Shown: piece after piece, positions 1-35,832 of the stretch
How positions within the stretch are numbered: position 1 is the stretch's first letter
Layout: the number at the start of each line of letters is the position of its first letter
IMG/VR virus record: IMGVR_UViG_3300046542_000320
Coordinates: 1-35,832 of that record
From: a virus
Length of the DNA stretch: 35,832 nucleotides
Direction: 5' to 3' (one strand)
Notes under the pieces: model-generated
Told to the model about the DNA's origin: nothing
The model's input: only the letters and a program-made list of their open reading frames with translations
Databases searched by the model: none
Translations under genes and position numbers: made by a program

Positions 1-7
1 TCAGGGG

Positions 8-35
8 TTTACAGAACCTTCCCAATCGCTATAAT
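8..35 (+). promoter_or_regulatory. Promoter of tRNA-Thr
   Basis: A TTTACA -35 box (8-13) and a TATAAT -10 box (30-35) are 16 bases apart. A GC-rich discriminator follows, and the tRNA starts at 50. A GC-rich discriminator is typical of stable-RNA promoters under stringent control. This is host DNA and is left intact by the integration. Confidence 0.75.
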
Positions 36-49
36 CGTCGCCCTGACAT

Positions 50-127
<78 letters not shown>

Positions 128-132
128 TAAAT

Positions 133-166
133 CAAGGGCTTGCAGCGATGCAGGCCCTTGTTTTTT
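133..166 (+). terminator. Phage-borne terminator behind tRNA-Thr
   Basis: A 12-pair stem (133-144 with 149-160, one T.G pair) closed by the tetraloop GCGA is followed directly by six T. It lies just inside the prophage, so it stands in for the host terminator that was displaced to 34888. It stops tRNA transcription from running into the prophage. Confidence 0.9.
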
Positions 167-172
167 GTCCCG

Positions 173-195
173 CACGTAACAAGTGACGTAACAAG
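173..195 (+). promoter_or_regulatory. Tandem integrase arm-type sites (left)
   Basis: CACGTAACAAG (173-183) and GACGTAACAAG (185-195) form a 12-base-period direct repeat next to attL. The same 11-mer, with 0-2 changes, recurs at 33260, 34731 and 34783 beside the integrase and attR. Location at both prophage ends and repetition in one orientation are what arm-type integrase sites look like. Function is inferred. Confidence 0.6.
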
Positions 196-743
196 CGCCC
201 CCGTCGCAGCCAGAAGGCACACAACGGGCATGCCCAAAGCTCAGTAGCGGAGGGGTGAGAAGTAGAAGTGTCGCGGTGTGATAGGCCGAACTTTTAGAGC
301 CTGTGCGGTGTGTACGCGTATTACGAAACGCCCCTTATGCGAAGCGAAGAAAAATTAGGGTTGACCCCTCAAAAGCCTGTCAGTTTTGTCAGATTACTAT
401 TCTAACTACTGTCTAACCCTTCTAAATCAAGCCTCTTAGCCGTTTTGGTTAGTGTCAGAAAGGTGTCAGTGAGCTGTCAAAACCTGACAAAACAGCAGTG
501 TCAGATTTACTATTCTCAAGTCACTGATTTATAAGGGTTTTTTATTTCAGATGGCAGAACTGCCACCAACATCCATCCCCGGTGTCAGATCTGAAACCCA
601 GTAAATACGGGGCCTCCAGAGCATTCACTGACAGATATCCATGGTCTGACAGGGATTTGGGGGTCAGGTTAAAAAAACCTTAATGGGGCATCCCGTAGCT
701 ATCCTTCAAAATGCCCCGGCGCGCACTGATCGAGGAAATAAGC
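196..743. other. Gene-free leader with TGTCAG repeat cluster
   Basis: No convincing gene lies here. Between 378 and 651 the hexamer TGTCAG occurs six times on the plus strand (378, 387, 453, 464, 499, 583) and three times as CTGACA (484, 628, 646), with a near copy at 475. GTTTTGTCAG (383-392) and CTGACAAAAC (484-493) are exact inverted copies. CAGATTACTATTCT (near 390) and CAGATTTACTATTCT (near 502) are near repeats. A perfect palindrome TGGCAG-AA-CTGCCA lies at 552-565. Such an iteron-like array suits a replication origin or a binding array for a regulator; which one cannot be told from sequence. Confidence 0.6.
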
Positions 744-1103
744 ATGCGTAAGACAGCATCCCGAGCAGCAGTACCCATCATCGAAATCATCAAGAACGGC
801 GCGGCTTGGGAGGTGCATTGGGATTACCAGGAAGCCCCCGAAAGTTCGATCCTGTTCCAGCGCGGTGAATACCTACGGGGTTACATCGACGGCACCATGG
901 ATGACCTGGGCATTCATCCCGACAATGTGCTGTGTGCCAGCGGACAGACCGGGACCGTAAAGAAGCTGAAGGAAGACCAGGCTGTGAAGTTGGGCGATGC
1001 TCTGAACCGTGTGCTGGTCCCGATCGTGACCAAAGAATTCACGCGACTGCAGAACATGAACAACCTGCCTCACCTTAGGATGGTTGACGCTGAGGAGGCG
1101 TGA
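744..1103 (+). CDS. Orphan phage protein, 119 aa
   Basis: I do not recognise this family. The start at 744 (MRKTASRAAV) is chosen over the in-frame ATG at 711 because GAGGAA lies about seven bases upstream. The protein is soluble, mixed alpha/beta by eye, with no membrane segment, signal peptide or cysteine cluster; a central segment has aromatic and acidic residues (WEVHWDYQEAPES) and the C-terminal third is helical. It is the first gene inside attL and sits directly behind the TGTCAG array, so it could bind or be controlled by that array. Codon use looks like the rest of the prophage. It is followed by a palindrome at 1122-1164. Confidence 0.65.
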   Translation: MRKTASRAAVPIIEIIKNGAAWEVHWDYQEAPESSILFQRGEYLRGYIDGTMDDLGIHPDNVLCASGQTGTVKKLKEDQAVKLGDALNRVLVPIVTKEFTRLQNMNNLPHLRMVDAEEA

Positions 1104-1121
1104 AATCCTCTGAAACGCCGT

Positions 1122-1164
1122 AATTCTCCTACAACCCTTGCCACATATGGGCTATAGGAGAATT
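1122..1164. repeat. Inverted repeat after the 744 gene
   Basis: AATTCTCCTA (1122-1131) and TAGGAGAATT (1155-1164) are perfect 10-base inverted copies around a 23-base loop, with a possible inner CCC/GGG pairing. No T-run follows, so it is either a weak terminator of the gene ending at 1103 or a protein-binding site. Confidence 0.55.
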
Positions 1165-1584
1165 GGCACTTCTCCCTGCATGCAGGTAATTGCCCGCCAA
1201 AAAGATCATGCGCGTTTTGGAAAACACACCAAAACCCACGTTTTCCAGTTTTTTTCCCAATGATTCCTGGGCTTCCAGCTACACACATCCGCGCCGGCCA
1301 TGTAGCGCGGGTGTGCAACCGCGCTTCATTTCCTTTCAAAACTTTGCACTCTGTGCAATTGCCAATCGCCTGCAGAGCCCCACGGCCCGCCTGGGCTGAA
1401 GGTTCGTTTGCACTACATCGGGATTTGCACAAAAAACGGACGCAAAGCCCGTCGGCGGGAGGGGGATAAGTGCTTTTTTGAAGGTTTTTTTCTTGGCGTG
1501 ACGATTTTCGTCGGGGGCTAGCCCTCATCGGTCGTGCATGGTTTTCATCGGACGGCCATAGCCAACTCACACCACTGCGATATA
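1165..1584. other. Gene-free region with TTGCAC half-sites
   Basis: The reading frames here look unnatural (very Ser/Arg/Pro-rich, no ribosome site), so I see no gene. The 5-base core of TTGCAC/GTGCAA repeats at 1313, 1344, 1353, 1408 and 1425. Two of these form the 15-base palindrome TTGCACtctGTGCAA (1344-1358). Two others are the 7-mer TTTGCAC at 1407 and 1424. A CCCG-TCGG-CGGG hairpin near 1449 followed by two T-runs (about 1475 and 1486) could end a transcript. The half-sites may bind a regulator of the SOS cassette that follows. Confidence 0.4.
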
Positions 1585-1600
1585 CTGTTTATACATACAG
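1585..1600 (+). promoter_or_regulatory. LexA (SOS) box
   Basis: CTGTTTATACATACAG matches the consensus CTGT-N8-ACAG exactly, with an AT-rich core. A TATACT hexamer at 1581-1586 overlaps its left edge and could be a -10 box, so LexA bound here would block the promoter of the gene starting 32 bases downstream. No other such box was found in the window. Confidence 0.85.
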
Positions 1601-1631
1601 TTATTTTTGAGTGTGACTGGGGTGTTTTGTG

Positions 1632-1883
1632 ATGATCGAGAAAAACGGTGAGGCGCCGCACGCAAAGACGACAGCGCTTGCGCAATGGAACGTTCTTCTG
1701 CAGGACGAGATCGCGCTGCTTACTGCGCCTGGGATCCGCCACAAGGAGCTCTTAAGACAGGCCCACGCGTTGCATCGAAATGGAATCATCGATAGCGACG
1801 ATCTCAGCGACCTTTTAGAGCAGGCAGATGGAGCATTGGCCTACGCCGTGGAAGCACTGATTGACCGCCAGAGTGGCGAATAG
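1632..1883 (+). CDS. SOS-controlled small protein, candidate antirepressor
   Basis: This 83-residue (84 if the GTG at 1629 is used), acidic, helical protein has no membrane segment or signal and directly follows a perfect LexA box. GGGGTG lies about ten bases before the start. I do not recognise a named domain. The sequence shows two helical stretches with a charged middle (IIDSDDLSDLLEQADGAL). The phage repressor lacks the self-cleaving domain through which phages such as lambda sense DNA damage, so a LexA-controlled phage gene is the natural trigger for induction, as Tum is in phage 186. An alternative is an SOS-induced cell-cycle or lysis helper. Role is inferred; the gene itself is well supported. 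Confidence 0.75.
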   Translation: MIEKNGEAPHAKTTALAQWNVLLQDEIALLTAPGIRHKELLRQAHALHRNGIIDSDDLSDLLEQADGALAYAVEALIDRQSGE

Positions 1884-1896
1884 GACGGGGTAGATC

Positions 1897-2193
1897 ATGC
1901 ATATGCTCGTAACCCCTATGCGGCGACAAGGCGTGGCCTTGACACCACAAGAGCGGCGCCGCTATCCAGCAATCAAGGGGAATGTGATGGTGAACTCTGA
2001 AAATAATGTTGAGCTCGGCCGCAGCGCGAACGTCGCTCGCGTCGCAGTGGGGTTACCCAATGACCCTGACCCTTTACCTCGGCTGCTAGATGCAACATTG
2101 GCCGGAATGGCCATTACTGGGTTTGTGCTGAGCGGCATCGAATACATCGACGGCTGTGCTTATGCGCAGTCTTGGTGGTGCCGCCTGGAGTAG
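1897..2193 (+). CDS. Second gene of the SOS cassette, 98 aa
   Basis: This begins 13 bases after the preceding stop, behind the strong ribosome site GGACGGGG, so it is almost certainly cotranscribed from the LexA-controlled promoter. The ATG at 1897 gives better spacing (about 5) than the one at 1903. The N-terminal third is basic (MRRQGVALTPQERRRYP) and the C-terminal part is hydrophobic with aromatic residues (ATLAGMAITGFVLSGIEYI and YAQSWWCRLE); the hydrophobic stretch is short for a membrane span. Family unknown. It may act together with the upstream protein. Confidence 0.65.
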   Translation: MHMLVTPMRRQGVALTPQERRRYPAIKGNVMVNSENNVELGRSANVARVAVGLPNDPDPLPRLLDATLAGMAITGFVLSGIEYIDGCAYAQSWWCRLE

Positions 2194-2367
2194 GCGTCTC
2201 CATCAAACTCAAGGTTTTTTGTTCCGTTAGGTTTTTTCGGTCCAACCGTTGACGGAAGCCTCGATCATCACTCACCTTGGCGGAGAACCGTCGCTGCTAG
2301 CGAGGGTTTGCTTTGCCAGCAGCACATTAAATTTGGAATGAACCAATCAGGTAAGAGAGGGAAATCT

Positions 2368-3042
2368 ATGGGCGAAATCAATGAGCTGTTTCGGTATTCT
2401 AGCCAAAAACACAACGATAACTTATTGAATCACGGCAATCTGCGTGTTGGCACGCTCTACGACTTCAGGAAGAGCGAACACAAGCGGGGGATCGCAGACC
2501 CCACCGAAGGAACGAAAACTGTCAGCCACGCAATCACGGAGTGGCATCAGAACGCTGAAATCCCCGGATCACCAAGTATCGACCAACAAGCTGTAGATTT
2601 ATCTCGCTTATTTGGCTCAGGCTCAGGAAACAGCATAAAGGGAATCACACTGGTTACCCCATTTGAAGATAGTGATTGCTTTATACATTGCACATCTCTG
2701 AAGTTTGGACGAGATGTCCTGGAAGAATTCGAAGATGCTGAGACCTGCGTAAAAATTTCCCGACCCTGGGTTTTTTACGAAACACTGACAAAGCTAATCA
2801 ATGCAGAAGCAATGGAAGTCGACCCGCCATTATTTGGAATAGTCAAATATCAATCACGAAGTGAAAAGTTTGACCCTAATCACTCCTACCAGTCAGCAAC
2901 CTTGATTAAAGAAGAGATTTTCGCACCGCAATTTGAGTTCAGGGCTATCTGGTATCCCCGCGACAAAAGAATTATGCGAGTGGAACCATACATAGTCACA
3001 AATGAAGCGCTCAAAGAGTTTTGCACCGAAGCTCAGCTGTAG
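2368..3042 (+). CDS. AT-rich cargo (moron) protein, 224 aa
   Basis: This start (MGEINELFRYSS) is chosen because GAGAGGG lies eight bases upstream; longer starts at 2308 and 2338 lack this. Base composition and codon use are visibly more AT-rich than the flanking phage genes, which points to recent acquisition. The protein is soluble, without signal or membrane segment. The order of motifs, LFRYSS near the N-terminus, GNLRVGTLYDFR around residue 25-35 and an FEFRAIW segment near the C-terminus, loosely recalls DUF2971-type proteins; this is a weak resemblance. It is a single gene set between the SOS cassette and the late terminator, the sort of slot where P2-type phages carry exclusion genes such as tin and old. 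Candidate defence gene, function unknown. Confidence 0.8.
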   Translation: MGEINELFRYSSQKHNDNLLNHGNLRVGTLYDFRKSEHKRGIADPTEGTKTVSHAITEWHQNAEIPGSPSIDQQAVDLSRLFGSGSGNSIKGITLVTPFEDSDCFIHCTSLKFGRDVLEEFEDAETCVKISRPWVFYETLTKLINAEAMEVDPPLFGIVKYQSRSEKFDPNHSYQSATLIKEEIFAPQFEFRAIWYPRDKRIMRVEPYIVTNEALKEFCTEAQL

Positions 3043-3055
3043 CACAACAAAATAA

Positions 3056-3079
3056 AACATGGCCCAAAAGGGCCATGTT
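3056..3079. terminator. Bidirectional terminator between cargo gene and late operon
   Basis: A perfect 10-pair stem, AACATGGCCC (3056-3065) with GGGCCATGTT (3070-3079), has an AAAA loop. On the minus strand it is followed by a T-rich tail (TTTATTTTG), so it ends the whole leftward late operon. It also lies 13 bases after the plus-strand stop at 3042 and can stop that transcript less strongly. Confidence 0.88.
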
Positions 3080-3087
3080 CTCAAATG

Positions 3088-3855
3088 CTAAACCGCTACC
3101 CCCAATCGACTCATTCTCTTTCGCATACTCGCCACGACCTGAGAGAGCTCAAGGTCCGACAGGAAGGCCGAGTAAATAGCCACAGCGGAAATATCGACCT
3201 CAGCGCCAAAACTAGTGGTCGCACTACCGATGCGATGCTTGGCATCGGAAAGAATACGCGACGTGGCCAGAGTCCCGTCCCGGCGAATCCCTCGAGTAAT
3301 GTTTTGAACGATGTTCACGCCGGACGCCGCGACACGGATCACCCGAATGCCCCAGTCAGTTGGCACGTCCGCCGCCAGGTCCAGGGCGCCAATATCAGCG
3401 TTGGTGCCAGCTGTGTTCAGCCGGCCGCCTGTGGAGGTGAGAGTGGTTGGGTTCCGATGATACAAAGACGTGCCCAGCGCCACGCCCGTGTAGCCGGCAG
3501 GAATCGACGCACCGTAGCGGTTGCCCACGTAATAAGGGGTATTGGCGTCACCGCCTGCCGATGCACCCTCGGGAATAGGCGCCGCGGCTTTGCCTATTAC
3601 GATGATGGTCTGGTCAGCCGTTTCACTGACCTGCGTCTGCAGGAAGTTGGTCATCCCCTTGAATCGACCGTGAGTCGTGAAGGCCTGCGGAGCGCCCGTG
3701 ATGATGGCGTCCCCTTTCCCAACAGCGCGGTTAAAACTGAATCGAGTCGGGTCAGTATCGAATGTAAACCATGCTTCCAGACCCCGTGAGACCGGTGGGC
3801 GGACCTTGGCATTCCATGGAGCGGTCACACCTGGTGCAGTAATTGTTGAACCCAT
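3088..3855 (-). CDS. Lectin-like tail tip/appendage protein, 255 aa
   Basis: This is the last gene of the leftward late operon, 16 bases after the SGNH tail protein. The N-terminal PPVSRGLEAWFTFD and C-terminal AVAIYSAFLSDLELSQV segments match the pattern of concanavalin-like (LamG-type) jelly-roll domains, where a 'glav.w.f' opening and an 'iyn..Ls..Ei' end are typical. No signal or membrane segment is present. The distal position beside a carbohydrate-active tail protein suggests it binds cell-surface sugar. It is the kind of gene that varies between related phages. Domain call is from motif shape only. Confidence 0.7.
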   Translation of the reverse strand: MGSTITAPGVTAPWNAKVRPPVSRGLEAWFTFDTDPTRFSFNRAVGKGDAIITGAPQAFTTHGRFKGMTNFLQTQVSETADQTIIVIGKAAAPIPEGASAGGDANTPYYVGNRYGASIPAGYTGVALGTSLYHRNPTTLTSTGGRLNTAGTNADIGALDLAADVPTDWGIRVIRVAASGVNIVQNITRGIRRDGTLATSRILSDAKHRIGSATTSFGAEVDISAVAIYSAFLSDLELSQVVASMRKRMSRLGVAV

Positions 3856-3871
3856 ATTATTTTTCCTACGT

Positions 3872-5854
3872 TCAAATTATGTTTAAGAGTGAACCGGCAA
3901 CAAATGGAGCGAGTGTTTTGTAATATCCTCGCCGAGTCGAATCATAAATATGAATCGGATCGTCCCAATTACCCTCTCTGAACCCATCAGCCCCGATCGG
4001 CCTCGACACCGTTACAAAATAACCGCTATCAGTTGCGGTCATAGCCCACAGCGGCGCTATGCAAAGTTTGGCGTCGTTGTATTCCGTTCTTGCTGCTTGG
4101 ATTGCTCGAATCAATGGAACATAGTGACTCGTCCAAAGAGCATTGCGCTCGGATGTCGTCGCCGTACCTGGAAGAGTTCGAATAATCTTTGCATTAGGCC
4201 ATGCGGCCTTGATCTGACGATAGATAATCAGATCATTATCATAAACATGATTATATATGCTCTCGGCGGTTCGGTCTCGCGTATCGTTCGTTCCCAGCGC
4301 TTGAATCACAACATCCGGCGTCGGAAGATTGAAACGAGACTGGTAAAACGCGCAGTCGAAGATATATCCATTCCGGACTAACGTAGGATCATCTGAAGGA
4401 ATCGCCAATCGCAAAAATGGGTTGTATCGAACTTTCTGTACTTTATCCAGCGCCTGATAAACAGCCTCTTGGCCAGGCTCGACAATGTAGGCACGATCAG
4501 TAATGGCGTAAGTGAAGTCACCAGTTTCCCAGCCCGATCGGCCTTCCGACACGGGACCATCGGCGTTCAGCTCCGTGGAAACAGAACTTTTCAGCGTCCC
4601 GATCCAATTTGGGTTAATGCCGAGTTCGGTAAGGTACTGGCCCAACAACAGTGGACCCGAGTAGTTCAGGATGCTGTCGCCTATCGCGAGGATGTTTTTC
4701 GCCACCGCTGGGCTTTGCACTGGCACGTTTTTCAGAGTCAGCGTCATCAACCGACGGCTATCGGGGTTGTTCAATGGACGCATATTGAGCGTTGCGGTTG
4801 CCCCCAGTCGTACCGCATCGACCGGCAGGACCGGGGCCGTATCACTGACCTCATTCACCACGCTCGATAGGCTGGTGACGACGTAAGGGGCCAGTTCCCG
4901 ACGCGGCAAGAGGCCTTGGGCGTAAATCTTGGCGGCGCCACCAGGTGAAGTCGCAATCAAGGGCTCGAACAGCAATCCCCTTTCGAACGGATCAGCTTGC
5001 TCAAGGGACGACGCGCCGGCCGGCACAGAGAGATCAGCAACCAAACAGTTCTCTTCATCGACCAGGGCGATCCCTGGGTAGGAGCTCGGTTTGATTTCGA
5101 GCCCACCTAACAGAATGCGATCCTTGTCGGAGTGCAGGATGACGGCCCCGTCGTCGTCATAGATTCCGCTGGAATCGTCATTCTGGTGAATTTCCAAGCC
5201 GAGAATGGATAGCCCTTTGGTGGAGATGTCTCCCAGCACTCCCCCCTCTGCATCATTGAGGTTCAAGAACAACGAGTTGTTCTGGTCGCCACTGATCAAA
5301 CTGCTCACGGCGTCAATTGCCAGCGCCGATGGATAACGCCGCTGCTCGATCGCGACGCCGGCAACGTTACGGTAAAGGATCAAGTATTCCATGTTGGTGG
5401 GACTGAGCACTTGAAACAGCTTGCCGTCGGCGGTCTCTAGCATCCCTTCCTCAATCGAGCCATAGGCGCCCGACTTGAGCAAAGCCAGATCGCCCGCTAC
5501 TTCTGCCCTTTCGGCCGCCTGTTGGGCCGCCAGGACGTTTTCCGTTACGTCGTTAAATTGCAAATGGATGCGGTAGTCACGGCTCCCCTTAACCACGCGC
5601 AAATCATAGAGACCGTTAGGTGCAGCAAACTGGATCAATCCATGTTCGTCCGCGGCCATGGGATTCAGCATTGCCACGCCATTGGCCTTTTGCAGACCGC
5701 TGGCCTGGCTTTCGGTGCCACGCTGATACAGGTAACAGGTCGCGCCGCCGAGTGCGTTGCCCTGGTCATCCAAGGCGAAGTAATTCTTGAGTTCCAAATT
5801 AGGCTCCGGTGATGGGCTGAAGCTGCCCAGAAAGTTGTGTGCCGGTACCGGCAT
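3872..5854 (-). CDS. Tail protein with SGNH/GDSL hydrolase domain
   Basis: The 660-residue protein has an N-terminal tail-attachment part and a C-terminal SGNH esterase domain. Visible blocks are LAIGDSIL with nucleophile S394, a glycine in GRSGWETGD (about 438-446), GTND with N523, and DDPIH with D632 and H635, so the catalytic set is complete. In this family the reaction is removal of ester groups, often acetyl, from polysaccharides, so the likely job is trimming O-antigen or capsule during adsorption. Residues 20-110 resemble a beta-rich module seen in tail proteins (ALDDQGNALGGATCYLYQRG). The start at 5854 is the best natural-looking one but lacks a strong ribosome site; 5905 and 5923 are alternatives. 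It overlaps the spike gene by 56 bases. Confidence 0.85.
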   Translation of the reverse strand: MPVPAHNFLGSFSPSPEPNLELKNYFALDDQGNALGGATCYLYQRGTESQASGLQKANGVAMLNPMAADEHGLIQFAAPNGLYDLRVVKGSRDYRIHLQFNDVTENVLAAQQAAERAEVAGDLALLKSGAYGSIEEGMLETADGKLFQVLSPTNMEYLILYRNVAGVAIEQRRYPSALAIDAVSSLISGDQNNSLFLNLNDAEGGVLGDISTKGLSILGLEIHQNDDSSGIYDDDGAVILHSDKDRILLGGLEIKPSSYPGIALVDEENCLVADLSVPAGASSLEQADPFERGLLFEPLIATSPGGAAKIYAQGLLPRRELAPYVVTSLSSVVNEVSDTAPVLPVDAVRLGATATLNMRPLNNPDSRRLMTLTLKNVPVQSPAVAKNILAIGDSILNYSGPLLLGQYLTELGINPNWIGTLKSSVSTELNADGPVSEGRSGWETGDFTYAITDRAYIVEPGQEAVYQALDKVQKVRYNPFLRLAIPSDDPTLVRNGYIFDCAFYQSRFNLPTPDVVIQALGTNDTRDRTAESIYNHVYDNDLIIYRQIKAAWPNAKIIRTLPGTATTSERNALWTSHYVPLIRAIQAARTEYNDAKLCIAPLWAMTATDSGYFVTVSRPIGADGFREGNWDDPIHIYDSTRRGYYKTLAPFVAGSLLNII

Positions 5855-6749
5855 GACCGGCGAAGCTCGCCGCGTTGGTTGGGACAGGGCTCGATCCGTG
5901 CACATGGCTAGCGATATCGGCATTCATCTGGGTGACCACGTCGATCAGATCGCACAGCACCTGCAGCACGTTGACCGACTCAGATCCCAGCCAGGTCGTG
6001 GGCGCAATGCTGCGGCGGGCGCCTTCGATCCGCTCCTGCAGCTGGCCACCCACCGTCAGGTTCAGTTTTTGGCCCACCACCTGGTTGAGGTCTCGGCCGC
6101 TGGCCAGGTGCAGATCATCGAGAGCGGCCACGCTTGCGGCGCCGCCCGACAGCAGCTTGAGCGCGCCGATCGCCTCGAGCGTCTTGATGCCCCCGACCGA
6201 CTCGGTCGAATGGGCGTCCACCGCCACCGTGCTGCTCTGGTGGCGCTCGACGTTGGTCAGGCTCTCAACCTCGCGTTCGATCGACTTGTCCAGGATTCGG
6301 CCATCGGTCTGGCGCAGCCAGTTGCCGTCCGCATCGACACGCTGCTGGGCGGCGTCGCTGTGCTGCCACACCTGGTCCCCTTTCGGCACCTTGGGCAGGC
6401 TCAAGCCATGCGGCAGGATCGCCTGGATAAATGGCTTGCTCGGCAGGCCGTAGGCAAAGGACACGACCACGCGGGTGCCTTCTTCGGGGAAAGCGAAAAA
6501 CCCCATCTCGTCGCCGCCCATAGGTATTGGCAGCGGCACACCGGCCAACACTGGCAGTGCCGGATCCGGCTCGTCATCCTCACCCAGCAGCTCGAGGTCC
6601 ACCCCAAAGCGTGGACGAAAGTCGTCGCAGATCCCAGCGCCGGCCGGGGCGTCCGCCACACCGACGACCCGGGCAAAGCGCGGCAGGTGATAACCGCCGG
6701 TAAGTTCGGGGAATTGCCGCTCTACACTGCGGCGGATTGCGTCTTCCAT
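5799..6749 (-). CDS. V: Baseplate spike protein, gpV-like
   Basis: The 316-residue protein starts at MEDAIRRSVERQ; upstream residues in the open frame are Arg/Ala-rich and unnatural. Residues 20-120 (LPRFARVVGV to IPMGGDEMGFFAFPEEGTRV and FAYGLPSKPF) look like the OB-fold core shared by P2 gpV, T4 gp5 and VgrG spikes. A repetitive middle and a C-terminal segment with ASHVHGSSPVPTN, common at the end of such baseplate proteins, follow. It forms the puncturing tip under the hub. It overlaps the preceding hub gene by 28 bases, as tightly packed late genes do. Confidence 0.8.
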   Translation of the reverse strand: MEDAIRRSVERQFPELTGGYHLPRFARVVGVADAPAGAGICDDFRPRFGVDLELLGEDDEPDPALPVLAGVPLPIPMGGDEMGFFAFPEEGTRVVVSFAYGLPSKPFIQAILPHGLSLPKVPKGDQVWQHSDAAQQRVDADGNWLRQTDGRILDKSIEREVESLTNVERHQSSTVAVDAHSTESVGGIKTLEAIGALKLLSGGAASVAALDDLHLASGRDLNQVVGQKLNLTVGGQLQERIEGARRSIAPTTWLGSESVNVLQVLCDLIDVVTQMNADIASHVHGSSPVPTNAASFAGHAGTGTQLSGQLQPITGA

Positions 6750-7432
6750 CGGATCGCCATTTGGTTGCCGGTGAGCGTCACCTGGGTGATCCGCTCGCCT
6801 TGGTTGATGGATGCACCTGGTCGCAACCCGGGAAGGGCCGCAATCATCGCGCTCTGGTTGTTTTGGTAGCCGTCGAACAGCGCGACGGGCAGCGGCAGCG
6901 GCGATCGCGAGCCAAAGAAACTGTCGGCCCAACTGCCCACAAACACTTCGCCGTCGCCTTGCTGTTGCCACATGAAGTCAGGTATTCCGAACACGCGGGC
7001 CAAGCTGTCCATGGCCTGGTAGCCGGCGGCCAGGTTGTAAAAGAACGGCGCTTTTACCTTGGCGTACGCCTTGTCAGGAACTCGAAAGCTCAACCCGGTT
7101 TTCTGGTTGATATCCGCCAGCACGGTGCTCAGATCCGCATGGCGCAGGTTGATTGGCAACGGGTTGGCCAGGATCGCGGCCAGCTCGCGGCAGAACAGCA
7201 CCTGCTCAATCGCGTTGGACGAGGTGCACCGCTCCACGTAACCGATGAAGTGGCGCTGCAGCGGGCTGTCGTTGTAGCCAATATCCAGTGTCACCAGCCC
7301 CTTCACCGGCGCCGCTGCCTGAATGGTCAGCGTGGCGCGGCCGGGGGTGCGCAGTTCAAGGCGGACGTCATCGCTGACTAGGGGGTAAACGACACCGCCG
7401 ATGGTCAGTACCTTGTGCAATTTCATGCTCAT
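6722..7432 (-). CDS. D: Baseplate hub protein, gpD/gp27-like
   Basis: The 236-residue protein has beta-rich openings (GGVVYPLVSDDVRLELRTPG, then GLVTLDIGY and HFIGYVERC) followed by a region with HADLSTVLADINQKTGLSF. This is the layout of hub proteins of the P2 gpD/T4 gp27 class, which form the ring between tail tube and spike. It lies directly before the spike gene and overlaps the previous gene by four bases (ATGA). It is shorter than P2 gpD, so a diverged or minimal version is likely. Confidence 0.65.
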   Translation of the reverse strand: MSMKLHKVLTIGGVVYPLVSDDVRLELRTPGRATLTIQAAAPVKGLVTLDIGYNDSPLQRHFIGYVERCTSSNAIEQVLFCRELAAILANPLPINLRHADLSTVLADINQKTGLSFRVPDKAYAKVKAPFFYNLAAGYQAMDSLARVFGIPDFMWQQQGDGEVFVGSWADSFFGSRSPLPLPVALFDGYQNNQSAMIAALPGLRPGASINQGERITQVTLTGNQMAIRWKTQSAAV

Positions 7433-7977
7433 GACTCACCGCCCAGATACTTATCCAGTTTTTTCAGGGTGGCTTCGAAGCCGGTGAGCTCCTGACCTGG
7501 TGCGTCCGCTCCTCCGGCATCTGCACCTGGTGCAGTCACGGACTGGCCCGGGGCGCCTTGCTGGGTCACCTCTTTGCCGGCGCGGCGTGCCTCCACCCGC
7601 TCAGGGTTGGAGAGCTTTTCCGCCAGCGTGAACTGCACGAGCCAGGCTCTCACCGAGTCGTCTTCACGCGCGCTGACGCCGTCGGTGAACTGCACCTGAC
7701 GAACGCCAAACGATGACGCGGTGTCGTTGACCACTCGGTAGGTTTTCAGCTCGCCACCGGTGCCCGTCGACTCGGCCAGGCGCATCAGGTTGCGCAGGTG
7801 CTCCGCATCGACGAAAGGGATCAACAAGGTGACGGCCAGTGTTTTGGGCTTGAACCCCTTGTGCGCCGAATCGGTGTTGCTGGTCTGCCCCGACAGGTCG
7901 TCACTTTCGATTCGCAGGTTGGCGGTGACCTTGAGGTTTTTGCCGCGCACTTGTTCGCCATCGAGCAATAAGGTCAT
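7429..7977 (-). CDS. Baseplate complex protein, 182 aa
   Basis: This start (MTLLLDGEQVRGKNLKV) gives the four-base ATGA overlap with the upstream gene. The N-terminal 120 residues are beta-rich (VTANLRIESDDLSG, KPKTLAVTLLIPF, VRAWLVQFTLAEKLS). A low-complexity Gly/Ala/Pro linker (about residues 132-160) and a short C-terminal helix with ATLKKLDKYLGG follow. Similar genes sit next to hub and spike genes in K139-like prophages and are labelled baseplate complex proteins; the assignment here rests mainly on position and shape. Confidence 0.6.
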   Translation of the reverse strand: MTLLLDGEQVRGKNLKVTANLRIESDDLSGQTSNTDSAHKGFKPKTLAVTLLIPFVDAEHLRNLMRLAESTGTGGELKTYRVVNDTASSFGVRQVQFTDGVSAREDDSVRAWLVQFTLAEKLSNPERVEARRAGKEVTQQGAPGQSVTAPGADAGGADAPGQELTGFEATLKKLDKYLGGES

Positions 7978-8894
7978 AGGCCCACCAACTCCCGAACGAA
8001 CGACAAGCCCTTCAGGGAGCCAACCAGGAGCACACCGGCAGACAGGCCCCACTCATGACCAGGGGCTTCGCCCTGCAGCAGCTGGCGACGCAACTCGGCG
8101 GCATTCCCCGGACCGATCAGACGGGCGCGCATGCTGTCGTCGGCGGTACCGCCAGTGAACTGCGACTTGAGGTCGGCGAGTTTCTGCGCCTGTGCCTGGG
8201 CCTGGCTGGCTTTGCGAACAGCCAACTTCGCCAGATCGGCCATCGGCGAACTGTCCGCATAGCTTTCCAGTGACGACAGCTGACCGTTCAAGGCTTGCGT
8301 GGCGGCCTTGGTCACGGTGCAACGTTCCAGCGGCAACGCGCCCCAGCGCGGCAGCGTGCCGGCGGTGGGCAATTCCCATTTTTCCGCGTCCAGGGCGAAC
8401 AGGTTTTTCGCTCGACGTTCGGCGCGCTGCAGGTCTGACATGGGCAGCACGGCATTGAACCGGGCCAAGGTCGCCGCGAACTTGTCGTAGCGCGTGCCCA
8501 GGAACATCACGGCCAAGGCATATTGCGAACCAGCCGGTCGTCTGTCGTCACCGGTGTCCTCGAGCTTCTCGCCCAGCTGCTGCAGCAAGTTGGGCGCGGA
8601 CAGGTAACGCTGGTAGCCGCGACCCTGCCCCACCCCGCTTTGAAAGGGCGTCACCACCAAGCACGCCGGCACTTCCCCCAAGGCATCGGCCAGCCCCGCT
8701 CGGCCAGCGGCCACGGCAGCTTCTGCTGCCGCGCCGACCGGACCTGGTGAAGTGGTGGCCAAGTCGGCCAGGCCTGCCAAGCGTTGCCCGGTGCTGGCCA
8801 GCTCGCTGCTCGCCAAAGTCTTCGCGACCTCGAGGTCGTCAAGCCACTGAGTGGACTGCTCCGGCCAGCGCAGGGTGATGGGAGCCCAGGTCAT
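7974..8894 (-). CDS. Late tail/baseplate-region protein, 306 aa, helical
   Basis: This start (MTWAPITLRWPE) overlaps the preceding stop by four bases, which favours it over 8912. The protein is long, Ala/Leu-rich and mostly helical with likely coiled-coil stretches (AVRKASQAQAQAQKLADLKS) and a more hydrophobic C-terminus (GLSAGVLLVGSLKGLSF). I do not recognise a family. Its place between fibre chaperone and baseplate genes, translationally coupled on both sides, marks it as a tail structural or assembly protein. Confidence 0.6.
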   Translation of the reverse strand: MTWAPITLRWPEQSTQWLDDLEVAKTLASSELASTGQRLAGLADLATTSPGPVGAAAEAAVAAGRAGLADALGEVPACLVVTPFQSGVGQGRGYQRYLSAPNLLQQLGEKLEDTGDDRRPAGSQYALAVMFLGTRYDKFAATLARFNAVLPMSDLQRAERRAKNLFALDAEKWELPTAGTLPRWGALPLERCTVTKAATQALNGQLSSLESYADSSPMADLAKLAVRKASQAQAQAQKLADLKSQFTGGTADDSMRARLIGPGNAAELRRQLLQGEAPGHEWGLSAGVLLVGSLKGLSFVRELVGL

Positions 8895-9601
8895 ACCGGT
8901 ACCGACTCCCACGCCACGGCGTTGATCGCGTCCAGGTCCGATGCCGACCGCGCCGCTGCCAAGGTTTGCTTGAGGTCATTGGCTTTGCGCAGGCGCTGCA
9001 GCTTGAACTCGGTGAACTCGTCGCCGATCTCACGCAGCTGCTCGCCGGTGTGCTCCAGGAAGGCCTTGGTGCCGGACTCATCGCGGCAGGCGTAGACCCC
9101 GCCCAAACCGCGCAGGATCATGCCAGTCAGGTTCAACTGATCTTCCAGCTCGGTGTCATAGAAAAAGCGATCGCCCAGCACCGACGACCAGAACCCGCCG
9201 GTGATCTCCTGCAGACACGCCGTGTTGACCATGGCCATCTGGGCGACGAAGCGCAGTTCGATCACGGCCGGGATGTCATCGATCCAGTGACCGTTGCCCC
9301 AGATCTGCCCCGGGCCTGGCTTTTCCAAGGTGTAACCCGCCGGCAGCGAACCGGCGCGCTCGATCACCAGGGCTTCGCGGGTTTCGATGTTGTACGCCGT
9401 CAGTCCCTGATAGGAGTCGACCAGTTGCCAGCGCCGACCATCCCAGAACACAGCCTTCTTTTCCGGTACTGCCGGCGGTGGGACTTCCACACAACCGCCC
9501 GGGATCAACCAGACATCGGGCTCCAGCGGCGAGCGATCGGCCACGGCGGTTCCGGTGAAGATGCCCAGGTGATCGGTTTGGTAGACGATTTTCGTGTCCA
9601 T
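8891..9601 (-). CDS. Tail fibre assembly protein, DUF4376-like
   Basis: The 236-residue protein begins nine bases after the collar-type fibre gene, the usual place for a fibre chaperone. The N-terminal half has the short beta segments typical of fibre-associated proteins (EKKAVFWDGRRWQLVDSY). The C-terminal half has the pattern ACLQEITGGFWSSVLGDRF, then Y-D-T, DQLNLTG and a helix with H and Q residues, which matches the DUF4376 type found at the end of tail fibre assembly proteins. It likely helps the fibre at 9611 to fold and trimerise. Confidence 0.7.
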   Translation of the reverse strand: MDTKIVYQTDHLGIFTGTAVADRSPLEPDVWLIPGGCVEVPPPAVPEKKAVFWDGRRWQLVDSYQGLTAYNIETREALVIERAGSLPAGYTLEKPGPGQIWGNGHWIDDIPAVIELRFVAQMAMVNTACLQEITGGFWSSVLGDRFFYDTELEDQLNLTGMILRGLGGVYACRDESGTKAFLEHTGEQLREIGDEFTEFKLQRLRKANDLKQTLAAARSASDLDAINAVAWESVPV

Positions 9602-9610
9602 GGGAAGGCC

Positions 9611-11287
9611 TCAGTACTTGATGCAAGCGAGGAACGCGATGTTTTGAGGGCGAGTCTCGCCTCCACCTGTCGCGTTGATCGTGATGGCGTGGGAGTGGTC
9701 GCCGATTGCGTTGATCGTGATGGCGTGGGAGTGATCGCCCACGGCGTTGACGGTGATGTTGTGAGCGTGCGCGCCATCGGTGGACGTCGTTGAGGTAGAG
9801 CCGGCGACTTGAGTGACGTCATCGCCGGACGCCAGGAGCTCGCCACCGGTCATGCTTGGGTTGGTCGACCCCTCTTTCACCGTGTGGGCGTGGGCCCCTT
9901 GGGAATCGCTGGATGCGGTGTGGGTGTGGTTACCGGCGGCGCCGGAACTGCCGGTGTGGCCGTGACCACCCGCCGCGCCGGAACTGCCGGTGTGGCTGTG
10001 GCTGCGGATCTCGTCAGCCTGAGAGCTGCCCAGCACCCGGCCGACATCGATGCCCCGGCCATCGTCTAGAACGCGGATGAACTTGCCGCGCGGGTCCGGC
10101 AGGTTGAAGGTGCTGACGCCGTCGCCGGCGCCGTAGGTGGTGCCGATCTTGGCGAACAAGGCGGCATAGACCGTGCGCGACACCGCCGCACCGTTGGCCC
10201 GGAACCAACCCGGCGGCGGCGTGGCCATGGCGAAGGTGCCGATGCGCCCGACTTCAGAATCCTCGATGATTTTGCGCAGCGCTTTGAGCGCCTTGGTGGT
10301 GGCCAGAATCTCGCTGCTGTCGGCGTCCGGATCATCGCTTTTGGCGTTGGGCAGGTTGCCCAGATCGACGTCGTCCTTGGTCGTAGCGCGGGCGCGCAAG
10401 TTCTCATAGTCGCCATCGCGCAGGGCGATCCGTTTGACCAGGGCGTCGGTGATCGGCTCGCTTTGACGCTGGTCGGTGATCTCCCCCGACACCGCCACGC
10501 TGGCCAGCTCCACCACGTAGTGGGCTGTGCCGTTGCTGTCGGCGTAGTCCGCCTGCGCCTCACCAAACACCACCTTCCAGACGGCAACGGTGTCACTGCC
10601 GTCGCGGGCCAGCGCTACGTCCAGCCAGGCCTTGGCCGGCAGTGCCGGCAGTTGCACCTGGACGGGCTCAGCCAGCTCGACGCGGATCCCTTCCACGTAG
10701 GCAGTCCCTGCCTTGAGCTGATACAACCCGAAACCGTTGCGCTCCATCTGCAGGCTGTTGGCCAGGTAGCAGACACGGCCAAAGACGTCACGATTACTCA
10801 TGCGCTCGCGCCGATCGATGCCGTTCAGGCGCACTGTGAAGTCATGTTGCCAGGTGCTGGCATCCACGGTGACGCCGGTCAGCGCCTGGGCGCCATTGAA
10901 CTCCACCAGGAAGTTGCGGGTGACGTTGTTGCCGATCTGCAGCGGCGGGATGTTCTTGCGCTTCTGCTGGACCGGGACTGTGGCAACAGCCAGCAGCACG
11001 CCTTCGGCGGCTTCCAGGCCGATCCAGTTGAAGTCCCAGTCACCCACGTCGGAGCCCACCATCAGGCTATAGATCACCTGGTTGGGAGTGACGTAGCCTT
11101 TGCGGTCATAGACTTTGCTGTAAACGATTTGATCCGCCGGCGGTTTGCCGGCCGCTCGGTCAACCGGTGCGTTCGGGTCAAGACCAGGAACAAGGGCCAG
11201 CACGAAGCGAGCAATCTCCAGCTTTTCCTGAGCGCCTTGTTTTTGGGCAATGAGGCTTTCGCCGGCAAGGGTAATGCTCGCTCCCAT
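9611..11287 (-). CDS. H: Tail fibre, collar type with His-rich tip
   Basis: The 558-residue protein has an N-terminal virion-attachment domain (about 1-150, DUF3751-like: ITLAGESLIAQKQGAQEKLE), a beta-rich shaft, and a phage tail-collar domain (about 345-410: GWFRANGAAVSRTVYAALF, then STFNLPDPRGKFIRV). The tip consists of His-x-His repeats (HSHTGSSGAAGGHGHTGSSG, GDHSHAITINA twice) and ends in RPQNIAFLACIKY, a typical fibre C-terminus. In T4 gp37 His-x-His motifs bind iron along the trimer axis; that is family knowledge, not shown here. It recognises the host surface. The next gene is its likely chaperone. Confidence 0.88.
   Translation of the reverse strand: MGASITLAGESLIAQKQGAQEKLEIARFVLALVPGLDPNAPVDRAAGKPPADQIVYSKVYDRKGYVTPNQVIYSLMVGSDVGDWDFNWIGLEAAEGVLLAVATVPVQQKRKNIPPLQIGNNVTRNFLVEFNGAQALTGVTVDASTWQHDFTVRLNGIDRRERMSNRDVFGRVCYLANSLQMERNGFGLYQLKAGTAYVEGIRVELAEPVQVQLPALPAKAWLDVALARDGSDTVAVWKVVFGEAQADYADSNGTAHYVVELASVAVSGEITDQRQSEPITDALVKRIALRDGDYENLRARATTKDDVDLGNLPNAKSDDPDADSSEILATTKALKALRKIIEDSEVGRIGTFAMATPPPGWFRANGAAVSRTVYAALFAKIGTTYGAGDGVSTFNLPDPRGKFIRVLDDGRGIDVGRVLGSSQADEIRSHSHTGSSGAAGGHGHTGSSGAAGNHTHTASSDSQGAHAHTVKEGSTNPSMTGGELLASGDDVTQVAGSTSTTSTDGAHAHNITVNAVGDHSHAITINAIGDHSHAITINATGGGETRPQNIAFLACIKY
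9672..9769 (-). repeat. 36-base coding repeats in the fibre tip
   Basis: A 26-base block starting at 9672 recurs exactly at 9708 and, diverged, at 9744, giving a 36-base (12-codon) period that encodes GDHSHAITINA-type units. A second pair of near-identical Gly/Ser/Ala-His units lies at about 9936-10005. Tandem in-frame repeats allow the fibre tip to lengthen, shorten or recombine. Confidence 0.75.
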
Positions 11288-11295
11288 GGGGGCTC

Positions 11296-11889
11296 CTAAA
11301 ATGAATCGGTCAGAAAGGTGAGAATGGCGAGCTCGTTGATCACGACCAGGCGGCTTGCGCTGTCATCGAGCGTGGCGATCAGGGTCTGCTGGTCGTCGTT
11401 GAAGTCGGCCACGCCGATGTTCAGCTTCACCGGGGTGATCGTGACGAAGTCGTAACGCCGGCACGTGCGCCCGTATTGCTGCATCAGCACGCGCAGCAGC
11501 ACCGGGTTCTCGCTCAGCTGTGTGTCGGACAGGTGCAGCAGGACCACGTCCCAATCCAGATCCGGCAGGCGCTCCTGGATCTCTACGTAACCCACGCCCA
11601 GACGTTCGAAGATGCGTACTATGCCGGCGGTGCTGCCGGCGTCGACGGCATTGATGAAGGCGTACTTCACCCGTCGGCGGTACAGCCCTTCTGGCTCACC
11701 GTGAAAGCGCTGGATGTCGCGCTGCCAGGCCAACAGATCGAGCACGCTCAGGTGGCAGGTCTCGGCGTCCAGCTGCAGCAATGGCCAGTTCACCCAGCCC
11801 TCAACCTTGCCCCACCAGGACTGCGCGGCAGCTTTGAGCTTGGCCAGCTCCGGACCGTCCAGCCAAAAAGGCAGGCTCAACTTAAGCAT
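11296..11889 (-). CDS. I: Tail protein I (baseplate)
   Basis: The 197-residue protein lies directly after gene J with an eight-base overlap, the conserved J-I order of P2-like phages. P2 gpI (176 residues) is of similar size. The sequence has the typical opening (LPFWLDGPELAKLKAAAQSWW), the segment CHLSVLDLLAWQRDIQRF and YRRRVKYAFINAVDAGSTAG, the last resembling the conserved core of tail protein I. It belongs to the baseplate wedge beside J, next to the fibre. Confidence 0.8.
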   Translation of the reverse strand: MLKLSLPFWLDGPELAKLKAAAQSWWGKVEGWVNWPLLQLDAETCHLSVLDLLAWQRDIQRFHGEPEGLYRRRVKYAFINAVDAGSTAGIVRIFERLGVGYVEIQERLPDLDWDVVLLHLSDTQLSENPVLLRVLMQQYGRTCRRYDFVTITPVKLNIGVADFNDDQQTLIATLDDSASRLVVINELAILTFLTDSF

Positions 11890-13057
11890 TCAGCTCAACC
11901 TCAACCCCGGACAGGCGCGGGATGGTCAGCTCTGAAATGATGTCGTCATTGTCGAAGGCCAGGGAGTCGATCCCCGGGAACTGCTGATGCAATTCCTCAC
12001 CCAGGCGGCTGAAGGAAAAACGGGACTGTGGATGGGTCAGCGTTGGCTGATAGTCGTTCTCGCTGCTCTCTCGAAACGCGGCACGGATGAACAGCTCGAT
12101 GTCAGCCTTCAGCTTTGGCCAGCGCTCCGCGCCCACTTCAGCTTTTGGCCAGACCGTCAAATTCACGGTGTGCAGCGTGGCCGGCATTTCCAGCACCAGG
12201 AGGTCGTCGCCGTGGCCATGGTTGCCCTGGTCGCGAATAGAGTTGTTGATTTCAGCCAGATAGGTATCCGCCGGCGAGTCCGCTTCGAACAGCACAAAGG
12301 CATTGGCGCTGCCGGGGCCCCGGGGCGCGTTGTGTTCAAAATAAACGCCGTCGGGCTGCACACCTGGGAACGCGGCGATCATGGCGCGATACACCGCGTC
12401 GGTGTGCCATTGGTTGACCGCTGAGAACTGGTTTCGCACGCGCAGCCGCAGTTCATCATCGGGCTCGGTGTCAGCGCCTGGCTGGCTCAGCCAGCCGTCA
12501 GCATTCACCACCTGGACAACCCCGGGCACCGGCTCTGGCAGGATGGAAAAGTAACCTGGTGCAAGGTTGAAGCCGCTGCCGGCGTATTTCGCTCGGGCCA
12601 GCACGCGGATCTGCGATTCGCCATCGACAAAGCTCGCCGCAGCCACAGTCACCAGCTCGTAGACGTTGCCGTTGATGGCGATCGACTGCACGCGGGTACC
12701 GGCGGGAACTTCCAGCAAACCGGCCAGGGCGCTGCGGGTGAACAACAGCAACCCTTCGGCCTTGGTCGCTGGCTTGCGGGTGACGTTGACCGCCCAGGCC
12801 AACATGTCCAGCCAGGCGCCGGTCGCCGTCTTCACGAAGAAGTTCGGCAACACGGTGCCGGCAATGAATTCGATCAGCCACATCACTGGCTTGGTCACCA
12901 GGGCGGTAATCACCCGCCAGAATGGCGACCAGGCACTGGTGTTGCTCAACTTGCTGCCCTGGGCGATCACTTCGAGTTCCCAGGCGGCGCGCAGCTTGGC
13001 CTCGGTGGTCGGAATGCCGGCGTCGCTCAACGCCTGTTTGAAGTCCACGTCACTCAC
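11882..13057 (-). CDS. J: Baseplate assembly protein J
   Basis: The 391-residue protein matches the baseplate J / gp47 family: a helical N-terminus, the segment with PAGTRVQSIAINGNVYEL, then GSGFNLAPGYFSIL, and the hallmark GADTEPDDELRLRVRNQFS (about 195-215) with QWHTDAVYRAMIAAFPGV. It is longer than P2 gpJ (302). It forms the outer baseplate wedge linking sheath and fibres. It overlaps the DUF2590 gene before it (four bases) and gene I after it. Confidence 0.9.
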   Translation of the reverse strand: MSDVDFKQALSDAGIPTTEAKLRAAWELEVIAQGSKLSNTSAWSPFWRVITALVTKPVMWLIEFIAGTVLPNFFVKTATGAWLDMLAWAVNVTRKPATKAEGLLLFTRSALAGLLEVPAGTRVQSIAINGNVYELVTVAAASFVDGESQIRVLARAKYAGSGFNLAPGYFSILPEPVPGVVQVVNADGWLSQPGADTEPDDELRLRVRNQFSAVNQWHTDAVYRAMIAAFPGVQPDGVYFEHNAPRGPGSANAFVLFEADSPADTYLAEINNSIRDQGNHGHGDDLLVLEMPATLHTVNLTVWPKAEVGAERWPKLKADIELFIRAAFRESSENDYQPTLTHPQSRFSFSRLGEELHQQFPGIDSLAFDNDDIISELTIPRLSGVEVELNA

Positions 13058-13371
13058 AGCACTACCTCGACAGATCCAAATTCAACGGTTTTCGCTGTCA
13101 CCAGGTACTTGCCTGTCCCCTCGCCAAGGATGCGGACGGTGCCGGGTACCAGGCGCACGTCGTTCTCGACCAGCAGCTCCAGCTGCTGGATGCAGTCGGC
13201 TTGGCGGAAGCGATCGCGCTCGGCCACCATCGTCACCAGCAGGCCGCTTTCGCGGATCATGTGGCCGATGTCCTGGGCGATGCTGGCCCGATCGTCCACC
13301 AGCAGGGGCTGGTTCGACGGATCCAGGGTCAGGTCGTTATTGGTGATCAGCAGATCGATGTAGAGGCTCAT
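13054..13371 (-). CDS. DUF2590 protein, likely gpW-like baseplate wedge
   Basis: The 105-residue protein (MSLYIDLLITNNDLTLD, then DDRASIAQDIGHMIRESGL) has the look of the DUF2590 family, which replaces P2 gpW (gp25-like) in HP1/K139-type phages: a beta opening with an 'LDPSNQPLLV' turn, 'IAQDI', and a C-terminal part resembling gp25 wedge proteins. It sits between the tape measure and J, where W sits in P2. Four-base overlaps on both sides indicate coupled translation. Confidence 0.8.
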   Translation of the reverse strand: MSLYIDLLITNNDLTLDPSNQPLLVDDRASIAQDIGHMIRESGLLVTMVAERDRFRQADCIQQLELLVENDVRLVPGTVRILGEGTGKYLVTAKTVEFGSVEVVL

Positions 13372-15350
13372 CCGCCTACCCCCATCGCCACCATGTTTTC
13401 CAGCTCCAGCGGGGTCATTGGTTTGCTGGTGTAGATGTTCACGTTCTCTACAGGAGTGGTCTTGGTCTGGTTTTTGGTGTTCTGAATGCTGGTCAGCAAC
13501 CCGCCCGGGGGCACGGCCGTCGGCCGCGTGGGGGAAAGACTTGGAATGGCGCCGTTGATGCTCTGCTGGGCTTTCTGTCCAACGTCGGCGGTGTTGGCCG
13601 CGCTCACTGCAGCATCGACACCTGGTATGTCAGGCATGCCGCCGAAGCGCGCTTCGATGTTCACGCCCGGGATGCTGTTGATCATCTCGATCAGGCTGTT
13701 GATGGCCTTGTAGAAAACGCCGACGATGCTGTCCCAGGCGCCTTTGGCCATGGCGGACCAGCCGCCCATGGAGCCAAACCAATCGGAAAGGGTCTTGAAC
13801 TGATCGCTGACCCACTGGAAGGCCGCGCTGTTCATCAGGGTGGCGGTCCATTCGTCCCAGTAGTAGACGGCGGCGACCACCGCCGCGACCAGGGCGACGA
13901 TCCCGACAACGATCAACAGCACCGGGTTGGCCAGCAGCGCGCCGTTGACCAGCCAGATAGCGGCCTGCCACGCCACCATCCCGACTTTGACCAGGCCCAT
14001 CCAGGTGTACAGCAGCACCAGGCCGGCGACGAAGGCGATCGTCATGACAGTGTGGAACATGAACATGGCGATGCTGCGGTAGCCGGTCCAATTCAGCAGC
14101 TTCCAGACCGTCAGCATCCCCAGCCAAACCATCTTCGACATGCCGACCGCCAGCGTCAGCAGGGACATGCCGGCGATGATGCCGAAGATGGTCAGCGTGG
14201 TGATGCCGATCACGCGGGTGATATTGGGGAACAAGGTGACCCAGCGCATCAGCGTCTTGCCGATCGCCACCATCTTTTCCATGAACGGCGCCAGGACCGG
14301 GATCAGCACCTGGCCAAACAAAGCGCGCATGCTTTCTACCAGGGACGCCCATTGCGCCCACGGATCGACCATGGCCTTGGCCATCTGCTCGGCGCTCTCT
14401 AGGCCACGAATCTTGCCCAGTTGATCCATGCCGACGCGCAGGCGATCGGTGTCCTTGGCCAGTGCCGTGATCACACGCGCGCCTTCGCCGCCGAAGGCAT
14501 CGATCAGCTTGGCCCCCGCGTTGGCACTGTTCAGATCACCAAACTTGCCCTCCAGCTTGCCGAGAATGTCGAGCATCGGCAGCAACTTGCCGTTCTGGTC
14601 GACGAACTTCATCCCCAGCTTTTCCGAGGCGCTGCCGATGTTTTCGAAGAACGATTTGTAAATGCCACCGGCATCGCCGCCTTCCATGGTGCTGCTCAGC
14701 GAGCCGATCACCGCGAACTGCTCGGCCAGGTCCACACCCGCCGTGGTCGCGATCGAGCCGACTTCCTTGAACGCATCCTTCAACTGCGCGCCATCGGTGC
14801 GGAACAGCTTCACCGCCAGCGCAGTCTGCCCGCCCAACTTCTCGATCCATTCGGTTTTACCGAAGGCGTCCGCCTGGCCCTTGAACAGGTTGTACATGGT
14901 GCCCACATAGGCGCTGGTGGTTTCGGCATCGGCCTTGGTCGCTTTGGCCAGCACGTTGCTGGTGTTGGTGATCGAGGTCAGCTGGCTGGCGGTCAATCCT
15001 TTGATGGCGCCATCGATCGTCGCCGCCGATGCCACAAAATCCCGGGCATTGGCCGCGTAGTCGACAGAGAACTCCAACGCCTTTTGATTGAGCGCGGTCA
15101 ACGCGTCTTCGGCCACGCCCAGCGATCGGACTTCGCCTAGGGCGCGGTTCATCTCCAATGCAGGCGCCAGTGACTGGGTGATTGCCACACCGGCGCCGAC
15201 CATGCCGCCCAAGCCTAGGCCCATCGTCTTGATGTTCTTCTCGCTCTGTTCGGCAAGGTCGGAAAAACCCATTTTCACCTTGCCCAGGGGCGCGGTGACC
15301 TTGTCGGTCAGGCTCAAGATGAAGGCCAGGCGGGCGGCGCGGTCAGCCAT
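13368..15350 (-). CDS. T: Tail tape measure protein
   Basis: The 660-residue protein has an N-terminal helical/coiled-coil region, a TP901-type core (TIDGAIKGLTASQLTSI, FGGEGARVITALAKD) at about 100-280, and three or four hydrophobic segments between about 370 and 500 (for example LLIVVGIVALVAAVVAAVYY), as expected for a tape measure that crosses the inner membrane on ejection. By the usual 1.5 angstrom per residue rule the tail would be near 100 nm (inference). It begins six bases after the stop of the frameshift product E' and ends overlapping the DUF2590 gene. Confidence 0.92.
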   Translation of the reverse strand: MADRAARLAFILSLTDKVTAPLGKVKMGFSDLAEQSEKNIKTMGLGLGGMVGAGVAITQSLAPALEMNRALGEVRSLGVAEDALTALNQKALEFSVDYAANARDFVASAATIDGAIKGLTASQLTSITNTSNVLAKATKADAETTSAYVGTMYNLFKGQADAFGKTEWIEKLGGQTALAVKLFRTDGAQLKDAFKEVGSIATTAGVDLAEQFAVIGSLSSTMEGGDAGGIYKSFFENIGSASEKLGMKFVDQNGKLLPMLDILGKLEGKFGDLNSANAGAKLIDAFGGEGARVITALAKDTDRLRVGMDQLGKIRGLESAEQMAKAMVDPWAQWASLVESMRALFGQVLIPVLAPFMEKMVAIGKTLMRWVTLFPNITRVIGITTLTIFGIIAGMSLLTLAVGMSKMVWLGMLTVWKLLNWTGYRSIAMFMFHTVMTIAFVAGLVLLYTWMGLVKVGMVAWQAAIWLVNGALLANPVLLIVVGIVALVAAVVAAVYYWDEWTATLMNSAAFQWVSDQFKTLSDWFGSMGGWSAMAKGAWDSIVGVFYKAINSLIEMINSIPGVNIEARFGGMPDIPGVDAAVSAANTADVGQKAQQSINGAIPSLSPTRPTAVPPGGLLTSIQNTKNQTKTTPVENVNIYTSKPMTPLELENMVAMGVGG

Positions 15351-15356
15351 GTGTTT

Positions 15357-15808
15357 TTATCCTTTCAGTGCATGGACGATGCCGTTAGCCACGGCGATTT
15401 CCATGCGTTTCCAGTGTTCGTCTTCCAGCCACCTGGCGGTGCCCATCACCTCGGGTGTGGGCTCCTGACCAGGTAACCAGCGACTGACCAGGGCCAACAG
15501 CTGGCCCAGGCCGTCCTCGCTCAGGCGCTCAGCGTGGTCGAGGGCTTTTTTACGATGACTTCAACGTCCGGGGCGTATTCCTCGACCAGCGCGCCGGCGA
15601 GTTGCATCACCATCACCGGGTTGCCCAGCAGCGCTTTCAGCGTGGCGCGTTCTTCCTGCTTGACGGTGTTGACCAGCAGGTTGTTGGCCGGGGCGACCTT
15701 GTTGTTCTGGCCGAGGCTGTTGAAGTACTTGGTCACGTCCTGGGGTGTCAGGGTGAAGGTGAATTCTTTTTCGCCGACTTCCAGGGTGATATCGCGTGTT
15801 TCGCTCAT
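15357..15808 (-). CDS. Frameshift fusion E+E' (tail assembly chaperone, long form)
   Basis: Ribosomes that slip -1 at A-AAA-AAG (15551-15545) read residues 1-88 of E and then 62 more codons (ALDHAERLSEDGLGQLLALV onward to HALKG) to a TAA at 15359-15357, six bases before the tape-measure ATG. The extension has no start codon of its own at its beginning, is protein-like (Trp, charged, helical) and fills the gap that otherwise has no gene. The 150-residue fusion is close to the P2 E+E' product. The extension is expected to bind the tape measure while E oligomerises. Confidence 0.85.
15521..15808 (-). CDS. E: Tail assembly chaperone E
   Basis: The 95-residue protein (MSETRDITLEVGEKEFTFTL, then KYFNSLGQNNKVAPANNLLV) resembles the DUF2765-type phage tail assembly chaperones. 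It lies immediately before the tape measure, as gpE does in P2 and gpG in lambda, and it ends at TTLSA just after a slippery sequence. It is the major product of the locus; the minor one is the -1 frameshift fusion. It coats the tape measure before tube polymerisation. Start overlaps the previous gene by four bases. Confidence 0.85.
   Translation of the reverse strand: MSETRDITLEVGEKEFTFTLTPQDVTKYFNSLGQNNKVAPANNLLVNTVKQEERATLKALLGNPVMVMQLAGALVEEYAPDVEVIVKKPSTTLSA
15545..15551 (-). promoter_or_regulatory. -1 ribosomal frameshift site
   Basis: On the minus strand the heptamer A AAA AAG stands in the correct phase (GTA AAA AAG in the E frame), which is the most efficient -1 slippery heptamer in bacteria. 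A CCTCG...CGAGG pairing a few bases downstream could form a stimulatory hairpin. See the E+E' entry. Confidence 0.85.
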
Positions 15809-16062
15809 GTTCTTTTCCGTTGTGGGGGTTGGTTAAAAAGGTGCTGCAGGCGTTGTTCCAGCCGGTCTTCCAGCTTTTCCATGGCCTTGTCGATGTGCTC
15901 CGCCCGCACGTATCGCTCAGCGACCTCGATGCGAAACTCCAGGTGCTCACGACGGGCCGCGCTGATCTGTTTGAAGAGGTACATCTGAAAGCCCACCACC
16001 CCGGTCAGAACCAGTTCGGTCAGCATCAGCAGTACGCTCACGGCCATGGCTGAAAGCTCCAT
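15805..16062 (-). CDS. Small membrane protein with coiled coil, possible lysis protein
   Basis: The 85-residue protein has one N-terminal hydrophobic segment (AMAVSVLLMLTELVLTGVVG, about residues 5-28) followed by a charged helix with heptad character (REHLEFRIEVAERYVRAEHI, KAMEKLEDRLEQRL). This is the shape of an inner-membrane spanin or a single-span holin helper, but also of small phage membrane proteins of unknown use. The start at 16062 is preferred to 16092. It sits in the cassette with the M15 peptidase and overlaps E by four bases. Confidence 0.65.
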   Translation of the reverse strand: MELSAMAVSVLLMLTELVLTGVVGFQMYLFKQISAARREHLEFRIEVAERYVRAEHIDKAMEKLEDRLEQRLQHLFNQPPQRKRT

Positions 16063-16063
16063 T

Positions 16064-16426
16064 TCACGCGCTCCAGTTGCCACGCCCGCCAATCCGGACG
16101 GCGGCGTACATCAGCCAGGCCAGAGGCTTGGGCATGCCCTCCTCGAGCAAGGCGTCATAAAAGATCTGGTCTGCCTCGGCCTTGGTGAAGGTCCAGGTGC
16201 CGTGGGTGTAAATGAAGTCGTGCACCACCGACGGGCGCCGAGCGCACTCGTCGTCACGCGGGATCAACCACCAGACCGGCCGGGGCACGCTGGCCAGGTC
16301 GGTGCGGTAGCACTTGGGCACCGTCACCAGCTTGTTGCTGGCCGTCAGGTAGAACAGCGGCCTGATCAGCTGCCATTGCTTGGTGCCCTTCACGGCCTTG
16401 ACGACCAGCTCGCTCCTAAAGGCCAT
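16064..16426 (-). CDS. DUF1353 family protein
   Basis: The 120-residue protein starts at MAFRSELVVKAVKG. It carries the DUF1353 pattern: VPKCYRTDLASVPRPVWWL (about 35-55), ARRPSVVHDFIYTHG and EADQIFYDALLEEGM. Family members are found in phage late regions near lysis genes; their function is not established. The conserved Asp and His residues suggest a small enzyme, but this is speculation. It overlaps the preceding gene by 11 bases. Confidence 0.82.
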   Translation of the reverse strand: MAFRSELVVKAVKGTKQWQLIRPLFYLTASNKLVTVPKCYRTDLASVPRPVWWLIPRDDECARRPSVVHDFIYTHGTWTFTKAEADQIFYDALLEEGMPKPLAWLMYAAVRIGGRGNWSA

Positions 16427-16652
16427 CGGCGGCGCACTCCACACGGATCTTGTTCGGCGCAGCAGCGTCATCGATCACCTGACGGAACATGCCGCGCCAC
16501 TTTTCAGGGGCCAGGCAGTACGCCCCAGCGACGATTGCCACGTCGTCCGCATAGGAGCCCTCGAAGTACTCGGCGAAGCTGTCCCATTGCATGAGAAGCA
16601 CCGCCATCAGCACGCCAGCAGGTACGAGCAACTGTTTACGGTTGCGGGGCAT
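16416..16652 (-). CDS. Small exported or membrane-anchored lysis-cassette protein
   Basis: The 78-residue protein has a positively charged N-terminus (MPRNRKQ) and one hydrophobic segment (LLVPAGVLMAVLLMQ), then a soluble part with two cysteines. It could be an anchored periplasmic protein; there is no lipobox. It begins directly at the stop of the M15 peptidase gene, so it is coupled to it. A spanin or endolysin-regulator role is possible, but the family is not recognised. Confidence 0.6.
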   Translation of the reverse strand: MPRNRKQLLVPAGVLMAVLLMQWDSFAEYFEGSYADDVAIVAGAYCLAPEKWRGMFRQVIDDAAAPNKIRVECAADGL

Positions 16653-17045
16653 TCAGTAGCTCCAGATCGCGGGGCTGGGGAATCGGCCACCGGCCGGCGC
16701 CATGCCCAGGTGCAGGAAACGAGCGTTACCGCGCTGGCTGATGCCGAAGCGGGTGAACTTCAGGTTCATGGCCAGGCGCAGGATCTCCACCGCGTCTTCA
16801 CCACGGCAGCACACATCTACCGCCAGGCCGGTGCAATGCTCACCTGGTGCAGGCTTGTTCACCTCCACTGGGTGCTTCGGGCAGCGGTAAGCACTGCTCA
16901 GCGCCATAGGCCGGCCAAACTGCTGACGCAGGGTTACCAGCTCGGCCATGAACGCCGGATCCATCTCGGCGCCGGTGCTGTTGCACTTGCCACACTTGCA
17001 ACGCAATTCAGCCGCGGCGAAGTGCGGCCAGGTGATAGGGCTCAT
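16653..17045 (-). CDS. M15 family peptidase, phage endolysin
   Basis: The 130-residue protein (start MSPITWPHF, four-base overlap with the zinc-finger gene) has the M15A D-Ala-D-Ala carboxypeptidase/endopeptidase layout: LSSAYRCPKHP, the zinc motif GEHCTGLAVD with H70 and D77, and FLHLGM with H112. It should cut peptide cross-links in peptidoglycan and so release progeny. A CKCGKC cluster near residues 16-21 is an unusual N-terminal addition. There is no signal peptide, so export would need a holin, which is not clearly identifiable here. Confidence 0.85.
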   Translation of the reverse strand: MSPITWPHFAAAELRCKCGKCNSTGAEMDPAFMAELVTLRQQFGRPMALSSAYRCPKHPVEVNKPAPGEHCTGLAVDVCCRGEDAVEILRLAMNLKFTRFGISQRGNARFLHLGMAPAGGRFPSPAIWSY

Positions 17046-17254
17046 CGGCGTTTTCCTTGCTCGAAAAGGGATTGGCACGGTGTGCAGCGAGTGATGCCGC
17101 CCAGCGCCTGGCGCTTCTCAGGGATCGGCTCGTCACAGTCCAGGCAATGGCTGCGGCTCGGCCCGATCGGACGTGCGTTGGCGAGTTGGGCGGTAATCGC
17201 CTGTTCACGCTGGCGTTGTTCCAGCGCCTGGGCACGATCGAACGGGCAGACCAT
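17042..17254 (-). CDS. TraR/DksA-type zinc-finger protein
   Basis: The 70-residue protein has an N-terminal helix with basic and Gln residues and a C-terminal four-cysteine zinc finger (CLDCDEPI, then CTPC) of the TraR/DksA C4 class. TraR-like phage proteins bind the secondary channel of RNA polymerase; here the coiled-coil tips are short, so the effect is uncertain. Start and previous stop share a base (TGATG), so it is cotranslated with the tube gene. Confidence 0.85.
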   Translation of the reverse strand: MVCPFDRAQALEQRQREQAITAQLANARPIGPSRSHCLDCDEPIPEKRQALGGITRCTPCQSLFEQGKRR

Positions 17255-17703
17255 CAGCGCAGGCCCTCGATCTCGGCAGCAGCCAGATAAGGCACACCGT
17301 TGATGCGAATAAAGTCCGGGCTGGTGACGTCAAACGGCACCTTGTGCTTGGACTTCTCGCCGCCTTTCGGGTCGATGCTGAGCAGGCTGGAGACCTTCAA
17401 TTTGCAACCGAAGGCCTCAACACGCAGTTCTTCCTCGCCGGCCTTGGCGAAGAACACTGAGTCGAAGGGCTCAAGCTCGCGGAAACTGCCGGCAGCGCGT
17501 GCTGCTTCGATCAGCAAATTGAAGTTACTGGTGTCAAACTCCATCTCGCCGCTGGCCGCTACGTCGCCATCGACGTGGCCGTCGGGTACGCCCCGGCTTT
17601 GCGCCACGGCAGTGTTGTCCGTGATATCCAGGGTGCAGCTTTCGACGTGGACCAGTAGATCGCCCAGGTTCACGTCGAAGTTCTTGCCGCCAATACGTGA
17701 CAT
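17254..17703 (-). CDS. Tail tube protein, DUF2597-like
   Basis: The 149-residue protein (MSRIGGKNFDVNLGDLLVHV, then DNTAVAQSRGVPDGHVDGDV) has the pattern I associate with DUF2597, the tube protein of HP1/K139-like phages: a beta-rich fold, 'GDVAASGEMEFDT', and an end 'SPDFIRINGVPYL'. It follows the sheath gene with a six-base gap, as tube follows sheath in contractile tails. It forms the inner tube of the tail. Confidence 0.85.
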   Translation of the reverse strand: MSRIGGKNFDVNLGDLLVHVESCTLDITDNTAVAQSRGVPDGHVDGDVAASGEMEFDTSNFNLLIEAARAAGSFRELEPFDSVFFAKAGEEELRVEAFGCKLKVSSLLSIDPKGGEKSKHKVPFDVTSPDFIRINGVPYLAAAEIEGLR

Positions 17704-17709
17704 AGGGGG

Positions 17710-18825
17710 TTACTCCGAATCGTCGTTGGAAAGGTCGAGGGCGATGTTCGCCGTCAGGTCTTTCGGGCAGTTGAGCGGCCGGATCTTGATGTAAACCTCG
17801 ACCTTGGTTTTGCTGAGCCACACCAGGACGATGTCGCCGTCCTTGGGCGCCTCGATCTCACCCGGGAACACCTGGCCGGCGAACGTGACCGACTTGGCCA
17901 TCTGGCGTAGGGGCTTCATCAGCGCACTGATGGCAGCGGCCATGCTGTTGGGGGTGTTGTTCAATCGGCGATCGGCCACGCGGCGGATCAGCAGCGGGCG
18001 CACCTGGCGAGCGGCCTTGTCAGCCAAACGCAGGTACTCGACCACCTGGAAGTCGCTCGCCGGCGCATCGAGCATGTTGCCGTCACCCCAGAACACGCCC
18101 GGGTAATCGGGATAGGTCTGCGACACAGAGAACCGCGCCTTATCCAGTTCGGAACGGATCGCCGATGGCAGCGGCACGCCGTCAACATCGGAAGGAATCG
18201 CGCCCAAGCCCAGCACGGCGCCGGATGCCACACGCATAGGGCTGTCGGCAATGCTCACCGCCGCGTTGGCCAAACGACCCGCCAGAACGCCCAGATCATT
18301 GCCGTGCAATTGCGGTACGACCAGGACACGCGGCGCGGCCAGGTTTGCGGTGATGGCCCGCTGCTCGATCAGGTATTGGTCCCAGGTCTGCAGCACGGTG
18401 ATGCCGGCACTCGCCGCCATCACAAATGCGCGACGACCGTAGACGTTGTTCAGCGCGATGGCCGCGTCGTGCATAGCCGACAGCTGCGCTGCAGCGGCCA
18501 CCGGCTTGGTGATCACCACCGCTTCGACCGAAAACCCCTGTTGCTGGGCGTATTCCAGTGCGTCGGACCAATCACCGTCGGCCGCGATCGGCGCAGCCAG
18601 GCACGCCCAGCGATCGCCGCCGTTCAGTTTGGCGGCAGTGATCTGGGTTTTCAGGTCACTGGCAGGAATGCCCAGGGCGCTGTCCAGGTCGCTGTCGGTG
18701 TTCAAGGGGATCAGTTGGCCGACGCTCTTCGCACCGACGCCGATATAAAGGAAATAACGCTCGATCTCAGTCACGGCACCCTGGCCCAGATTGAGATTGT
18801 TTACGCTGACTTTGCCGAGTGCCAT
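17710..18825 (-). CDS. Contractile tail sheath protein, DUF2586-like
   Basis: The 371-residue protein (MALGKVSVNNLNLGQGAVTE) has features of the DUF2586 sheath: an N-terminal handshake strand, LFLYIGVG-like core (YFLYIGVGAKSVGQLI), a middle region with IALNNVYGRRAFVM and VFWGDGNMLDAPASDFQVV, and a conserved C-terminus (LRQMAKSVTFAGQVFPGEI, with VEVYIKIRPLNCPKDLTANI). It is the contracting outer tail layer, so the phage is a myovirus. It is shorter than and unlike the P2 sheath FI, pointing to the K139/HP1 branch. Confidence 0.88.
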   Translation of the reverse strand: MALGKVSVNNLNLGQGAVTEIERYFLYIGVGAKSVGQLIPLNTDSDLDSALGIPASDLKTQITAAKLNGGDRWACLAAPIAADGDWSDALEYAQQQGFSVEAVVITKPVAAAAQLSAMHDAAIALNNVYGRRAFVMAASAGITVLQTWDQYLIEQRAITANLAAPRVLVVPQLHGNDLGVLAGRLANAAVSIADSPMRVASGAVLGLGAIPSDVDGVPLPSAIRSELDKARFSVSQTYPDYPGVFWGDGNMLDAPASDFQVVEYLRLADKAARQVRPLLIRRVADRRLNNTPNSMAAAISALMKPLRQMAKSVTFAGQVFPGEIEAPKDGDIVLVWLSKTKVEVYIKIRPLNCPKDLTANIALDLSNDDSE

Positions 18826-18836
18826 GCAGTGCCTCG

Positions 18837-19520
18837 CTAGCGGGGTGAATTAAGGATTTGTTGGAGCACCTGGTTCAGCAGCAAGCCGGTGTCTCGTTCG
18901 GTGCTGACGCCGATGAACTGGCGCTTGGGCAAGGTGATCTCCCAGCTTTGCGCGCCGCTGCTTTCGGCTTTTTCGTCGTCCAGGATGCGGATCAGCAGTC
19001 CGGCCTTGGCGTAGTTCACATGCTCTTGAATCCAGGCCACCGATGGCCTGGACAGGGATTTCTTGCCCTCCTGGCGAACCTTGAAGCCCAGCCGGCGCAG
19101 GCGCTTCGCCTGCTTTTCCGTGGCTGCCAGTCCGGCCGGAACGTTGTTCCAGCGCTTCATCTGGGCGGCGGTGCGGCGCTCGCTGACGCCGTTGTGCTGC
19201 TGCGCCGCGACCCAACTGGTCAGGGCATTCCGCCAGCCCAACTCGGCCTCATCGGGACTCACGCGGGTGACCAACATCAGCTTGGCCAGCCCCGCTTCCA
19301 TCTTCTTTTTGCCCTTGCCAGTGCCTTTGCGCGCTTCGAACGGGGTGCCGTCGAGGTTCTGCTGATCGCGCACACGCTTGCGGCTCATGGTCCGCACGCG
19401 CTTGGTAACGTTGTTCAGCAGGCGTCGGCGCAGCTGTGGCGGCAGGCTGAGCAGCGCCAGCTGCTCGCGCACGCCCAGATAGCCCCGGGCGTCGAGCTCG
19501 AAGGTGCTACGACCGGCCAA
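18837..19520 (-). CDS. S: Virion morphogenesis protein, gpS-like
   Basis: The 227-residue protein likely starts at a TTG (19520) giving MAGRSTFELDARG, overlapping the R stop by 14 bases with CGAGG upstream; the longer open frame to 19586 is Arg/Pro-rich and unlike a protein. It is basic, with LPPQLRRRLLNNVTKRVRTM and NYAKAGLLIRIL, the pattern of phage virion morphogenesis proteins. It is longer than P2 gpS (150). It acts in tail completion, following R as in P2. Confidence 0.75.
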   Translation of the reverse strand: MAGRSTFELDARGYLGVREQLALLSLPPQLRRRLLNNVTKRVRTMSRKRVRDQQNLDGTPFEARKGTGKGKKKMEAGLAKLMLVTRVSPDEAELGWRNALTSWVAAQQHNGVSERRTAAQMKRWNNVPAGLAATEKQAKRLRRLGFKVRQEGKKSLSRPSVAWIQEHVNYAKAGLLIRILDDEKAESSGAQSWEITLPKRQFIGVSTERDTGLLLNQVLQQILNSPR

Positions 19521-19953
19521 GGCTCGATACCTCGCCGTGTTCGGCAATCCACAGATCAAACGGGACAAATGCCCAGGTCTTACCAAACGCCTCGATCTCG
19601 CCAGTGGGATCCTCGGCCAGGTATTGCGGCTCGTTGAATTCCAGGGTGATGTCCACGTCAGCCAAGTCGTCGTCGAGCATGGTGATGTCGAACTTAGGCG
19701 CCGACAGTTCGTCGCGGTCCTGGTCGTTGCCCTCCAGCCAACTGCCCACCAGCGCCATCAAGCGCCCCGGGTGATCGGCGAACCGCTCCAGGGCGATCGT
19801 GGCGCTGTAACGCATATCTCCCATGTGCAAACCGCCGATGTCGGGTTTCCAGATCAGCTCCAGGTTCACCTGGTCGGTCCAGCTGTCGAGCTGTTCCGAC
19901 GGCACCAACTGGCGCTCGATCAGGTACGTGGTGAGGGCGCGAAGTTTGATCAC
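19507..19953 (-). CDS. R: Tail completion protein R
   Basis: The 148-residue protein (MIKLRALTTYLIERQLVPSE) resembles P2 gpR (155 residues), with the core YSATIALERFADHPGRLMAL and a C-terminal EIEAFGKTWAFVPFDLW segment. It overlaps gene L by four bases and precedes S, the L-(lysis)-R-S order of P2 without the lysis genes in between. It acts in finishing the tail end that joins the head. Confidence 0.8.
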   Translation of the reverse strand: MIKLRALTTYLIERQLVPSEQLDSWTDQVNLELIWKPDIGGLHMGDMRYSATIALERFADHPGRLMALVGSWLEGNDQDRDELSAPKFDITMLDDDLADVDITLEFNEPQYLAEDPTGEIEAFGKTWAFVPFDLWIAEHGEVSSLGRS

Positions 19954-20414
19954 AGGAGTACCGCCGTAATGCGGCCACGGCCCTGCAGCGAGCGAACGGC
20001 CTGCTGGCTGAACTCCAGGAAGGTTTCGCCACGCTCGGGCAGCTCTTTGCCAGTGTTCTCCGCACTTTCACGGCGGGTCACGGTGGCGAACTGAGTCAGC
20101 AAGCTGGCCTTGGCGCGGCAATACACGGCGCGCTTGTACGTCGCTGCTTGAAATGTGCGCTCCGGCAGCACCGTAGGGTCAGCAGATTCCACGGAGGACG
20201 CGCCCGCGTTCTGCCATTGGCCTTTGAGCTTGGCCAGATCGCGATTGACCTCGATCATCGCCGTGGTCAGATCAGTGGCCAGCATGTCTACCAGGTACTC
20301 CGCCGGCAGGCGGTAACCCTTCTGGAACTCAGTCAGGGAGAGGTTCGGCCAGAAGCCGTCGTTCTCGATCGCCTGATCCACAAAGGTGGTGGGTTTCCCG
20401 GAAAAGCCGCTCAT
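19950..20414 (-). CDS. L: Head completion/stabilisation protein L
   Basis: The 154-residue protein (MSGFSGKPTTFVDQAIEND) matches P2 gpL (169 residues) in pattern: WPNLSLTEFQKGYRLPAEY near 24-42, a helix with MIEVNRDLAKLKGQWQ, YKRAVYCRAKASLL and a C-terminal SVRSLQGRGRITAVLL-like tail. It closes the filled head before tail joining. A 98-base gene-free stretch (20415-20512) separates it from M. Confidence 0.88.
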   Translation of the reverse strand: MSGFSGKPTTFVDQAIENDGFWPNLSLTEFQKGYRLPAEYLVDMLATDLTTAMIEVNRDLAKLKGQWQNAGASSVESADPTVLPERTFQAATYKRAVYCRAKASLLTQFATVTRRESAENTGKELPERGETFLEFSQQAVRSLQGRGRITAVLL

Positions 20415-20512
20415 TGCTGGGCACTCAAATAGGGGCGGGAAAACTGTTTCAGTGGGTCAGGGCCATAAATGGTTGGCTCACATCCACAGTTTCTCGCCGG
20501 GGGGGTAGTCGG

Positions 20513-21223
20513 TTATTCGGCGGCTTTCTCAGCCAGTTCTTTGGCCAGTGCCTTGCGGGCACCTTCCAAGCGGGTTCCCACACCGACAGCCGCGTGCAGC
20601 TCTGTGGCGCGCTCAAAGTGGGCAATAGCTTTTGCCCAGTCCTTGGCGGCCATGGCGCGAATGCCGATCAACTTGTGGTACTTGGCCGGAATCTGCTCGG
20701 TGAGTTGCCATTCGCCATCGACACGCGGCAGCAGGTCGGACAGATATGGTTCAGGGCTTCGACCTGCCTTTTGCTCAGCCTCTGCCCACTCAATCACCGC
20801 ATCCGCGACGAAGGTCGGCACGTCGCGTCTGAAGCGCTCCGGCATTGCCTGGTCCTGTTCCATGGCGAAGTTCGCCAGATCCAGCCCTGCTTCGAACTGC
20901 GCGGTGTCGAACAGCCACACCAGGACCTGCATCACCACCGAGTTCGGGAAACTCAATCCGGAATCGCGGTAGCGCTGCACATAGTCCTGGTACTTGGGCA
21001 GCAGCTCGTCACGCTTGAGTTGCTGACGCAGTTCGCGGCTGTTGATCGCGCTGACACGCTCCTGGTCTTGAGCCAGCGCGTCTTCCATCAGCTTCAGGTG
21101 CTTCTTGCCGTTGGCGGGGCTGGCAAGAGCGGTGGCGCTGGAGTACACCATCGACTCGGCACCGGCGCGCGCGGCTGGACCTTCGGCCAGAACTCGGCGC
21201 TTGTGCGCCAGTGCCAGGCTCAT
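20513..21223 (-). CDS. M: Terminase small subunit M
   Basis: The 236-residue protein (MSLALAHKRRVLAEGPAARA) is close to P2 gpM (247 residues), with the typical LQRDELLPKY-like block (QQLKRDELLPKYQDYVQRYR) and a helix-rich second half (GIRAMAAKDWAKAIAHFERA). P2 gpM is the endonuclease subunit of the cos-cutting terminase. It works with the large subunit at 23309. Its ATG overlaps the capsid stop (TGATG). Confidence 0.9.
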   Translation of the reverse strand: MSLALAHKRRVLAEGPAARAGAESMVYSSATALASPANGKKHLKLMEDALAQDQERVSAINSRELRQQLKRDELLPKYQDYVQRYRDSGLSFPNSVVMQVLVWLFDTAQFEAGLDLANFAMEQDQAMPERFRRDVPTFVADAVIEWAEAEQKAGRSPEPYLSDLLPRVDGEWQLTEQIPAKYHKLIGIRAMAAKDWAKAIAHFERATELHAAVGVGTRLEGARKALAKELAEKAAE

Positions 21224-22239
21224 CAGATCAACTCCACTTTTTCAGCGGCCGCGAATTTTTCCAGCTGCTCGATCACGTAGCCTTCGTTGCGGCCGTTGTA
21301 ATCCTCAACGCGGGAGCGTTTCGGGTTCTCGATCAGGTGACGACGCCAGCTGCTGTCCTGGAAGTAGATCGACAGGTTGTCCCAGCTGGTGACGACGACG
21401 GCATTGACCGGGAAGTGCGGCACGGTGAAGGTCGGTAGACCACCGTAGGTTGCGATGACCTGAGCGCTTTCAATGCGCTCCTTTTCGGTCGGTTTGCCGG
21501 CCTGGTTGGAATACAGCTTGGCCTTGTCGCTGGCCAACAGATCACTGCCAACAATGGCAATCAGGTCACCGCCATCGCGGAATACCGAACTGATCATTTG
21601 TTTGACGTCGTGCACCAGGGCATCAAGGTTTTCGTAGTCGCCGCCTGCGCCGAGGGTGATTTTCCCGGCAGTCGCGCCTTCATCCAGCACCTGCTCAGGA
21701 ATCTGCTCTCGGGCAATTTGCAGCCAGCCCTTGTTGACGTCCTGCAGCATCGGGCTGGTGGCCAGATTGGTCTGGGCCGCAGCAGCGAGGCCATGCCAGC
21801 CGATCATGATGCGGTCCAGGGCGATTTGTTTCTGCACTGCAGCAGAATAGCGATCGGCGAAGTCCGGGAACTTGGCCCAGCTGTCGATCTTGGCGAACGG
21901 CAGACCCACATCCGATTCCGTGTGGAACAACTCATAACCCTGGCCGTTCAGGTCGGAAACGTCCTTGGCTTCACGGTCGGTGGTCTTGGTGTTGGTACGG
22001 CTGGTCACCGGGCCGGTTACGCCCAACATGACCTTCTCGCCCTTAATTTCGGTCACGGGCACGACGTTGATGCGTTCGAGGAAGTCCGCTCGCTCGGTGA
22101 TCTTGTCGTTCAGTTCCTGGGCAATGCTCGGCTCGACGTTGAACTGGCGAGTCACGTCGACGTTGTAGGTCGCCGCGATGGCCACACAAAGAGCGGTGTA
22201 CTGCAGCGCGGCACGATTGCTTAAAGATTGCTGACTCAT
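21223..22239 (-). CDS. N: Major capsid protein N
   Basis: The 338-residue protein is close in length to P2 gpN (357) and has the P2-family pattern: FNVEPSIAQELNDKITER, SDFLERINVVPV-like segment (FLERINVVPVTEIKGEKVML), ITRDRIMIGWHG-like block (IALDRIMIGWHGLAAA) and DVNKGWLQIARE, with RSRVEDYNGRNEGYVIE at the end. It builds the HK97-fold shell. The N-terminus is expected to be removed by the protease of gpO. It starts just after the scaffold stop. Confidence 0.94.
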   Translation of the reverse strand: MSQQSLSNRAALQYTALCVAIAATYNVDVTRQFNVEPSIAQELNDKITERADFLERINVVPVTEIKGEKVMLGVTGPVTSRTNTKTTDREAKDVSDLNGQGYELFHTESDVGLPFAKIDSWAKFPDFADRYSAAVQKQIALDRIMIGWHGLAAAAQTNLATSPMLQDVNKGWLQIAREQIPEQVLDEGATAGKITLGAGGDYENLDALVHDVKQMISSVFRDGGDLIAIVGSDLLASDKAKLYSNQAGKPTEKERIESAQVIATYGGLPTFTVPHFPVNAVVVTSWDNLSIYFQDSSWRRHLIENPKRSRVEDYNGRNEGYVIEQLEKFAAAEKVELI

Positions 22240-22240
22240 G

Positions 22241-23146
22241 TCACAGCACCCGCTTTTTGATGTCGGTGGAACCGGTGGTCTTCGGCAGTGGCAGACCGGT
22301 GGTGGTGTTGAAGGCTTTTTCCAGCAGCGCTTCGATGCGATCGAGACGCTTGCTGTCGGTGCCGCCTTTCGCGAACTCGCGATCCGTTTCGGCTTCAGTC
22401 ACGATGGCGTCGACAGCTGCCTTGACGTCTTCGACTTCGGTGGTAACCGGGGCGGTGACCTCAACAGCAGCGGGCTCGACAACGGCGGCAAGGCCGGCGA
22501 CGACAAGCGCGAGTTGTTCGGTCAAGGCCTTCAGAGCCTTGGCTGTAGCTTCATCCATTGGAGGTTTCTCGGTGGTTGGAGGCGGGGTCTTTTCGGTCGG
22601 GGTGTCTTCAACAGCGAAGCGCTTGAACAGGCGGGTCAGCATGTTGGTCAACACGCCGATCTCGCTCTTGGGCTCCTCCTCCCCCAGCTCGCCGAGAGGG
22701 ACAGACGCGGCGTAATGCACGGGCTCGCCGGTTTTGCGGGAAAAGTAGAGCTCTTGGGTACCCAGGCTCGCCGGCGAATCGGTCACGGCAAGGCCGGACA
22801 AATACGCTTTGCCGCTGTTTGCGAAATTCGGGGTGATTTCGATACTGGTGAACAGTTTCTCGCCTTGGTCGTTGAGCCAGAGCAGCTTGTCGTTAGGCTT
22901 GAGCTGCGCTTCCAATGCGACTTGGCCTGGCTCAAGGCCTTCAGCGTCTTCAACAAGACGCACCGCAAACACGGTCCCGTGGGAGCCATACCAGCGATCG
23001 TGCTCGCACCAGATCACAGCGGTGTATTTGGCAGTGTTATAGGTCTCAGCGATATCGCGCAGTTCCTGGGGAAGGATCTCGCGACCATCAGCGGTAGTGC
23101 CGCTGGTGGCGACACGTTTCCAGAACGAAACAAGGGAACGGGGCAT
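22241..23146 (-). CDS. O: Capsid scaffold and protease O
   Basis: The 301-residue protein has an N-terminal serine protease part and a C-terminal scaffolding helix, as P2 gpO (284). Candidate catalytic residues by comparison with P2 are D20, H49 (in WCEHDRWYG) and a serine in VTDSPASLGT (S124). A low-complexity Pro/Thr/Glu linker (about 185-200) and an Ala/Val/Glu-rich helical region with DRIEALLEKAF follow. It is the first gene of the leftward late operon, divergent from terminase P. Confidence 0.9.
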   Translation of the reverse strand: MPRSLVSFWKRVATSGTTADGREILPQELRDIAETYNTAKYTAVIWCEHDRWYGSHGTVFAVRLVEDAEGLEPGQVALEAQLKPNDKLLWLNDQGEKLFTSIEITPNFANSGKAYLSGLAVTDSPASLGTQELYFSRKTGEPVHYAASVPLGELGEEEPKSEIGVLTNMLTRLFKRFAVEDTPTEKTPPPTTEKPPMDEATAKALKALTEQLALVVAGLAAVVEPAAVEVTAPVTTEVEDVKAAVDAIVTEAETDREFAKGGTDSKRLDRIEALLEKAFNTTTGLPLPKTTGSTDIKKRVL

Positions 23147-23231
23147 GGGCGATAACTGCGCTCAATCGGTGATTTGAGCCGCCACGATATGCACCGACTG
23201 ACCACTGAACAAACGCTTTGCTGCGGCTCCA

Positions 23232-23254
23232 TTCGTAGAATCTGGTTCTACGAA
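23232..23254. promoter_or_regulatory. Palindrome in the divergent late promoter region
   Basis: TTCGTAGAA (23232-23240) and TTCTACGAA (23246-23254) are perfect inverted copies around TCTGG, in the 162-base gap between O (minus) and P (plus). P2 late promoters are turned on by Ogr bound about 55 bases upstream of each start, so this is the natural candidate for the site of the Ogr-like protein at 26228. The P2 motif TGT-N12-ACA was not seen here. Confidence 0.6.
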
Positions 23255-23308
23255 GAGCGTGGTTTTTAAGCCCGCGTTTCGCGTGATTTCGCCGCATAGA
23301 CTGCGGTC

Positions 23309-25372
23309 ATGCCATACGCCCCCGAACTTAAAGAAGCCGCGAAACGCCTCTATCTACGCCGCTGCAAGCCGCGTGAAATTCAGGCGCAATTGTCCTTGCC
23401 CAACATCCGGATCGTTTACTACTGGATCCGCCAAGGTGAATGGGACGACATGTTGTCGGATGAGGAGCCGCTGACCGCTGTCGGCCGGCGAATCACCCTG
23501 CTCCTCGACAAAGCCACGTCGCTGACCAAGGCCGAACTGGACGAGCTCGATCGTCTGACCACCGTTCGGGAACGGTTACTGAAGCAATCGGTGAAACCGG
23601 TACCGGCGCCGATCGGCGATCCGCCGGCGGACGATGGCCAGCGTTGTGCGCCACAGCGTAACGAACGTCGTGACCGTGGCGATCGCGGCGACAAGGGTGG
23701 GAAGAAGCGCGAGAAGAAAGCCAAAAACGAAGTTGGCGAACTCACGGAAGTGGACTTTCTCGACAAGTTCATCAGCAAAATGTACGGCTATCAGCAGGAA
23801 CTGTTTGCCGCCAAGCAGAACCCGCTGACAGCGCGGATCCGCAACATACTCAAAAGCCGCCAAGTGGGCCTGACGTACTACTTCGCCGGTGAAGCCTTCA
23901 TGGATGCCGTGCTGACTGGTGACAACCAAATTTTCCTGTCGGCCAGCCGTGCCCAGTCCGAGATTTTCCGCAGCTACATCGTGTCGTTCGCTCAAGAGTG
24001 GTTCGGCCTGGAGCTAACCGGTAACCCTATCGTGCTGAGCAAAGATGGCAAGCCCTGGGCCGAGCTGCGTTTTCTCAGCACCAACAGCAGTACCGCCCAG
24101 GGTCACCACGGGCACGTCTACGTCGATGAATACTTCTGGATTCGCGACTTCGAAAAACTGAACACCGTGGCCAGTGCCATGGCCACCCACAAGAAATGGC
24201 GCAAAACCTACTTCTCAACGCCCAGCGCCGTGTCGCACCAGGCGTACCCCTTCTGGACCGGCGAAAAATTCCGCAACAGCAAGCGCAAGAACGCCAAGGA
24301 TCCGTGGCCGAGTGAAGCTCAAGCCTCGGCTGGCTCGCTGTGTCCGGACGGTCAATGGCGAAAGGTCATCACCATTCTCGATGCCATCGCCGGCGGCTGC
24401 GATCTGTTTGACCTCGAGCAGCTGCAGCTGGAGTACGACGAGGACAAATTTCAGCAGCTATTCATGTGCAAGTTCATCGACAGCACGCAGAGCGCCTTTT
24501 CCCTGGTCGACCTGGAGCGCTGCTACTCCGACCTGTCATTGTGGACCGACTATGACCCCGACGACCCGCGCCCATTCGGCAACAGCCCCGTCTGGATCGG
24601 CTACGACCCCAGCCGTACCCGCGACGATGCCAGTTGCGTGGTTATCGCCCCGCCGCTCGAGGACGGCGGCAAGTTTCGGATCCTGGAGAAGCACAGCTGG
24701 CGCGGGCAATCGTTCAAGTACCAGGCCGACCAGGTTAAGAAACTCACCGAACGCTTCAACGTCCAGCACATCGGTATCGATACCACCGGCATCGGTTACG
24801 GCGTGTTCGACCTGGTGCGCGACTTCTACCCGCGTGCGACCTCGATCCACTACAGCCTCGAGACCAAAAACACTCTGGTGCTCAAGGCCCAGGACACCAT
24901 TCAGGGCAGCCGGATCGAGTGGGATGCGGGCTGGAACGACATTGCTCAGGCCTTCCTGACGATCAAGCGGGGTACCACTGGCGGTGGCCAGGTCACCTAC
25001 AGCGCATCACGCACTGACGCATCGGGCCACGCGGACATTGCCTGGGCAATCATGCATGCCCTGGCCCATGAACCCCTCAACACCAACAAACAGCGGCGCA
25101 GCCGCTACACATTCAGCGGATCAAGCAACCATGGGCAAACCAGCAAAAACCCAGCAGCAAAAACCGGCAACCGGTCCGATGCGAGCATTTCAATTCGGTG
25201 CGCCGGAGCAGGTCCTAACCGAAAACATCGGGCATTACCTGGGCGTGTTCGCCACGCACGACGGGCGGACGTACACGCCACCGGTGTCGCGCCAAGGCTT
25301 GGCGAAGCTGCTGCGCGCCAACGCACATCACGGCGCCATTCCGGGGTTCAAGCGAAACCTGTTGCTGCGTGA
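23309..25372 (+). CDS. P: Terminase large subunit (ATPase) P
   Basis: The protein resembles P2 gpP (590 residues). An N-terminal HTH-like part (about 10-42), a charged Arg/Lys/Asp linker (115-140), a P2-type Walker A variant KSRQVGLTYYFAGEA (182-196), Walker B HVYVDEYFW (about 269-277), and nuclease acidic residues in IGYDPSRTRDDAS (D433), IGIDTTG (D490) and GHADIAW (D576) are visible. It packages DNA into proheads with gpM. The open frame is 687 codons and runs about 80 codons over the start of the portal gene; those last residues (Arg/Ala-rich) read like an out-of-frame shadow, so a stop may have been lost near residue 607. The alternative is a real extension. Confidence 0.9.
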   Translation: MPYAPELKEAAKRLYLRRCKPREIQAQLSLPNIRIVYYWIRQGEWDDMLSDEEPLTAVGRRITLLLDKATSLTKAELDELDRLTTVRERLLKQSVKPVPAPIGDPPADDGQRCAPQRNERRDRGDRGDKGGKKREKKAKNEVGELTEVDFLDKFISKMYGYQQELFAAKQNPLTARIRNILKSRQVGLTYYFAGEAFMDAVLTGDNQIFLSASRAQSEIFRSYIVSFAQEWFGLELTGNPIVLSKDGKPWAELRFLSTNSSTAQGHHGHVYVDEYFWIRDFEKLNTVASAMATHKKWRKTYFSTPSAVSHQAYPFWTGEKFRNSKRKNAKDPWPSEAQASAGSLCPDGQWRKVITILDAIAGGCDLFDLEQLQLEYDEDKFQQLFMCKFIDSTQSAFSLVDLERCYSDLSLWTDYDPDDPRPFGNSPVWIGYDPSRTRDDASCVVIAPPLEDGGKFRILEKHSWRGQSFKYQADQVKKLTERFNVQHIGIDTTGIGYGVFDLVRDFYPRATSIHYSLETKNTLVLKAQDTIQGSRIEWDAGWNDIAQAFLTIKRGTTGGGQVTYSASRTDASGHADIAWAIMHALAHEPLNTNKQRRSRYTFSGSSNHGQTSKNPAAKTGNRSDASISIRCAGAGPNRKHRALPGRVRHARRADVHATGVAPRLGEAAARQRTSRRHSGVQAKPVAA

Positions 25373-26165
25373 GTTCATCGCCTCACCTGGCTGTTCGGTT
25401 CAGACAATGAGCCGGGCCGGGTTGGACTTCATGGTGTTTGGAGAGGCGTACTTTCGGCGCAACCGGAATGCGTTCGGGCAGGTACTGCAGATGGATCACC
25501 TGCCCACGATCAACATGCGGGTAAAGGTCGGCGGCGGATTTGTGATGCTGCAGAAGGACAACAAAGAGGTGGAGTTCGAGGAACACGAAGTCGAGCACGT
25601 TATGAACTACGACGTGGAGCAGAATATCTACGGCGTGCCGGACTACCTGGGCGGCATGCAGGCACTGCTGCTCAATGAGGCCGCGACACTGTTCCGCCGG
25701 CGCTACTACAGCAACGGTGCTCATGCCGGTTACATCTTCTACACCAACGACCCAAACCTAACCGAGGAGGACGAAGAGTCTCTGCGAGAACAGATCAGCG
25801 CAAGCAAGGGTGTGGGTAACTTCCGATCGTTGTTCGTAAACATCCCGGGAGGTACCGAGAAGGCGATTCAGATCATCCCGGTCGGGGATTTCCAGGCAAA
25901 GGACGAACTGGAGAAAGTGAAGAACATCACGCGCAACGACGTGATCGCGGCTTGGCGAATGAACCCTGCATTGGCCGGGATCATCCCGGAAAACAGCGCG
26001 GGCTTTGGCGATATCGAAAAGATCGATCGGGTGTACACCAGCAACGAGATTCGGCCTATCTGCCAGCTGTTCAATCAGCTGAACGACTCTTTACGAGAAG
26101 ACAGGCGATTCACCTGGAGGGAAGTCACTATCCCAGTGGATACCACTGCATCAGGTACAGCTTGA
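25131..26165 (+). CDS. Q: Portal protein Q
   Basis: The 344-residue protein equals P2 gpQ in length. Conserved segments seen: FQFGAPEQVLTENIGHYLGV, GFKRNLLLREFIASP, LDFMVFGEAYFRRNRNAFG, GGMQALLLNEAATLFRRRYY, and NDVIAAWRMNPALAGIIPEN. The ATG at 25131 has only a modest GCGGA site 11 bases upstream; the gene begins inside the terminase frame (+1 relative to it), so translational coupling is likely. It forms the dodecameric DNA gate of the head. Confidence 0.93.
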   Translation: MGKPAKTQQQKPATGPMRAFQFGAPEQVLTENIGHYLGVFATHDGRTYTPPVSRQGLAKLLRANAHHGAIPGFKRNLLLREFIASPGCSVQTMSRAGLDFMVFGEAYFRRNRNAFGQVLQMDHLPTINMRVKVGGGFVMLQKDNKEVEFEEHEVEHVMNYDVEQNIYGVPDYLGGMQALLLNEAATLFRRRYYSNGAHAGYIFYTNDPNLTEEDEESLREQISASKGVGNFRSLFVNIPGGTEKAIQIIPVGDFQAKDELEKVKNITRNDVIAAWRMNPALAGIIPENSAGFGDIEKIDRVYTSNEIRPICQLFNQLNDSLREDRRFTWREVTIPVDTTASGTA

Positions 26166-26170
26166 GGGGA

Positions 26171-26198
26171 TTGCCACTACAAACTGTGGCAATATAGT
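26171..26198 (+). promoter_or_regulatory. Promoter with operator before the Ogr-like gene
   Basis: TTGCCA (26171-26176), a 16-base spacer and TATAGT (26193-26198) form a good sigma-70 promoter six bases after the portal stop. TTGCCAC (26171-26177) and GTGGCAA (26186-26192) are inverted copies covering the -35 box and spacer, so a dimeric regulator could block it. The Ogr-like ATG follows at 26228. Confidence 0.6.
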
Positions 26199-26227
26199 GG
26201 CGATTGGCTGCCCTGGGGAGGGACACA

Positions 26228-26485
26228 ATGCGAGTTACATGCAAATGCGGGAACAAGGGGTTAATCCGGGACAGCAAAAAACATTCACCGGATTTTGTGA
26301 CGCTGTACTGCCTGTGTTTGAACGTGCAGTGCGGACACAGTTGGGTCGCGCACCTGACGTTTTCTCACACGGTGAGCCCATCGGCTCAGACCTACGAAAG
26401 GATGCTGCTCGATCGCTTGAGGGATCTGCCCAGGGAAAAACAGCGGGAGCTGTTTGAGCAGCTGGGTTCACAGGCGGTGGCATGA
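26228..26485 (+). CDS. ogr: Ogr/Delta-like zinc-finger late activator
   Basis: The 85-residue protein starts at MRVTCKCGNKGL behind GGGGAGGG. Four cysteines, CKC near the N-terminus and CLCLNVQC (about 33-40), form the Ogr/Delta-type zinc finger, followed by HSWVAHLTFSHTVSPS, the signature of this family, and a helix. P2 Ogr (72 residues) recruits RNA polymerase to late promoters through the alpha subunit. It has its own promoter and should switch on the O and P operons. Confidence 0.9.
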   Translation: MRVTCKCGNKGLIRDSKKHSPDFVTLYCLCLNVQCGHSWVAHLTFSHTVSPSAQTYERMLLDRLRDLPREKQRELFEQLGSQAVA

Positions 26486-26494
26486 AGCGCAAAC

Positions 26495-26515
26495 CGCCGA
26501 CTCAATAAGTCGGCG
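26495..26515. terminator. Hairpin between convergent genes
   Basis: CGCCGACT (26495-26502) and AGTCGGCG (26508-26515) pair perfectly around a five-base loop in the gap between the Ogr-like gene and the convergent small gene. There is no T-run, so it is a weak or factor-assisted terminator. Confidence 0.5.
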
Positions 26516-26536
26516 ATCGATTGCATGAAACGGATA

Positions 26537-26722
26537 TCAGCTTCCGACCGGTTCTTCCGGATGGGTCGCCAGAACCTCTGACATACGGCGGAGATGAACT
26601 TGTTCCTTTTCATTCAGCATGCGGTACAGCCGAATGAGGCGACGTTCAATTTTGGTCAGATTTGTCCATTCGAACTCGGTGGTTCCGATATTGCCAAGGT
26701 CGTTCTTCTTGCGATCCAACAT
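26537..26722 (-). CDS. Small helical protein next to the repressor
   Basis: The 61-residue protein (MLDRKKNDLGNIGTTEFEWT, then LTKIERRLIRLYRMLNEKEQ) is charged and helical, with a good GGAG ribosome site about nine bases upstream, and reads natural. It lies downstream of the repressor in the same direction, 101 bases away, so it may be expressed in the lysogen. Family unknown; a small regulator or lysogenic-conversion protein is possible. Confidence 0.6.
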   Translation of the reverse strand: MLDRKKNDLGNIGTTEFEWTNLTKIERRLIRLYRMLNEKEQVHLRRMSEVLATHPEEPVGS

Positions 26723-26823
26723 GCGTACTACTCCATAAAGTGCATTGCTGAACCGACATTGACGGGGCTGGATCTCGCTTTAGTACAAGGGGGCGACGAA
26801 TGTCGTATACGCGTTGTTACAAG

Positions 26824-27174
26824 TTACTTCGACTGTCGAGCAGCATCGTCGGCCATGGCTTTAAGGAATCGACGAATCGCCTCTTGGTCCCCTGGAGTGA
26901 TGCTTCTGTATTGCTGGACCAGCAGATCTTCAACGTCGCTGAGCGCGTCCACCGCCAATGTGGTGCGCAAGCCATTGAGGATATAGGGGATGTCAAAACC
27001 GTATTGACTTGCGACTTTACTCAGATAAGACGCCGTCGCATCACTCGTTCCAGCCTCGTAATTAGCTTGGGTCCGTTTGGCTATCCCAAGCGATTCTGCG
27101 ATCTCGTTCTGCGTCAAAGCGCAACGCTTACGTTCTTCCTGCAGTCGGGAGCCTATCTCTTCGGAAAGGTGCAA
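26824..27174 (-). CDS. Phage repressor, XRE family, no protease domain
   Basis: The 116-residue protein has a Cro/CI-type helix-turn-helix (about 9-60: RLQEERKRCALTQNEIAESL, then SLGIAKRTQANYEAGTS) and a helical C-terminus of about 50 residues (DLLVQQYRSITPGDQEAIRR). There is no S24/LexA-type autocleavage domain. The first usable start in frame is a TTG at 27174, since a TGA lies just upstream. It faces the Cro-like gene across an operator region with phased TGCAT/TGCAC sites. It should hold the prophage silent; release must come from an antirepressor or another route. Confidence 0.88.
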   Translation of the reverse strand: MHLSEEIGSRLQEERKRCALTQNEIAESLGIAKRTQANYEAGTSDATASYLSKVASQYGFDIPYILNGLRTTLAVDALSDVEDLLVQQYRSITPGDQEAIRRFLKAMADDAARQSK

Positions 27175-27258
27175 AATTATTCATCTCTGATATTTACAAA
27201 TGCATCGAAGTGCATCATTCTGCATCTCACACCACATGAAAATGCACGGAACTGCACT
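27175..27258. promoter_or_regulatory. Lysogeny operator with phased TGCA half-sites
   Basis: In the 84 bases between repressor and Cro-like gene, TGCATC occurs at 27201, 27211 and 27221 (exact 10-base period), and TGCAC at 27243 and 27253 (again 10 bases apart, 22 after the third). All face the same side of the helix. A TTTACA (27193) with CATTCT (27216) at 17-base spacing is a possible rightward promoter lying within the sites. This is the switch region. Confidence 0.75.
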
Positions 27259-27471
27259 ATGCCCAACTCAAGCATCACCGAGCAAGCCCGACAACAAGCG
27301 CGTGAAGCTTTGGATAAGCGCGGTCAATCCGCGAAGGACTTTGCTGAACAGCACAATTTAAATCCCAGCACCGTTTACGCGGTGCTGAGTGGCCAGAGCC
27401 GTTGTCGCCGTGGGGAGGCACATCGCGCCGCAGTGTTGCTCGGTATCAAAGACGGCGTAATCGAACAGTAA
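27259..27471 (+). CDS. Cro/Ner-like regulator, BcepMu gp16 family
   Basis: The 70-residue DNA-binding protein (MPNSSITEQARQQAREALDK) has the pattern RGQSAKDFAEQHNLNPSTVY, then AVLSGQSRCRRGEAHRAAVL, which matches the BcepMu gp16 type of small phage regulators. It is divergent from the repressor and is the first gene of the rightward early operon, so it should act like Cro or Ner, lowering repressor synthesis in the lytic choice. Confidence 0.88.
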   Translation: MPNSSITEQARQQAREALDKRGQSAKDFAEQHNLNPSTVYAVLSGQSRCRRGEAHRAAVLLGIKDGVIEQ

Positions 27472-27500
27472 TGGCACTGAGCCACAGGGAGAAGTAGACG

Positions 27501-27980
27501 ATGAAATGTCGGATTCTAGACGCACGGAAAAAAGCGATCAGTGCCGTTATTGGCAGTGTCGGCGGGTGCAAAAAAGCTGCTGCTCACCTCAACATGGATA
27601 ACGTCAAAAAGTTCGAAAACCACGCCTATCAAAATGCTGGCTGTCGGCCTTTGACTGATGCCCAGCTTTACGAATTGGAGCGCGTCGCCGGCACTACGCA
27701 CTACCCCACGTACATTGCTGGGATCTACGGTGGCATGTTCGTCCCCGTTGCTGAGCCTGAGTCACTGGACAATGTCGAGATGTACGCCAGGTGTGTGCAG
27801 ACCGCTGCCAAACGCGGCACGGTCGACCAGATCATCGCCCAGGCACTAGAAGACGGTGCGATTAACCAAGAAGAGGCTGATGCCATCCTCAAAGCGGAAA
27901 GCCAGCATATGGCTGCTAGGCATTCGGAAGTACTCGCTGTTATCCAACTGCATGCTTCGAAGTCGGGGAATGCCAAATGA
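27501..27980 (+). CDS. YmfL/CII-like regulatory protein
   Basis: The 159-residue protein (MKCRILDARKKAISAVIGSV) has an N-terminal part with GGCKKAAAHLNMDNVKKFEN and LTDAQLYELERVAGTTHYP, as in YmfL-like phage regulators that occupy the CII position after Cro. A second half is acidic and helical (EDGAINQEEADAILKAESQH). GGGAG lies upstream. It may set the lysis-lysogeny choice by activating repressor or early promoters. Confidence 0.78.
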   Translation: MKCRILDARKKAISAVIGSVGGCKKAAAHLNMDNVKKFENHAYQNAGCRPLTDAQLYELERVAGTTHYPTYIAGIYGGMFVPVAEPESLDNVEMYARCVQTAAKRGTVDQIIAQALEDGAINQEEADAILKAESQHMAARHSEVLAVIQLHASKSGNAK

Positions 27981-28342
27981 CCAATCTGCCTGCAGTCCAG
28001 CAATACCAAGACATGCTCAAAGCGGCCGCACTTGTGTTCCTGGAGCGCCATCAGTCCGAACACCTGGGCGACGATCAGCAGTTGTTCGACCGCGCCGTGC
28101 AGCATCTGGTCAGCGACTATGACGTGCTGACTCAGGTCGCTGAAAAACTGGTGCATCTGGCGTGCAGCGATATGTCAGCGATACGTGATCGGCAGCGACT
28201 GGACATTGTCAGCAGCACATCGACGCACACCGTCATCATCGATCCAGCCACAGGTAATGCCTGGGCCGTGCCTGTCAGCCTGATCTACGAACGCATTCTC
28301 AACGCACCGGACAACGGCCGTTTCCGCGTAGCCGCACCGTAA
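27977..28342 (+). CDS. Early phage protein, 121 aa, unknown
   Basis: It overlaps the YmfL-like gene by four bases (ATGA). The protein is soluble: a helical N-terminal 70 residues (LFDRAVQHLVSDYDVLTQVA) and a beta-rich C-terminus (TVIIDPATGNAWAVPVSLIY). No family recognised. Its place among early genes suggests a role in replication or regulation. Confidence 0.7.
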   Translation: MTNLPAVQQYQDMLKAAALVFLERHQSEHLGDDQQLFDRAVQHLVSDYDVLTQVAEKLVHLACSDMSAIRDRQRLDIVSSTSTHTVIIDPATGNAWAVPVSLIYERILNAPDNGRFRVAAP

Positions 28343-28415
28343 CACCCACCCAATAAATCGCCAGTCCCACCCGCAGTGGGTTTGGGTGAACTGCGCCCAG
28401 AATTGAGGTTTGACG

Positions 28416-28661
28416 ATGGAAAACGCCATGAACATCAACGCACAACTGACGCCCGCTCAGGCTCAAGCGCTCTTGGCCAAGCTGCGTGAGCAGTACCGCC
28501 TCAGCCTCAATGACCTTTGGTACGCAGACCAGTACCGCCTGATTCCCGATGGACTACGCCACGGATCAATCCTTGCCGACAGCCCCGTGATGGCCGCTCA
28601 AAAACATCTGATCGGCGCTATCACCCACAGCCTCGGCCTTAGCCTGAAAGCAGCGAAGTAA
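28416..28661 (+). CDS. Early phage protein, 81 aa, unknown
   Basis: The ATG at 28416 is chosen because TGAGG lies seven bases upstream. The protein is helical (LTPAQAQALLAKLREQYRLS) with an aromatic middle (LNDLWYADQYRLIPDGLR), no membrane segment. It ends five bases before the primase-helicase, so the two are cotranscribed and it may assist replication. Family unknown. Confidence 0.7.
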   Translation: MENAMNINAQLTPAQAQALLAKLREQYRLSLNDLWYADQYRLIPDGLRHGSILADSPVMAAQKHLIGAITHSLGLSLKAAK

Positions 28662-28666
28662 AAGTC

Positions 28667-31372
28667 ATGATGAATGAAGATATCCGCACTCAAGTGCTTC
28701 AACGCCTGGAAGACGACTTCGGCCTGAAATTACGTGTAGGCACGAACTACATGCGGGGCGGCGTTTGCCCTGCCTGCAACAAAAAAGAGCTGTATGCACG
28801 CCATGACAAGCCCTGGCAGATCCGCTGTGGTCGACCAGAGCGCTGCGGACATATCGAGCACGTCAAAGCGATCTATGAAGATCTGTTCGAGGATTGGAGT
28901 AAGCGAGCGCCGGCAACAGATAACGACCCGACCGTAACCGCCCGTGCGTACCTGGAATTCGCCCGGGGCTTAAATGCCGGAGCAATGACCGGTTGGTTCA
29001 CCCAAGAGAACTACGTCAACCACGAAACGGACGAGTCCAGTGCCACGATTCGATTCGCCTTGCCGAACGGTGGCTACTGGGAACGCCTGATCGATCGCCC
29101 TGCCCGCTTCGGCAAGATGAAGGCCCGTTTCAAGCCCAAATACAGCGCCCAGGGAGAATGGTGGTGTCCGCCAAGTGTGGACTTGGCCACCGTCAAAGAG
29201 CTGTGGATAGTCGAGGGTATCTTCGACGCCATTGCTTTGGTGCAAAACGCCGTCGACGCGGTGTCAGGCATGTCGAGTGTGAACTTCCCGATCGAAGCGT
29301 TGAAGCAGCTGCTCGAGCAGCGTCCGGGCAATCTGCCCACTCTGGTATGGGGCCTGGACAACGAACCAACTGCACGCGGCTACCTGCTGCGCTGGGTAAA
29401 GCAGGCACGGGAGATGGGCTTTACCTGCAAGGCTGCGCTCATTCCCCAGCGGGATAAGAAAGTCGACTGGAACGACCTGCACCAGCGCTGGCAGTTCGAA
29501 GAAGAAGGTAAGGCCCGCAACGATAAGCGCAAGCGTGACTTGGATGCTGCGCGCCATGAGGGCGATTTGCTGCTGGCTCCCTCGCCGAAAGAGAAGGCGC
29601 TGCTGATGTACACCTGGGAGGAAGGTTTCCCGGAGTTCGCCTTTGATTTCGGCAACCAGACCTACTGGGCCAAGTTCGACCTGTCGAAGCTCGAAGAGGA
29701 ACAGAAGGCGCTGGCCACCAGCGACGATCACGACGACCAGCAGCTCAACGACAAGGCTGCCCGCCGCAAAGTGCTGCAGAACGTCTGCAGCTTGAAGCTT
29801 CTGGCCAACTGCCGCTTCGAGGCGTTGTACAAGCAGGTGAGCGACGTCACCAACGAGGCGTGGTTTTACTTCCTGGTGGCGGGTATCCATGACGATCAGG
29901 GCGAGAACTACACCTTCACTCCGAAACAGATCTCCTCGAGCAGCGAATTCAAGACCCGCCTGATGTATTCCGGCGCGACCTGGCTCGGTACTCAGAAGCA
30001 CTTGGACCAGATCGTTATTCGGCAAACCGAACGCCTGAAAACCGTCGAGACCATCGACTTTCTGGGCTACAGCCGTGATCACAAGGCCTACATATTCAAT
30101 GACATCGCCATTCACGGCGGATCTGTCTACAAGGCCAACGACGAAGACTACTTCGAGTTCGGCAAGCAGCGGGTCAAATGCCTGATGAAGTCGGTGAAAC
30201 TCAAGATGGCCCTGGACGCCAAGGGTTATCGCGAAGACTGGCTGCCGAACCTTTGGACCGTCTTCGGCGAGAACGGCGTTCTGGCCCTCACCTACTGGTT
30301 TGGCTCACTGTTCGCCGAGCAGATCCGCGCAGAACATGAGAGCTTCCCGTTCCTGGAAATGTCGGGCGAGCCCGATTCAGGCAAAACCACGCTGATCAAG
30401 TTCATCTGGAAGTTGTTCGGGCGGATCTATGAGGGCTTTGACCCTGCCAAAAGCTCCTTTTCAGGCCTAAGCCGGGCGATGGGCCAGGTGGCCAACCTGC
30501 CATTGGTGCTCCTCGAGGCTGACCGAAACACCAACGAAGACAACACCAAGGCATTCGAGTGGGATCAGTTCAAGGACTTCTATGGCGGCGGCACCCTGCG
30601 TACCCGGGGCGTCAAGTCCAACAGCAACGACACCTACGAGCCGCCGTTTCGCGCCTCAATCGTGATCGCTCAGAACGCCATCGTGACTGGCCACGAAGCG
30701 ATCATCAGCCGCATCTTCCGGCTCCCTTTCCTCAAACCGGTAATCACCGAGGCGAGCCGAAAGGCTGCTGATGCGATTGTCCAAACCGAACTGGAACACG
30801 TCAGCCACTTCATGGTGAAAGCGATGCGCGCCGAATCGCAGGTGCTCAAACGCTTCGCCGAGATGTATCCCAAGTATCGCGCCGAGCTGTGGGCAAGTCG
30901 CAACCTGTCATCCGATCGGGTCATCAAGAACCACAGCATGATGCTGGCCCTGCTGGACTGCCTGCAGCTCGTCATCGCCGTTCCGGAGCACATGGTGCAG
31001 GCCTGCCGCAAATACATTGTGAAAGCGGCCAGCGAGCGCCAGGCGGCGATCAGCACCGATCCGAAGGAAGTGAACGAGTTCTGGCAGGTGTTCGATTACC
31101 TGGAATCGCTGCCTTCTGCCCCGCTGGTCAACCACAGTAAAAAAGCAGGTTTGATCGCCATCAACCTCAACCAGTTCGCCGAAGTCGCCCTGGAGCACCG
31201 CCAGCGAATTCCGGACCTGGCGGTGCTGCGCCGCCTGCTCAAGGAGTGCCGTGCTCATCAGTGTCTGGATACGCAGAAGCGGGTGGAAAGCGTCATCCGA
31301 GCCCGACAGCAGGACATGGCACCGACAGCACACGTCCCTTCCACCATGCGCTGCTTCATCTTCAGGGAGTAA
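28667..31372 (+). CDS. Primase-helicase (toprim plus ATPase)
   Basis: The 901-residue protein has an N-terminal zinc-binding primase domain (C34, C37, C54, C60), a toprim core (LWIVEGIFDAIALV, about 179-192, and D231 in WGLDNE), and a C-terminal helicase-like ATPase with Walker A GEPDSGKTT (566-574) and a Walker B-like LVLLEADRN (about 610-620). The whole resembles bifunctional P4-alpha-type replication proteins, though its domain details differ. No P2-type A nickase is present, so replication probably starts at an iteron origin rather than by rolling circle. It is the largest gene of the early operon. Confidence 0.88.
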   Translation: MMNEDIRTQVLQRLEDDFGLKLRVGTNYMRGGVCPACNKKELYARHDKPWQIRCGRPERCGHIEHVKAIYEDLFEDWSKRAPATDNDPTVTARAYLEFARGLNAGAMTGWFTQENYVNHETDESSATIRFALPNGGYWERLIDRPARFGKMKARFKPKYSAQGEWWCPPSVDLATVKELWIVEGIFDAIALVQNAVDAVSGMSSVNFPIEALKQLLEQRPGNLPTLVWGLDNEPTARGYLLRWVKQAREMGFTCKAALIPQRDKKVDWNDLHQRWQFEEEGKARNDKRKRDLDAARHEGDLLLAPSPKEKALLMYTWEEGFPEFAFDFGNQTYWAKFDLSKLEEEQKALATSDDHDDQQLNDKAARRKVLQNVCSLKLLANCRFEALYKQVSDVTNEAWFYFLVAGIHDDQGENYTFTPKQISSSSEFKTRLMYSGATWLGTQKHLDQIVIRQTERLKTVETIDFLGYSRDHKAYIFNDIAIHGGSVYKANDEDYFEFGKQRVKCLMKSVKLKMALDAKGYREDWLPNLWTVFGENGVLALTYWFGSLFAEQIRAEHESFPFLEMSGEPDSGKTTLIKFIWKLFGRIYEGFDPAKSSFSGLSRAMGQVANLPLVLLEADRNTNEDNTKAFEWDQFKDFYGGGTLRTRGVKSNSNDTYEPPFRASIVIAQNAIVTGHEAIISRIFRLPFLKPVITEASRKAADAIVQTELEHVSHFMVKAMRAESQVLKRFAEMYPKYRAELWASRNLSSDRVIKNHSMMLALLDCLQLVIAVPEHMVQACRKYIVKAASERQAAISTDPKEVNEFWQVFDYLESLPSAPLVNHSKKAGLIAINLNQFAEVALEHRQRIPDLAVLRRLLKECRAHQCLDTQKRVESVIRARQQDMAPTAHVPSTMRCFIFRE

Positions 31373-31377
31373 CTGCC

Positions 31378-31659
31378 ATGCAGATTCAAGTAATCAACAG
31401 TTCCTGGACGGTCGACTCACCGGACTTTAATCGGTTTGTCATAGAGGGCGGGACACAGACGCTCCCAATCGTCTACGCCGATGCGTACGCCACCGATGGC
31501 TTGTTGGGAATTCTAGAAGTACGCGCTGCTCGCGGTGAGCGCGAAATTCTCGTCTTGAACTGCTCGCGAGCTCATGTGCAGGCAGTCCTGGAATGGAATT
31601 CGTGTGATGACGAAGGCGAGTTTGAGGACTTGGTTATTCACCTGGTGCGCAAGGACTGA
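31378..31659 (+). CDS. Small phage protein, 93 aa, unknown
   Basis: It starts at MQIQVINSSWTVDSPDFNRF, five bases after the primase stop with CAGGGAG upstream. It is acidic and beta-rich, ending in a strongly acidic segment (SCDDEGEFEDLVIHLV). Acidic small proteins of phages are often DNA mimics or inhibitors; that is only a suggestion. Family unknown. Confidence 0.68.
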   Translation: MQIQVINSSWTVDSPDFNRFVIEGGTQTLPIVYADAYATDGLLGILEVRAARGEREILVLNCSRAHVQAVLEWNSCDDEGEFEDLVIHLVRKD

Positions 31660-31755
31660 GCCTGGCCACCAAGGAAGACGCCGGCGACCGCCGGTAAAAG
31701 AAGGGCGCCGAGGAGGGGCAACTCCCCGGCACCAACCACCACTGAGGGCAACACC

Positions 31756-32019
31756 ATGCAAGCACAGCACCTAAGCAGCAGCGTGTCGAAGGCTATCACA
31801 TCACCGGCCGGCAGCGAGCAGGCGGCACGTCACTTGATGGCCATCCGCATCGTCGGTACCGCGCTTTTCGACTACCAGGTGCGCAAAACGCCTGACGCTC
31901 GGATCCGCCTCGAATGCCTCGCCACCATGGCCCACGAACTAGGCGATATCAGCGCGAATGAGGCTGCTGTTGTGGCGCAGCTATTGGCCAAACCAATTTT
32001 TATCGGAGCATCTGTATGA
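31756..32019 (+). CDS. Small phage protein, 87 aa, unknown
   Basis: GAGGG lies nine bases upstream. The protein is helical (SEQAARHLMAIRIVGTALFD, RLECLATMAHELGDISANEA) without membrane segment. A 96-base gap with short GC-rich hairpins (for example CCGGC-gacc-GCCGG near 31682) separates it from the previous gene. It overlaps the next gene by four bases. Family unknown. Confidence 0.68.
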   Translation: MQAQHLSSSVSKAITSPAGSEQAARHLMAIRIVGTALFDYQVRKTPDARIRLECLATMAHELGDISANEAAVVAQLLAKPIFIGASV

Positions 32020-32582
32020 GCAGCTACCACTATAAAACCACCTCGCCTTCCGCCCTGGCCGCTGTGACAAGTTGGGAAGCGAAGAAGGCCGACTTCGACA
32101 CAAAGAGGAAAAACCTCGCGAGCGTGTTTGGCGGACCTGGTTCTCCAATGTATTCAGGCAGTGACAGCTATGTCGGCGGTGTGAAGATCAGCGACAGCCG
32201 GGATCTGGATGTTCACTGGCGGCGCCCGGACGAATACGGCTATCGAGCCTTGCGAAATGCAGCCAAGCCAGAGAAAGGCGCCACAAAAGAAGCGCGCGCG
32301 GCGTACAAAGCTGAACACGAACGTCTGTTCGCTCTGTGGCAAGAACACTGCCCTGAGCGCATAAGCAAGGACGATGTCTGGAAAGCACTTGGCGTGTGCT
32401 GGGGTAGCGTATGGATGAGCGGCGGCGTGTTCTTCAAGCATGACGGTGCCGTTTATCTCAATCTTGGTTTCCAGCTAAAGGAAGGCGGCGACCAAGTCGA
32501 TGGCGCAGCCGAGATTGTGGCGAGCGAGTTTGAAGCGGCAAGGAGAGTGAAGCTCGAAAGCAGGGAGGTTGCTCATGCTTAG
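32016..32582 (+). CDS. Phage protein, 188 aa, unknown
   Basis: This soluble basic-acidic protein (MSSYHYKTTSPSALAAVTSW) has a central helix with KGATKEARAAYKAEHERLFA, a Gly/Trp-rich stretch (KALGVCWGSVWMSGGVFFKH) and an acidic C-terminal helix. I do not recognise it. Translationally coupled to the genes on both sides (4- and 8-base overlaps), so it belongs to an early operon of accessory genes. Confidence 0.7.
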   Translation: MSSYHYKTTSPSALAAVTSWEAKKADFDTKRKNLASVFGGPGSPMYSGSDSYVGGVKISDSRDLDVHWRRPDEYGYRALRNAAKPEKGATKEARAAYKAEHERLFALWQEHCPERISKDDVWKALGVCWGSVWMSGGVFFKHDGAVYLNLGFQLKEGGDQVDGAAEIVASEFEAARRVKLESREVAHA

Positions 32583-32784
32583 CCCCACCCGAGAGCGCCC
32601 AGCGATGGCCAGCAAGCGGCTTGATCTGCCGAGTGTCTGCGATATCTGTGGCTTTGCTCGCTCTACACGTCGGCACAAGCAATGCAGCAAGCTACGTCAA
32701 CAACGGAAGGCAGAAGAATGGGCAGCTTTGATGGCAGAGAAACTTGCTGCTCGAGCAGCTCGGGAGAAACGCTATGTCCGCTAA
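32575..32784 (+). CDS. Small basic protein with cysteine motif, 69 aa
   Basis: It starts at the ATG 32575 with GGGAGG seven bases upstream. VCDICGFARSTRRHKQCSKL contains three cysteines and a histidine in zinc-finger-like spacing (CDIC, H, C). The rest is a basic Ala/Arg/Lys helix. Binding to nucleic acid is plausible. It is overlapped by the next gene by 11 bases. Confidence 0.65.
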   Translation: MLSPTRERPAMASKRLDLPSVCDICGFARSTRRHKQCSKLRQQRKAEEWAALMAEKLAARAAREKRYVR

Positions 32785-33028
32785 TAAGCGTCTAGTGCGC
32801 ACGTGCAACACCTACGACACCAATAATCTGACTGACCTGCTGTCGGTGATGATGGCAAACATTGAAGACGCCCTACTTGAAACAGGTGCCGAGCCGACCA
32901 CTGATTACAACCGCATGGACCTGCTGCGCGAAGCAACACCGTTTGTTTTGAGCATGTTTAGCGAGAACCGGAATCCCGTGATGTTGAACTGCACATGGCA
33001 CGACCCTGAGGGGAACGCTAATGGCTGA
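32774..33028 (+). CDS. Small phage protein, 84 aa, unknown
   Basis: The ATG at 32774 (MSANKRLVRTCNTYDTNNLT) is preferred to 32744 because GGGAG lies nine bases upstream. Helical and acidic in the middle (LTDLLSVMMANIEDALLETG), no membrane segment. Family not recognised. Confidence 0.62.
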   Translation: MSANKRLVRTCNTYDTNNLTDLLSVMMANIEDALLETGAEPTTDYNRMDLLREATPFVLSMFSENRNPVMLNCTWHDPEGNANG

Positions 33029-33254
33029 TCAGTACATATATGAAGTGCACCACCTGGTTCGCGACGACGACATGAGCATCTGCTGCCGCTGTCCACATTG
33101 CCAGGCTGTGACCGGCATCGAAGGGGAAGAGTTTGATGATGTTCTGGGCGAGCAATACCAATGTCGATGTGGTGGTTGGTTCGAAGTCAGTACCTGGGTC
33201 GATAGATTGAAACGGGGCTCGGAGCTGCCGCCCAACAAGGGCGTTCCAGGCTAA
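33021..33254 (+). CDS. Zinc-ribbon protein, 77 aa
   Basis: The sequence has a CCRCPHC cluster (about 21-27) and a second CRC (about 48-50) with histidine nearby, the spacing of a zinc ribbon, followed by WFEVSTWVDRLKRGSELPP. It overlaps the previous gene by eight bases and is the last of the rightward run, followed by a terminator. Role unknown; nucleic-acid or protein binding is likely. Confidence 0.68.
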   Translation: MADQYIYEVHHLVRDDDMSICCRCPHCQAVTGIEGEEFDDVLGEQYQCRCGGWFEVSTWVDRLKRGSELPPNKGVPG

Positions 33255-33259
33255 GACCG

Positions 33260-33270
33260 CACGTAACAAC
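33260..33270 (+). promoter_or_regulatory. Isolated arm-type repeat copy
   Basis: CACGTAACAAC differs from the attL copy in one base. It lies between the zinc-ribbon gene and the Xis/integrase genes, so integrase binding could control its own operon. Function is inferred. Confidence 0.4.
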
Positions 33271-33303
33271 GCTAGAAAATCTGCTCACAACTTCTAATAA
33301 CCA

Positions 33304-33343
33304 CCCCTGCCGGCGTTGAACCACAATGCCGGTGGGGCTTTTT
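33304..33343 (+). terminator. Terminator before the Xis/integrase operon
   Basis: CCCC (33304-33307) and GGGG (33334-33337) enclose a second stem, CCGGCGTTG with CAATGCCGG, with small bulges, followed by CTTTTT (33338-33343). It ends the early operon. The ATG at 33326 lies inside this stem. Confidence 0.78.
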
Positions 33344-33355
33344 CATGAGAAACAC

Positions 33356-33568
33356 ATGGGGAATTCAAGCAGTGACGTTCTCAATTTTGAGGACCTGCAG
33401 CGCATCACGGGCTACCAGCGCCGGTCAGACGTAGAACGGACCCTGCTCGAACAGGGCATTCGCATGTTCCGTGGGCGCACGGGGCCATGGACTACCATTG
33501 ACTTAATCAACCGGGCCGGCGGCGTAGGGCCAGGCCGGCAGGAGCGTTACGACGCCGACATCCTATGA
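33356..33568 (+). CDS. DUF4224 protein, Xis-like
   Basis: The 70-residue protein starting at 33356 (MGNSSSDVLNFEDLQRITGY) has the DUF4224 pattern: an N-terminal 'l..eel..iTGy.r....r.Le..GI' and a GPWTT end. DUF4224 proteins sit directly before tyrosine integrases and are presumed to act as excisionases or regulators. The alternative ATG at 33326 lies in the terminator stem and lacks a ribosome site, so it is not chosen. It overlaps the integrase by four bases. Confidence 0.75.
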   Translation: MGNSSSDVLNFEDLQRITGYQRRSDVERTLLEQGIRMFRGRTGPWTTIDLINRAGGVGPGRQERYDADIL

Positions 33569-34737
33569 AGAAAGCCCGTAAACGGAAGCACAATCCGCAT
33601 ATCCCAGCCCACATCGATCAAGCCGCGCTCCCCGCGGCTATTTACTTTGACCAACGAGGCTCAGGGATTTGGTACACCTCTCACCGTGATGAAAATGGCA
33701 AGCAACGTCGGCGCAACGTTGCCTCTGCCGACACGACGATGGCCGAGCTGCACCGCATCATGGACGAGATGAGCAACACGGATCGCGATACGCTGAGCTA
33801 CCTGTGCCAACAGTTTCATGAAAGCCTCAAGTTCAAGGGGCTGTCGCCACGCACCCAAGACGATTACAGCTACTGCCGTGACGTCCTGGTCAACCAAGAC
33901 ACCAAGATGGGTAAGCCCTTGGGTGATCTGGCCGTCCGTCGTTTCTCCCCCGCCCTGGTGCAACGCTTGGTCGACAAGATCGCCGGTGAGGGCACCCCTT
34001 CAAAAGCTGCTCACGTGCTGCGCTACCTACGCCGTGTGCTGCAGTGGGGCAGGAACCGTGACTACCTAGACACCAATCCTGCCTTGGGCATTGAATCACC
34101 GGCCGAACGGAAACAGCGCCGGTTGCCAGCGGTAGAAATTATGGAAACCTTGATCGACCGGGCCAAGGCATTCGGGCGTCTGCATCGAAATGAGCCAAAC
34201 AGCTGCCCTGTTTACCTGAGCATCGTGATGGAGCTGGCCTATCTTTGCCGGCTCCGGGGGATCGAGGTAGTGACCCTGACCGATGCTAATGAGCTCGAGG
34301 AAGGTGTGCAGACCAACCGGCGCAAGGGCAGCCGCGACAACATCGTGCGCTGGACCCCGCGCCTGCGTGCCGCCTGGGACGATGCCAAAGACTACCGAAC
34401 CAAGATCTGGACGGGTCGCAGCTTCCCAACACCGATCCATCCCCAGCGGCGCCCCCTGATCGTGAGCAGCCATGGTACGGCCCTGAGCAAGTCGGGATTG
34501 GACACCGCATGGCAGCGTTTCATGACAAAGGCGATCGAAGCTGGTGTGCTCCTCGAGGAGCAACGCTATGGACTCCACGACCTCAAGCGGCGCGGGATCA
34601 CCGACACGCCAGGGAATCGGGCAGATAAACAGCAGGCCAGCGGGCACCGTGACGAATCCATGCTTGATATTTATGACCTCAGCCTTCCTTTGGTAGACGC
34701 CTCCTCAACGCCAAACCCCTCTAAACCCCTCGCGTAA
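33565..34737 (+). CDS. int: Tyrosine-type integrase
   Basis: The 390-residue protein has a basic N-terminus, an arm/core-binding region with SPRTQDDYSYCRDVLVNQ and ALVQRLVDKI (about 90-175) and a catalytic domain. Catalytic residues: R231 (CRLRGIEV), K254, H338 (GLHDLKRRG), H361 (SGHRDE) and Y370 (DIYDLS). At the second Arg position (HxxR) there is K341 instead, followed by two Arg, a common variant in phage enzymes of this type. It catalyses integration and excision at the tRNA-Thr anticodon loop. The stop lies in an arm repeat. Confidence 0.95.
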   Translation: MKKARKRKHNPHIPAHIDQAALPAAIYFDQRGSGIWYTSHRDENGKQRRRNVASADTTMAELHRIMDEMSNTDRDTLSYLCQQFHESLKFKGLSPRTQDDYSYCRDVLVNQDTKMGKPLGDLAVRRFSPALVQRLVDKIAGEGTPSKAAHVLRYLRRVLQWGRNRDYLDTNPALGIESPAERKQRRLPAVEIMETLIDRAKAFGRLHRNEPNSCPVYLSIVMELAYLCRLRGIEVVTLTDANELEEGVQTNRRKGSRDNIVRWTPRLRAAWDDAKDYRTKIWTGRSFPTPIHPQRRPLIVSSHGTALSKSGLDTAWQRFMTKAIEAGVLLEEQRYGLHDLKRRGITDTPGNRADKQQASGHRDESMLDIYDLSLPLVDASSTPNPSKPLA

Positions 34738-34793
34738 CAAGCTTACACAACCCCCTGAAAACACTAGGCTTTTGGGCGTATGCACGTAACAAG
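34731..34793 (+). promoter_or_regulatory. Arm-type repeats at the right end
   Basis: CGCGTAACAAG (34731-34741, overlapping the integrase stop) and CACGTAACAAG (34783-34793, identical to the copy at 173) lie between the integrase and attR. With the left pair they flank attP on both arms. Confidence 0.6.
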
Positions 34794-34835
34794 AAAGCGA
34801 CCTAAGTTGTTGATTTCATTGTTGTGTGCAATTGC

Positions 34836-34882
34836 CTTGTAATCAGTAGGTCCCGGGTTCGATTCCTGGTGCCGGCACCATA
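34836..34882. repeat. attR: attR core (3' half of tRNA-Thr)
   Basis: This is the second copy of the 47-base core, identical to 81-127. Only the part from the anticodon loop to the CCA end is present, so it is not a functional tRNA. DNA to its right is the original host flank. Confidence 0.93.
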
Positions 34883-34887
34883 CAAAA

Positions 34888-34924
34888 CAAAGCCCTCGTA
34901 GCAATACGAGGGCTTTGTTGTTTC
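34888..34924 (+). terminator. Original host terminator of tRNA-Thr
   Basis: A perfect 13-pair stem (34888-34900 with 34905-34917) has a GCAA tetraloop and is followed by TTGTTT. Before integration it followed the tRNA directly; its job is now done by the phage terminator at 133. Confidence 0.8.
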
Positions 34925-34946
34925 TGCTGTCTGGAAAACCCAGATC

Positions 34947-35146
34947 TTAGTGACCCGCGCTCTGCCCGCCATCCACGTGGAGGATTTCGCCAGTGACGAA
35001 CTTGGCGCCGTCCAGGTACACGACCGCGTTGGCGATGTCATCGATCTCGCCCATATGCCCCACCGGGTGCAGAGCGCCCAGTGCGGCGTGGGTTTCTTCG
35101 CCGTGCATCGGGGTCTTGATGATGCCGTGCGATACGGCGTTTACCA
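34947..35146 (-). pseudogene. C-terminal remnant of an SDR oxidoreductase
   Basis: About 65 residues match the end of short-chain dehydrogenases: NAVSHGIIKTPMHGEETH, the GEIDDIANAVVYL segment, and GEILHVDGGQSAGH. The Rossmann start, the Ser and the YxxxK catalytic motif are missing because the frame breaks into a repeat array at about 35147. Family members have Pro after the NAVS motif where this has His. The remnant is host DNA. Confidence 0.85.
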
Positions 35147-35417
35147 ATGTAAAAATAAATCTGTCCCCTTTTGTCCTTTTGTCCTTTTGTCCTTTTGTCC
35201 TTTTGTCCTTTTGTCCTTTTGTCCTTTTGTCAAAATAAATCTGTCCCCTTTTGTCCTTGTCCCCTTTTGTCCTTTTTGTCAAAATAAATCTGTCCCCTTT
35301 TGTCGTCCCCTTTTGTCAGTCCCCTTTTGTCAGTCCTTTTTGTCAAAATAAATCTGTCCCCTTTTGTCACTTTTGTCAGTCCCCTTTTGTCCTTGTCCCC
35401 TTTTGTCCTTTTGTCCG
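35147..35417. repeat. TTTTGTCC array with AAAATAAATCTGTCCCC boxes
   Basis: Seven exact TTTTGTCC units (35169-35224) and further imperfect ones to 35417. The 17-mer AAAATAAATCTGTCCCC occurs at 35152, 35232, 35281 and 35345. It truncates the SDR gene. The 17-mer resembles sequences I associate with REP-type elements mobilised by RAYT transposases; no transposase is present. The minus-strand frames across it are repeat peptides, not genes. Confidence 0.85.
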
Positions 35418-35832
35418 AACTAGCAACTGAGAAGAATGATATTCCATGCGTGCTTGTTCTTATGTACTGACCTTAGCGATAGGGAGCTTCCTAAGGAAGC
35501 ACCCTGCTCGATTTCAAGTATTGGATTATCGGAATTTTTTAGATATGGTCTTTAGAAGGCATGCCTGTTTTAAGATAATACGTAAGACCTAGATGAATGG
35601 TTGACATATGTAAATAGGCTAAACCACTCGTCACAAATTTTCAGCCCATGCGTACAACCCAACTACAACTGGGGCAGCGTACAAAGAAAAAGTTATAAGT
35701 ACGCGCGTCACCAACCATAGACAGGCTTGAATTTTTTCAAGGCGCGTAGGAAGTCTGCTGGTAAGTCCTTGAGAGAATACGCGTGCAATGCGGTCATCTA
35801 TTTCACGATGGTTTTCAGCCTCAGATAAAATA
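35418..35832. other. AT-rich host flank without recognisable gene
   Basis: No convincing reading frame was found in these 415 bases, which are more AT-rich than the prophage. A near-perfect palindrome (AGGG-a-GCTTCC-TAA-GGAAGC-a-CCCT, 35481-35505) could form a hairpin. It may be a remnant of another mobile element. Confidence 0.5.

Follow-up and report, generated by a model that had tools for sequence, protein, structure and literature searches.

What do two small genes behind a LexA box do at the end of a prophage? Phage genes under LexA control are generally given one of two readings, antirepressor or umuDC-like cargo. The preliminary description of this locus took the former reading, and proposed that the first gene encodes a Tum-type antirepressor directed against the repressor of the same prophage. 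Here we consider this proposal together with its alternatives, using conservation of the operator, constraint on the two genes, their neighbours in other genomes, and the repressors with which they occur. The window below is the whole stretch of DNA that was analysed, 35,832 nucleotides.

Prophage and position of the cassette

The window is a complete P2-like Pseudomonas prophage, with genes for the tail fibre, tape measure, sheath, capsid, scaffold and terminase. The features used in the analysis are as follows.

81..127, no strand: attL core (3' part of tRNA-Thr), 47-bp repeat
1559..1586, plus strand: promoter-like site TAGCCA-16-TATACT, whose -10 element overlaps the LexA box
1585..1600, plus strand: LexA (SOS) box CTGTTTATACATACAG, perfect CTGT-N8-ACAG, conserved in register in relatives
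1632..1883, plus strand: gene 1, 83-aa protein, predicted to be all-helical, phrog_6137 family
1897..2193, plus strand: gene 2, ATG start at 1897, 98-aa protein, predicted to be mostly beta, phrog_5560 family, the constant member of the module
26824..27174, minus strand: short HTH repressor, 116 aa, HTH_3/HTH_19 matches only; the target proposed in the preliminary description, outside the module considered here
33565-34737: integrase gene
34836-34882: attR, the second copy of the 47-bp att repeat in tRNA-Thr

The att repeats bound the prophage, and therefore the cassette, situated about 1.5 kb inward of attL, adjoins attP and the integrase gene in the circular phage genome. Two other ORFs are found in its vicinity. 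The 130-aa ORF at 711-1103 (phrog_9349/phrog_16042), beside attL, also occurs in several relatives, including L317; it is a predicted ORF without an assigned function. The 244-aa ORF at 2308-3042 (phrog_13198), immediately 3' of the cassette, shows weak conservation in some relatives and is an accessory gene.

The LexA box and the promoter

There is one perfect CTGT-N8-ACAG site in the window, CTGTTTATACATACAG. As 0.46 sites are expected by chance, the motif by itself is weak evidence, and the deciding evidence is its conservation among relatives. In 70 of the 77 related viral loci with sufficient upstream sequence, a perfect box is observed in the same register and at the same distance before gene 2, and in the other seven the box has this position but a single mismatch. 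The TATACT -10 element overlapping the box is conserved across the 70 aligned loci. Since the box is conserved in register in the relatives, we accept the predicted operator as genuine; in this respect, the preliminary description, which placed a perfect box ahead of two small genes, is borne out.

A separate candidate, an SOS route via a LexA box near the repressor, was rejected: the stricter Pseudomonas-like form CTGTNTATNNATACAG does not recur elsewhere in the window when up to two mismatches are tolerated.

The two proteins

Gene 1 starts at GTG 1629 or at ATG 1632, the length of 83 aa being counted from the ATG. Its stop is separated from the ATG of gene 2 by 13 nt, hence the genes are close without overlap. 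Initially described as coupled, they are indeed two real, closely spaced genes, but not overlapping ones. The median dN/dS (about 0.17 for gene 1 and about 0.07 for gene 2) indicates that both are under purifying selection.

Gene 1 belongs to phrog_6137 (E-value 2.3e-20) and gene 2 to phrog_5560 (1.4e-33), with HMM matches over most of each protein, and the relatives of gene 1 are spread, by HMM membership, over phrog_6137, phrog_19595 and phrog_8717. The statement that the genes are of unknown family needs correction: both fall in catalogued phage families, which are listed without a function. No match to gene 1 was found by tblastn in the phage collection, and PADLOC assigned no defence family to the cassette. 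In the freely accessible literature found, neither a link between these families and LexA nor the set of partners given below is described.

Gene 1 is modelled as a four-helix protein (pLDDT 84). For gene 2, the model is a beta-rich fold; the best of five models has pLDDT 88.5 and the others are lower, so that the five disagree in confidence. Neither predicted fold has a significant structural match in PDB, and that of gene 2 has none among viral models. The likenesses of gene 2 to PH/RanBD-like barrels (best Z 6.0) and of gene 1 to helical bundles (best Z 8.6) do not exceed what common arrangements give, and were set aside. A likeness of gene 1 to Hha, noticed by eye in the sequence pattern, found no support: Hha is absent from the Foldseek, VIA-align 2 and PDB HMM lists, although absence there is no proof.

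Distribution and neighbours of gene 2

Gene 2 is present in 95 of 399 sampled Pseudomonas species genomes and in 11 of 398 genomes of the Burkholderiaceae-family sample. Among 98 non-redundant loci, 51 have a perfect LexA box at most 75 nt from the gene 2 start. In 17 more, a perfect box is in register but another gene stands between it and gene 2, and a further seven show either a box with one mismatch or one that precedes a unit of ImuA, UmuD or gene 1. The same scan produced no box in 23 loci, some of them decayed or truncated and some from distant Burkholderiaceae. The operator is therefore conserved across unrelated elements carrying gene 2. One of these is the filamentous Pf phage PfAC02b, where the gene 2 homologue (L005, 2797-3087) has a LexA box 25 nt upstream. 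In this phage the match extends upstream of the annotated ORF4 start, and annotated Gabija genes are situated nearby. In the ABYL01 contigs of Burkholderia sp. H160 (L144, L146, L148, L151, L152), a single genome has several copies or fragments of gene 2, most of which lack a recognisable LexA box.

Relatives of gene 1 flank gene 2 in both orders, upstream in 22 loci and downstream in 25. Hence this is a reassorting partnership rather than one frozen operon.

Other neighbours are known SOS repair genes, the linkage being observed in the relatives and not in the window itself. A gene of the SRAP (HMCES/YedK) family, identified by a Pfam SRAP match (1.6e-48), is divergent from gene 2 at about 100-140 nt in 11 loci. 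In pAN, PG1 and L132, SRAP is located upstream of gene 2 in one operon, and the scan up to 250 nt from SRAP revealed no recognisable LexA box there. UmuD adjoins gene 2 in L435, L443 and L444, and in L143 the genes for SRAP, umuD, umuC, gene 1 and gene 2 stand in a row, gene 2 being frameshifted. On a plasmid-like Caballeronia contig with ParA/ParB-like genes (L131, 6754-7790), the order is LexA box, ImuA, gene 2, the ImuA assignment being by NF033429 (221 bits against the cut-off of 150). On this contig gene 2 occupies the place where imuB would be expected. SRAP has been tied to the neighbourhoods of Pol V, DinB and ImuA-ImuB-DnaE2 and to prophages (PMC3765255), and the list of gene 2 partners fits these published associations. 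At that, any SOS gene is expected to neighbour genes with LexA boxes, and therefore the neighbours show the regulon and not the activity.

The end region in sister prophages

In sister prophages without the cassette, different genes with LexA boxes occupy the region toward a record end. UmuD-like genes are situated behind LexA boxes near the record end in G047, G056, G065, G075 and G086, and umuC was confirmed in the three records that were fetched, G047, G065 and G075 (L317, L318 and L319, respectively). In G006 (L031), umuDC and the cassette are both present. In G080 and G081, the LexA box precedes a gene for a 238-243-aa protein of phrog_19595 (L314 from G081, 2447-3207; L315 from G080, around 3547), with an N-terminal part resembling gene 1 and CxxC motifs at the C-terminus; gene 2 is absent there. 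From these arrangements we infer that the end region may be a slot for swappable SOS cargo, with the exact insertion point aligned in some of the records only.

Repressors of the cassette-carrying prophages

The domain search yielded no S24 domain in the whole record, as had been claimed for the repressor. Together with the conservation of the box and the dN/dS values, this supports the earlier statement that a real two-gene cassette is under LexA control in a prophage with a non-S24 repressor. A LexA box combined with such a repressor is what a Tum/GfoA-type antirepressor would require, and the layout is that of the known model, 186 p95-LexA-tum-orf97. The Gifsy prophages are a further precedent: their antirepressors are encoded away from the immunity region, downstream of a dinI homologue in a unit under LexA control, and the repressors are small and non-cleavable (PMC3121763).

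Most prophages with the cassette have short repressors, a full-length relative of the repressor from the window being present in 28 of 41. However, full S24 repressors are found in four of the 41. The complete phages pAN, PG1 and Medea1 likewise combine a gene 2 homologue with S24-domain proteins whose length, 247-283 aa, is that of cleavable repressors. For comparison, we considered 50 sister prophages chosen by the capsid or primase, independently of the cassette. Gene 2 is absent from 44 of them, and a CI-size S24 repressor is encoded in just one of these 44. Thus non-S24 repressors do not require the cassette. The frequency of CI-size S24 repressors, 4 of 47 cassette carriers against 1 of 44 prophages without gene 2 (Fisher p 0.36), does not differ significantly and is if anything higher with the cassette, with the reservation that the IMG/VR records behind the sister-prophage counts may be incomplete.

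Nor does the cassette follow the repressor sequence. In 26 prophages, the distances of the repressor and of gene 1 barely correlate (Mantel r 0.19), the value between gene 1 and gene 2 being 0.65. Cassettes with 99/99%, 96/96% and 90/96% identity (gene 1/gene 2) occur with repressors that are 50%, 48% and 38% identical, respectively, and conversely, repressors with 95-97% identity occur with gene 1 proteins that are just 57-63% identical. Co-inheritance with a cognate repressor type is therefore not observed, with the caveat that some antirepressors are promiscuous: those of Salmonella are able to act on non-cognate repressors (PMC3121763), so that weak co-inheritance is not fatal to the antirepressor reading. 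Neither protein is similar to 186 Tum (hhalign probabilities 0.1-0.2).

Function of the cassette

The sequences establish that a LexA operator overlaps a promoter, that both genes are under coding constraint, that the cassette is mobile among phages whose repressors are unrelated, and that its relatives are linked to repair genes. As the relatives move between very different phages beside DNA-repair genes, the cassette looks like a portable damage-response add-on. We conclude, with some reserve, that it is probably a portable LexA-repressed SOS accessory operon at the att-proximal end of a P2-like Pseudomonas prophage, and that its target is the host damage response and not the repressor of this phage. 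RecA filaments would cleave the host LexA, and gene 1 and gene 2 would be made in the lysogen alongside the host SOS genes. Their products might then intervene in the host damage response, with RecA filaments, single-stranded DNA, error-prone repair or stalled forks as the point of action, and either the lysogen or the induced phage would benefit. The pair would work alongside prophage induction without switching off the phage repressor. We propose that gene 2 could provide the core activity, with gene 1 as a helical adaptor replaceable by other SOS proteins.

A bolder version, possible but tentative, is that gene 2 might be the core of an SOS module that is unrecognised yet very widespread in the mobile elements of Pseudomonas, with occurrence in about a quarter of the species sampled. 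It would represent a new fold family that joins SRAP, Pol V or ImuA at sites of DNA damage, and would make phages and mobile elements direct contributors to the host damage response and mutation rate.

Two other functions seem rather unlikely. One is a growth or division brake, or a toxin-like effector, induced by SOS: the pair would halt division or metabolism of the damaged lysogen, giving time for phage maturation or repair. The model here is SulA, the SOS division brake. The two genes are small and LexA-controlled, in many prophages they follow the lysis genes or adjoin att, and ImuA, one of the gene 2 partners, is a SulA-related protein. On the other hand, neither gene 1 nor gene 2 is similar to SulA or to any toxin family in Pfam, NCBIfam, PHROGs and PADLOC, and no obvious membrane segment is seen by eye in either protein.

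The other, which we also consider improbable, is a host-directed SOS modulator serving mainly the phage. Such a protein could, for instance, regulate RecA filaments as DinI does, thereby tuning SOS and with it the induction of any resident prophage. The independence of the cassette from the repressor type fits a host target, and DinI-like proteins are encoded in the same SOS operons as antirepressors in 186 and Gifsy (for Gifsy, PMC3121763). However, gene 1 and gene 2 show no similarity to DinI, with no DinI match in Pfam, and the occurrence of gene 2 with ImuA on a plasmid-like contig needs no phage role.

Antirepression, in which, once LexA is cleaved, gene 1 (or gene 2) would bind the short HTH repressor and so induce the prophage, has the smallest chance of all given the repressor comparisons and the ties of gene 2 to SRAP, UmuD and ImuA, and we call it no more than unlikely in view of the non-cognate action of the Salmonella antirepressors.

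Two uncharacterised families that are widespread in Pseudomonas prophages emerge here as constant members of the phage-borne SOS regulon, and their repair partners are interchangeable. Should gene 2 act on repair or mutagenesis, prophages would tune the DNA-damage response of their hosts in many environmental and plant-associated pseudomonads. A more general caution is that a LexA box and a non-cleavable repressor are insufficient on their own to infer an antirepressor, since most sister prophages with non-cleavable repressors do without the cassette.

Comparison with known systems

The closest layout is that of p95-tum-orf97 in phage 186 (and in Fels-2 and PSP3), where, as in the cassette, LexA represses an operon of two genes that a P2-like phage carries outside its immunity region. 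The 186 operon, which was read directly, follows replication gene A, whereas the cassette lies beside att, on the tail side. The proteins differ as well, showing no sequence similarity to Tum, and the cassette, unlike the 186 operon, is found with many unrelated repressors, including those with S24 domains.

The LexA-dinI-antirepressor operons of Gifsy (GfoA, GfhA, GftA) share with the cassette small LexA-controlled proteins and prophages with short non-cleavable repressors. In contrast to them, the cassette has no match to an antirepressor or DinI family and is not co-inherited with a repressor, while its homologues extend to a filamentous phage and a plasmid-like contig.

Finally, SOS cargo of phages and plasmids (umuDC-type genes, HumD-like UmuD, SRAP) is not homologous to gene 1 or gene 2. 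Nevertheless, the cassette shares with it the LexA box, the carriage by mobile elements, the prophage end region, and physical linkage in the relatives.
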